Shown: positions 1 through 64,000 of the stretch, in pieces | Position numbering within the stretch: position 1 is the first letter of the stretch | Layout: each line of letters opens with the position of its first letter | Assembly: GCF_964204645.1 (NCBI RefSeq) | Contig: NC_134030.1 | Location: 6,818,278-6,882,277 of the forward strand | Length of the DNA: 64,000 nt | DNA from: Tubulanus polymorphus | Taxonomy: Eukaryota; Nemertea; Palaeonemertea; Tubulaniformes; Tubulanidae | Direction of reading: 5' to 3' | Made by a program: the position numbers and the translations under genes | The notes under the pieces: model-generated | Told to the model about the DNA's origin: nothing | Seen by the model: only the letters and a program-made list of their open reading frames with translations | Databases searched by the model: none

Positions 1-771
1 GACGACCGTCTGATAATGATTCTTAACGACCAATTGTTTATCGAAACTTTATAGCGGATAAATAAACAATATAAACACAAGGTATTTCCGTGATATTTTG
101 AATTTATTCGCAATTCATATTTAGCGCCATTCTCGCGAGATTATCAACAACCCGGAAATAAAATCCAAGCCCATCGCCAAACCCCTGTGGGCTTGGGTTG
201 GAAAAACACTTCCGTGTTCTCAAATCTCACTTCCATTCCTGTCCACAGATTTTCTGTCACCTCTCTTTGGCTCAATCATTCCACAATCCATCTTCTAGCT
301 TAGTAAAGTGCTGGATGAATATGGGATTGGAACTATACCATACCTCCTGTGGGATGGAAGACCTAGCTACGCTACGTGGCCATAAGACAGGTTAACAGGT
401 GTGACCCCAAATAAATCTGAATCTATCAGTGTAATGAATTTGATAGATGCGAGTAGTCTTATTAGGCACTTGGAAGGAGAGCGTCAGTCACTTTGAGCAC
501 AGGCCAATCATATACTGGAACTGATCAAAGATAGACGCCGTTGTCTGTTGGTTCATTTGGTTCAAGTCAAGGACTGATTTCTTGATTTCACAAGAACAAA
601 TTTCGTTTTCGATCTTGAGACAACGAAGGTTTGCTATCATTCAAAGCCTACTGTCTAACCCTTATAACACAAGCGCCACAAAGTTAGTGCAAAACTGCAG
701 GGATCTTACACACAGGTGGTATATTTGTTATTTAGTTAGAATTTGAAAACAACTGTTTTCATTGATTTTAG

Positions 772-3700
772 GTGCTTTTGGCCGCGGCTGTTTGCAACAA
801 GGCTGGTAAAGGTAAGCAAAGCTGTAAAGAACTAACATCTATGCAACGATTTTTTGGTGGATTACTTGAACCACCAGATTTACCTAATGCTTGTTTAAAT
901 TATTTCTTGGTCTAAAAGACTGGGCGTTTGGACTGTTCGTGGCCATTTTATTTGAACGCCATGAAATGGACTTTAAAACTAATGTGTTATGTTTTCTTAT
1001 TTTAGCCATTGTGTCGCGACAATTTGTCGAGATGACCCGTTCGCGCATTGAAGGCTTGTTGGCGGCATTTCCAAAATTAATGAACACTGGTAAACAGCAT
1101 ACGTTCGTTGAAACTGAAAGCGTGCGCTACGTGTATCAACCGTTAGAGAAACTTTACGTGCTTTTGATCACGACGAAAGCTAGCAATATTCTCGAGGATC
1201 TAGAAACTCTTCGTCTATTTGCGCGTGTGGTGAGTAAATTTTAAAGATTTAATCAACAGGGTTTTTATAGGTCAGAGAATTCCGGTTTGATTTTTCCCTA
1301 CGAGGAAAATCAAGGAATTCTTGACAATCATAGAAAAGGGGTGCCACTTTTCGCCAGTTTTTCACCAGTAAAACAACTGCTAATACCTCAAATGCTCTGA
1401 CTTTTCTGAAAATCATAGAAAAGAGGTGCCACTTTTCACCAGTAAAACAACCGCTAATACCTCAAATGTTCTGACTTTTCTGAAAATCATAGAAAAGTCA
1501 GGGTATTTCACTTTTAGTGTCTTGTTGTTTTTGCTTGTGACAAGTGCATATGTTTGAAATTTAACCAGGGAACTTGATGGTCAGGGGTCAGTAAAATATC
1601 ACAGAATATTCTATTCCTGATCTGTAAGAACCCGAATAAAGGAATTCCAGAAATATATTAACATTTGATATTTTTCTGTTTATGACAGATTCCTGAATAT
1701 TCGCGTAATTTGGAAGAAAATGAGATCATCAATAACGCATTTTCTCTAATTTTCGCGTTCGACGAAATTGTAGCTCTCGGTTATCGCGAGAATGTTAATT
1801 TGGCGCAGATTCGAACATTCACAGAAATGGACTCCCACGAGGAAAAGGTTTTCCAGGCTGTACGACAGGTAAGAGCTGCTTGATTCAGGTGGTCGCACAA
1901 TGAATGCCTTTAACAGGTTGTTCCATAGAGCTAAGTAATGGCAAACAGTACTGGTGTCGGCTTTTGATGACAGGTATTAATTTGAAATAATTCTTACTAG
2001 ATGGTCTAACTGTTTCTTGTGTTACAACCAGCAAAAGTCAGATAATGTCGAAAGTAGAGAAGCGTACCTGGTATTGATGTACATTGTGTAAACGATAGGT
2101 GACACCATTGTCCACTACACTAGACTCCACTTGCCATGATGATGATGACCTATGGGCAGCACTCCTAATACTCCGGAATTAGCTTGGCTAATCAGTCTTA
2201 GCTATTTGGACCTACGTCACTTAGTTTGACCAGGCAATCCCCGGTTATAGTACATCTTACTCGCGCATGAAGATCTTAATTTGAGATTCTCATAATTCAT
2301 TCCATTAAGACGCAAGAACGTGAAGCGAAGGAGAACATGAAACGCCGCGCGAAGGAACTGCAACAACAACGCCGCGAAATACAGAAACGAGGCGGTAAAT
2401 CGGCAGTCGGTTACGGCGGAGGCTTCGGTAGTAGTTCGATGAGTGGCCGCGTTGGCGTCGATTCAGGCATTGTTGAAGTCACGATGCCAGACATTCCGAA
2501 ACAATCTTACACTTCAGCACCAAGGTAATTGTAAAAGTTTTAAGTGAACATTTTAAACTTAGAAATTCCTAAGATTTAATCAGGGAATTTGCGTAATCAC
2601 ATGCAAAAATCAAGGAATTGGTAAATGGGCGTAAAGTAGGCACCCTGTTATTTGCGTAATGATGTGAACAAAACTGTATGAATGATGTTTCGACCTATTT
2701 GTTTTAGCAAACCAAGTGGAACCAGCCGGGCTATGAAATTGGGTAGCAAAAGCAAAGATGTTGATATGTTTGTCGATCAACTGAAATCTGAAGGACAACG
2801 TTAGTATCTGAGTTGATAACTTACTGTTCTCTGTTGATATCAAATCTAATATTCGTTGGTCATTGTTTGAGCGAGTGGTGTGGGCGATTGGTTAGAGGGC
2901 TTGACTCTGGGATGCCAGGTAGTGAGTTCGAACCCTGTATATGACCGTCGTGTCCTCGGGCAATCCTCATTACCTCTCTCCACCCACCAGTATATGGGTA
3001 CTGGCCTGATAGATGACTCCTGTGCGCCTGGTAGTTGCTCGGATGTTGCTTCTCCCCAAGCAGTGATGACCGATGCTTGGAATAGAGTGATAGGCTGGGG
3101 GTAATAGTACGAATTTAGAGCGCATTTGAACTAGACGACTCTGCTTAGGACACCTGCATTATTATTTTGACTTTATCATTATTAATTTGTAGAGGTTACC
3201 AGTACTAACGCGAAACCAACAGCAGTACAGAAGATTTCTACTCCCGCTGTCAATCAAGAAAGGTGAGTGTTCGTCGGTGTTTTTGTGAAAAAAATACTTT
3301 TCACAATATAATATTAACGGTCAATATTTTGCCGATTCAGTGTACATTTGAGAATGGAAGAGAAGATATCGTTGACAGCCGGCCGCGATGGTGGCCTTCA
3401 GAATATGGAAGTTCATGGTCTAGTCATGTTGCGCATCAGCGATGATACATTCGGGCGAATTAAAATCGGCGTCATTAATAATGATACGAGAGGAATCCAG
3501 TTGCAGGTAGGTTTTTCACATTCGCGAAATAATGAAAGGCTTTAAATGCATGAGAACCTTGTGTGTCTGCTTCACGTTTTGCTAGTTCTAAACTTCGAAA
3601 CTTGACTATTTCTAAACTTAAGTTCTGACTTGCGTAGCTTTTTAGTCAGCATTATAGAATTTCATGCGTGCATATTTTCAGACACATCCCAATGTTGACA

Positions 3701-5212
3701 AAAAGCTTTTCCAAGCTCAATCGACGATTGCTTTGAAAAATCCATCCAAGCCGTTCCCCGTAAACCAAGACGTCGGTGTTTTAAAATGGCGATTCCAAAC
3801 ACAGGATGAAGCGAACATACCTTTGTCGAGTAAGATTATCAAATTGTGATTTATTAGGGTTCGTGGCAGTTAGTCCAAGTGGTCGATTCTAGACCTTGAA
3901 AAGCATGAGCTCTGGCCAATGGCAATAATGTTTACAATTTTCCTCGCTTGCCTACAAACAAAAGGTTTTTGAGCTATCACCCTCTCCCTGAGCTGGGAAG
4001 AAAATGTCTAGTCATGAACCATTTCATGTACTCTCAACAGAAACCTTTGAAAGCTCTTTTGTTGAAAACAATAACAATTTCGGTCAAATCATGAGTTAAT
4101 GTTCTGTAGGACGAAAAAGTAAAATTCACGAATTTTATCAGGTCCTGTTAGTCGCATGAACCCTGCTTCAGCCATTCGGTGTCAGAATTCTGCTGTCATA
4201 TTTTTTGCTGACCATTCGTTACATTTCTAATTTAGTTAATTGTTGGCCATCGGAAAATGGGCCAACTTGTGATGTAAATATCGAATACGAATTGGAAAAT
4301 GAAGACCTCGAATTGAACAATGTTGTTATTAGTATACCAGTGCCGTAAGTAGAGTCGCTGTGTCGCTTCAGATATATACGAAATCTAAGAAAATCGATCG
4401 CGTCAATTGGATTGTTAGTTTTGTATTTGACGCAGGTCTGGAGTCGGCGCTCCGGTTGTGAATGAATGCGAAGGTGAATACACGCATGACAGTCGTAAGA
4501 ATATCCTCGAATGGCACCTCGACGTTATCGACAGTTCGAATAAAAGCGGTAGCATGGAATTCAGCATCAACGGGCACCCGGACGACTTCTTCCCAGTGAA
4601 TGTAACGTTTTCATCTCAACGACCGTTCTGTGAATTAGAGGTGAGCCATCGTAGTCCTATTGTCGATGCGGTAAACCTTGTCTTGGTCTGCATTGCGCAT
4701 TACCCATTTGAATCTGTACTAAGCCATAACAGGGTCCCTACGACTCTTTGATTCCCTAAAAACTCCTTCTAAACAGAAATTGTTTTTAAAAGTGCTTGAA
4801 ACTTCTTTAATTTGAGCAAGATGCCCAAAACTCTTTCAATTTTGAGGCAATTAGAAATGTTTGTAGTTGCATGGTTGGCTACAACCTAAATTGATCGAGT
4901 TGGGACCAGGATGTTTTCTTTACCTTATTAGGCAGTTACCGAATTGGAATCCATGTTTAGTGGGATAAAGGATAAAAATTTGCTTAAAAAACCACTGAAT
5001 TACAGGTTTACTGAGATAAACAGTACCTATTTTGGAGGAGTTTACTGTAATTGGGATATATATAAAGTGATATAGAAATGGGAGTAGAATTAAAATGATG
5101 TTTCTTTGTATTCTATTTACAGCTAATGGATGTTAAAACAATCGATGACTCCTCACCCGTCAAATTCTCGAAGGAAATTCTATTCTACGTGGAAAAGTAC
5201 GAAATAGTTTAA
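772..5212 (+). CDS. ARCN1: Coatomer subunit delta (archain), 5' partial
   Basis: Delta subunit of the COPI coat, which carries cargo from Golgi to ER and within the Golgi. Eleven exons are visible: 772-811, 1006-1229, 1689-1868, 2310-2524, 2708-2799, 3193-3262, 3341-3506, 3682-3829, 4236-4344, 4436-4640 and 5123-5212. Together they give 1,539 bp, or 512 codons plus stop. The first visible residues [13 protein letters not shown] match the family from residue 2. The initiator Met is therefore in an earlier exon, and no ATG followed by a GT donor lies upstream, so exon 1 is probably outside the window. Order: N-terminal longin-like region ([17 protein letters not shown]), a charged coiled segment ([16 protein letters not shown]), a linker, then the C-terminal mu-homology domain ([40 protein letters not shown]) ending EKYEIV. 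With Met added the length is 513 residues, close to animal orthologues. Introns are short, and one carries a SINE. Confidence 0.95.
1322..1500. repeat. Tandem duplication in an ARCN1 intron
   Basis: Two imperfect direct copies (about 1322-1406 and 1407-1480) and the start of a third. Each contains ATCATAGAAAAG, GGTGCCACTTTT, CCAGTAAAACAAC and CTAATACCTCAAATG, and ends CTGACTTTTCT. No coding potential was seen. Confidence 0.75.
2870..3125 (+). mobile_element. tRNA-derived SINE
   Basis: The head resembles a tRNA with a degenerate RNA polymerase III A box (TGGGCGATTGGTTAGAGG, about 2881) and a B box (GAGTTCGAACCC, about 2925). A non-tRNA body follows (TCCTCGGGCAA, then TATATGGGTACTGG). This is the usual SINE layout in invertebrates. 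It sits in the intron between ARCN1 exons 2708-2799 and 3193-3262, in the sense direction. The 74-codon frame across it is not a gene. Confidence 0.8.
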
Positions 5213-6759
5213 ATTCGCTGTGCTGCTTCGAACTTTACAAACTCTTGATAATACATGCGTATGTCTACATATTATGTCGATACGTCGACGTTGGTTAGTT
5301 TAAGCCAAATATTCGAACTATATCTCCTGCATTTAACGGAATTGCAAGTATTTTTCAATCCAATTGTGCTATTGAAGATATTTACAGTTGCGTAAAATGT
5401 TGAAAAAAAGCGATCTATTGAGAAAGCAGGATTCTCTCGCACGACGGGAAGTTTGTTAGACGTCAGTTTTAGTTTGAAAGCTTGGAGACTGCTTCACACT
5501 TGTCGGTTAAGATTAGACATTTGTACACGAGTGTTTAATTTTTATGAGACTGTTATTCTTTGATTTAATGTTTATGTGATTTCTGAGGTTTTGGTTGGTA
5601 CCAGCTATGATGTTTTGAATCTAATCATTATTGTCCTTATTTTTTGTATCAATAGGCATCTAATTGATCTGGACAAACAACTTGTATATACTAAACCATT
5701 AAACTTTTGTTTTCACTAACTTTTGACTGTTGGATCTCACCCAAATGAGAAAATTTAATTAATTTCATACAGGATAAAGTGATCTATGGGTTTGTTGTAA
5801 TGAACAGATTTTCTGGTCCCCCAGAGTATTAAAGCTCTTGTATCATCCTCAATCTCCATTCATTTGAAACAATGAGTTTATTGTGTCAGGGTTTTCACTG
5901 TTTAAACAGAAAGTGTCAATTTTTGTGCAAAGGTTTATTTATATTTTACGCAATGGGAGATATAATGATCGAATAAAATTGTCATATAATATATCAAAAA
6001 AAGTGTCAACTTTGTTGCATAGGGTCAATACCAAAATCCAATATAGTGATAGAAATATAGAAGAGAATCCCTAAAACTTCTGAAAGTTTCAATGAAAGAA
6101 TTATTATGGGTATATCAACACACTTTCAAAAGGAGAAAGCTTGAGAAAATCTGAAAGATGGATCCTGAGATTTTTCTGACTACTATACGTATGTTCTGCC
6201 AATCGCCATAATGGTCCTAGTTCAATTTCATAAGAAAACTTCAAGAATGTGGCAGACACTATGTAAGATTCATTTTTTATTGGAAATGCACATGATAAAA
6301 AGATGATGTTACAAATTATCAGTTACAACGGACAGAGTGTATCAAAATCTCCGGTGAACCAGTAATTACATCACATGGTCATGGACGGAATTTAACAAAA
6401 TATGTATCACAGTAACAAGTAATTACGTTATTTAAAATAACAGTGGAACTTCGTTATAACGAACTTGGATACGATTCATCGGATGTAACAAATGTAGAAT
6501 TCTATCCCGATGATTGAATTAATTTCTTACTGTGGGTTATAATGAACAGATTTTCTGGTACAATTATGGTTAAGTTCGTTGTAATGAGGTTCCCCTGCAA
6601 CTCATACAAATAGATGTTACAAATTATCAGTTACAACAACAAAGATTTATTAGTCCCCTATATGTATTGTAACAAGATTCTATTGTATTAAATCCTCTGT
6701 GGAACCAGCAATAACAACACACGGGTCATGGACGAAATTAAAAAATGCATGTATCACAG
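5213..6759. other. ARCN1 3' UTR and convergent intergenic region
   Basis: ARCN1 (+) and TBCEL (-) converge here. A polyadenylation signal ATTAAA lies at 5698-5703, about 490 bp after the ARCN1 stop. Part of the TTCGTTATAAC-type repeat occurs near 5770-5840 and a full copy at 6441-6595. The stretches 6300-6420 and 6605-6765 are diverged direct copies of each other: both contain GATGTTACAAATTATCAGTT, GGTCATGGACG and ATGTATCACAGT. No gene seen. Confidence 0.6.
6441..6595. mobile_element. MITE-like element with GTGGAAC..TTCGTTATAAC ends
   Basis: The terminal inverted repeats are CAGTGGAACTTCGTTATAAC at the left and GTTCGTTGTAATGAGGTTCC at the right. Inside is GGTTATAATGAACAGATTTT. A related copy lies at 7621-7801 and a fragment at about 5770-5840 (TTGTTGTAATGAACAGATTT). 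Non-autonomous; no transposase frame. Confidence 0.65.
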
Positions 6760-9731
6760 TTATGCCTTTCGCGTCAGCACAAATATATCCCCGTCATCAA
6801 CTCTGTAGGAATGCAACCTACGAGAACGACCAGTAGCATGATCCATATGTAAATATATAGGTGCATCACCGCTGAAATGACTGACGGTGAATTTTCTCGG
6901 CGGTAAGTCCGTGAATCCTTTTAATCGTTCCTTAAATTCGGACAGAGTCCAGTTCAAATCGACCCTGAACACTTTCACCTTGTTTTCGAATTTGATTTGA
7001 ACAGTCGTCTGTTTATGCGAACTTAAATCCACTTCAACCAGAGCGTTTAATTTGCCGTGTTTCATTTCTAATTCGTCGAATCTGATTCGAAAATAAAGAG
7101 GAATTAAAACGTCATCTCAGACCTGAATTCTCTGCGATCGAAAAAGCCGCCATTTTGTTTTTTGATCTATCGATGAATCCTACTGTCACAAGTGGCATCT
7201 TGCAAATCGAATTAAAGCGTCATGAGGAGTGGTTTGGCTGCGTTTGTTCCGTGTTGATACGAGTTGCGTAAATGAAAACACCAAAAAGCAATGATTTGGA
7301 AATATCTGACAATTTTGGAGCATGCGTTGCATACCGGTTTGTGAACCCCCTGGCCCCCGATTCATTCTGCAAAATCTTTACCTTGCTGGCTTTTCAGCTT
7401 TATTCATATAGTGTCTAAGAAAAGCCCGTTCTGCATCTTCGCGTTCTAAATCTTTAACGCTACTTCCGTTTAGTCGGGTGATGGCTGGAAGTCGAGCTAG
7501 GACAAACATGCGCCGTTGTTTTTCGTTGTAATCCTGAAATGATTACCCGGGTCCACTACGTACGATTTATCAATATAATCAGTTAGATACAGTGAGACTG
7601 CTAGAGCAAGTAGACATATACCGTGGAACCTCGTTACGACAACCTCGGTAATAATGATTTATGGATAATTAGAAACCTAGAATTTCGCCCCAGCTAAAAA
7701 TGTTTTACGTTTTGATAAATTCAAATTGGATATAACAAAACTATCGGTTATGACGAACAGATTTTGTGGTCCTCTGAAGTTTGCTGTAACGAGGTTCCAT
7801 TTTACTACCAGTATACCTGAAGCAGTGGAATTCCTTGCAGTCTAATTTCCGTTAGATTTGGGAATGATGCTAATTCCTGCACGGCTTCCCAGTTCGATAC
7901 TAGCGTGTTACTGACCGAAAGTGTTTTCAAATTAGGAAATGTATCAGCATTCGTTCCCAACTCATCAATCGAAAAATCTTCCAGTTTGTTCTCGGTTACG
8001 ACTAAATTCTGAAGCTTTGGGAACATATTGCCTAGTTTGCCGATTTCACACCATTTGGTGATGTCAGTTTTGTTCATATGCAGGGTTTCTACAGTATCAT
8101 ATGTACGGAATGTCTTTGCATCATTATTTGTTTGAGTCATTGGCAATTTCACGCAATCATAACTGTTCAAACTCAAATGCAGTTCTTTTAGCCTGGAAAA
8201 ATAAATAGACAGGCAACAAAGTAAATGAAAAAGTCCTCTAGAAATTGAGTTCCATTCAACAGAGACACAATGGATAAATTGGGTACCATTCGAAACTTAT
8301 GCATCTTGGCTTCAGGAAATCGATATGAAAACTGGTGCAATTTCCAATTAGGAAATAGTAGATTCCTGATGACTTTGCACTGGTCGGTGTACTAAAGGAG
8401 TATACGCTTCAAATTGTACATTTCAGCTTTGATGTGCAGTAATTGTATATCAATGATACATTGTAATGATAATTTATTTTCTGATATAGCACTACATAGC
8501 TTTATAATTTGACAACTTACTTCGGCAATGTGTCCAAAACTATGAACAAAGTGTCCCATGATGCTTGGCAACCATTAAGAACAAGATGAGTAAGTTGAGG
8601 ATATGGGTGCTTGCAGTGATCTGCATTCAAAACGCTGCTCAGTGGGTTGAAACTCAAATTCAAATGTTTAAGCGATGTTAGACATTCTAGGATTTTCATC
8701 ACCTGCAAACAAATCAATGATTTACCAGTCGAGCTCTGGTTTTTTTCACAGAATGAACCCTGTGACTAAGTCTGAATACCAGACAATCTCGAATTCCCCT
8801 ACGAACCCATTGTTTGGAAATAATGGCTAGATACTAAATTAGCTAATTCGTGCTAGTTTTCTAGTTTTATTGCGGTGGTGTAATATAAGTATTTTTCGTG
8901 TAGCCTATTCTGTTGTAACGGTACCTCTTCCCAGCTGCTGATCTCATTGTTTGAGAGATCAAGTTCAGTGATTGATTGACTAAATTTCCGCAAGTCTTCA
9001 AGGTTTTCTGCAGCTGATTTGATACGACGACTCGCTAGAGACACAAGCGGTGGCAATCTTAAATTTCCTGAACCTAGGAAAGAATTGAAAGTTTTATTGT
9101 AATTACATGGTATTCCGATATGATGTTAAGAAACACCCTCCCTCGACAGGGATTCCAACCAGAGGTCTATTAGGAAGACATCAGCTTTGAATAGGGAAAT
9201 CTAAAGGTATCATAAAAGGTTGAACATATTTTTGAGAGGATGTAAGTGTAAGGCATCTGAATACCTAATGAGCCCTTGTGAAATACAAAATTGAGTAAGA
9301 TGGTCACTAACCAGGCACTTAAAGCTTTGCATAGTCTGAATACCAGTCATTTTTACGGGTTCCCCTCAGGAACTGCGGCTAGGTACTAGACTTAGCTTAG
9401 AACTATCAAAATATTCTCACTCACTGATAGTCAGTAACCTGACTGGTTTAGTTTCACGATCGGATATTTTCACAAACCACATACCATTTTATAATCGGTT
9501 GGTATAAGCCCATCCGATTATAAAAAGCTTACCACCAACGAGTAGGTTACTAACTATGACAGACACTACTGCTGTGGACACACAGTTACGGTAGTTCTGT
9601 CTGGAGTAGATGTTGTTACCTGCTGCAACGGGTTTCTTTGGAGCTAAAATCTTCCACGAAACATCGATAGATTGGTCTGCAGCGTCGTCTGCATATTTAT
9701 CATGTATTTCCTTCACCAAAGTCGAAGTCAT
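6760..9731 (-). CDS. TBCEL: Tubulin-specific chaperone cofactor E-like protein
   Basis: LRR plus ubiquitin-like protein of the TBCE-like family, known to destabilise tubulin dimers and regulate microtubule stability. Six minus-strand exons: 9731-9620 (or to 9533), 9073-8925, 8702-8521, 8192-7817, 7533-7382 and 7081-6760. The model with the short exon 1 is 430 residues, close to vertebrate TBCEL (about 424). Leucine-rich repeats show as ITELDLSNNEISSWEEV, LKHLNLSFNPL and TEIRLQGIPLLQ, followed by the LRR-cap-like ARLPAITRLNGSSV. The last exon is the ubiquitin-like domain (HSYRVDDGDIFVLTRKA). There is no CAP-Gly domain, which separates it from true TBCE. Exon 1 has two in-frame phase-1 donors: GTAACA after 9620, which fits family spacing, and GTAAGC after 9533, which is the stronger consensus and adds 29 residues. 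Confidence 0.93.
7621..7801. mobile_element. MITE-like element with GGAACCTCGTTAC ends
   Basis: Inverted ends CCGTGGAACCTCGTTACGAC and GCTGTAACGAGGTTCCAT surround GGTTATGACGAACAGATTTT, which matches the interior of the 6441-6595 copy. It lies in the TBCEL intron between exons 8192-7817 and 7533-7382. Confidence 0.65.
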
Positions 9732-10363
9732 CTTTCTTCTCTTTGGTGTTTACATACTAGTGTGGCGTTTTGGAGTGAGTCAGTTTTCTATTTACGAGTT
9801 TGACATAAACCCGGAAGTGCTTAACAAAGCTCCCCAGAACTCGTGACGTCATTATGTTTGAATTCTGGCATCACACGTTGGGTTCGAATCCATAAATATA
9901 CGAATATGTACTGAATTGTCTAAAATGAAATGATGGCGCGCTAAAAAGAATTTAGACGTACAAACGGATTCGCAGGGATCTAATGGGAGGCTTAAGTAAA
10001 GGCTTCTCGCGCGGCCCCCTGGCCAGCACCCGGCGCCGTGATAAGTTCTTACACGATTGATTCATTGCAAAAAATGATCCACGGCAAACGAAAGAAAATA
10101 TCACACATTATTAAACAGGAAATTGTAAGCAAATAGGCATTGGGTCCAGCCAGTGGTCAGATCTTTCCGTCTCGATCTATGATTGAGCCGTACGGTACAG
10201 AACGAAACAGGGGGTTTGATTTTGAAATCGGAAATCGACATCGAAGTAAAGATATGTATAGTTGTGGGATTGGTTGTCGAGGTTTTGTTTATCGAACATA
10301 TAGGAAATTTTGAGTTAGGTTCATAAAACAATTTCACTATAACCGGCAAAGTGACTGGCAGAC

Positions 10364-10516
10364 CGTAACCGTTAAGTGCTGCCGCTAGAAATGTTATTAG
10401 CGGTGAATACATGAACTAACTTTACCGCGCCATATTCCTACTGTGGCATGCGAATAATAAGTTAGTTCACATATTAACCGTCTACGATATATCTAGCGGC
10501 AGCACTAACGGTTAAA
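10364..10516. repeat. Inverted repeat (decayed foldback/MITE)
   Basis: TAACCGTTAAGTGCTGCCGC at 10366 pairs with the reverse complement of TCTAGCGGCAGCACTAACGG near 10492. An inner pair GAACTAAC / GTTAGTTC (about 10411 and 10471) extends the palindrome. No open frame inside. Confidence 0.6.
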
Positions 10517-11451
10517 GAATTGTTGATAATGAGAGCAATGATCAGGTAGCCTAAATGGAAAGCCTTCAATAGGGGACAATAGTAGATCGGATCAGTTTTT
10601 CGCGACTGTTGAATAATTATATGACATTGGCTTTAATGATTAACCTTTGAATGGATTGCAGAATTCAAACTATTCGCTATTGCTTTTAGCGGTAAAGTGA
10701 GCGTACGCGATTCTCTTAAGACCGGAGTTCGGATATGAAATGTAGTGTACATGCTTAAGTTCATATCATCGCTTTTTGATATTTTTCATAAATGTATTTC
10801 ATAGAGTTTATAGTCTACAGTATGGCCAGGTTTAATGTCTAGAAAGCGGTCCCTCTTCGATCCCTGCATCAAGATAAATTCTAAATTTTCTCCGCGTGGT
10901 GCGCATCATCACGGTTCTCGTGTGCCGTGCGTTGCTATTGACAATCAATATCAGGAGCCATGGCAGTTGCAGGAACGGCAACCATTAGTCGCTGGCATGC
11001 CTACCCGGCACTGTACTGAGGAGGCATAGTTGACGCTGGAATAACAGGTATGTATGCCCGGGTATGTCTCTATGTGGTCGTGTAAGGTCAAAATTGACAA
11101 GTTCTATGAAATTATTCAGCCTACTTATTCAGCTTAAATGTCTGAAGAATCGATTTCCTGTAAGGGAAGCAATATCTCCGTCGTGTCGGTGGTTCAGGAT
11201 TGGTCTTATTTTGTTCAGACTGGATCATTTGATTCTCAAACTCTTTTAAAATGAGTAAGAATGTTTGCGGGATGTTCCGATGGAGCGATCTTTCAGTGTG
11301 CAGCTGGACCTTGAGATCAGGTACGATAATTTACATAAATTCTTCATTGCTTTGTAGTTTTTATGTACGTTGTCGTGTGTTGGAGGTTCCCACGGGCATT
11401 CTTGACAATCGTATCTCTATGGTGATGGAATCATTGAATAAAGCCATCGGA

Positions 11452-11807
11452 TTCGATCGCCGTGTGGTCAATTGAGGAAACCGATGCCGGTAGCCTACTC
11501 AGTGCGCTTTCCAAGTGAATACTAAAACTAACCAATTGACAATGTCCATGTGGATGAATGGACCGTCGCAGAAACGAAGGTTTTTTATCATCATGGTTGT
11601 AATTGTGATCGTTGAAATTTTCATATTAATCTACATTATATCGAAGGAACATCAAACAATGGACTCTCCGAATCTTTCAATTCTATACCGAGAAATCAGA
11701 AACCGCAAGCTCAAGCTCACGAAATCGAATTGGGAGCTATCTCGCGTTGTTTTACCAGACGCATCTCGGATCCGCAGGTAATTTCGATCGCCGTGTGGTC
11801 AATTGAG
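11452..11807 (+). repeat. 25-bp exact direct repeat, 331 bp apart
   Basis: The sequence from TTCGATCGCCGTGTGG to TCAATTGAG occurs at 11452-11476 and again at 11783-11807 without mismatch. The second copy starts a few bases after the putative donor of the 11542-11777 exon. The flanks are not similar, so this is a short duplication. Confidence 0.7.
11542..11777 (+). CDS. Candidate first exon of a type II membrane protein (orphan)
   Basis: The ATG at 11542 opens MSMWMNGPSQKRRFFIIM and runs to a GTAATT donor at 11778 (236 bp, phase 2). It encodes a basic N-terminus (QKRR), a strongly hydrophobic stretch of about 20 residues rich in I and V, then a charged stem (EIRNRKLKLTKSNWELSR). This is the layout of a type II signal anchor, as in Golgi enzymes. 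I found no convincing downstream exon, so the gene may be decayed or spurious. Function not assigned. Confidence 0.3.
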
Positions 11808-13378
11808 TTCCAAATTTTAAAGTATGATACGTGGAAATGTACTGGCACGTTCACAGGAAGTCAATCCTCAAGAGCCGACGATCAACTGGGCTTTTTATCA
11901 CCCTTTTACCGGGTGTTTTGGATGCTCAACATCCTCTTGATGAAGACTGACGCTGCTCGAATCGATATCAATTCATATCATGATAAAACGTTTGTTCGTA
12001 TTGTTTTTTTTACCCGTTCATAATTTTTCAATTTTCATCTTTATTACAGTAGTATTACAATATTTATACATTATTTATACTCGTTTTTGCCACTAGACTG
12101 TACAATTGTTTTTATAACATACCTATAACATGAATATATACATAATGCCTGAATAACCGTTCTTTAATCATTGTATCGTACAGAATTTGATGTTAGCCAA
12201 CGCACGCCGTGGGAACGAAAACAAATTTGGAAAAAAATAGAAGAAATCCTCGTTCATTTAACAAACAGGCAAACAAACTAAATCACAATCAAACAAATAG
12301 ATGGAGATCTATGTATCTACAACTTATTTACGCTTAAGTAAAATGTAAGTGTTAAACAAAAATATTTTCTTCTTTATGTCACTTTGATATAAATTATTAA
12401 AATATTCTTAAGTAAATACTATCGATTCTGATGACCCTGAATCATGAAGTCCATAATCAAAATTCAAAAATACCACCTAACCAAAACCTCGCCGAATTTC
12501 AAATGGAAAATGCACGATAATCAACAATACTCATTTACGTGTATCAATATGCAATATTATCATTAATTACACCAATTGAGGATATGCGCCACGTACTCGA
12601 ATGACGTTTACTTAAATCGATTCATTTTAGCGTGGACTCTAAAATGATTCTATTTATAGTCCCTGCTAAAATGAACTTTAATCTGGTTATGAGACGCAAC
12701 GACGCAGTAACAACACAACGCTAAAGGTCTGGACATCTAACAGATTTATTGCAATCGCAAGCGTAAACAGACACTGACAAGACCAAACCTTTTGATGATG
12801 AAAAAAGGAAATATCCCATCCATTTTACAAACTTAATAAAATCTGATAATACTATTTTAACCCACTAATCATTCCAGTAAACTTCCCCTCTATCCATGTG
12901 CGTAACCCACACTATAATAGTCTACCTCAATATACATCAAATTTTGATCACGGTCACATCATTTCGCACGATCTGCGTCTTGGAATGTATATGTGTTACA
13001 GCTTTTGATTATTAATTGCTACTGCATACAGAATAAATGTTACGATGATATTTTGCTGGTCTCTACGTCGAGGTTATTCCCCGGTCTACATGGTTCTAAA
13101 TGTGATTTGTGCCAGTTGGGGAAATCACGAATTATTGAATTGTGATCTCTTGACTGTTACTTTTCAATTGTCTTTGACAGCGTTCAAATAGCGCAATACG
13201 ATTTTATGTTTTTTATGTGGACGGGGTGGGGGTAAAAGAATTGAACGCTGTTAACCTCGCATGGCTGTGGGGCGGGAGGGGTTTCAGTTTAGAGAAATAT
13301 TGGCCGTATGTACTATTTGAACGCTTCGTTTGATGTTATTGCATGTGAGACAGATTGAACACTGGGAAGACCGGGCAG

Positions 13379-16300
13379 TCAGTTGCATTCGACGACCCAT
13401 TTCACTAGAGCCTGTAAAGCATTAAAAAAAGAATCAATCAATATTCGAAAATAAGAAGTTGGTGATTTTCTATTACTGCTATCAAGTGAAATTACCTTGA
13501 TTCCGTCATAGGTAACCTGGCAGTAAGTCTGAATAAACTGATCATCTAGGTTTACATCCAATCCTATATCACGACTTGCTTTCAATGCTAGAGCCCCGTC
13601 AAAGTTCACGAAACATAACCGAACCGTAAGTTCAGTGCTGGGCCGCAGGAATGCTGGACCACCAGCCATCAGCTATACGAACAGATAGAGATAAACCGTT
13701 TTTGTGATGTGCCATACAGTTACATTGTCCTAATCAGGGTACTGGGCACTATACGACTATAGGCTGCATCTGGGGATATAACGGTTTTGGTAATTGGACC
13801 CACTACCATTATCAAACTTGATTAGTCCCTGTGGCACGAGGTTGGAAACTTTTACTAAGCTTACCGTCACCACGGGATAGATGGCAGCTTTGTTCAACTT
13901 TAAAAATAAAGTCTAATTAGATTAAGATGCAAAATCCACAACTTACGGCAACTGAGCATTCTCGAAGTATTGCTTGGCACATTTCTTTACCGGTAGAAAT
14001 ACCACGTCGAGTTAAGTTCGGGCGGATAATCTCAAAATCAGGTAACATGTAAAATCCACCTCGTGGTTTCACGACTTTTACACCAACGGATGTTAGTTCC
14101 CTGCGGAATATAGGCATAAAAGAGGTTGGAAATGATATTGAATAATGGTGAATGATATTGGTTATACTTTTTCTGCGGCTTATACAGAAATTATCCAAGA
14201 ATAGAAAAATAATCACGCCATATTGAACGCTGATCAAAATGAAGATAAATCCACCGCCCCAGACTATATCGCGACTATTACCTGTAACAAAAATCAGCAA
14301 TGACGGCCATAATTCTCGTTGTATGTTTCATGTACTCCTCACATTGTGGAATATCTTTCATCACCTAAAAAACGATGTAAACATCGAAGACCCGTCAATT
14401 TTAAAATTCGTCATAAGATGAAGATGTTTGAATCACTGATACGTCGCCATGCACAGAGTAATCTGTCAACAAATCAAAGACCGATCCAGCGATATCAAGA
14501 AGTAACGTTTTCGTCATTACGCATGTGATCTCTAATTTCAAGTGATGAGAACTATTTTGATCTATTATGCACTCGTTTTGGCATATCGTGAATTTCATTG
14601 TATAGACGCTATGTTCGAAATACACAGAGCTAATAATTACCCACCAGTCGGGTGTCAATATCGTGAAATTAGTGCAACTTTATCTCAAATCCCTCGAGGT
14701 AACGCGTATTTCATATTGCTGTCATCAATAGATTAAGTGCGATATCTTATCGAGTTCGTCCGAGTTGCATATTACATAAACTGAAGCTAGTTTAAGAGAA
14801 AATGTACCATGGGACTCATATGATAACTTAGTTTCAAATCTGCTGAGAGATATATTTATAGCCAGTTGATTGAGTCATAGCATAGCGAAAAGGCCACGGT
14901 AAATATTGGTACAATATTGATAAGTGGTTAATGGTTATCTTCCATGATCATTCTCAACCATTGATCTGCTGCTTGAAGCCTTTTTTGCGATATACATTGG
15001 AATAATATTCATCGGAATAATCTATTCTTTGATTATTCTGCAGCCACTTTGTACGTACCTTCAGAGCGGCATACTGCATCGGGGAGGGGGCACACGAAAA
15101 CGTGTGCGTTCCAGCGCTGATCACTGCATTTTTCAACTCGTTTAGTTCATCGGGGAAAATGTGATAGCCGAGCTACATGGAGGAGAAACATTTATCCTAT
15201 TATCGCATTTATCGAATACGCCATTAGTCATGGAAATGCAGGAGCACCTCTCTTCGATGCTAAATTGTTATAAATGACAAATCAGTTTTAGCGACAACAA
15301 AAATGAACGTCGACAGTATATTAAGGACGGAAACAAGCACCAGCGAGGCGAGCGTAATGTTATATTACAACAATACATATATAAGTTTGTAAATAGAGAC
15401 TGTCTAATTTATTTATCCTGCTTTGCAGCCGATTTGTTTCATGAAATATCAAAGGTAGTTGTAGTCATATCGGCTGTAAATGTATATTCATAAATTCACA
15501 TATATGTCAGGGCCAGGACCGCACCCGTGCCAACTTACCCGCCAACCTCCTGCGCCTGCCCATTTTGACAATGATGAACTAAGAATACTGCCCTCAGGGT
15601 AATACTGTAAATGAAGAGGCAAGTTGTTTTTAAATCTCTCTTGAAATATTAATTTTTCACATCTTTTGTGAAAGCAATCACGTAATACCATTGCATATAG
15701 AAAACATTGATAGCTTTAACCATGTTTTTCATCAGCGATAGCCTAAATCTTAAAATTCCGTATCATGGATGGACAATGAGAGCATTTTAATCTATTATTT
15801 TATACACTTTATCTTTGGAAGTTCACCTAATCATTATTCGACATGCAGCTTAAACTTGTACTCGAATTGAATTGTTCCAGAAAACAAACTTACATGAAGG
15901 ATTTGATTTTGCAAAATTTAAGTATGGCTGTTTCTTTTAGTTATCTATTCTATACTCGAGTATGTTTGATATTGAATATTCGGATGATTCTCCCAAGGTC
16001 TGATACACCGTATCTTACCTTCACTAGAGATTCATGAGTGCCATCGTAGTTCATAAACCCATAAATCTCATCTGCTATGACGTAGATATTATTTTTGCGG
16101 AAACAGTCGCTAAAAACAATACGATTAATTTTTACAAAATTAATTGCATTTAAAATGAATAAATACTTAAATGCGTAAGAAATTTCAGATTGCGATTCAG
16201 ATTCAGTTCAATTTCAGATTCAGATTTCAATTTGTGAGGTATTTTAACCGTGGGAAAATGATAGCCTGTTTAGCAAATGATTATATCTTATCATATTCTT

Positions 16301-19300
16301 TTTACATTAGTCACGAACAGAAACAGACGCAAGTGTATTCTTCTTTTAACAAGAATTTCGTGACATGACACCGATATACCAACATAGCACGCGAATCCGT
16401 AGGAACTCTTAATTTAGTCTAACATTTGGGAAAATTATTAACTAAGTCGGCTAGCGCGTTGCCCATCATAGCTAAACCAGAAACCGATGTTTTACGAGTT
16501 AATTGAATGTTTTATGACTATCGTTCTCCATTCGGTATTCAACACACTAATATGCAGAAACATGATTGCAATCTGCCTTGTTCACCACTGCAACAAGGTA
16601 GCCACTTACGCTAGTTCTCGAAGCTCGTCGGCGGAGTATGCTGTACCAGCTGAAAAATGATAGCATTGGAAGTCATAAACATTAAAAAGTATCGCTTCAA
16701 ACGAGTCACAAGTAGGTAGGGCGTCCTCAAATATATCAATTGTATATTCCGTGAATATGGGTATAGCATGAATAAATTTTGTGTGAGGTCTATCTTCCGA
16801 CGGAATCGTATCGAATCAGTGGTGCCTGGTGTGATTCATTGGGTACACATGATAGCAAATAAGACTTAAAACAAGACAAAACGATTATAGCTTTTTTTTC
16901 ACTTGAATACTATTTCATATCCCATATATAGAGTTGTTAGTGCGGTATAACGATGTATCAGACGAGAGCACGTGGAAAGAGTTTAAACGAATGAACCATC
17001 TTTCACGCGGGACTATATCGAATAGACACGAGGGAAATAAACACATTGCGCTGACAGTCATTTATGTTTTATTCATCGACAAAATGAAGAAACTGCTGGA
17101 TTCCCCTCAGAATTTTCCACGTATCTGAACTCGAAATGACGACACTTTTTCAATCTCGTCAATGAGGAATTGCGCATGATGCTTCCGGCATTTTCCCCCG
17201 AGTACCCCGCACTAACGACAATATCGTTTATGATAGCCCGCGTTTCAAGCCGAACTTAATTTATAGAACTCATCGAACATTGAATAAAACAAGTTCTTTG
17301 ACAGACACCTATAGTTGTGACGTCTCATAAACGAGAACTGTCACTCGAGAGTCAGGTTGTTGTTAATTTTATGAATATCGGTGACGTAGGTTGAATAGAA
17401 TCTCGTTCGTGAATGCTACGGCACGATTTTACGAGATTTTCCATCCGCCCCAACAGGCCAGTCAGTAGTTGTAATTATAAATTACGTTATATTGAGTCGA
17501 TTGTGTTGTGATGAAATAATCATGAATATTTCAGTTGTTCTATCGCGTGCACACTGCGCCGATGTGGCAGAGAATGATTCGTGACGCATGAGCAATCGGT
17601 CAATTTCGTTGTAACTCACGCATACCTCGCATCAGCGACAGGTGAAAGCATTCTCAAAAATAGCCGCCCGCGGACGTTTTCACTAATTTATCTGTATTTA
17701 TCCATCATACCGATTCGACAGCAGCCGCATGGCTTCAAGTCACGATCTTCGCGCTGTGTCAACAGACGAATGTCGTAGGCCGTAAATATCATAACAGAAA
17801 TATGGACGAATCGCTGTCATAAACACTTCGGTCATATAGTTTCAAATCAGATATAATTGGCGTAATTTCTGGGCCAATTGCATAGGTCAAAACGCCAAAG
17901 GTTCATTCGATATGACTATTGGGGTATGTTCAGTGACATCTTCTACACGCGCTCTAATGATATCACTACCCCTATAATATATATTTGATAGACTACCCCT
18001 ATGATATAGATTTTACAATTTCTGTGATTTTTTGTACAAAATATTCACTCACATGGATTGCAGGGATTACAGAGAATGAGAAGTCTGTTCGGATGACAAT
18101 CATTTTGCTCGAACACCTAAAAAATGAAAATTGAAAAAAAAAACGATTCGAATAGAATATATACAGTATGTCCATCGACATGAATTTTGCACGGAACAAA
18201 GTAGAACATATTGAAATTGCAGCATTAACACGAAAGTCGAGAGCAACACAGTTGGCAACTATATACATGTAATACAAGTAATAGAAATATGGCTATTTCT
18301 TCTTACGGACGCAGATTTTAGCACATTTACAAATTAATAAGTGCCATCCAACACATTCAAGTATACCCTTTATACAGGATAACCATTGTGGACTTGATAA
18401 AAGTGTCAATTTCTTCCAGAAACAAGGCTGGTCCAAAATTTCACCAAAATTACTTGTTAATATCATTCATGTACATAATCAAATCCTCGTTCATGTATTG
18501 ATTTACACGTTTCTATAATTGATGATGTTTTCGAATGAAACTGAATTGAATAATCCGTTGTAATGAATTATGAATGAACTTTTCTTGCCTAATTTGACTT
18601 ACATATAATAAGGATGACGCGTTGAAGAAACACGTCTCGAAAAGTTTCGCACAGCAATGAACCATTCAGTAAACAGGAAACAAATGGAACGCGAAGCGAT
18701 ACAACTTATGATTTAAGGCATGTCGAGCAAGCGTTATTTTCTGGTGGAATTTGTCAAAGATGTCGTAAAATCTTGATGAAATTTCATTCTTATTTTAATT
18801 AAAGAATCATCTTGAATTACGTCATTCTTGCTACGATTTTAATTACCTGCTGCAGCCCAAGCGGTGTTACTCGCCAATCATCCTGTTGTCTAGTGGGGAT
18901 GGTAACTAAATGTCTTCTATTGTAACGAACCTGGGCGTTGTAGATTAACCAACTAGGGGAGGCCAGCAATATATCTGTAAGCAACAGAGTAAATCACGAT
19001 GTACGACTTGGGTGGGTGTTTGAAATAAGCTGAATTAGCTAAATTCTATACCGCAAAAAGGTAAAGGGCAGAGATATAGCTTGCGAAATAGCAATCATTG
19101 GATTTAAAGGCGGCAAACAACCTCGAAAATTCTCGTTTTGAATTGCCACTATTTTCTATATAAGCAATATACATGTGCATATTGTTGTATAAAGCTGTCG
19201 GGGCTTGTCTATGATATTAGGTTTAAAACCCACTATATACATAACATAAAAGATTAAAATCTAAATTTATTTTTCAAGAATTAAATCAAAATACACGACG

Positions 19301-22300
19301 TTTCAGATCCTCTCTCTAGAGACCATCGTCAGGTGCGATGATGTAATCTACAACGCCCACACTTGACGAAAGTCTCTAGAGATGGAGTCCGAAACGCCGT
19401 GCATTTTGATTGTAATTCTTGATAATTAAGATTCGATTTCACTCTTTTAAACTCTGTACATAATGGGTTTTAAACGTACTATCTGTTCACCACGTCTGAG
19501 TGTGGCTTTTCTTCCATTATCTAAAATATGTTGTATCGGAAAGGTAAATTGTTATGATCTAAATATTGGCGGAAACATGCATCGAGGCCAATTATCTGAT
19601 CAACTGTTATCACTAGTAGGAATATACCGTTGAAATTGATATGCTAAATTTGATATGCCTCTTGCTTATTTTGAAATTAATGCCCGTGAATTTGAAGTGC
19701 AACAGTCTTCCCACTCCCGCTCATGGTCAGTTCTGATTATTTCAAAAAATCGAGTAAGGTCTGATTATATCAATAGATGAATTATAGCGCCAATATTGAT
19801 TTCGTTATTAGTAAGTAGCATGACGGATAAAAGAAAGCGAATCAATTAGATAATATATATACAAAAAGATTTGTGATTAAATGCAGGCGATGGTGCAAGG
19901 GCGATCTCACCTTCTCGATGGCGCTGGAAGAGATTTTCCATTGGCCATCGAGGGAAGTGTTAATAACGAATGACCGATGTCTAGAAAGGTGGCTTTGTGG
20001 CCGGTAAGTTGTCCATGTTGGTGAAACTACCAGAATATCTGTCAAATAAATTCATAAATTCTGTCATAAATGATAATTACCTTTTTAATATTTAGTTTAT
20101 TATGCGTGATGATGTCATATTATGAATGACAGTTTCTTCCTAATTTGCATCTTATCGGTTTAAGTATTGTATTCAAGCATCAGACGAATAGCAGCTGGTT
20201 AAAATGTATTGTTTTTTTAGCAAATTATCATCTATATTTATACGTATCAGTTACTTATAGTAAGGAGAAGCTGACCCTCCGAGTTTTGAAAATTCATTGA
20301 TAACAATTTTTTGGTTCTGATAGATACATGCAGTCAATTAACACGTGTTCACCCCGACACCAAGTTTAGGATCCAACGATGCCGGCAGCCAAAACAACAT
20401 CTTATAGATAACGAATGGATTTCTATTTTCCACGTTATCATATTTTCAAAAATTCGGAAAAAGGTGGAATACAAGATTCAGTAATACTTTTTTGCTGATG
20501 GATATCGATGTTTTTAGTACCGCTATCGAGCTATGACGGAGACAAACTCATACAGTTTGTTCGGCATGTCAATTTTGTATGTGTTGGGGGAAAATTTGTC
20601 GACGCCAAGCAGTAATTAACATTTGCACAGACGGCAACGGCTTTAACACTAATCAATCGTACCTGCACCTGAGTTTGAAGTTCGGCGTTCAAATTGAATT
20701 ATTGAAATGATGCACTGCGAAACCAGAGTTTCGACAAGCGATGTAAAAATGACGCTGATCACAAGATAGACTTCTCTGTACCATTTCGAGAATTGTTTCA
20801 AAGGTGTCTCTCATTTCGAAGATTCAAATGCATACCTCCATTGAAAACAAGCATCAGCAAATATATGAGCTCCTTGGATCCCGGTCCTACTATGACATTT
20901 TCTTGTTTGAGGCTGGTGCCGTCAAATCGTGAGTGAAAATCACAAATCGTCTGTCTCAGTTCAGGAATTCCTGAAATAGAAGTTGATGATATTTCCATGA
21001 ATATCATTATATAGCACCAGAGTGTTCTGCGCAAAAACATTTCTCTATATGAGCAAACTAAATCACACTATCAAGTGATATTTCTAAAAACGTGAATCTT
21101 GAAAATATGCTTTAGCGGAAGAACTTTACATTCTCGAAACACCTACGTAAGAGCCTGACGAAGCCGAACCGATGAAATATGTCGATACGTACACGTACAT
21201 GTAATATGATAAGTTGAATGAACTTTCTTCTTACCAAATGTTAAAGTATAAAAAGTATCATTTTATACATGTACTATTGATTGTTTTAGGTAAGAATCAA
21301 ATATTAGCACGTGTTTGGCTGTTATCCTAAACTAATATCGTAATTAATCTAGCATACACGCATCAATGGCAAAGTAGTTGTTCTACGAAGCGAGAGGGCC
21401 TTTTTGAATGTGTCTGACACGAGCTCAAACAGGCTGTACACCTTTTTAGAATGTGATCTAAATCATAATCGCATTTTGCATAATTTCAACCCTCTGAAAC
21501 CAAGACACATATTTTTCATCAATGAAAAGTAATCAATATCCTATGTGCACTGGGGCCTCGGAAATACAAAAAGAAAACACATTTTGAAGACATAAATTTT
21601 ATAAAAATATGATATTATTAACATATTGAAGAGAGCAGTATAACTGGAATTAATTTTAAGCCATCACATTCTCGGTGACCGGCGGAAAACGGGTTTTTCC
21701 CAATAAATACTTTTTACCTGACATTTGACAGACACCTGATACAGAGTACCATATGACAAGTTCACAAGACTTTCATTGTTCAGGTCACGTGTACTGAGCA
21801 TTCGTCTTATGGAACAGTATTCGCCATAGATTAATAAAATGATATGTTCTGATCTGTATACGACTTCTTTACAAGAAATTCTCAATCAATTACAGTTATA
21901 GTTCTATATTTTAGTGACAGTGATTAGTTTTTTTGGACGTTATAAACATAACTATTTTCGGGTAAACAGCTCCAACTTTCCAGAACCTCTCGACCTGGTG
22001 AACTGAAAAAAAAAACACACGGGTGTGAGGATTTATTTATGTTGCTGTAAAGATATAACTAACTTCATACCGATGTAGATTAAACAGAATATTACGAAAA
22101 TTCGCATTGTTAAGTATTATATTTTAATAGGGGTTATTAAAGTATGATAATTTTTTATAACCAGCATTCATGACCCGGTGTGACACCGGTGTCACCCTAT
22201 ACAACATGGCTTATTTCACCATCAGATTGAATCCTTTTTTCTTACCTTCTCTTTTTCTGCTTGGTATTTGCTTCTGACATTAAACCTTCTACTGCATTCG

Positions 22301-23568
22301 GAAGATGCGCGGAAGATGCCTTGATTGGATCATGTGATTGACAACAGTTTGACATATTTCACCATCAAATGATATCTGCGACATTGTGTCACAACAGGTT
22401 TTTTAATGTTGTAAATCATCAGAATTGAAATAATGCTATGTACCACGAGGAATCAAGTGTAATTTTGTATAGGGTCAAAGTTAAGTTTAACATTTCAATG
22501 GCAACAAGTACACAAATCAAACGACACATTTCACGAGATGACATTAATGTTTGCCTTTTGATAAATGCTAAAAAGGTTTCAAACGCCATAAGGAAAATTC
22601 AAAGTTTATACCACGGCACGGCACGATACTTTCATATGTAACATTTGCCATGCGTCTAATTCTTCGTACCGTATATACATATACAAATGTTGATAATGAA
22701 TATTATATTGATATGTATTGTGTTACTAATTCAATGATGACGCCAACACGTGGATGACCCCAAGGCCTTAATGAAGAATGAAGAAGCTGGTGCTATAAGG
22801 AATAAAATGCGGATACAATGATTTCTCATTCATATCCATACATTGTGTTGGGCAATGCTCCGTAAATTCTGCGTTGGCATCTAAAAGAATGATTCGAAGT
22901 ATCTTCTCGCGTTAGTCGAATATTATATAGACCCGATACGACATTCTACCTAAATACATGTTTCACAGCCAGCAGCCAATAGCCAATATCTGGACAGGGA
23001 AAATTGATATTGAAAAACATATGCATTTATCAGCGTAAATAAGATTCTATGCATAATGAACGACCCCTCCTCATGGTAAATGTTACTTAGCGTAGAATAC
23101 TGATGTGCATACATACATAGTGACGTTTTATGTAATTAACGGCGTCGAGTTTATAAGTCACCGGGGAAATCATTCACGGAAAAAGGAACAAAAATATAAC
23201 AACATCCATTGCAGAAATGTATACGATTGTAGAAGTGCAGTATATAGTTATGATATATAGGAAAAAGCTTTACCTTGTACGGGAAGATAGTCTTTCTCGT
23301 GTGCCGATTCTTGCAGCGCTTTTACCGCGCATTCGATAACTGGAAACGGTGACTGACCAAACCCGAAATGGTACACCGTTTCACCTGACGCCATCATTTT
23401 CTTAATTCGTTGGTTGAACGCCAGGTTCGATGCCGGACTGTAATTCTGCAGGTGCGACGATATAAGCGATTGTTTTGCCGATATTCTGGCGTTTTTTTCG
23501 ACCTCGTGTTTTCCATTTTCAATTCCGTTAGTTACGGCATCATATGCAGACGAATAAGAATACGACAT
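13379..23568 (-). CDS. Class I/II PLP-dependent aminotransferase with alternative exon 3
   Basis: Fold-type-I aminotransferase, probably acting on an amino acid; the substrate is not predictable here. Minus-strand exons: 23568-23274, 20970-20836, 20038-19911 or 18974-18847, 18116-18053, 16649-16610, 16109-16019, 15604-15539, 15172-15059, 14364-14282, 14100-13947, 13672-13496 and 13411-13379. With one exon 3 the CDS is 1,380 bp (459 residues). Motifs: GPGSKEL before exon 3; NPCNPSG near residue 206 (Asn of NPxNPxG); IADEIYG with Asp234 for the pyridine nitrogen and Tyr237; SLSKWAGAGGWR with Schiff-base Lys265; PRGGFY; and TVRLCFVNFDG with Arg408 as probable carboxylate binder. All cofactor-binding residues are intact. 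Intron 1 is about 2.3 kb and the gene covers 10 kb. No signal or mitochondrial presequence is obvious. The gene symbol is uncertain, so none is given. Confidence 0.9.
18847..18974 (-). other. Alternative exon 3b of the aminotransferase
   Basis: 128 bp bounded by an AG acceptor and a GTAATT donor. It enters in phase 1 and leaves in phase 0, exactly as exon 3a does. It encodes DILLASPSWLIYNAQ, then a divergent tail through TIPTRQQDDW to GLQQ. About 12 of 43 residues match exon 3a, including the S-P-x-W-x-x-Y core. Using 3a and 3b together would shift the frame because 128 is not a multiple of 3, so one copy must be chosen. Confidence 0.82.
19221..19475. mobile_element. Foldback MITE with GTTTAAAACCC ends
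   Basis: The ends GTTTAAAACCCA and TGGGTTTTAAAC are perfect inverted repeats. Internal arms also pair: CAAAATACACGACGTTTC near 19288 with GAAACGCCGTGCATTTTG near 19391. The loop holds CTCTAGAGACCATCGTCAGG. It lies between exons 3a and 3b of the aminotransferase. Non-coding. Confidence 0.7.
19911..20038 (-). other. Alternative exon 3a of the aminotransferase
   Basis: 128 bp with an AG acceptor and a GTGAGA donor, phase 1 in and phase 0 out. It encodes DILVVSPTWTTYRPQ, then HRSFVINTSLDGQW to SSAIEK. In this fold the W-x-x-Y segment lies at the PLP ring, by analogy with Trp140 of aspartate aminotransferase, so the exon chosen would change the active-site wall. Exon 3b lies 936 bp downstream in transcription. 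Confidence 0.85.
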
Positions 23569-25520
23569 AGCGAATACAACGAACTGCTATTATTTCTGAA
23601 ATAGCATGAATAGATTCAAATAAATCCTGTTTTACTGTATTTTGCAATGTTGTGTAAGTAAAGAATTACAGGGATTACACTAATGCCAACAGATCTGGTG
23701 CGAGTGGAAAGTTTGCCTACGAATAGCACAGCAACGCGATGACTTGATTTGTATCGCTCTACGCGCGCAACTAACGCGACACTCACGAATAATTAGTAAT
23801 GACGTTTATACTTGTATTCGAATTTGACGGTTGCATGAATGTATTTGTGAGAAATTATGCTAGGACCTGATGATAACTTTGCTTAGTAGAACTTAGTAAT
23901 AGTAATAGTAATTTATTTCATCATCAACTTCCTCTTTTTCGATTCATTGCACGTTATTATATTGTAAAGAACCCGCATAAAAATGTGGCATGTGATCTCC
24001 AATACCCGTATACCATACGGGATTGCGGGGACTTGACCTGTGTCTGTGGAGACTTGGTCGTTCGATCACCTATTGAAGATATGAAATGCCCGTGGAGGCC
24101 CCGGGTAACAGAACTATAGATAGCAAACAGACATGTCCGTGAATTAAGTAGCCTCATTTTATGATGTATCAATATCATGAACTGAACTGATGATCTGAAT
24201 GCCACAGGTAACAAATTGATCGACATTTGTACCTATTTTTGACCCAGGCCAAATTTGGCCCAATCAAAAAACGTCGGACCAGGCCCGAACAACATTCTAG
24301 CACGAGTCAAATCATTGCGTGTAGATTGCTGGTTCCAGAAGTGAATCACTTCGTTTTGTTCAATCGTTGTTCAGTATCGAATGAGTGGTTTACGTGTGAA
24401 CGCGCTCTCTAATTAGGCACGGGCCAAATTTGACTCGGGCCTGAACCGGGCCAAATCGTTCCCGTGTGATGTCAGCCCGGTGGTTTTTGGAGCCGACGTC
24501 GCCCTGGCTTCGTCCGTCCGGCATACAACATGCATGATCGCATAAAAAAGGAAAAGAATATTATCTCCCCGACGCGTTTTAGGGAGAATAAAATGCTATC
24601 ATTACAATTTTTCATGATTAAAAAAACGTTTATTTCGAATTTGCAGTACGTACGTACTGACTCCACCCTATCCATAGAAGTTAATTCAGTGTTACGAATT
24701 ATCCTTACCGGGATCAGTTAAGTCGTGTTATGACGATGTCGAGAGAACTAAACAGCTGTAAATGATTTGATTTTTGTCTCGCCGATAGCACAAACGAGAG
24801 AGTGTGGAAACCGCCGAATAGATCTCCAATTCACAAGTGGTTATGTCGAGTTCTCATTCTTGTCATCTTGCCACTACACACTTCAGTTTAATCGATCTAT
24901 AAATCGGTTTATTGTAGGACATGATATGAATCGGTGTCTATACGTATCAATATGCGTGATAAGCGTCAAAGTTAATCTTGAAATTCAACCACATCCCTAA
25001 TCCTATATATATGTATTAGTACAGACGTTTGGGTACAACTCTACGGCAGAAATTGGGGCCATAAATAATGCACTGATAGCTTTTATTCACGTTCGCTCCA
25101 AAGTTCGCCAAACGTCCGATTATTTTTGATTTGGCACGAATACCTGGGAAGACTTTTTGAGTCCTTTCTAAAGGTTAATTAACCCAATACCTCGCTCGCT
25201 CGCGTATGGTGATTGACCTTTCTTTTCTCTCGTTAATACCACCGAGGTTGTTGTTTTTTATCGTTTTGCCAATGTCTCCCACATGATGCGTTACATTTAC
25301 CACTAGTATTTAAACGAACGCAAGACGAAAACGTAAATCCATTTGACCGTAGTGAGAGAATTACATACCCACTCTCACATGAGTGCTAGTTAGGTTGGGT
25401 TTTCGAAAATTGGAATATTTGGGTGCATTTATCTAATTGCATTAGGTTTTCGACGACTACAATATTCAACTCTGTTCATCTTCGAACTCCGCAAATTACG
25501 GTATTGAGCGCCACGCGAAT
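23569..25520. other. Divergent intergenic region
   Basis: This lies between the ATG of the aminotransferase (-) and the first exon of the ARM-repeat gene (+), so it should hold both promoters. It contains one inverted copy of the CCGCGATCACACG MITE family (24236-24475). No reliable gene seen; the short open frames lack domains and splice context. Confidence 0.5.
24236..24475 (-). mobile_element. GCCGCGATCACACG-family MITE, inverted partial copy
   Basis: Reverse-orientation relative of the copies at 28363 and 34552. Shared pieces are AAACGTCGGACCAGGCCCG, GTGAATCACTTCG, GCGCTCTCTAATTAGGCACG and GGCCAAATCG, ending CCCGTGTGATGTCAGC. The terminal repeat on the left is eroded. No open frame of its own. 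Confidence 0.65.
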
Positions 25521-28500
25521 ATGGAAAAGAAAGGCCAGCGGAAAACGGAATATTTCACTCGATTCTTTCGAGGCTGTTTCGGCACCAAGCAAAAAGATAA
25601 ATGCGGAAACAGACCAAATATCGAACGGAAATATTCAGACCAATTCGACAGATCTGTTTTAGCAACTCCGGTCATGGTTAGATTTTGTAAGTACTTAAAG
25701 ATGTCTGTTCATTCCTGTGAAGGTTAACTTCGATGTAACATTTTGATAGTGTGTCAAATCGATCTAAATCTCTCATATATTGAATGCCACAGTAATACGT
25801 TGAAATAGTTCATCGTAACCGCACTATGATAAAATCCGTAGAAGATGATCATCCAAAATGAAAAGTTTTTTACTAAAGATTTTTCAACCCTCCGTCATAT
25901 TCTCAAACAATCGAACTGTACGGAATATAATATAGATATTTTTTTATCAAATTCAATCACAGTTAATCTAAACAACACTTCGGATAAGACTGGTTCACTC
26001 ACGACATTGATGAAGAAATTACGGAGTCACCCGACCGATTGCGCTCTACATCTCGACGGTTGCAAGGCGCTCAACACTCTTACCAATTTAGGTTGGTGTT
26101 GTATTTACACTGTAAAAAAAAGTAGCGGACTAATTCCGTTTTTTTGTTACTCCAAATAGGTGATTAAACGCCCTATTTCCGTCATTATGAGGAATAAATC
26201 GCTTTAAAACTGAAATTTTGATTTTGAAACGGATAAAAATGATTGTCAACGTTGATTCCGTAATTTTCACGTTTATGACCGGATTTATTTTTTACAGTGT
26301 AGGCTATCACTATATGATTAATAGGAAAGTTGACAAAGCTTATCAATATTATGTCAACACCTTGCAGTTTTTTTAAACAAAAATACTAAAAGAACTGAGT
26401 TTCATATTAACAAGATTCTATTTTCCTATTGTAGACGACGTCACAATTCTTTTATTGCACAAGGAGATGATTGATTACATTTTGGAATCGATCAAAAGTT
26501 TCTCAACCAAGCCACATCTCATACAGCAAATATCTATAACGCTTCAACGAGTCGTGGAAACGTCAGGTTGAGACAATATAGATAGATATTCTTTTATTCA
26601 ATTCATTCTTGACGGCACGGTGATCGTAAGATTTATAATGCGTAACCCGCCCGTGAATTCTAACTAAAACGAAATTCCTGAAATTCGTTGCTAGAGTACG
26701 GCGTAACCAAAAGCACGCAGTTCCAAAAAAGAAATCACAAAAAAAGTTCCGGGGTAAAATATAATGATCACGACAGAAATGCGAGATTGAAAATTCTGAA
26801 AAGAGCACGGCCTCCGTTTATTTTAAATTTTGCTTATTTTGTTATTATCAATATTTGACTATACGTATTACGCAAGCACCTCTTTATCCTCATTTTGATT
26901 TGAGCACTTAGTATAGACTTCGATTGTAAAAAATCTTCGGTATGGCGATTTAACAATTTTGGTCATATCGGAGTACGACCACAACAACATACTTCTAAAT
27001 GCAATTCTGTACTGTTTAGTTACATTAATTTCTAACGATTTAGTGTGAACAAATTCAATTATGATATATCCTTTAATATTGTTGTTTCACAGCCGATGGT
27101 TGTAGGTATTTTGCGAAGATTGGAGGAATCGGGGTATTGTTCGACCTTATCAACGCGTTTATATCTGAAAATTTCATCGTGACGCAACTATCACAAATCA
27201 TTTCGACGATGACCAATGACGGTACGAATTCGCCGTATAGTTACGACAAATCTTCTCTCATAATAACGCGTGACATACGAAATATTGTTGCGGGCCAAAA
27301 TGAGAAAAAAACGAAATGTTTTTTAACACGAGGTTGAAACTATGGTAGATGATTCGGGCCACCATTAAAAGATATATGACATTCAAGTTCCACAAAAAAA
27401 TTTCCCCTTTTCGTTTTGACGCCAGTTAAAAACTGGCTTTAACGTGGCGTTAAATCGAAAATTGAAAATGTTAATAAGAAATTGGTGCAAATCGAGTGTC
27501 ATATCTCTTTTGATATGGCCCGAGTCAACCACCATATGAAACGGATTTTCGTGTTATGTAAGCATTTTGTTGTTAGAGATTGATTAACCAAAATAGGCAT
27601 CCCGCTGTATATACCCCCGAGACAAAGATTTTAATAACGTAATCGCTTAAAATAAATAGATGTCTATCGTTCTCCCGCAATTTTAGGAGGAGCTGCTATG
27701 CGAGTAGTGAGTGATGCCTACCACAAAGATATTTTGTGGTATCTACAAACAACTAAAACGAGAGATGGAGCCTCTGTTTATTTAACTTCGATATTGTCAA
27801 ATTGCGCTAGACTTGGTACGTAAGTACAATTTGTCGAACATAAAAGAAAGCAATTTCAGGAAATGTTGATTGATAAAGCTGCTGCAATACTTGTAACAAA
27901 AGCAAAACGACCCATCCATATAAAAGTCCGATTTTATGCATGTTTGATTTCACGTTTTAACCTTTTTCAAAGACGGAGCGCGAGCTGAACTCATCAAAGA
28001 TGGCGCTATTCACGCATTAGTCAAAACTTTACTTACGAATTCTAACGACGCGAGGGTGGCTCAGTACGCCATACAAGCGCTCGGTTATCTAGCAAATGAA
28101 GGTAATTCTCATCCCAGATGGAAATCGTTCTCGTCGATTTAAAATCTGTCTCTCAACCGCTAAAGATATGCATGATAATCATCATAATTAGCCAGCATTA
28201 TAGTGTACGTATTCCTTATAGATCGCCGCGGTTCAAAGGAGATCATAGTCGCTGGTTCTGTATTTGCGGTTGTAAAAACCTTGCGTACGTCGACCAGATG
28301 TAAATCCGTTCAAGAGAATGGGTGTAGCATGTTGGCTCAAGTATGCAAACATGGTAAGTATAAGCCGCGATCACACGGAGACGATTTTTGCCCGAGCCAA
28401 ATGGGCACAGTTCCGAGCCGAGTCAAATTTGGCCCCTGCCTAATTAGAGAGCGCGTTAACACGTTCACTTGATACTAAACGATGCTTACGCAAAGGGAAG

Positions 28501-31500
28501 TGAGTCACTTCCGGAACCATGCAGTTTTAATAAGTACGCAATAATAACCAGTGCTGAATTTTGGTCCGGACATGGTCCGACGTTTTTGGGCCGGGCAGAT
28601 AACGCTCGTGTGATCGCGGCTCTATAGTAAAGGTATGAATCGTCGCATTTTGTACATTTTGTATACGTCGATATTACACATCTTAAGTAAGTCCTTCTCA
28701 AGAAGAAGGGTTTATCGAATTTCTAAAAAAGATGAATTCATTTAGGTTCTGGTCGCCAGCAGCTGGCGAATTCCGGCGGGTTGGATACGGTACTCGAGGC
28801 GATGAAACGCTTTCCGGGCAATGAAACGATACAGCTTCAAGGCACGGCCATATTCATGTCTCTGTCGGAAAAAGGTACGAATTAAGAACAATCTGAATGA
28901 TAGAAATAGGTTTCACGCATTCCAAGGCCGATTCAATTAAATCATCCCTTTGTCGGACAGTCGTCGATTCCGTAGCCTATATATGCGAAGGCGTTGAGCT
29001 CGTTTGTTGTCTTACAGTGGTCTTTCTATTTTCAACGAATATACGTAGGTGCCGCATTATTTGTATTTGATCAATGTTCGGCTAAAAATGATACCTTGTT
29101 TCTCCTAACCGGCTGTCATTTTGTAAATCGTTATACAATTTGTATTCAGTTCATTTCTAGAGCTGCTGGGTCTGTTATGTATGGTGGCTGATAAGGGCCA
29201 AGGTTTTATTTCGTTTTGGCGTTCTGGCGTTCTGGCGTTCTGGCGTTCTGGCGCCCTTATTTGCATGCCAGGTATTTTATGTAATGGCCCGAATCAGCCA
29301 ACATAGTTATGGTTTACCTGATCATGATTTAAAGAAAAGTAATATACAGGGCATATAGGCGGCCGGTCGGGTCATCTTTTAAGTTCAGCAGAAAGGAGAA
29401 ACAAGGTATCATTTTTAGCCTTATCTTGAATGTTATACGATTAAGGGGAAATTCGCTCATTTTTTACACGTTCTTCTGTATTAAGATATATTCTGACTCG
29501 AATGACGACAGAGTACGTTACGTAGTTCAGTCGGTCTTTGTGATCTTCTCGGTTAGTGCTACGCATTTTATCAAGTCGCGACATCATTTTATCTAATTTT
29601 ATTTCTTTTTAAATGATTCGCAGAATTGGCGGAAGATTTGGCTAAGAGATCTGGGACGTCTATAATTACGGCAATGAAGAATCACCAACATAACGTTTAC
29701 ATCAACCAGTATGGCTGTAAAACTATTTGCAATATCATTCAGCAAACAGGTAGATATACAAGGTTAATGGTTGACTTTGAATCTATTCAATCCAAATGTC
29801 TTGCTATTTTTACTCGTTTGTCGGGACAAGTTAAGTATTTTAAAAATCGTAACGTACACGAACTTAAGTATTTTCGAAGTATTGTTTTCAGATACATTTT
29901 ACATTAAAGTCCAAACGAATTGACTAAAGTTTGATTTTTTCACCAGGCTATTCCGGCTACGAAACAGTCTTGAATGTCAATAATAAACGAAACGCCAAAG
30001 CGAACTTCATCCTTTTCCGATGAAGGCAACATGGGTTAGCGAAACATGTTAACATTATCATAGTATATATGTAAGATGTAGCAAAAAGGATACAAATTGT
30101 TCACCTGGCGTTTTGTTTATCACCAGGTTATTTAGTAGGATAGCGAGTTTATAGAATTGTCAGCTGAGATGCGCGATAATGACAAACATTTCATATGTAG
30201 TCTTACCGAGGACTTGTTACTTACAGGTGCAGTCCGCAGAATGATGATTGCAAATAATGGTGTCCTCACAATTATAGGAGCTATGGATACATTCCCCGAA
30301 GAACCAGACATTCAGTTCTACGGGTGTCAAATATTTTCAGTATTCGCCCGGGAAGGTAGTTGCCTATCAATTCTTCAGACATAGCTGCATATCTATCTTT
30401 TTTTCTCGCGCACTTATTGACGCTTGTCCAAGTTTCACTGACAAACAAGATTCTGATTATTCCTATACGTTTTCAATACCGGATGCGGAACTGAGACCAG
30501 TTTCATATACATTTGTTTTCAAAGGGATACAAAACGAAAAGCTAACTATATCTAATTCATAGAACCCAACCGATTAGACTCATGTATTTCCGTAATATAT
30601 GCGCCATCTTCGTTTATCATAGATGAATCAAGGCGAATTCTAATTCAAAACGGCGCCGGTCGTGCGACGATAAGCGCGCTATTGACTCTTGACGATCTTG
30701 ATAACATCCAACTAATCGGATGCCAAGTGCTCAACAGTATGATTACAAAATGTGAGTATATATTTATTGATTCTCGGACTTCCGTGAGACCCTTCTAATA
30801 CCGGTCTGTGTGTGTGCGGTCTGGCTTTCAGCTACTTAGCTTAGTTAATAGTCGGTCGATCTTGATGAAACTTGGCGGATACAATGATAATATGGGGGGT
30901 CGGGTTATGCAGTGTAAAAATGGGCCCAGTGCGCTACCTAGCGACAGAAATAGGTACTGAAAACCCTGTATTTCAGCGATATGACCTTGAAGATGACCTC
31001 ATTACTGAGGAACGGGTGGTCGAAATTCAAAAAGTTGTTTTCACTAAGTTCTGCTATTGGCCCTTACAATATATGAAAATGCACTGGGAACTAACAAAAT
31101 GATTTCGGAGTTTGAGTTTGAAGCAGAGCCATTGTCACCTATGGCTCGCTTCATCTCATAAACTCATGATCGTTTTCAAAGACCTATTGCGAAATGTTAC
31201 GGTCCAAAGAACCGAGAAAAATATGGGTATTAGAAACAACGAGAAAAACCGGAAATTAATCGAACCGCACATAAATTGCCCTATTTCCACAGCAAACGCT
31301 CATAAGGTTCAGATCGTCAACTCAGGAGGTATAATCGCATTACTGAATACGATTAGAAAACATGACAACGATAGAGAATTGGCATCCATTTGTTTGAAAG
31401 CTCTCAACAGTTTGATCGAAGTAGGTGAGTCTATTGGTTGACATATGATTCATGTGGATTGGTTTTGTAAATGTTGAGCTGACAATCGTGGTAATTTCAA

Positions 31501-34038
31501 GAAGTAAACCGAACCGAAAACTATGGTGGCTGATAAGGGCCAAATGCATTACTTTTTACACGACCTCGATCATAGAAAAATGCAAAACGAAACCAATAGA
31601 GCAAAAACGAAAATTTCGTTTTTGCTAGGCCGCAAAAACGAAATATTATAGAGCAAAAACGAAAATATTCGTTTTTGCTCTATGATTTTTCGTTTTGGCT
31701 CCATAATATTCGTTTTTGCACCCTAGCAAAAACGAAAAGTTCGTTTTTGCTCTATTAGTTTCGTTTTGTATTTTTCTATAATCGAGGTCGTGTGAAAATT
31801 ATTGTATATGGCCCTTATCAGCCACCATAGAAAACATATTCATTCCTCAACAAAGGTTTTCCTTGACACAATATCATTTAGAAATGAAAATAGAATCTAC
31901 TTTGAAAATAAATGTTATGGAAAATACAAATGTATTTCAGACGCAACTTGTTGGATATTGGTGCAAAATTCTGGCCACTGCACTATATTGGATAAATTTG
32001 GAAATAGTTCAGACAACGAGATCATCGTGTTCTCTTGTCGGATATTAGGTGAACTACTTTACATGGAAGGTCAGTAGATTAGAATCCATAGAATGTGAAC
32101 AATTAGCAAAGTATTCCTATTACATATTACGATTTACCTTTTCAGAGCTGGCTTCGGATACAAAGCTGCGTATAATTGGACACTTGAAACAGAAATATCT
32201 CGACTACTCGCAATCAGAAGACATAACCAAAATAGTCTGCCAAGGACTGGAGAATGTAATTACAAGTACGCACGAATTTCAAATAGAATCGCGATAAACA
32301 TATCAAATGTAATTCAGGCAATGTGAAAATCATTATTCGTTTTTCTCTAATTCATTCGTATCAGACATTCTTGTTATGTTTGATATATATGTACCCGTTA
32401 TAATATATGTCATGTATCCGTCAGCTTTGAGTTGATTAAGTTATGATATTCTTTACAAGGTGGTAGCCGTGAATTGTTTGACACCGTAGATGGTCTAAAA
32501 GTGATTAGCGACGCAGTTGCGAGGTTTCCCGATTCGGAGGATATTCATCAGAGTGTTTTCAATATCTTGGTTGATCTAGAACCGACGAAACCAGACGGTA
32601 TTCTTCATTTTGATTAAAAACCATAAATTGACGTCGAAGAGCTATCGTTATCAGCATAAAGTGTTATCTTGTTACAGAGGCAATGTTTTTGTCAATGCGA
32701 GCTCTTCCACTCGTTCTTCACGTGATGAGTAATTTCAAGCACAATGTAAACCTTCAAATTGTTTGCTGCGGTGCGTTTGAGCAAATTCTCGGTAAAGTCG
32801 GTACGTTTTGCAGATCGATTTGTTGATAGTAACCATTGATATCCTTGTTGCGACTATAATGTATTGAGAATCCCACAATCAAAATGAAAAGATAATATTA
32901 CAATATTAAATCCGAAAATGTCTCCTTGAGCTAGTAGTTAATTCTATTATTTCAGTATTCCTGAAGATGACTATGAGAATATAGAAATTTTGAATAAACT
33001 ACTAGCTCAATTTTGAAAAAGCAATGGAAAAACATGTTTCCAACTGAAAGACCGTTTTTTTTCGCATTGTGCAGTATTAGAAACAAAAAGGACATTGATT
33101 GTTTTTCTCTTGTTTCGCGCAACAGAAAACATCAATTAGTTGCATATCTTCGTACGTGTGTGCACGCCCGGCTTCGGAAAAAATCGAACATTGCCAGCTC
33201 TAACATTTCAATTCCAGAGCGAATATCTGTCAGTGGATGGTTGATGAGAGACATCGCCGGTGCTATCTTAGAAACTTTGAAGATGCACTGCAAGGATGTG
33301 CGAATACAAGTCGTAGGACTGCTATCACTTAAATATACCACTCGATACCGTAAGTGACATTGAACATTCTTAAAATGTCACTGCTCTTTGCTCTCACAAC
33401 TGGATGAAATGATTTGTAATAGCGTAATGTCTTGAAATAGGTCCAGTTCTCGAGAAATATCACAATCAGATGCTGGTTACTGTTCTTGCCGCTATGGAAC
33501 GATTCCCAGAAAACGCAGACGTCCAAACGACTGCCCTTGACCTGCTTCAAGATGTTATAGATAAAGGTAATTATGCCTTGGAGACATGCTATTAGAATTA
33601 GATCCCTGAGTCCGAGTTCATTACCTCAGAAGATAAGTCGTCTCTCAGTATTTGTACTTGTAGTTAGGGATGACAGTACTACTAGGGTACAGTCTACCGA
33701 CTTAACTATACATAATTGTGCTCACTCAGACCTACGAGCAATCCGTAGCTCAGACTTAAATAAGCCGCGATCGAGCATTTTTGCCCGGAATTGAACAACA
33801 GAACTGTTTACCAAAAACGTCAGAACAGACCCAATTTCAGCCCGGGTCGAAGTATTGTGTGATTGCGGCTATTTGTACCGGGGTTGATTTTTTCTTCTAT
33901 TTTTCTTCAGGACAAATCGTCCTCGAAACACAAAAAGGAATCCATTCGCTGATACAAGACGCGCTGCGACGACACCGTAGCGACCAAGGCATCGTAAAGA
34001 CCGGTCAATCGTTGACGCGTCTGTTGTCACTCACGTGA
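25521..34038 (+). CDS. Armadillo-repeat protein, one repeat per exon
   Basis: A protein of about 828 residues built almost wholly of armadillo repeats; it should form a right-handed superhelical scaffold. Nineteen exons: 25521-25686, 25963-26091, 26435-26566, 27093-27221, 27687-27815, 27973-28101, 28222-28353, 28746-28874, 29624-29749, 30227-30355, 30623-30751, 31293-31424, 31941-32069, 32146-32265, 32460-32597, 32678-32800, 33218-33349, 33441-33566 and 33911-34038. The total is 2,487 bp and every intron is phase 1. Exons 2-19 each encode about 40-46 residues, one ARM unit. Clear examples are GARAELIKDGAIHALVKTLL and GSGRQQLANSGGLDTVLEAM. Exon 1 (start ATG 25521) is basic and without a domain; this start is the least certain part. 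No signal peptide or membrane segment. I cannot name the orthologue; no kinase, ankyrin or F-box domain is present. Confidence 0.85.
27341..27536. mobile_element. TATGGTGGCTGATAAGGG-family element, copy A
   Basis: Begins TATGGTAGATGATTCGGGCC and ends GGCCCGAGTCAACCACCATA, an inverted pair. It is flanked on both sides by the 6-bp direct repeat TGAAAC (27335-27340 and 27537-27542). The interior is palindromic (CGTTTTGACGCCAGTT, then AACTGGC and GGCGTTAAATCG). No coding capacity. In an intron of the ARM-repeat gene. Confidence 0.85.
28363..28621. mobile_element. GCCGCGATCACACG-family MITE, full copy
   Basis: The terminal inverted repeats AGCCGCGATCACACG and CGTGTGATCGCGGCT are perfect 15-mers. 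The interior has GGCCCCTGCCTAATTAGAGA, a paired GTGAGTCACTTCC segment and CCGACGTTTTTGGGCCGGGC. It lies just after exon 28222-28353 of the ARM-repeat gene. Non-autonomous. Confidence 0.8.
29180..29305. mobile_element. TATGGTGGCTGATAAGGG-family element, copy B
   Basis: 126 bp beginning TATGGTGGCTGATAAGGGCC and ending GGCCCGAATCAGCCAACATA. The flanking 6-bp target duplication is GTTATG (29174-29179 and 29306-29311). The interior carries four tandem copies of GTTCTGGC after TTTCGTTTTGGC. Shortest member of the family here. Confidence 0.85.
31522..31829. mobile_element. TATGGTGGCTGATAAGGG-family element, copy C
   Basis: 308 bp with perfect ends (TATGGTGGCTGATAAGGGCC and its reverse complement) and the 6-bp target duplication GAAAAC (31516-31521 and 31830-31835). 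The two arms pair over most of their length: CGACCTCGATCATAGAAAAA on the left, and its counterpart around 31780. The centre is built from GCAAAAACGAAA / TTTCGTTTTTGC blocks. In an ARM-gene intron. Confidence 0.88.
32926..33017. repeat. Small foldback with TTGAGCTAGTAGTT ends
   Basis: TTGAGCTAGTAGTTAATTC pairs with ATAAACTACTAGCTCAA about 70 bp later. The loop contains TATTCCTGAAGATGACTATG, a motif also found in the foldback at 58078-58229. In an intron of the ARM-repeat gene. Confidence 0.55.
33763..33870. mobile_element. GCCGCGATCACACG-family MITE, deleted copy
   Basis: Begins AGCCGCGATCGAGCATTTTT and ends GTGTGATTGCGGCT, with only about 80 bp between. The middle retains AAAACGTCAGAACAGACCC. 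An internally deleted copy, 40 bp before the last ARM exon. Confidence 0.65.
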
Positions 34039-34079
34039 CCTCAGTGTCGTTGTGCCTCAATGAATAATGTATATTTAAG

Positions 34080-34216
34080 GACAATTTCCTGATGACGATG
34101 AAGATTGGGAATTTGTAAATGATGAGGGAGCTAATTCAGAAAAGGCGCCTTGTAGACGAAGCAATCGAACCAGACAATTTTGGACGTGGCTGGACAAGGG
34201 AACGGGGCGTCTTTAA
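34080..34216 (+). other. Possible alternative last exon of the ARM-repeat gene
   Basis: After an AG acceptor at 34078-34079 a frame opens in the same phase used by every ARM-gene exon. It runs 45 codons to a TAA at 34214. It encodes an acidic head (GQFPDDDEDWEFVNDEG), then a basic, tryptophan-containing tail (CRRSNRTRQFWTWLDKGTG). Joined to the phase-1 donor at 33566 it would replace the final ARM repeat with this tail. The 33911-34038 exon already ends in a stop, so the two would be alternative ends. Splicing is inferred; the pyrimidine tract is weak. Confidence 0.4.
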
Positions 34217-35178
34217 GCAATGCAGTTCTGATATTCAAGGGCCTTAAATATAGTGATTAGAATTATATACTTTACTGTATCAATAATAATGCATGCTCCA
34301 TCATCGCTTATGATTTCTCATTGTAATTGTGCATATTCCTCATATTATCCAAGGCCGTTGTTTATGTGCGCGTGCGTGTTGCGAAGGTTGAGATGTTACG
34401 GTGGTTATACTGGTTCTGTTTGGGATAGGTGATGGGTGTGACCATGGACATAAGTTTATACGTCCATGTGTGACTGATTGTCCGCGTGTCATTTGGCAAT
34501 CAATCCGTAAGATTTATGGTGGGCCAAGCTACATCTGAGCAACGCACCAATAGCCGCGATCACGCGGAGACGATTTGGCCCGGGCCAATTTGGCGCGAAT
34601 CAAGCCCAGTTCAAATTTGGCCCGTGTCTAATACGAAAGCGCGTTCACACGGAAACCACTTTTCGATACTAAACAATGCTTAAACAAAGCGAAGTGAGTC
34701 ATTTTCGGAACCAGTTTCAATTCAAACGCAATAATTTGACCCTAAAATTTGTGCTAAAATTTCTGGTCCGACGTTTTTGCTCGTGCCAAACAGACACGGG
34801 CCCATTTGGCACCCATGTGAATAGTTGTTCCGGTCCAAATTTGGCACAGGCCAAAAAAGCTCGTGTGATCGCGGAGCTATAGATTGACTTCAGTCGGAAT
34901 TTTCCGAGTGCAGTTACCAATGAAAGGTTCTTCGGAAAAATTGTTTTTCATTTATTCATGTTTACCCGATTAATAAAACTAGTAGCCGTTTAGTCATCGT
35001 ATTGTGTTGTTATTATTTCCTTCGCATTTGATGTCACGGAAACTGTGCAGCTGAGTCTGATGTCGTCGCTGATTGGTAGTTATACGAACTGTCTCGTGTT
35101 TCCGCATTCGGGTGTCGCAGTCTCTCTCAGCAGGAAATGTTGTCATTCTTCGACTGATGACTGTAAGAAACTTAAACG
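34217..35178. other. Intergenic region with a MITE
   Basis: Contains the 34552-34875 MITE copy and an AATAAA at 34972-34977 that could end ARM-gene transcripts. The remainder (about 35000-35178) would be the promoter and 5' leader of the secreted cysteine-rich gene. No other gene seen. Confidence 0.45.
34552..34875. mobile_element. GCCGCGATCACACG-family MITE, long copy
   Basis: Begins AGCCGCGATCACGCGGAGAC and ends CTCGTGTGATCGCGG. The interior has GGCCCGGGCCAATTTGGC, GAAGTGAGTCATTTTCGG and CCGACGTTTTTGCTCG, aligning with the 28363 copy. Non-autonomous. Confidence 0.75.
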
Positions 35179-38100
35179 ATGCAAACGATTCACGCAGCTG
35201 GAATTATTTTTATGGCTCCGTTGTTAGTGATATTTAATTTCATATTCGCAGTTTCGCTGGTAAGTGAAAGTTTTGTTTAACCGACAATAAGCGATACTTT
35301 TGAAATTCCGAAGATTATTTTTGGTGAACGTATATTTTATCGCATGCTCTTGGTTGTACTGGATTCATCTTTTAAAGAAACTCGATAAATACCGGTATAT
35401 CTATATAACGGCTGTTGCATTGTTTTAGGACGCAAATAAATACTCTACAATAATCATATATATACTTCGATAGTTCCACAACAACATCTAAAATCCTCTG
35501 CTCTTTGGGTCGTTGTTGATTAGCTTTTATAGATCGGGTGGACTAGGATGAGAAATACTCAGGCTCTTAGTCGCAAAATTTTCGGCTTAGCGGGGGCGTT
35601 GTCTTCGTATGGAATTTCAGACGGAGGTTGATTAAATTTTCAACGTGCGTCAATTTGCCGCCGCCAAAAAAAATCAATTAAAGTTCTAATTAAGGGGGTT
35701 CCGCTGCCACGATTCGACGTGTGGCGAATTGTTTTCTAATCAACAAAAACTCATTATCTCCCACTCACGACTTTACGCGTCAATTCTATTTATATCACCG
35801 GTAAACGTAAAATATTCGAATTAAATGTGAAAAGGGAGAGGCGTTATTTCAGCTATACTCACCAATCTCGTAAGAAGCAAGTTATTATTCTTTGACGCCG
35901 CAAAAGCCTTTAAAATAATGTTTATATACACTGATACCTAGTAGGCATTATTGGGGGTTCTGTGAGAGTCGATGTGCACTACGTCATCAATATAGGCGTT
36001 TCAAAATAACAAATATAAACTATGACTTTTGGCGATTGTTTTGTAGTTAGACATTTCATAACTCATATTTCATTTTGGATAAATTTCAATAATAATATTT
36101 GAGAGGATGTGCACTATGTCATCAATATATCGGGGCTAGACTGGTAGCCGGTCAATTCAATTGTCGATATACTCAAATCCAAATAACTTGATTGATGGTT
36201 ATCCTAGAGAATTTATTTTATGTTATTTATAGTCGACAATATAAAGCAATATATGTGTTATTTTTCAAGGTGTCAAAAAACTTTAAATTTAGTTTTCTTG
36301 TTATGTCCCTCAGTGAATAGTTTAGTCATGCGTTAGAGATTTTATTTTCATTTTTTTCGCATTCTGAAATGGTGGAAGCAAGCGAAATAAGGCCGCGCAT
36401 TCCTTTTACACAATATTTTCTTATCGTATTTTTGAAGCGTGAATCCCCGAAAGGCCAAACGTCATTTGCGAAATTAATCGCCGCCAAGCATTGCGTGGTA
36501 GTTTATATTCATCACGGATACAAACACCTGGTTATGTCAGCATTCTGAAATCATCGGTGAAATACCACACTTAGATACGTTAAACGTCTGTTATGTCATT
36601 ACAACAATCCTAGACCCACACTTAATTAACGATCGGTGATGCTCTAAGCGAAATATTAGCTGTTGCCTATGCTACTTCAAGGAGGAAAAACTACACCATA
36701 TTCACATCTCGGCAGCAATGAAAATCTATACGGTCCAGTTTTATCGACCGAGAAGAAAATCCACTCAAATCTGTCTTATAGAATTATGAATATTTTATGC
36801 TTATGCATTTATCGTGAAGTCGGTTTTTAAATTCAAATCTGTTCGCATTCGATGCAGATTGTATATGAATTAGACTTGCTTTTTGGTTTATTCGGGAATC
36901 ATTATGGACTCATGTCTTTGAACACAGACTTTGATTGACTTTGTCAATTAAAACGACCATGACAGGACATGCGCTTACGTAAATGTGTTTAATCTCCTGA
37001 CGGTTTCTATTACGTCAAGCTCCCGAAGAGAAAGATACACAGTAATATCCCATCATATGCCTTAATAAGGAACCAATAAATAACTTTAATTAGACTGTTC
37101 GACTGACGTCTATAGATTCTCAGAAGGGTGAGACCCAGTTGGGGCTCTAGATTAAAGGTTAACAATTTATCCTATCAATAAGATTAATAGTTATTCTTAT
37201 TTTGCCAATAAGTAAATTAGATTCCGGAGCCATCATCATATGATAACATATTCCAAACCCGACGTTGATCTTAACAGGAGTCAAAATGATAACCACGCAC
37301 GGCCAGTGAAGCAATCATTGGGAGCTCGTGCGACTTCAATTTCTAACTTCGCTTTTATAGAATCCATTTGTAGTTTAGCTGACCAGCGAGGTTTTCATTA
37401 ATGCTTATTCGTTAACGCATCTGGAATAGACGGAAATGATTATCGATATCATCGGTGAGAACTAAAATACCATGTAATCATCTCGGATTACCGCGCCGAT
37501 AAAATAAGAATACTAGTCTGCCCGCTTTAAGTTTAATAAATATCGGCCAAAATGGTTCAATAAGATTTTAGTTAGAGATGCGTATTGAATTATTCTTCAC
37601 CTATCCCGTCTTGTTGGCCGTTGGGGCTGACATCTTGAAATTTCTCTCTGTCTTCAGACATCCGTATCAAGGTGTTCCAATTCACGCCAGTCCATTCCAA
37701 TTTTTTTCTATATCTTCCTCTCCCTCTTTGTACGGTTCCCTGGTCTTGGCCAGTTCAGATGATCATTGAGTGTTAGATAGTTTTAATATACGTCGTAGGT
37801 TTTTCGATTCAATTTTTGAATTGCGCTTTTGATGTTGTACGGTGTCGAGTAACGTTGACACGTGGGGCGCGGTGCGTTGCGAGTCTTTGTAAAAAAAACC
37901 ACTATACAATTCATAATCTCATCTCGAGTGTAAACTTAACATTTGATATCTCATAAAGCCTTGTTTGCGCGCGCACGCGGAGCTATGATTGTGCTTATCT
38001 GATCGTTCCAGTGTCAAGCTAGTTCACTGGGTTCCTTTAAACCACACAGCATTCTCGAAAATATTAATAAGTTAGCAAACTTCATGAAAAAATCTATGAC

Positions 38101-41100
38101 AGACATGAATTTTATGAATAATGATTTGCCTTTCCTCAGGTGGATGCATTTCCGATTTCAAGCTACTCAGATTATAAAACATGGCCACTACCCGGAGGTA
38201 AGTATACTTTCATCTTGCCTTCGTCAGGATCTTCGTTAGAACGGACGATTGTTCATTCATCGCTTATTACGAAATTTCCGAAACTATGCAGCTTCGTTCT
38301 TTAGGTAATTCTATCGGTTTGTAGTCATGATATCACTAGCAACGTCGATTAACAAAATGAAAGATTCTAAATCATTAATCAGAAAATCCGTTGAATGGCG
38401 TATACGGATACTACTTTTTGTGAAGAGAAATTTTAGTCGCGATTCACCAGAAACGATAGCATCAGATGCTTTCATTTTCTACGAAGATAGAAAGAAAAAA
38501 CTTTTTATTGTTAGTTCCTTCGAAAGGGAATTTCTTGAATCACAAATGATGACTAATATGGTCTTAACGTGGGCGGCTTGGGGACATTAGTGATATTTCC
38601 AAGATTATAAACATGTATGAAGATCCTGATGAGTTATAAACAGCTTAGTTTGTGTAGCCTTAAGGTTATCTAATTGTTTTGTAGTCTGATGATAAAACAA
38701 TTAGACATGTCTATATGTCTATGATGATATCACAAGAATTATCTTTCTCTGAACATTTGTAATTTAGAAAGATCTAGGTAGATAAGATCATTTTATTGTC
38801 CACAGAAATATTTGCAAAAAACTGGTTCAATGGTTTAGTGCGTGATATCAATGTCAATGTTGTAAGTGACAAGAGATTTAACAGCCGCGGAAGCGAACAT
38901 CTTTTAAAGTTCAGTTCATCTACGTTAAGTTTCCGTCCAAAAGACGTAACAACATGACTTGTTCTGATTTATTAATTGGCTTATCTACTGTATAGAAATG
39001 AAGTTCATAATTGGTGTTTCATTTGTGTTCAGGTTCGTTTATCTACGAGGATGACAGCGGTTGTCGGTGTTACTCGCAGTACTGGACCAATGAACCATTA
39101 GCGAAATGTATCGTTGAATACGGCAGAAACCCTTGCGAATCGGCGCAGCTTGTTCCGTACAGACATGTTGCCAAGAGGGGACGCAGATACTGTAAGTACC
39201 CACCGCCAAGTGCGGTAGCTAATGCGATTTAGGTAAAGTGAACCCATATATTCTAGAAACGGGTATCCTTGTGATGCATGAAGTGGATGTCGCCCAAAAA
39301 TGCAGTAAAAATGTATCACAAAAAACTAAACTCTTGATAATCAACGAACATATATGAAATGAATCATGATGGTCAGTATCATTCGTTTCTATAGAAACTG
39401 AATTGATTTTATCTTTAAGTATTTCCCCACTTGTTTTTTTGAGTGATTGATTAATTTTTGATTTGATTTGAGTTTAGTTTAGTTACCTCACAAACCTACC
39501 ATCACCTGCCGGGAACAAAACAGGGGACATTTGAAATTGGAGACCGAAGTAGCAGAAATGTTGTATGATCGCCGCTCAAACTTACAGAATCTTTTGTTTT
39601 AATCGAAGTACAAGAAGCAAATTTTTGTTCCGGTTCATTATCATAATCTTTCAACCAGTCTGAACCGGCAAGCGGCTAACCCCAGAAATCCGATCTGCTA
39701 CCACGATGAGAGCTAAAGTAGCCATTAGCCATATTCGGTTTTCTAAATAATTAAGTTTATAGTGGATTGTCTGTCAGTGCTTACACCATTATCTCATTAG
39801 GGCCCCACTGTTTATTACATCGAGCACAACCTTTCCTTCAAGCGACGTTCATAAGAAGAAATATCAAAAGGTTCTCGCTAAAACTAGGCATCAGATGTGT
39901 ATGGTGGCTTATAAGGGCCATAGCGTAAAATTCCTGGTATGTAAATGAGGGCGCCAGAACGCCAGAACGCCAAAACGAAAAAAAACGTCCAATTTTCTCT
40001 AAAAGTTCGTTTTGGCGCGCCAAAACAACGAATATTCCGTTTTGGCGCCCCCGCCAAAACGAACTTTCGTTTTGGCGCCCCCGCCAAAACAACGAAAAAC
40101 GTCCAATTTTCTCTGAAAGTTCGTTTTGGCGCGCCAAAACAACGAATTTTCCGTTTTGGCGCCCCCGCCAAAACAACGAAAAACGTCCGATTTTCTCTGA
40201 AAGTTCGTTTTGGCGCGCCAAAACATCGAATTTTCCGTTTTGGCGCCCCTGCCAAAACGAACTTTAAACCACGTAAAATAATTCTATATATACGTTAAAT
40301 ATTTTCATATATGCAAATTTATGCAAATTACACACAAGATCAACGCGCCAAATTGAAAAACAATTTTACTGTGGTTGAATGCTTGTTTTGGCGGGGGCGC
40401 CAAAACGGAAATAACCGCGCCAAAAAGAAATTTTCTTTGGTTTTGGCGCGCCAAAACGAACTTTTAGAGAAATTTCGACGTTTTTCGTTGTTTTGGCGGG
40501 GGCGCCAAAATGAAAGTTCGTTTTGGTGGGGGCGCCAAAACGGAATATTCGTTGTTTTGGCGCGCCAAAACGAACTTTTAGAGAAAATTGGACGTTTTTC
40601 GTTGTTTTGGCGGGGGCGCCAAAACGGAATATTCTCCGTTTTGGCGCGCCAAAACGAACTTTTAGAGAAATTTCGACGTTTTTCGTTGTTTTGGCGGGGG
40701 CGCCAAAATGGAATTTTCTTTGTTTTGGCGCGCCAAAACGAACTTTCAGAGAAAATTGGACGTTTTTTTTCGTTTTGGCGTTCTGGCGCCCTCATTTACA
40801 CACCAGGAATTTTACGCTATGGCCCTTATCAGCCACCATAGATGTGAATAGTTGTACCAATAAAACATGGAAAAAATGTCACATTGGACGCTGCGATTCA
40901 ACTAGTAACGCAGTTTCTTTATCGGTGAAAAAGCTAAATGTCAGCGTGTTAGTTTGTTCATCACTTAAACAGCCTTTTTACCATGTTATTTAAATATATT
41001 CGATGCAACGCTTATTGATCAAAGTGACCAAGGTCAAAGAAAGCGTTCGTTCATTTCTTAAGTGACACTTACGAATAAGCTCTCAAGTCTCGTCGACAAG

Positions 41101-41427
41101 CATCAGAGTGCGCTCTACAAAAATTCTCTACAAAATACTCTGGTGATGGTTTCTATGTTATCATTCTTAGTAAACGTAGAATTGTTTCTTAGTTTTTCGT
41201 TCTTTTGAGATAATTTGTAGACGAATGTTTTATATGAGACTCATGTTTGTATTTATACAATTTTCATCAAAAATCTATTATCAAACAAATGAAAGTAAAT
41301 TAATGAACTTTTATTCACATTTTCAGCGATATTCAACGAGCCACTCGGCTGTGTTTGTTTGGATCAGTCGATGTTTAGTATTCCTATGAGAAGATGCTAC
41401 GACGAAAACGGAATGTTGTTGTGCTAG
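35179..41427 (+). CDS. Secreted cysteine-rich protein with duplicated C-x-C-x12-C-x8-C module
   Basis: Four exons (35179-35259, 38140-38197, 39033-39191, 41327-41427) encode 132 residues. Exon 1 is a signal peptide: short N-terminus, then a hydrophobic core FMAPLLVIFNFIFAVSL. A short linker (DAFPISSYSDYKTWPLPGG) follows, then module 1 (CRC..CIVEYGRNPC) and module 2 (CVC..CYDENGMLLC). Both modules have exactly the spacing C-x-C-x12-C-x8-C, eight cysteines in all. Between them is a multibasic stretch (AKRGRRYS) that could be a furin or prohormone-convertase site. Exons 3 and 4 hold one module each, so the duplication follows exon lines. I do not recognise the family. It is extracellular by inference and the function is unknown. 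Intron 3 carries the large palindrome element at 39900-40840. Confidence 0.75.
39900..40840. mobile_element. TATGGTGGCTGATAAGGG-family element, copy D, palindrome array
   Basis: 941 bp, begins TATGGTGGCTTATAAGGGCC and ends with the matching inverted repeat. The 6-bp target duplication GATGTG is at 39894-39899 and 40841-40846. Two long inverted arms (about 39945-40262 and 40372-40800) consist of repeats of CGTTTTGGCGCGCCAAAAC (seven GGCGCGCC centres), TTTTGGCGGGGGCGCCAAAA and TCCAATTTTCTCT-type spacers. A unique AT-rich centre of about 110 bp separates the arms. Open frames of up to 176 codons are by-products of the repeat. It lies in an intron of the cysteine-rich gene. Confidence 0.9.
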
Positions 41428-42951
41428 TGGTTAAAACGTATATAACCTTATAATCATTTTTGAACTATTTATTCAAATAGTATGCATACGAACATCGATC
41501 GTGAATCGTGAAAGTATTTTTTGAAATAACAAGTTGAACTGTCCTATTAATGTTGGTAATTATCAATTTGCTTGAGCTACGGGATAAAAGCTGCTAGATT
41601 ATTATGTTTCGATAAGTAGCTAGGGAATGATTTGATATACCATAGTCATCAAGATCTGATTAAGAAAAAGTATTCACCTTAGAAACTCTAGTAAAAGCGA
41701 TTGAAAAATGCTGAAATTGTTTACCGCTATCTTCTAAAACTATTGTTTATCCATATAAATTTGCCGATCAATTTTCATTTCGTGATTCTTTGAGTATCGT
41801 TTTTTATCTTGATATATTTACACCAATCAATTATATTTGTTTGCTTGTACATGTAATGAATTATCAGTTTTACATATATTGAACTATCGTCAAAATAAAA
41901 TCAACAATGTCAGTTATAGCTTTGTTTTGCACGAATGACGCGGAGATAGCGGTATGATGACTTGGTCTCTAGAAGGCTGGAAAGGTTTTTCCAGCTTATT
42001 TTCAGCCACTTCATTCCATACATCACACAGCCGTATTTTTCGGCGAAGTAAATAGTGTGATGAACCGCGGACAACGCCGTCGCATTATTTTAGTTTGCCT
42101 TAAATATACATTTGATAGAATTACCGAGTGTTGTATTTAACGACGCAGGATCTGGGAACAGCCAACCTTTTTACGTCATTGTGCCTTGGTGTCTGAAGTA
42201 TTGACATTTGTATTGCGGAATAATTGATAGATAGATTGTCCATTCACGTTAGTCTCCTAAACAAACCCCTGTCAGCCGATTAGCTATTCAAGTTCGTACG
42301 CCAGACGATTGCTGTGAGCGACATTAAACAATTTATCAGATGGAAAATGTCGTAGAAACTGCCAAGAATGATCAATTATTGTTTGTTTTCTTTTCTATGT
42401 CTAGATAATTCACTGTGTGCGCCCTAAAATCGCGCGTATAAGGAAAAATGAAATGAAATCCCAAAGCCATTAAGCAGTGAAAATACCCCTCAGCATGCAT
42501 GTAAAAAAATGATGATTCTTTTTTCCTTATGCGGAGGAGAGGCATTAAAAAGTTTAACAGTGACTTCTCGTATGATGTCTAAAGTATACTTTTACGGATG
42601 TTATAAGGATTATGATTATTCTAGTCACGACATCGGTAAACTTGACTGATAGAGGATAATAAGTGGATTAATTCCTCTTTTATTACTCCCGATCGCCCGA
42701 AACGCGTTACATCTGCAGGAATTAACATCAATTTATGTGCATTAACTTGCATCACAAATAGTCGACGGAAAACTTTTATGATTGAAGTCAACTTTCATAG
42801 AGTTTCATAGCCTGCGCAAGAACACCGATTATCTAACGCGTTTTATTAAGAGAAAGGATTACGTGTACATTTACCACTGAACACCGAATGATTAAGAAAC
42901 ATATGCAGCAAATGGCCCGGCCCAAAAAGTTTATTCAGTTAATAATATTAA
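41428..42951. other. Convergent intergenic region
   Basis: 3' ends of the cysteine-rich gene (+) and the VWA/EGF gene (-) meet here. An AATAAA lies at 41894-41899, about 470 bp after the (+) stop. On the minus strand an AATAAA (42935-42930) sits only about 17 bp past the VWA/EGF stop. No gene seen between. Confidence 0.5.
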
Positions 42952-43669
42952 CTAAACTTCGAAAATGGTCAACGAGTTGTATGTTTTCTGTGACGTGATC
43001 TTCTCCACGAACGCCACCATCCGGTCAAGGAGTGAGTAACTGTTGGTAAGAGCCAAAGCCAAACTCGGTCGATACGCCACTGCTTTCAGGAAGTCCTCAA
43101 CTCTACCACCTATACGGACGATGATGATTTTGTTGTTGAGTTTTCTGAAGCGATGAGCTTCGCTTTGAAGAAGGGCCGAATTTTGCAGCCGTCCACCGGC
43201 TATAATGACGGTAAACTGATTCTTAGACCGGTTCGAGTGTTTTTCGAATATGTCCTGAAAATAAAAGATTGTTTATGAGATAAAATTATCGAACAATACA
43301 ATGAGTCCTAAGGCTTCTAACTCAAAAGATGTATCATTTATCATAAATTCTACGCTTTCCACATTATAAAAATAGATTTAAGATAAAATGAATTTCTCCT
43401 GCAAACCTTTCTTGCTTTGCGTAAAGTTTGACCGAACTCAACAGAACCTCGCGCGAACGACGCAGCCGCCAAACGTTGCGTGATTGCTGCCTTCGACCGG
43501 TCACCCAAGTTTACATAGGTGTTGTTGGCACCCATAACAGCAACACGAATCTTCTGCAAGTTCACCAGCTCTACATACGCCGCGACGAATATTTTGGCCA
43601 CCGTATATTCGTCACTGCTCGAACAAGTAGCGCCATTTATAATGAACACGACATCCGAAATGCAGGTAG
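42952..43669 (-). other. VWA6 exons (degenerate metal site)
   Basis: Exons 43669-43407 and 43254-42952. The first strand reads [16 protein letters not shown], where a VWA domain should have DxSxS, so the metal-ion-dependent adhesion site is lost. The usual TDG is replaced by AGG ([12 protein letters not shown]). The fold-defining hydrophobic strands remain. The last exon ends TIFEV and TAG. Confidence 0.85.
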
Positions 43670-46600
43670 CTTAAAGAATAAGATCAGAAATTTAATGACG
43701 ACTTAACTCAGTAATACCAGTAAAACTTCATCACAGAACTTCTACCAGGCTAAAACCTTTTAAACCCGATTAAACCTTTTGATCGAAAGAAGTGATTACA
43801 ATAAACGTACGTGGTTTTGGGCCCTTAGGTGGTAGCGTAGGTGTCACCGATGTGCGTCTCGACGTGGCTGTAATAATCAAGATTTTCATGGTGCAATCTA
43901 AGAGTAGTATTTGATTTTGATTACTCCGTAATTTCCAAGAGCAAAATGAGTTAACGAAATAACGAAGTATTGAATAGGATACAATGAAGCAAAGTAAGTT
44001 TTACCCGTCACGCTGTTTTCACATTGTCTTCCGCAGAAGCCACTGCGGCAATCACAAATGAAAGAGTGACCGATTGGAGTGCACCTTCCACCATTTTTAC
44101 ACGGATGACTAGAACATGGGTCTTCTGGCCCTTAAATAATAAAAAAATTATTGCTAACGTCAGTTCAAGAAATCTGAAGGACACTCATACAATTTATTTT
44201 ACTTATCTATTTCTAATCACCTATTTCACATCGTCTCCCTCGATAACTGTTAATGCAATCACAAATATACGACTGTCCAATTGGGTTACAGCTACCGCCA
44301 TTTTTACAAGGATTGGTAGAACAAGGGTCTTTTGGTCCTTAAAAGCGAATCACACATTCAATGTAGGATAAAGGTGCACGAACAAAGGGAAGAATGCGCC
44401 TGTTCTAGATTCTAGATTGATAACCTGAAACTAACCTGTGGTTGTAACTGTACTTTGATGTGGTGATGGAGACGGGGTATTCAGAGTAGTTGTAGATGTT
44501 GCTGGTGGAGAAGTTGTGGGAGAAGTCGATTTTGGGGGTTCTGTTGTTGTTATTGTTTTTTCCTGTCCTGGATACGAAGGAGTTGTCGTCTCCGTGGGCG
44601 TTTTTATCGTGGACTTGTTTTGTGCTGAAAATATTTCATTGAGTCTAACGTATGGAAAAATGACGTTTCAATTAGTATCATCTAAAATTTGTTCACTTAC
44701 GACAAATAACATTGCGCAGACCATGCGATATCAGAAGAAGTTTGTCGTAGGATACAATCGGTACGACCCAGGTTCGTTGAAACGCCGCAGCTCGCAGTTT
44801 GTCGTTGATCTCCCCACGTCCAACGCGTATGAATATGACTTTATCGCCGCTTTGACGATATTTAGCACCTTCCCGCTGTAGATGTTCATTATCATGAGGC
44901 TGTCCATCGGTAATTATGATCGTAAATCGTGGATCATTTTTGCGAGACTCGTTGAATGTTTTCTGGAAATTCGGAATTTCCTAGAGTCAAGTATTTTCGA
45001 AGAGGGAATATCATTTCTGGTCTTAGAGAAAGAAAAATGAACAGAACTTACTAATCTCGCAAATTCCATGCCGTTGCCGATGGAAGTCTTGCCCGTTACG
45101 AATGGGATTTTGTCTATTTTCTTTATTACGGAAGGCCTATCGACATCGGTGAAACTGACAAACTGCTTAGTAGTCGCCTTATCACTGAACCTTATCACGG
45201 CGACCCGTACCCGTGTCTTTCCTAGTTCAACAGAGCTGATGAATCTATTAATGAATCTTTTGCCATCGGTGAAATCACTTTTTCTGAGATCTGACGAACT
45301 GTCGAGCAAAAATACCACATCTGCGACACACCCTGCTTACAAAAAGAAGGATTGATCGTTTTATAACGGTACTAATAACACATACAATTCGATTCAAGCA
45401 CGTTGGATTATTACCGGTCGATGGACTTTCAGTGGTTGTTTTGGACTGGCTAAACGGACATGTATTGGTGGCTTCACTGGTACTAATTGTTGTAGTTGTA
45501 GGATGTCGCGTCACTGGTCCTGCGACTAGAGTTAACGACAAAAAAAATAAAAAAGCTACTTGAATACATTTTCATCTAGATATCAAGCCGTTTCATTTTC
45601 TACTCACGACACGTCAAATTATGCAGAGCAGGTAGGGCCTGTCTTAGATCGCTATAATGCTTCAGACGAACAACAAGATCAAAATTGAATGCCGCTTGTT
45701 GCAGTATGGAATTGTCTTTAGCGCCACCGATTTGGAAGAAGATAATCTTGTTACTATTTTTCCTGAAGATCTCGGCTTCTTTTTGCATGTTGGCATTGTT
45801 AGTCGGCAAGCCATCGGTTATAATGACAGTCATACGCTCGATACCTTTTCTTGTATTGGTGAAAAGTTGCTGAAGAACGAATACAAAATAATATCAGTAA
45901 TTACAAACATACTTAATAGGTTAAATGAGGAAGTTAACTTGTCATACCGTTCTTGCAATTTTCATAGCGTGACCGATGAAAGCCATTCCTTTGACAAATT
46001 CCATACTATCGATTTTACGTTCGACCATCTCCTTATCATGCTCACTCAAGTTTACAAATACTTTCGTCGAGCCCATGTCGCTGAATCTGATAACGCCGAT
46101 CTGAGTATGATTACTACCGAGTCGAACTGAATTGACGAACGCTTTCACGAAATTCTTGACATCTACGAACGAAGACTTTTTCACTCTATTTGAAGTATCA
46201 ATGAGGAATCCTATATCAACTCGACAGTCGGGTTGAGACGGAGGCGTCGTTTTGGTACTACTAGGCGTAGTTGTTTTGCTCTGTACAACCTCTGTTGTGT
46301 TATCAAATTTAACCGGCGTTGTTGTTGTATTTCCAGATTTAATCGGTGTCGTTGTTGTATTTCCAGATTTAATCGGCGTGGTTGTTGTATTTCCAGATTT
46401 AATCGGCGTTGGTGTGTTATCAGATTTAACCGGTGTTGTTGTTGTATTTCCAGATTTAATCGGCATTGTTGTTGTATTTCCAGATTTAATCGGCATTGTT
46501 GTTGTATTTCCAGATTTAATCGGCGTTGTTGTTGTATTTCCAGATTTAATCGGCGTTGTTGTTGTATTTCCGGATTTAATCGGCGTTGTTGTTTCATTTC

Positions 46601-49600
46601 CGGATTTAGCCGGCGTTGTTGTTGTATTTCCAGATTTAATTGGCGTTGTTGTTGTATTTCCAGATTTAATTGGCGTTGTTGTTTTATTTCCAGATTTAAA
46701 TGGCGTTGTTGTTGTATTTCCAGATTTAATCGGCGTTGTTGTTGTATTTCCAGATCTAATCGGCGTTGTTGTTGTGTTTCCAGATTTAATCGGCGTTGTT
46801 GTTGTATTTCCAGATCTTATCGGCGTTGTTGTTGTGTTTCCAGATTTAATCGGCGTTGTTGTTGTATTTCCAGATTTAATCGGCGTTGTTGTTGTATTTC
46901 CAGATTTAACAGGTGTTGTTGTTGTATTTCCAGATTTAACAGGCGTTGTTGTTGTATTTCCAGATTTAACAGGCGTTGTTGTTGTATTTCCAGATTTAAT
47001 CGGTGTTGTTGTTGTATTTCCAGATTTAATCGGCGTTGTTGTTGTGTTTCCAGATTTAATCGGCGTTGTTGTTGTATTTCCAGATTTAATCGGCGTTGTT
47101 GTTGTATTTCCAGATTTAACAGGCGTTGTTGTTGTATTTCCAGATTTAATCGGTGTTGTTGTTGTATTTCCAGATCTAATCGGCGTTGTTGTTGTGTTTC
47201 CAGATTTAATCGGCGTTGTTGTTGTATTTCCAGATTTAATCGGCGTTGTTGTTGTATTTTCAGATTTAATCGGCGTTGTTGTTGTATTTCCAGATTTAAC
47301 CGGCGTTGTTGTTGTATTTCCAGATTTAATCGGTGTTGTTGTTGTATTTCCAGATCTAATCGGCGTTGTTGTTGTGTTTCCAGATTTAATCGGCGTTTTT
47401 GTTGTATTTCCAGATTTAATCGGCGTCGTTGCTGTATTTCCAGATTTAATCGTTGTTGATGACACTGCAACATATAATTAGGGGTCCACTAGGGACACTA
47501 CGTCCACTTGGTCAAATGCTTGACAATCTGCCAATTTCAATATAAAACACTCCCTGGTGAATAAATACACAATCACCACAATCATAGAACATGTCGTTAG
47601 TTCAATGTTGCAATTATCTGTACTTGTAAGATGTAAGAAGTGCAAAGGTACCAATATACATTTATTATGTACATATATGGAAATAGAATGTTTTTCACCT
47701 TATCTTTCATAGTAAACAAAAACCGATGACATAGTGAAAATGTCATTAGCTACAATATTGTAATTGATTGTGAATATAGAATACGCACGGGTGCCAATAC
47801 AAATACAAATACAAAAAATATTGTGTATAATGCAATATTTTACTCCACCTGGTAGAACAAAAACTATGTAGTCCAAAAAATCCCCTCCCTTAAAAATCCC
47901 CTTCCCATCCGAAGAATGAGGACTGATTACTACAAGAAAGCTGCCGATTGCGTAATAATCGACTGGGCCCGTTTTAGATATTAAAGCTCCCTTTTCAATG
48001 TATACCAATCCCAGAAAGAATCTACAGACCTCAGAATTCTGACCTTTTGGCAAATAAAGGTGAAAGGATAGCAATTTTGGTTTCGATTGATCCAATTTTT
48101 CTAGTAATGATAGTAATCCCTAGGGGATTCGCATACATCAATCACCGTGTTGATGAAATTTCAAAAATGATATACTTACAGCAAGTCATAGATAGGAGTG
48201 CTGGTAATGTTTCCATCAATTTACTGTACGACTTAAGTGTTACAACCCATTCGGGCTTAAATGCAGCCGATTTCATTTTTGAAGTATTAACGCCGCCTGA
48301 CACAACAATGAACAACACTCGGTTACCATTTTTGCGGAACTTTTCCCCCTCGCTTTGCATTTTGCCGTTGTTGCTCGGAACACCATCGGTTATTATAATC
48401 GTTACACGATTTGAGTCATTTCTGGCTTTCTTGAAGGTTTTCTGGTGAAATAGTATTATCACGAATATTTCACTATATCCCAATAATTTTTCATTCACTT
48501 TATTCATCTCGTATATTTCAGATCTATTTACCCTACCTTTCTTGCAAGTTGCATGGCGGTTCCAGTAAACGTCTGTCCTGGGGCATATTTCATCTCATCG
48601 ATCTTCTTTTCGATAGATTTTTTATCTAGATCGTCGAAACCGACGAACTGTTTGATACTGCTTCTACTGCTAAATCTGATCAGAGCAACACGCGTTTTAT
48701 CCTTGGCGATTTTAACACGTTTTACGTATGATTTCACGAACGTTTTTGCCAAATCGAAATCTTTCTTAGGCAGACTTTTTGAGCTGTCCAATAGAAACGC
48801 TACATCCAGCTGACATTCTGTAAGATATAGAATTATACACACATATTTCCGTACGAAACGTTGTGATACCTCTTACAGAACCTACCATCGGTAAACTTTC
48901 ATACCTGATCCTCCAGAAGTTTTCGGTGTAGTTGATCTATTCGGAGTTGGAGCTGGATTATTGGATGACGGCGTCGTTTTTGTAGTTGAAGTTATCTCTT
49001 TTCCTGGTGTTTTAGTTGGTGGCGTTGTCGTCCTCGTCGTTTTCGTTGATTCTGATTTGAGAATCAACGATTTATCATATTTGTTGGTAAAACTGATTTG
49101 ACATATTCTTACATGGTTTGGTACAAATCGGATTGAATATTCACCTTTACCGCAGTCCTTTCCTGTAAAGCCGACTTTGCATTGGCATGTATAAGATTTT
49201 CCCTTGTCAGTACAGGTACCGCCATTCTTACAAGGTTTTCCGTCGCAAGGTTTTTCCTCTGTAATGAGTATAAAATAATCATTGGAGTTACATCTACACA
49301 CTGAAAAATCAACCCTCTTAAACAATCAACAAATTTCCCTTCAGCCTGTATGAAAAAATGTGTACCTTCATCACAATCTTTGCCTTTATATTTTCCTTTA
49401 CATTCACAAGTGTAATTTTTGCCTTTATTTATGCATTTAGCGTCATTCTTGCACGGCTTTTTATCACAAGGCTTTTCCTCTACAAAATACGTATGTATTC
49501 AATGCACGAAAGTTAATGCTATCATTTCTGTGTAAAACTCTATACTTCAACTCAAAACCTGCCGAACTCACCCTCGTCGCATTTCTTTCCTTTGTATCCA

Positions 49601-52600
49601 GATTTACAAGTACAGCTGTAGGAGGATTTGTCCTTGTTAACGCATGTTGCACCATTCTTACAGGGTTTCTCATCACAAGGTTTTTCCTCTAAACATCGAA
49701 TATTGGCAAAATGGAAAATTTCATATAGATTTTGAACTAATTTTGGGTCTGCGGACGTATCACGTGACGAGTTTAGAAACAAGATGTATAAACGTTTACC
49801 TTCATCGCAGTTTTTACCCTTGTAACCAGTTTTACAAGTGCATTTAAAACTAGTTTTGCCGATATCTTCACAAGTGGCGTCATTCTTACAAGGTTTTGCA
49901 TCACAGGGAGTTACATCTGCAAGTAATGTATATTATGGCTAGGGAGGATAGATTTTACTCACCTACAAAATTAACAATTCGAATTGACTTTACCTTCACC
50001 GCAATTCTTTCCTTTGAAACCCTTTTTGCATTTACATGTGTAGGAATTTCCTTTGTCAGTACAATTTCCACCATTCTTACAAGGTTCATCATCACACGGT
50101 GTTTCCTCTGCGAATGGAGAAATATATTGCTGCTTCAAAACTTGCTCAGATCCACTGACGGTATTGAGTAATTTTCATTTCATCAATTACCTTTATCGCA
50201 ATTCTTTCCTTTAAAATCCTTTTTGCATTTACATGTGTAGGCATTTCCTTTGTCAGTACATTTGCCCCCATTCTTACAAGGTTTATCATCACACGGTGTT
50301 TCCTCTGCGAATGGAAAAAAACATATTGCTGCTTCAAATCCACTGATGGTATTGATTAATTTTCATTTCATCAATTACCTTTATCGCAATTCTTTCCTTT
50401 AAAACCCTTTTTGCATTTACATGTGTAGGTATTTCCTTTGTCAGTACAATTGCCACCATTCTTACAAGGTTTATCATCACACGGTGTTTCCTCTGCGAAT
50501 GGAAAAAAATATATTGCTGCTTCAAAACTTGCTCAGATACACTGAATGTATTGAATTAGTTGAGTAATTTTCATTGAGTAATTTTCATTGAGTAATTTTC
50601 ATTGAGTAATTTTCATTTCATCAATTACCTTTATCACAATGTTTGCCCTTGTAACCGTCTTTACAAGTACAATTATAATCAGTTTTATTGACGACTTTAC
50701 AGATGACAAAATTCTTACACGGTTTGGCATCGCATGGAGTCACTTCTATAAGAACAGCGATGACAATAGTTATTGTATCGTACTTCTTAGTAAAGAAATA
50801 ATAATGACAATGAAAATGATGATAATAAAAGAAGAAATCGTTAGGCAAAAGGGGCGGAGAAAAACGATCAAAACCTGTGTACAATCGGTTCGCTGAAAAT
50901 GTGAGGCATTTCATATTTTGAAAATATGTCAAATAGTTCATGCAGCTGAATGTTTCAAATATATACGATATCTTATTGATTTGTTCGCATGGTTAAATCG
51001 GCTTTGACAATATTCCTACACGAAAAACAAAAACCAATTTTGGTGATATAAAAATAATAAGATTATATCCGATCTAATGGGTTTGTTTCACGTGGTTGCT
51101 TGATGTGGCGTTATCAAAAATAGGCGTTGATTTTCTAACCGGATCTTTTAACCAGAATTGCGATTGTGTAAAATTTTTGCGCTCGCCGTTAATGCGCGCA
51201 TTAACTGAACCGAAAATGCTGCGAATGCATTTCTTAAACAGTAGTTGCGCGATTTGTAAACGCGTCACACCTGCCTACAGCTACGTGGCCGGCGTCGTGT
51301 TCGCGAATTTCCTTATCTCTTCGGTCGGAATACCGGCAAATTTTCTCACATTCGTCACTTTGCACATCACCAAATCGCAAGCCAGTAGTAGCGTCATTTA
51401 TATGAAATGTCTGGCGCTCTCTGATCTGTTCAGCTGCATAACGTGTGCTTTCGGTCGCGATCTGTGGTATCTGGCGATCTATGTGAGGTATTTCCACAGA
51501 TTCAACTTGGACTCAGTTTTCCACGAGTTTTTACTGCGTTACATGTTGTCAATCGACGCTTTCTATCAGTCGTTTCTAAACAGCAGCGCTTGGTTACTGT
51601 TCGCGTTATCCGTAGACCGTTATATCGCCATTATATTACCTCTTGCCGCTCGACGACTGTGCACGGCCAAAAATGCCAGATTCTTATCCATTCTCTGTTT
51701 CGTTTTGCCGTTTATTTTCAATATTCCAACTTTCTGGGATAACGTTTTTAGTTTACGCTCCGACTGTAGAGGGCTCCCAGTCAAATTTTACCTACTACTT
51801 GCCAACTTCCACTATAGTTTCATTTACAACACGGTGTTTGGTAGTTTCCTGTTATTGACGGTCCCCGGCACGGTCGTTCTCATTTGCAACGTTCACATGT
51901 TACACTTAGTACGGAAATCAATCGTTCACAGGCACAAATTAACCAATTCTTGCAAAGGCAAAAGTGTCCGCAATGGACTACAAACAACGTGCGTCATACT
52001 CGTGCTGAACTATTTCTATTTCTTGGTTTATATATTTGACGTTGTGGACACGATATTGCCCGCATTGGGAAAATATCGTCCGCATTTTATTACGAGTACC
52101 TTCACCGCTATTAATTCCACGATAAATATATTCATCTACCTAGGAATAAGGCGAAGTTTCGGGAAAACGCTGGTATTCGTAGTAACTTTTGGTTTATGCG
52201 GTTCTCGCATATTTACGGGCTAATCCACCAGTCTTGTTAATAAGACAACGTGAGATATTTCTAATATTTACCCTGTTCACAGTTGTCCCCTTTGTAACCC
52301 TTTTTACACTTGCAGAAATGTTTATCACCCTTGTTTGAACATTCTCCACCATTCTTGCATGGTTTCTTATCGCAAGGCATCTCCTCTGAAAAATCAACGA
52401 GGGAACATCATTAAGTTTGGGACTTCGGTTATGATTTCAACTAACCAAACAACGTAACATCAACGAATACTTACTATCTTCGCAGTTTTTGCCAACGTAA
52501 CCTTGTTGACATTCACACGTGTAATTTTTTCCCCGATTTATACATTTTGCATCATTTTCACAAGGCTCTTTATCGCATGGGGTCACGTCTTGAATATCGA

Positions 52601-55600
52601 AATTAGATTTTATTTGTACACGTGCCATTTAATTGAGTATCAACAGACAACGAAATGGTGCAGCAATTACCTTCTTCACAGTTTTTACCCTTGTATCCAT
52701 CTTTGCATATGCAAGTATACTTTTTGTCTTTGCCTTCGACTTTACACCTAGCTCCGTTTTTACATGGACTACTGTCACAGGGCGTTACCACTAGCATATT
52801 GAAAATCGGTTAGAATGAGTGAAACAAGAAGCTTATTTATTCAATCAATTGATTAATGCATCGAACGAAATCATTATACCTTCACCGCAATCTTTGCCTT
52901 TAAACCCCTTTTTACATTCACAAGTGTACTTTTTGCCTTTATCCGTACATTTAGCGTTGTTTTTACACGGCTTTTTGTCACAAGGAGTTACATCTGAAAA
53001 CCAGATTCGAATAGTAACATTTTTCCCCGACTCCTACATAAATCGTTATTATTTCTTTACAATTGATCATACCTTGATCGCAGTTTTTTCCTTTGTATTC
53101 AGGTTTACATTTACAGACGTACGAAGATTTTCCCTTGTTAACGCATTTTGCGCCATTTTTACAGGGTTTCTCATCACAAGGTTTTTCTTCTGCAAATAGA
53201 TGAAAAAACGGACGTTTATCAAAATCGTCAGGGTTTGTGTATTGAAAAGATATATTCATGTACCTTTTATTCAAAAGATAACGATTGCATGGAAGTGAAC
53301 GGTTCCAAGCACATGATATATTGCCGATAAACATATTTCAAAGCGATTTACCTTTATCGCAATTTTTTCCCTTGTAACCAGCTTTACAAGTACAATTATA
53401 ATCAGTTTTGCTGATATCTTTACAAGTGGCGTCATTCTTACAAGGTTTCGCATCACAGGGAGTAACATCTGCAAGAAATATGCAAGACCATTAGAATATC
53501 AATAATCAGAGAGAAGAATGTTTGCTACATTCGACTATTGCAGGTCCTTGCAGTTTACCTTCACCGCAGTCTTTTCCCTTAAAACCTTTTTTGCATGCGC
53601 ATGTATAGTTTTTTCCTTTGTCGGTACAGGTGCCACCATTCTTACAAGGTTTATCGTCGCACGGAGTCGTCTCTAAAACATCGAAACAAGATGTGAATTC
53701 TTCGATTATAAAAGATTAAAATGGGGGAAATTATTCTATTGAATCATTCCTTTTTCTGGCATCACCGTACAGACTAATCAATTGGGAAAACAAAGAACTA
53801 ATAAAGACAAAAGCGCGTGGGTTACCTTTGTCACAATTTTTTCCCTTGTAACCGTCTTTACAGGTGCACTTATAATCAGTTTTACTGATATCCGTACAGT
53901 TGACAGAATTCTTACACGGTTTGGCATCGCACGGAGTCACATCTGAAAGGAGAGAATAGTTACAGTCATCCCCGGGTCATCCGCCCTCTGTTTTATCCAC
54001 AACTCCCGGCTACCGCCTAGTAAAAGTTTGGTTCCGAATTAATTAATGGCTTGAGCTTCCGATTTTCCACCACATTCCATATCCACCATCCACCACAACA
54101 CAATTTTCTGAACAAATCTTATGATAATAATAGTTCATTTTCGTTCGATAATCCGCCATCAAAAATATCTAACGCATTTGCAAATTTACTTATCGGCAAC
54201 AAGTGCATCACGTATATATTACACTGATCCTGTTGTTTGTAAATTACCGGATGTTGTCCTCTAACTCATTACCCATGTGAACATCTATGTTAGACTCTAG
54301 GGACTACCAGTATTAAACTCTCGTCAGATAACAACTGATGAACATTTCACATGATAGAACAAGCTTAGCCAATAAAAGATAGGCAAAGACATAAATAAGT
54401 CGATCATGATAGATAGCCTAGTGAAATTGCGAAAAGAAAATCATATTAATAAAAATGAAACGTTACCTTTTTCACAGTTCTTTCCCTTGAAACCATTTTT
54501 ACATTTGCATACATGTTTATCTCCCTTGTTCGTACATTCACCGCCATTTTTACATGGTTTCTTATCGCAAGGCGTCACCTCTGAAATGAGTAACGTAGGT
54601 GAGTATTGCGATCACTTGAGTTCATGTGTATCTTAACAAACAATACTAACTATCTTCACAGTTTCTGCCAATGAAACCTCTTTTACATTCACACGCGTAG
54701 GTTTTGCCTTTATCCGTGCATTTCGCACCGTTTTTACACGGCTTTTTATCACACGGAGTTTCCTCTGGAATAATAAATGTGAATGCACGTAATTTTGCAC
54801 GTATATGTAACTTTAACATGTAAGTGAGATTTAAGACGATTTACGTCTATTACCTTCTCCGCAGTTTTTGCCCTTGAATCCATCTTTACATGTGCAAGTA
54901 TACTCTTTACCTTTGTCTTTACACCTGGCGCCGTTCTTACATGGATTGCTGTCACATGGGGTTACTTCTACAATACATAGAGTTGCTCCAAATAAGTTCA
55001 AAACGTGTGAATGAGTAAGGCTCACTAATATTGTTCAATAATTTTACGGGAGCTTACTTTCACCGCAGTCTTTGCCTTTAAAGCCTTTTTCACATTCACA
55101 AACATATTTTTTGCCTTTATTTATGCATTTAGCGTCATTTTTGCACGGCTTTTTATCACAAGGCTTTTCCTCTGAAAATTGAATTTTGATATTCGAACAT
55201 CAGTAAACTATATTTGAAGATTTAATCGTATCCAACAACGTTCCAGGTTGTCAACCTCACTTTTTTCGCAGTTTTTCCCTTTGAAGCCAGGTTTACATTT
55301 GCAGGTGTATGAAGTTTCGCCTTTGTTCGTACATAAAGCCTCATTTTTACACGGTTTCTTGTCGCATGGCATCTCCTCTAAAACGTGTAAACACAGTTAA
55401 CGTGAAACGTATGAGAACATGAAATACATAATCCGAAAATACTGCGGGCGATGGCAAAAGAGAAAAGTATTTCGTTTTAAGTTCTTCGTTGTTACTCTTT
55501 CTCCTCAACTAAACACGTTAATGATCCTGGTGCAAAATCCAAGAACTGGACTTCGGAAAATGTATTTTCATTTATTTGAATTAGCCACGCAATGAAATAA

Positions 55601-58600
55601 GCTCTACCAAAAGTCTTAGGCCTATATGAAAGTTTGATTCGTGGCACTGAACTCTACGGGTTGGACTTACTGTTCTCGCAATCTTTTCCTATGAACCCTT
55701 TTTTACATTCGCAAGAATATTCTTTATCACCCTTGTTCTTACACCGGCCATCATTTTTACACGGTTCACTATAACACGGTAACGGATCTATCGGAAAAAT
55801 ATACGCAAAAATTAACCAATCTTAAAATGACATTTTTCGAATATGAACATTTTAAGACCGTCTATATTCTAGATGTTTTTTGCACGGGCAGCCAAACACG
55901 CACCTAATGAACAATTCTTTCCTCTATATCCATCTGTACAAATACATGTATAATTAGTCTTTCCAGCATTTTTACATTGGCTCTCGTGCTTACATGGTTT
56001 GTAATCGCAAGGTTTCTTTTCTGAAAAATGGAAAACGTCCCATATTTTATTCCGCTTACCAAAGTTTTCTGTTCAGCTGGTGATTTCACAAATTACACAT
56101 ATGAGGCAACTAGTTCGTGTTACATGAATTATTACAAATAAGGGATTACCGCAGGCTTTCTTCATAATTTCAGTGAGTACTTTCTTCAGTTCCGAGAAAT
56201 CCTTGACGTTTACCACCCAATCCTTTTCAAAGGCAGCCATTTTCATGTAGTTGTCTTGGGACAAGTCTCCAACAAATATGAATAAAATTTTGTTGTTCGC
56301 CTGACGGAATTTTACCGCTTCTTCTTGCATACTTCTATTATTAGAAGGGAACCCGTCCGTCAGAACAATCGTTACCTGTGAAGCATCCTTTCTACCGGTC
56401 GGAAATAATTTCTGTTGATTGGCAAAACAATAATACGATGCATTAGCAAAACCATAAATTATGCGAGGTATAGAGACATAGTGAGATAGTTATAGATGCA
56501 AACTTGGGATCGTGCTATAAACGTACCGTTCTTGCCATTGTCAACGCGTAACCAGTAAAAGTTGACCCGCCTGCAAACGACATAGCATCAACTTTATGCT
56601 TTATTGTTTCTTTATCGTGATCGGAGAATGGTACGAAAATCTTCGTTTTGTAGCGCGAACTGAACCGTATGACACCAATTTGCGCTGCTTTGTCTCCGAC
56701 ATCGACAACATCGACAAACATTTTCACAAAGTTCTTGAATTCGTTGTACTCGGATAGTCTCATACTGAGAGAGCTGTCCACCAGGAATGCGACGTCGATC
56801 TCACAAGCTTCGATTGTGTAGATGAAAAAGAAAATGATTAAAATTTAGGCCCGTCGTATTTGCATATTCTAGTGGTTACATAAAAATATACGGTTCATAT
56901 AGACATATGAAGATAAAGTCGTCGCTTGATAATGTCCAGAATAACGAGGAACCGCGATACCACCTATCCCACCAGATGGCGTGACGTGCATTCACTCACG
57001 TCGTTGTCAAAATCATTTCGTTTTCAGTGAACTTTGAACTGAACCTTGGGCTCCGCAATCCACACATTATTACAGAACCCGCCGAAAATACATAAAATTA
57101 ATTTTTTTTTTACTCAGGTATTAATATAGTTTTCAAGAAAAGTTCATTCAGTTCTTTTAACCGAAATGTAGAAGAAATTGAATGCGGAGACCGAGAACCA
57201 CTAGCGAACCTAGTGGATCCTCGCCTGCAATGAGTGGAATCCTCGTTACCACAGGAGGTTTCCACGAGACGCTTAAATGACGGTATTCAAAACGTACCTT
57301 TTAATTCTCCCATCGTTGGCGGCGGCTGCGTAGCTGAAACACAGAAACGAAAATTACTCATCAAAATTTACAGCAGTGCTTTCAACAGAGAGAAAGTCAA
57401 TGGGCTTTAAAGAAGGTAAAAAAAGCTGTTTGCGTTGGAAGTTCTCTTGATCAAGATCAAAATTTATTTACGGCACTGTGCGACTGGAGAACACGTGTTG
57501 TCCTTTGTCCAAACGTAATCATCAATGCAGTCACAGCCAGTAGTGAATTCTCCAGCTTTACAAGCAGGATCACCAGTTGGATGTCGGCACGTTCGCTTGC
57601 ATTTTTCATTCACCGATACGACGTAATGTTGGTTCTTGCCAGAGCACTTGTGCTTATTTTCTAAACGAACGAAAGAAAATTGAGTCAAGTTTTCTTGTTT
57701 GCTTCGCGAGAGATCGCGATATTTCTGTTAAGAAACAATTAAATTGGAGAGCTTTTGAAACCATCGCATCACTAACGGCAGATAATGGATATAACAATAA
57801 TGGCTAACTGCGACGGCTTTTTAAAAACTCACCATCGCATTTTGTGCCCGTTTTCCAGTCTTTTTTCGTCGATTTGATGATTCCGATATCCGTACATAAG
57901 GACATCAGTTCTTCGGCCGTTCGACACAATACGTATGAAACCTGTAATGGGAACATAGGCACGTTCCAATCGGCGTAAATCTAAGAGATGAGTAGGAGGG
58001 AAAGGGCTTGTACGAGACAACCATTGGTGAAATGTCCGTGCTGTGACTATATATTCAGAATCCCACACTAATATAAAGAGAAAGAAATCCGAAAAATGTC
58101 ATTATTCATCTATTGATCCGACTTTTCGACTATAACCTAAGCTCATTCCTGAAGATGACTCACATTTAAGTCGAAACGTCGAATCAATAAATCTTGCTCA
58201 AATGAAACTTTTCGGACTTCATCTTTCTCGTTATGTCAGTGCGAGATTCTCTTTATACAAATGAGACGTACACACACGAAGTCGTATTATCAAAAACATG
58301 GAATTGAGTTTCATACCTGAGCGCTAGAACTAGCCGCACATGCGTCTAAAACACAAGCGCTTATAATGCCTTCTGTACCGGAGGGAGTCAAGGATTTCAT
58401 GCACTTAGCGACGTCATTCGATAAGTTCGAAATGCCATCACATTCAGCGCGAATCACCTTTTTCCTAGCCGGTGCACAATCCGGTATGTTAGCCGTGACA
58501 CAGCTGAAATTTGAATATATACGCAGCTACATGTTATAATATCATGCACAAGGAAGCGGTGCATACGCCGACGACAACAAAGACATATTTATTTCGAAGA

Positions 58601-61600
58601 ATGTTGACTGCACCGATCAATACGCCTGCAGGTAACTGCTATATGTATATGTTTGTTCGCTGAGACCAACCTTTTTCCATCTTCACCCTTGATTCCTTTT
58701 ATTCTACAACTATCGCCAACTTTTCGATCTCGGTCTTTGTCATTATACAGATTTTTACCGTCGCAGGTAGTGTAGTCGTCATTGCCAATGCCATTACAAT
58801 TTCCACATAAACCTACGTTAATTAGAACGTGGACCAATTGGGTCTAATAAAGAACCGACTTTGATTTATATTTCTCTCAATTAGAACCGTATGAAAACGT
58901 ACCTTTTAACGCATTTTGGTATCCTACGGACGTGATCTTGACGACATAATTACCGAATTGTACTTTCAGCTTACAGACCGTATCTTCCATCACAATCTGT
59001 CCGAGTTCAACTTTGAAAGTAATACCGCGTTTTCTAAAAGGACTAGATGCTAGGTTTGAATACTCAGAAATAGCGTTGTCGCCGATGTAAATGTTCTGTC
59101 CTCCGATCTGAAAGTAATCAATGACCGCACAATGTTTACGTATGGTGAAATTCTGGACAGCATACACGGCATAATATCAATGCCATAACGTAGGCATACT
59201 TATCCTCATATTTACCTCTAAATGTTTCCCGTTAAACATGCGAACCTTGGGTACGCCAGTAAGCGTTACGTCGATGTACTTTGTCCACGTTAAGCCACTG
59301 TACCAGTTTGGAAGATCCGTACTCTTTGATAATACCTGGAAGTAGCAGTAATCTTTAGGTTTCTGTTTTGTCGTTTCGCTGAGAACGTACGTGCATTTCC
59401 CCATGAAATCTATACGCGCTCCGTCATTTGTCCTATAGTGCGGATCTCCCCATCCGGTGCAAATACAAGTTCTGTCTATAATGAAATTGTTGAAACATTC
59501 TTAATACACTCGCAAATTATACGGACTTAAACGACTGAGGTGAGGTGCTTAACATACTTATGTACTGACCTTTGACTTTCTCGCAGTTGGTTCCAATGTA
59601 TCCTTTTGGGCAAGTACATTTATACTTCAATCCGACTACCTTACAGACACCGCCATTTTTGCAAGGTTTGTTCTCGCAAGGTTTTTCTGAAAGATTATTA
59701 GTAATCGGGTGGAGATTTTGCCGGCCCAAAGAACACTGGCAGCTGATGGTCAACAAGTTTTCTTTTAGATCGAATACAAATTGAATATCAGCCAACGACA
59801 TATATTTCAATATCGAAAAATAAACTATGTATTGAAAAACTAAATATTTGCATTCGAACATGCATAACATTTAGGCCTACGTGTGTCCCCTAAATCATTT
59901 AGATCATTACAACGATTCATTTACGACCGTGTGTTTCTGTTACGATGCTGACCAAACATCGCAGAGGCCTAAAACTGCAAGGGCGACATCCAATACCTAC
60001 CACAAGCCATTTTCATCACCTTTCTGATGACCAACTGTAATTCATCATAGGCAGCAGCTTTGATAACCCAGGACGGATTATAGGCTGCCGTTTTGAATTT
60101 GTCAGTCCTAGCTTTAACCACGACGAACAGCACTTTATTATTGTTTTTTCGATATGTTGCACCTTCACTCTGCATGTTGCCATTGTTTGACGGTACACCG
60201 TCCGTAATGACGATGGTTACTTTCTGGACACCTGGTCGCGCCTTGTTGAATATTTTCTACAAAAGATGTCGATGAAAATTAAGGTTATTTAAAGAAGATA
60301 TTATTCGTAGAGGAGCTGTGTTAACAACGAGACGGATAGTAATTTATTACAGGTAGATTAGTGAAGCTACTCAGCTATTCATTAAAGTTACTCAGCATGA
60401 TGAAGCTACCATAAATTAGAAGCGAAAGCTCGTACTGCAAATAATCAAGTTAACCTATAAAGTAATATCCGTCTCGTTTTTATTCATATTTCATAATCAT
60501 CACATCTTAACAACATAATTTTTGCACCTTCTATGAATTGTGTCCGAGTCCTATAGGAGACAAAATGGAACGATCGGTTGCAAGCCACAAGTTGAGTTTT
60601 ATGCTCAATCGTCTAGATATGTACAGGTTTATATACACGCGAGAGAAGCAAAAGCGTGAAATCATTATTATAAAAAATAGTGCAAGCGTGGAATAAATAG
60701 TGGCACTGGCTGCAAATCAGTTATCGGTAAAGTGATAAAATCAATGGCCGTGAGCCAACGAAGGGATTAAACTCTAACTAGTTCCAAAAGCTGATTTCCA
60801 AAACTCTTTCCCGAAAAACGTTCACAAAGAATTCGAGTAACTTTAAAAAAAATGTTGTTGTTGTTTATCGATTTTTGTTGACAACCTACCTCCCTAGTCA
60901 TCTTCATAGCGTATCCGATGAATGTTTGGCCCCACGCCCTTTTCATGCCGTATAGTTTATCTTCCATGGGGCCCTTTTCTCGCTCAGAGAAGTCAAAGAT
61001 AACTTGTGTGTTGCGCTTACTGCTAAATCTCAGGAGACCCATTTGAACGCCGTTTGCCCCAATCGTCACACTATCGAGGAACGTTAGGACAAACTGTTTG
61101 CTGTAGGAATATTCATGTTCGTTGACGCTGCTCGATGAATCCACGAGAAATGCTACATCGATCTTACACGCTGAAATTCAGAATATTTCACAGTTGCACC
61201 TTTTGCGTAGATTTTGTTTTCATGAAAATTATTAGAACTGAAATTATTCGTGAATTCTATAATTCATCACGATTTATTGGGCGACTTGGCCTTTAATATA
61301 AAGAACATAAGTTATCTTTTAATTTCACCAGTGTTGTGAAGCGTCTTATTTTACAATATCTTTTATCTACTAAATATTATATCCTATTGCAAATTATTTC
61401 GTAAATAGAATATTACTATTATTGATTTATTGGATATATATAGGACCTTCTCCCTGACGATATTTGACCTAACAATAAGCTATAGATTGGTTTTTAAATT
61501 TGCGTCTTAATATTGGATTTCCCAGAGAAATATTACATATTACCAAAAAAACATTTACCTGACAGCCGACCGGCGTTTGCGGTATGAAAATGTAGCAATA

Positions 61601-61655
61601 CCACAAAAAGTACATAATTTATCATACCGCTTGAAATTAGAGATATTCTTTTCAT
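42952..61655 (-). CDS. Giant secreted VWA/EGF/VWD multidomain protein
   Basis: Fifty exons sum to 9,300 bp, encoding about 3,099 residues, and all splice phases agree. Order from the N-terminus: signal peptide; VWA1; EGF; VWD-C8-TIL; short linker; VWA2; 23 EGF-like modules; Thr/Pro linker; VWA3; a Thr-rich decapeptide array; VWA4; linker; VWA5; Thr/Pro linker; two EGF; linker; VWA6; stop at 42952. Every module is bounded by phase-1 introns, the classic exon-shuffling arrangement. The content (calcium or ligand-binding VWA, EGF stalks, a VWD assembly unit, mucin-like glycosylated linkers) points to an extracellular-matrix, mucus or adhesive protein. That role is inference. The order is unlike matrilin, collagen VI or mucins as I know them. 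Sub-blocks are listed separately. A GPCR gene lies antisense in the intron between exons 52272 and 50745. Confidence 0.9.
43811..44624 (-). other. Thr/Pro linker, two EGF modules and short linker exons
   Basis: Exons 44624-44436 (Thr/Ser/Pro-rich, 63 residues, likely O-glycosylated), 44337-44221 ([17 protein letters not shown]), 44130-44005 ([17 protein letters not shown]) and 43867-43811 (19-residue basic/proline linker). All are phase 1 at both ends. Confidence 0.85.
44701..45525 (-). other. Linker exon and VWA5
   Basis: Exon 45525-45415 is a 37-residue Thr/Ser linker. VWA5 is split over 45332-45052 ([18 protein letters not shown]) and 44962-44701 ([13 protein letters not shown], ending VIC). 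The MIDAS reads D-S-S-S-D, losing the last serine. The two exons are 281 and 262 bp, the same sizes as in VWA2, VWA3 and (second exon) VWA4. Confidence 0.85.
45608..47464 (-). other. Decapeptide array plus VWA4 exons
   Basis: A single 1,517-bp exon (47464-45948) encodes the whole Thr-rich array and the first half of VWA4 ([20 protein letters not shown]). Exon 45869-45608 holds the second half ([13 protein letters not shown], ending LTC). The MIDAS D-T-S-N-R lacks the final serine. Fusion of the array to a VWA exon occurs only here in the gene. Confidence 0.88.
46296..47460 (-). repeat. 30-bp coding minisatellite, about 38 units of [10 protein letters not shown]
   Basis: In-frame array of a 30-bp unit, reading TTTCCAGATTTAATCGGCGT on the plus strand plus a GTT-rich 10-mer. 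Each unit encodes G-N-T-T-T-T-P-(I/V)-(K/R)-S. Nearly every unit carries an N-x-T glycosylation sequon and a Thr cluster. Variant residues (IR, VK, IK) recur in the same order several units apart, indicating higher-order duplication. Because 30 is a multiple of 3, other frames on both strands also stay open; these are not genes. Confidence 0.95.
48180..49051 (-). other. Thr/Pro linker and VWA3
   Basis: Exon 49051-48905 is a 49-residue Thr/Pro/Ser linker ([18 protein letters not shown]). VWA3 uses exons 48817-48537 ([20 protein letters not shown]) and 48441-48180 ([17 protein letters not shown], ending SMTC). The MIDAS DSSKS and the TDG loop are intact. Confidence 0.88.
49145..50745 (-). other. 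EGF-like array, eight exons
   Basis: Exons 50745-50629, 50492-50379, 50304-50191, 50107-49994, 49916-49800, 49688-49572, 49479-49366 and 49258-49145, each 114 or 117 bp and phase 1 at both ends. Each encodes one six-cysteine EGF module of the form PCDxKPCKNGxxC..YxCxCxxGYxGxxC. Three neighbouring units near 50.1-50.5 kb also share intron sequence and are recent duplicates. Confidence 0.9.
51192..52223 (+). CDS. Class A (rhodopsin-like) GPCR, single exon, nested antisense
   Basis: Intronless frame of 343 residues from the ATG at 51192 (a second ATG at 51216 is possible). Seven hydrophobic segments are visible. TM2 has LALSDL and the end of TM3 has SVDRYIAI, an intact DRY. Extracellular loop 2 has a cysteine (SDCRGL), but I do not see the usual partner cysteine before TM3. 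TM6 lacks CWxP (LNYFYFLVY) and TM7 reads NIFIYLGI in place of NPxxY. Helix 8 is RRSFGKTL. The N-terminal NSS is a glycosylation site. These traits resemble lineage-expanded invertebrate peptide-receptor-like GPCRs; the ligand is unknown. It lies wholly within the intron between EGF exons 52385-52272 and 50745-50629 of the minus-strand VWA/EGF gene. Confidence 0.88.
   Translation: MRALTEPKMLRMHFLNSSCAICKRVTPAYSYVAGVVFANFLISSVGIPANFLTFVTLHITKSQASSSVIYMKCLALSDLFSCITCAFGRDLWYLAIYVRYFHRFNLDSVFHEFLLRYMLSIDAFYQSFLNSSAWLLFALSVDRYIAIILPLAARRLCTAKNARFLSILCFVLPFIFNIPTFWDNVFSLRSDCRGLPVKFYLLLANFHYSFIYNTVFGSFLLLTVPGTVVLICNVHMLHLVRKSIVHRHKLTNSCKGKSVRNGLQTTCVILVLNYFYFLVYIFDVVDTILPALGKYRPHFITSTFTAINSTINIFIYLGIRRSFGKTLVFVVTFGLCGSRIFTG
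52272..56020 (-). other. EGF-like array, fifteen exons
   Basis: Exons 56020-55904, 55787-55671, 55377-55261, 55171-55058, 54967-54854, 54764-54651, 54580-54467, 53942-53826, 53672-53559, 53468-53352, 53189-53073, 52993-52880, 52790-52671, 52588-52475 and 52385-52272. Sizes are 114-120 bp and all are phase 1-1. Each encodes one EGF module, for example [12 protein letters not shown] and [12 protein letters not shown], with a YxCxCKxGYKGKxC tail. Lysine is unusually common between cysteines. The calcium-binding D-x-(D/N)-E signature is not seen. Confidence 0.9.
56150..56807 (-). other. VWA2 exons
   Basis: Exons 56807-56527 ([20 protein letters not shown]) and 56411-56150 ([17 protein letters not shown], ending KKACG). 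The MIDAS DSSLS, the central threonine segment (GSTFTGYAL) and the TDG loop are all present, so metal binding is expected. Confidence 0.9.
56950..57262. repeat. Dispersed repeat, copy 1
   Basis: Shares ordered blocks with 62400-62733 in the same orientation: AACCGC, TTTTCAGTGAACTTTGAA, ACTAGCGAACCTAGTGGATC and ATGAGTGGAATCCTCG. About 300 bp, moderately diverged. In the intron before VWA2. Confidence 0.65.
57298..57660 (-). other. TIL-like cysteine-rich exon and 36-bp microexon
   Basis: Exon 57660-57472 encodes a TIL-type module ([20 protein letters not shown], then [10 protein letters not shown]). It should leave at the GTAAAT donor at 57471; reading on would hit a stop at once. Exon 57333-57298 is only 36 bp ([11 protein letters not shown]), phase 1 at both ends, and could be skipped without frame change. 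Confidence 0.78.
57833..59475 (-). other. VWD and C8-like exons
   Basis: Exons 59475-59216, 59152-58903, 58812-58671, 58503-58317 and 57941-57833. The VWD signature is [20 protein letters not shown] with GKCTYVLSE; the domain closes with [14 protein letters not shown]. Cysteines in the next two exons ([43 protein letters not shown]) match the C8 domain that follows VWD in mucins and von Willebrand factor. The acceptor of the second exon could instead be at about 59112, also in frame. Confidence 0.85.
58078..58229. mobile_element. Foldback MITE in the VWD block
   Basis: Ends GAGAAAGAAATCCGAAAA and TTTTCGGACTTCATCTTTCTC are inverted. The arms continue with ATTGATCCGACTTTTCGAC pairing with GTCGAAACGTCGAATCAAT. 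The loop holds ATTCCTGAAGATGACTCAC. Non-coding, in an intron. Confidence 0.7.
59570..59686 (-). other. EGF-like exon between VWA1 and VWD
   Basis: 117-bp phase 1-1 exon encoding [15 protein letters not shown] and [14 protein letters not shown], a standard six-cysteine EGF module. It separates VWA1 from the VWD unit. Confidence 0.9.
60001..61170 (-). other. VWA1 exons
   Basis: Exons 61170-60890 ([20 protein letters not shown]) and 60256-60001 ([17 protein letters not shown], ending KMACG). The MIDAS DSSSS and the TDG loop are intact. The 630-bp intron between them is AT-rich with no other feature noted. Confidence 0.9.
61559..61655 (-). other. Signal-peptide exon of the VWA/EGF protein
   Basis: The ATG at 61655 starts [10 protein letters not shown], followed by hydrophobic [13 protein letters not shown] and a small-residue cleavage region (HTANAG). 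It ends in phase 1 (GRLS-G) at a GTAAAT donor. This places the whole protein in the secretory pathway. Confidence 0.85.
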
Positions 61656-62157
61656 AATTTTAAATTTTGTTAAATTAAGCATCACTTTCTTCTTAGATTA
61701 AATCCATTTGTCAATATAGAAAACGATAATCCTTCTTGTTAGCCAATACCGCCGCCCATAAAACTATATCCCTGTGTATATCAGTATGGGGGTCTTGACC
61801 AAGATGAAACAGATGTCGACATAATACTTATACGAAATCGTCATACTTGACAGGTGGTGACAATTAGTTAGAAATTAAAAAAACTATACGCTGTTTAATT
61901 CGTATTGATAATCAATTCTATATTTCAAATGTATGTACATCATTTCAGTTGTATATGCGTATACAGACATCCCACGAGCAACTACCAACGATCACCAACA
62001 GTAGTGTTATCCAATGCGATATTTAAAATGCATACCGGTTCGCATAGGTGAGGCCGAAATTAGGAATCGAAGTTGATTTTCGCAGCTATGATGTAAGAAA
62101 ACAAAAAAGACTAATTTCAGTTGAAACGATGAAAGTTTCCTGTAAATTGTTCTAATC

Positions 62158-62331
<174 letters not shown>

Positions 62332-62399
62332 CATTATCGTAGTGTCACAGCTTGTTAGAATAAGATGAATGTTCTTGTAAATGCTCATATGTCAATGAT

Positions 62400-62733
62400 T
62401 AACCGCAATGCCGGGTATCCCCTCAGATAGCGCGACGAGCTCTCAGTCCGCGCCATCAAAATTAGTTCATTTTCATTGAACTTTGAATTGAATCTTTAGG
62501 CTAGGGTTGATCCATAAATTATCACAGGGCCCACACAATGTATACGATGAATTAATTTTTCTACTCATATATCGGTATAGTTTTCATTAATAATTGATTT
62601 AATTAGGAAATGTTCAATCAGCTTTGAAATTGAAAAGCAAAAGGAGATTGAACGCGGACCACTGAATAACTACTAGCGAACCTGGTGGATCCTCGCTCGC
62701 CATGAGTGGAATCCTCGATGGCCACGGGAGGTC
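62400..62733. repeat. Dispersed repeat, copy 2
   Basis: Second copy of the roughly 300-bp repeat at 56950-57262, same orientation. It shares TTTTCATTGAACTTTGAATT, ACTAGCGAACCTGGTGGATC and ATGAGTGGAATCCTCG. No coding capacity. Confidence 0.65.
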
Positions 62734-63426
62734 GTAGGTTCCCCATTTTCCTGAAAAAATACAGGAAACCAAAATGATTTTAGGATGTTGATTTCGTAGG
62801 CGTACAACATCGTGCGGATTTCATTCATCACATTCCACTCGGATCGATCTAAATGTGTATAAACTAAACACAACCGAACAAGCGGAATATGTTCGATTTC
62901 AGGTGTTCAACAAACGAACCGTTTCGCGTTACGGAGAAATCTCTTTAAAACGCGCGTTAACGTGAATCAGTTAAATATTTGTCCCATCAACTTAGTGAGA
63001 TTTAAAGCGCCGCATATTTCCGTCGCCCCCATCGGGGCAACGGGGCGTTAAAATGATGAAACAGTCAGAAATTTAATGATAATGAGAGAGAAATTTAATG
63101 ATACCTCACTGGGAGACTGACATTGGTATCTAGAATTAACAAGTAGAAACCCGCAGTCAAACTTACTTGTAAATGATACCTTTTCTTCGGAATGAATTTT
63201 ATAGGTTATTGTGAAGGCGAAGATCATAAGCTTCTCAATACTATTCACTTCGACAAAAAAATACAAGTTTAATCGCAAAAGTTACGCCACTATTCTCTGC
63301 CTTAATGGTTATCGGAAATACTACTTTATCAAACTATGGCTGGCATCACGTATTCTAGATTCTTTACTAAAAAGGCCTTATAGCTTAACGCAGAATCTAT
63401 GAAGCTATATCCGCATACACACAGGT

Positions 63427-63879
63427 TCAACGAGGTTTATTAATTATTCTTAATAATCTCTTAATATGCATGCATGTCCGATTGAAGTAGTCTGAAGACC
63501 CGACGTTACAGCGCATCGGGTGCATCTTTCTTTCCAGTCGTTTTAATATAGCATTTATATTACACAGGAAAACGCTGAAGACATTTGTTTTTTTTTTCGC
63601 ACACTCTATGAACGAATGAAGACTATTGTTTCTTTCTGATATACGTTCACTGATGCTACGTAAAATGAAGATTCCTTCCGAGTAGAATTTATGTTTTTTA
63701 ACCGCATTATGATATTGTACACCGGTTATGAAGCTATCTATATATCTCTTGATAGATGTGGCCTTTAGTCGCAACAACGTGTTATATAAATGGTTGAAGA
63801 TATTTAATTTTTTTGGAAAACGGTCTTTGATCATTTCATTCTGCGCAATCGATGTAAATGTCTGTCGTTCAATTGCCAT
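63427..63879 (-). CDS. Uncertain hypothetical protein, 150 codons
   Basis: A true ATG at 63879 opens an uninterrupted 150-codon frame, the longest non-repetitive one in the right-hand flank. The product is basic (many K and R), with no signal peptide, membrane segment or motif I recognise. It could be a single-exon gene, a piece of a decayed element or chance. No splice or promoter context supports it. Confidence 0.22.
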   Translation of the reverse strand: MAIERQTFTSIAQNEMIKDRFPKKLNIFNHLYNTLLRLKATSIKRYIDSFITGVQYHNAVKKHKFYSEGIFILRSISERISERNNSLHSFIECAKKKTNVFSVFLCNINAILKRLERKMHPMRCNVGSSDYFNRTCMHIKRLLRIINKPR

Positions 63880-64000
63880 GTCAGTTTCTGAAATAGCACC
63901 TTATAGCTTTGCGATTCATCCCTGTGGGAAATTCGTCGGTAGATGTTTTTTAAGAATGATTCAATCAGCTAGATAGTTGCAGTGGAAGAATTCGTAGCGC

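Follow-up and report, generated by a model that had tools for sequence, protein, structure and literature searches.

Four short elements with palindromic interiors as probable non-autonomous members of the IS3EU superfamily, and gene-carrying copies between the same ends

Four short transposable elements in the window, the 64,000-nucleotide stretch of DNA analyzed here, are very probably (at roughly 0.9) non-autonomous members of the little-studied minor superfamily IS3EU, given that their ends, their target site duplications (TSDs) and the transposase found between the same ends elsewhere in the genome all fit. This assignment was judged by published IS3EU traits and by domain profiles. IS3EU ends are reported as TA..TA, TAYGG..CCRTA in the accounts at hand (PMC10045372, PMC12730594), one of which also lists the absence of an HHCC motif before the catalytic core as a trait of IS3EU/GingerRoot (PMC10045372). 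In this 268-Mb genome of an intron-bearing eukaryote we found the features by which IS3EU/GingerRoot is recognized, namely 6-bp TSDs, TAYGG..CCRTA termini and a DDE transposase related to IS3/IS481. A sequence-only reading of the window had guessed at IS3EU from the duplication length, and the transposase copies found between the same ends bear out that guess.

The same reading had described four elements with common inverted ends, each flanked by a different perfect 6-bp duplication, and all were re-found in the sequence (no strand is assigned to any of them). Element 1 (27341..27536, 196 bp) is an imperfect inverted repeat over its full length, has GATTCGGGCC-type ends and lies between copies of TGAAAC (27335..27340 and 27537-27542). 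Element 2 (29180..29305, 126 bp), flanked by GTTATG (29174..29179 and 29306-29311), contains a GTTCTGGC tandem repeat at 29212-29253. Element 3 (31522..31829, 308 bp; GAAAAC at 31516..31521 and 31830-31835) belongs to a family with conserved ends of ~110 bp and a variable center of GCAAAAACGAA / TTCGTTTTTGC words. Element 4 (39900..40840, 941 bp; GATGTG at 39894..39899 and 40841-40846) shares its type of end and of array with the long gene-carrying copy L031, and consists of a left end plus palindromic array of the GTTTTGGCGCGCCAAAAC type (39900..40265), a conserved 112-bp core that is absent from L031 (40266..40377), and a right array plus end (40378..40840). The termini read TATGG..CCATA throughout, apart from the right terminus of element 2, which is TATGT. 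At up to three mismatches TATGGTGGCTGATAAGGGCC matched six times in the window vs. 0.00 expected from 100 shuffles; the ends of element 1 differ at four bases each and so lie outside these six. No Rfam family matched the window at gathering thresholds.

Searching the whole genome with the 20-bp end (≤3 mismatches), a check that the sequence-only reading had proposed, returned 735 + 734 matches vs. 20 + 15 for a reversed control. An exact TSD was present in 28 of 61 candidate end pairs, against a chance of 1.4% per pair, and the longest duplication was exactly 6 bp in 28/28. Nine further pairs had a one-mismatch TSD, and 24 had none within one mismatch, some of which are explained by nested or mispaired ends. 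The pairs counted had ends with at most six mismatches and a TATG/TACG start, lay more than 60 bp and less than 12 kb apart, and had at least 10 bases of flank. The sample used for clustering was 100 exact ends from two chromosomes only, merged into 77 elements. One apparent 8.8-kb element (L033, C2:10777575-10786367) was rejected; its outer ends lack a TSD, and within the stretch lie two shorter elements, whose TSDs are exact in one case and 5-of-6 in the other.

Autonomous copies with a transposase inside the same ends, the partner that the sequence-only reading had suggested looking for, were found in two lineages. The first comprises six near-identical gene-carrying copies, five of them complete (8.8–9.9 kb): L031 (9888 bp, TSD AATATG), L032 (8831 bp, TSD TAAAAC) and copies on C7 (9165 bp), C8 (9659 bp) and C10 (9741 bp), the latter three also with exact 6-bp TSDs, that on C10 being the simple sequence ATATAT. 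The sixth near-identical interior lies on C4, and its right end was not found in the stretch examined. L031 and L032 are 99.5% identical over a 7228-bp alignment, and among young copies the gene-carrying interior is about 99.5–100% kept. The transposase gene of L032 has a stop codon of its own, and this copy may therefore be dead. Beside the transposase, the first lineage encodes a HECT-domain protein, with this second gene in the opposite orientation.

The L031 transposase is a predicted gene model of nine exons joined in frame, in which either of two donor sites could close exon 2 but the frame is kept with just one. The spliced protein matched the Pfam rva_4 integrase core at 1.1e-38, with a catalytic spacing of D-58-D-36-E; its matches to IS481 (1.1e-6) and IS3 (2.5e-4) were significant yet below the NCBIfam cut-offs. 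An intronless relative of 401 aa (L111) matched rva_4 (1.3e-34), HTH_21 (7.1e-10) and, below cut-off, IS3 (1.8e-7), and no TA(C/T)GG..CC(A/G)TA pair longer than 1300 bp with a 6-bp TSD was found in the 5 kb examined. No PDB entry matched the spliced transposase in a sequence search, and single-sequence structure predictions for the intronless relative and the HECT protein, with mean pLDDT of 35.2 and 34.3, respectively, were set aside. The second lineage is represented by a 7353-bp element (L113) with TSD GGATTG, TG-type arrays and, as in the first lineage, TATGG..CCATA termini, whose three listed transposase pieces are 60–67% identical. Element 3 is linked to the TG lineage by an array similarity of 75–77%. 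A third transposase locus (L114) yielded no intact end.

There is only a very slight chance that the family belongs to another superfamily with TSDs near 6 bp (Dada, Polinton) or to Foldback/Galileo, with the rva_4 gene a passenger or neighbor. TSD length by itself cannot separate these candidates, and Polintons too have 6-bp TSDs. The hallmark of Polinton/Maverick elements is DNA polymerase B together with virus-like genes, none of which appeared in the first-lineage frames scanned with Pfam (the spliced protein, four frames of L032 and the HECT frame of L031), where the integrase core, HECT and sub-threshold matches were all that was found and no Dada transposase came up. Two different long elements with exact TSDs carry the rva_4-type gene internally, and the TA..TA, TAYGG..CCRTA ends are those described for IS3EU (PMC10045372, PMC12730594). 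Long inverted ends with internal repeats do recall Foldback and Galileo, but Galileo is placed in the P superfamily with 7-bp duplications in the account available (PMC3573991), whereas here the TSDs are 6 bp and the transposase is rva_4, and membership in Foldback/Galileo was rejected.

The sequence-only reading took the interiors of the four elements to be unrelated and unalignable. This does not hold at genome scale, where all four match relatives beyond the ends; L031 has little in common with elements 1 and 3. The palindromic or tandem motifs it described are present: elements 1, 3, and 4 align with their own inverse over the whole length (70.5, 85.2, and 74.6%, respectively), and element 2 carries an 8-bp tandem repeat between inverted ends of just 21 bp. 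L031 is alignable with 124 of the 126 bp of element 2, positions 49-126 of which correspond to the terminal 78 bp of L031 (86%) and positions 24-58 to its array edge, and with 831 of the 941 bp of element 4; element 3 has the terminal 21–23 bp and one array stretch in common with it, and element 1 gave no alignment with it whatever. By comparison with L031, elements 2 and 4 qualify as MITEs (short, non-coding, with the ends of an autonomous partner in the genome), and elements 1 and 3 qualify by their terminal 20 bp and array type only, no gene-carrying partner with the same ~100-bp ends having been found for either. As genome-wide queries, element 1 gave 25 matches including itself (almost all to the right half, 74–81%), element 2 at least 43 including itself (mainly right half; 40/295 candidates scored), element 3 at least 182 pieces, some full-length (40/98 candidates scored), and element 4 at least 211 pieces (40/390 candidates scored), the last two counts including the query itself and both strands.

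These relatives, which exist for all four interiors, bear on the earlier suggestion that the cargo arises de novo, i.e., that every transposition generates a new palindromic interior by hairpin-primed replication or aberrant repair. The 112-bp core of element 4 recurs at 94.6–96.4% in L034, L035, L037, L038, and L041, with arms of 242 to 918 bp around it over element 4 and these five, and at least 60 bp of it occur in six further elements; element 3 and six relatives share ~110 bp at each end. A conserved interior elsewhere, which the earlier reading gave as grounds for refutation, exists for element 4 and in part for element 3. The constancy of the gene-carrying interior among young copies also argues against it, as does the fact that most array units are of types already present (A 29, B 21). 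In its stated form the suggestion is largely refuted by the conserved cores and is most improbable; what survives is a weaker form, in that the number and order of array units shift even between near-identical copies and the center of the element 3 family is variable.

The arrays are subterminal, lying between the fixed ends and the core, and are built of 144-bp palindromic units, 4–10 of them in copies otherwise about 99.5% identical (left 4–8, right 6–10 over six copies). Their half-site is mostly GTTTT-NN-CG, with NN depending on lineage. In 37 elements plus three array stretches, counted after removing the gene core from each of three long elements, GTTTTNNCG occurred at 675/965 GTTTT sites, compared with 8/266 in the rest of the window and 1/36 in the L031 core. 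The element 3 family is largely off this frame (13/89 sites read GTTTTNNCG, 48/89 GTTTTTGC). Mean NN agreement was 0.88 within an element vs. 0.58 between elements (28 elements with ≥4 sites); shared GG letters reflect common descent and are not independent, because most of the 40 counted rows come from one lineage.

We think it most likely, with moderate confidence, that the arrays serve as extra transposase-binding sites. That they are irrelevant to transposition, being selfish tandem repeats or silencing or replication hairpins carried by chance, seems a less likely but serious possibility. Rapid copy-number change is typical of minisatellites and would fit it, as would element 2 and the 143-bp element L077, whose TSDs are exact and which have one GTTTTNNCG site each, and L049 and L102, which have none. 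Against it, the GTTTT-NN-CG frame persists inside the ends across diverged lineages whose transposases are 54–73% identical per listed piece, and NN is lineage-specific, with the same letters in the arrays at both ends of L113 (34 and 30 TG sites). A more speculative and rather doubtful reading makes NN (GG, TG, AT/AA, GT, CT) a two-letter address, homogenized throughout an element's two arrays and co-evolving with the transposase of its lineage, while the terminal ~20 bp and the GTTTT-NN-CG frame stay common to the lineages; the element 3 family count makes it less likely. If true, sister transposases and parasitic short copies would be distinguished by array, not by ends.

Gene-carrying copies are layered as a fixed terminal ~20 bp, then palindrome arrays mostly of GTTTT-NN-CG half-sites, then genes; short elements retain the ends and usually the arrays but have no genes. 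Under the IS3EU assignment all would be cut-and-paste DNA transposons: the DDE transposase of the gene-carrying copies would recognize the common ends and excise the element, and insertion by a 6-bp staggered cut would produce the duplications observed. Array units are gained and lost rapidly, with recombination between the inverted, tandem units, or else slippage or gap repair between them, as the presumed mechanism.

With IS3EU as described in those accounts, the elements share 6-bp TSDs, TATGG..CCATA ends that fit TAYGG..CCRTA, an IS3/IS481-related DDE transposase and a second gene oriented opposite to it. They differ in that this gene has a HECT domain, whereas in TET-carrying fungal IS3EU an alpha-kinase occurs alongside a TET/JBP gene, and in their subterminal arrays of 144-bp units with a GTTTT-NN-CG half-site, of which the portions of the IS3EU accounts at hand make no mention. 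Our literature search found nothing on HECT or subterminal sequence in IS3EU, nor on HECT in DNA transposons. Gene-carrying copies that are very young, more than one lineage, hundreds of short-derivative ends and fast-changing arrays all occur together in this genome, which makes testable both the growth and shrinkage of foldback-type ends and how related transposases within one genome stay apart.

The transposase of piggyBac and piggyBat is unrelated to the IS3EU-type one here. In these systems, transposase domains bind palindromes inside the end and subterminal sites are at times also inhibitory, according to the account available, but the palindromes are few compared with the long arrays here (PMC11707139). 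Galileo/Foldback of Drosophila has long TIRs, internal tandem repeats that resize independently at each end, two-TIR deletion derivatives and a proposal that the repeats are additional transposase-binding sites; its transposase is unrelated and its duplications are 7-bp, whereas the array pattern here occurs in IS3EU, in several lineages and with different letters (PMC3573991, as far as that account extends). A Galileo-like end structure is now seen in another superfamily. Styx, which is related to IS3EU and occurs in Zymoseptoria fungi, differs in its 36-bp TIRs, its other accessory genes and, in the part of the account at hand, the lack of any described array; it resembles the present family in its IS3EU-type transposase, in the 6-bp TSDs with which it was searched for and in its length variants, and ∼51% of its copies lie ≤150 kb from another (PMC10853768).

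The sequence-only reading had placed four elements with shared inverted ends in the window (elements 1-4, at 27341-27536, 29180-29305, 31522-31829 and 39900-40840), and its coordinates proved exact for all four, with a perfect 6-bp target site duplication (TSD) at each. Across the 267.8-Mb genome (77 contigs), in which the window lies at C6:6818278-6882277, the 20-bp end with up to three mismatches gave 735 forward and 734 reverse matches, against 20 and 15 for the control, the same pattern reversed; a variant end carrying GATTCGGGCC in place of GATAAGGGCC gave 150 and 164 exact matches (control, 0 and 0). Among the loci examined, 61 non-redundant candidate end pairs were collected, 28 of which had an exact 6-bp TSD and nine more a one-base difference; flank shuffling produced an exact TSD in 1.4% of cases per pair. 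In none of the 28 exact pairs did the duplication extend beyond 6 bp. No TSD within one mismatch was seen in 24 of the 61, nested or mispaired ends among them. At two loci (L042, 85-120; L043, 617-652), the outermost 16 bp of the end (TATGGTGGCTGATAAG) was tandemly duplicated; the TSD of L042 lies outside the outer copy, and none was seen for L043.

Two of the end pairs enclose long elements with exact TSDs, L031 (9888 bp, AATATG) and L032 (8831 bp, TAAAAC). A third pair of the 8.8-9.9-kb size class, L033, was not one element. Using the L032 interior as a genome query, with 40 of 1882 candidates scored, we found at least four further copies at a rounded 100% identity, on contigs C4, C7, C8 and C10, as well as partial or older copies at 91-99%. 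Those on C7 (9165 bp), C8 (9659 bp) and C10 (9741 bp, TSD ATATAT) are complete with exact 6-bp TSDs; the right end of the C4 copy was absent from the stretch examined. Query positions 778-5121 also occur in three copies about 23 kb apart at G000:C12:6502737-6553207, which suggests tandem duplication of a transposon-bearing segment.

On its plus strand, L031 yielded a nine-exon gene model that forms a single 372-aa open frame; exon 2 has two possible donors, only one of which preserves the reading frame, and the first exon has a provisional start. L032 has a private stop codon in exon 5, absent from L031 and from the older copies aligning over that site. The spliced L031 protein matched the Pfam integrase core rva_4 (1.1e-38), with a catalytic spacing of D-58-D-36-E, and its NCBIfam matches to IS481 (1.1e-6) and IS3 (2.5e-4) were both below cut-offs. 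Elsewhere, the genome encodes an intronless relative of 401 aa (41% identity), which matched rva_4 (1.3e-34), HTH_21 (7.1e-10) and, below the NCBIfam cut-off, IS3 (1.8e-7). Opposite in orientation to the transposase, a 632-aa frame on the minus strand (L031, 5297-7195; L032, 4676-6574) matched the C-terminal part of Pfam HECT (7.9e-9) near its own C-terminus, at residues 541-618, and is possibly a ubiquitin-ligase accessory gene of an IS3EU-type transposon.

Transposase relatives occur at several genome sites, at 54-73% identity per listed piece. Of three relatives whose upstream flanks were read, L114 has an array, with no intact end found there; the other two share the terminal 20 bp apart from one or two substitutions. 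The opposite end of one of the latter, L113, lies 7353 bp off, with an exact TSD (GGATTG) and, in the ends read, inverted arrays. A transposase relative thus sits between the same ends with an exact TSD, giving two long elements with different transposases and common ends.

Directly inside the ends lie arrays of tandem palindromes, built in L031 from a 144-bp unit in which CGTTTTGGCG is paired with CGCCAAAAC. The six young copies have 4 to 8 left and 6 to 10 right units; their order varies, and types A (29 units) and B (21) are the common ones. L031 and L032 are nevertheless 99.5% identical over a 7228-bp alignment that includes part of the right array, so unit number changes much faster than bases. 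Of 965 GTTTT sites counted in 37 elements plus three array stretches, 675 read GTTTTNNCG; the corresponding counts were 8/266 for window sequence outside the region and 1/36 for the L031 core. Lineages differ in the two middle letters of the half-site frame GTTTT-NN-CG: L031 and its kin have GG, L113 has TG (34 left and 30 right sites), L114 and a 674-bp element within L033 have AT or AA, a 3703-bp element within L033 has GT, and L076 has CT. Several elements speak against a strict code. L112 is mixed (TG 7, AG 4, GG 4), L049 and L102 have no such sites and element 1 has one, and the element-3 family keeps the frame at 13 of 89 GTTTT sites, with GTTTTTGC at 48 of 89. The whole palindrome CGTTTTNNCGCGNNAAAACG had 151 matches per strand genome-wide (control, 0), and every match among the 100 listed of 302 was of the GG form.

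The window elements relate to these lineages in different ways. L031 covers 124 of the 126 bp of element 2 and 831 of the 941 bp of element 4, whose remaining 110 bp belongs to a core common to five other elements (L034, L035, L037, L038 and L041; 94.6-96.4%) and found over at least 60 bp in six more; the arms of the five, together with those of element 4, measure 242 to 918 bp. This core is absent from L031, so simple deletion from L031 does not account for element 4. Element 3 has six relatives among the loci examined; in this family about 110 bp at each end is conserved and the center varies. Its array words are 75-77% similar to the L113 array. Element 1 has 24 other genome matches (74-81%), nearly all to its right half, and its left half resembles L061 by eye. 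All-vs-all comparison of the 37 elements gave a cluster of 27 including elements 2 and 4 and an element-3 cluster of seven, with element 1 and two others unclustered. A 120-kb stretch (G000:C9:2585366-2706035) holds 14 of the 25 element-1 matches, several in pairs separated by about 50.9 kb, an arrangement that resembles a segmental duplication.

IS3EU elements are described with TA..TA ends and a TSD of usually 6 bp (PMC10045372), and those of rust fungi with TAYGG..CCRTA ends and a second gene, an alpha-kinase, opposite in orientation to the transposase (PMC12730594). The second gene here is likewise opposite, but HECT-type. Among the papers searched, none paired IS3EU with HECT or with "subterminal"; Repbase may record such arrays or HECT genes. 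The elements have common ends, 6-bp TSDs, transposase genes within intact-ended copies, and arrays that turn over. An IS3EU transposase would most likely move them by cut-and-paste, with short copies mobilized in trans; the arrays probably act as additional binding sites, their turnover probably proceeding through recombination, slippage or gap repair. Extra binding sites were proposed for the tandem repeats in Galileo terminal inverted repeats (PMC3573991), and transposase domains bind the piggyBac palindromes while subterminal sites restrict piggyBat activity (PMC11707139). The arrays could either aid or limit movement.

The four elements of the window lie within 13.5 kb (27341-40840), against a genome average of about one end pair per 360 kb (735 forward end matches in 267.8 Mb). 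The 100 exact ends listed, all on C1 and C2, merge into 77 elements. Eight neighboring pairs of these were less than 20 kb apart (p = 0.004 vs. random placement), possibly through local insertion; Styx copies cluster too (PMC10853768). On the plus strand at about 26377-33600, a series of short open frames whose translations repeat a helical, armadillo-like pattern was read by eye as exons of one gene; one such frame gave only a sub-threshold Pfam match. Elements 1-3 seem to lie within introns of this putative gene.
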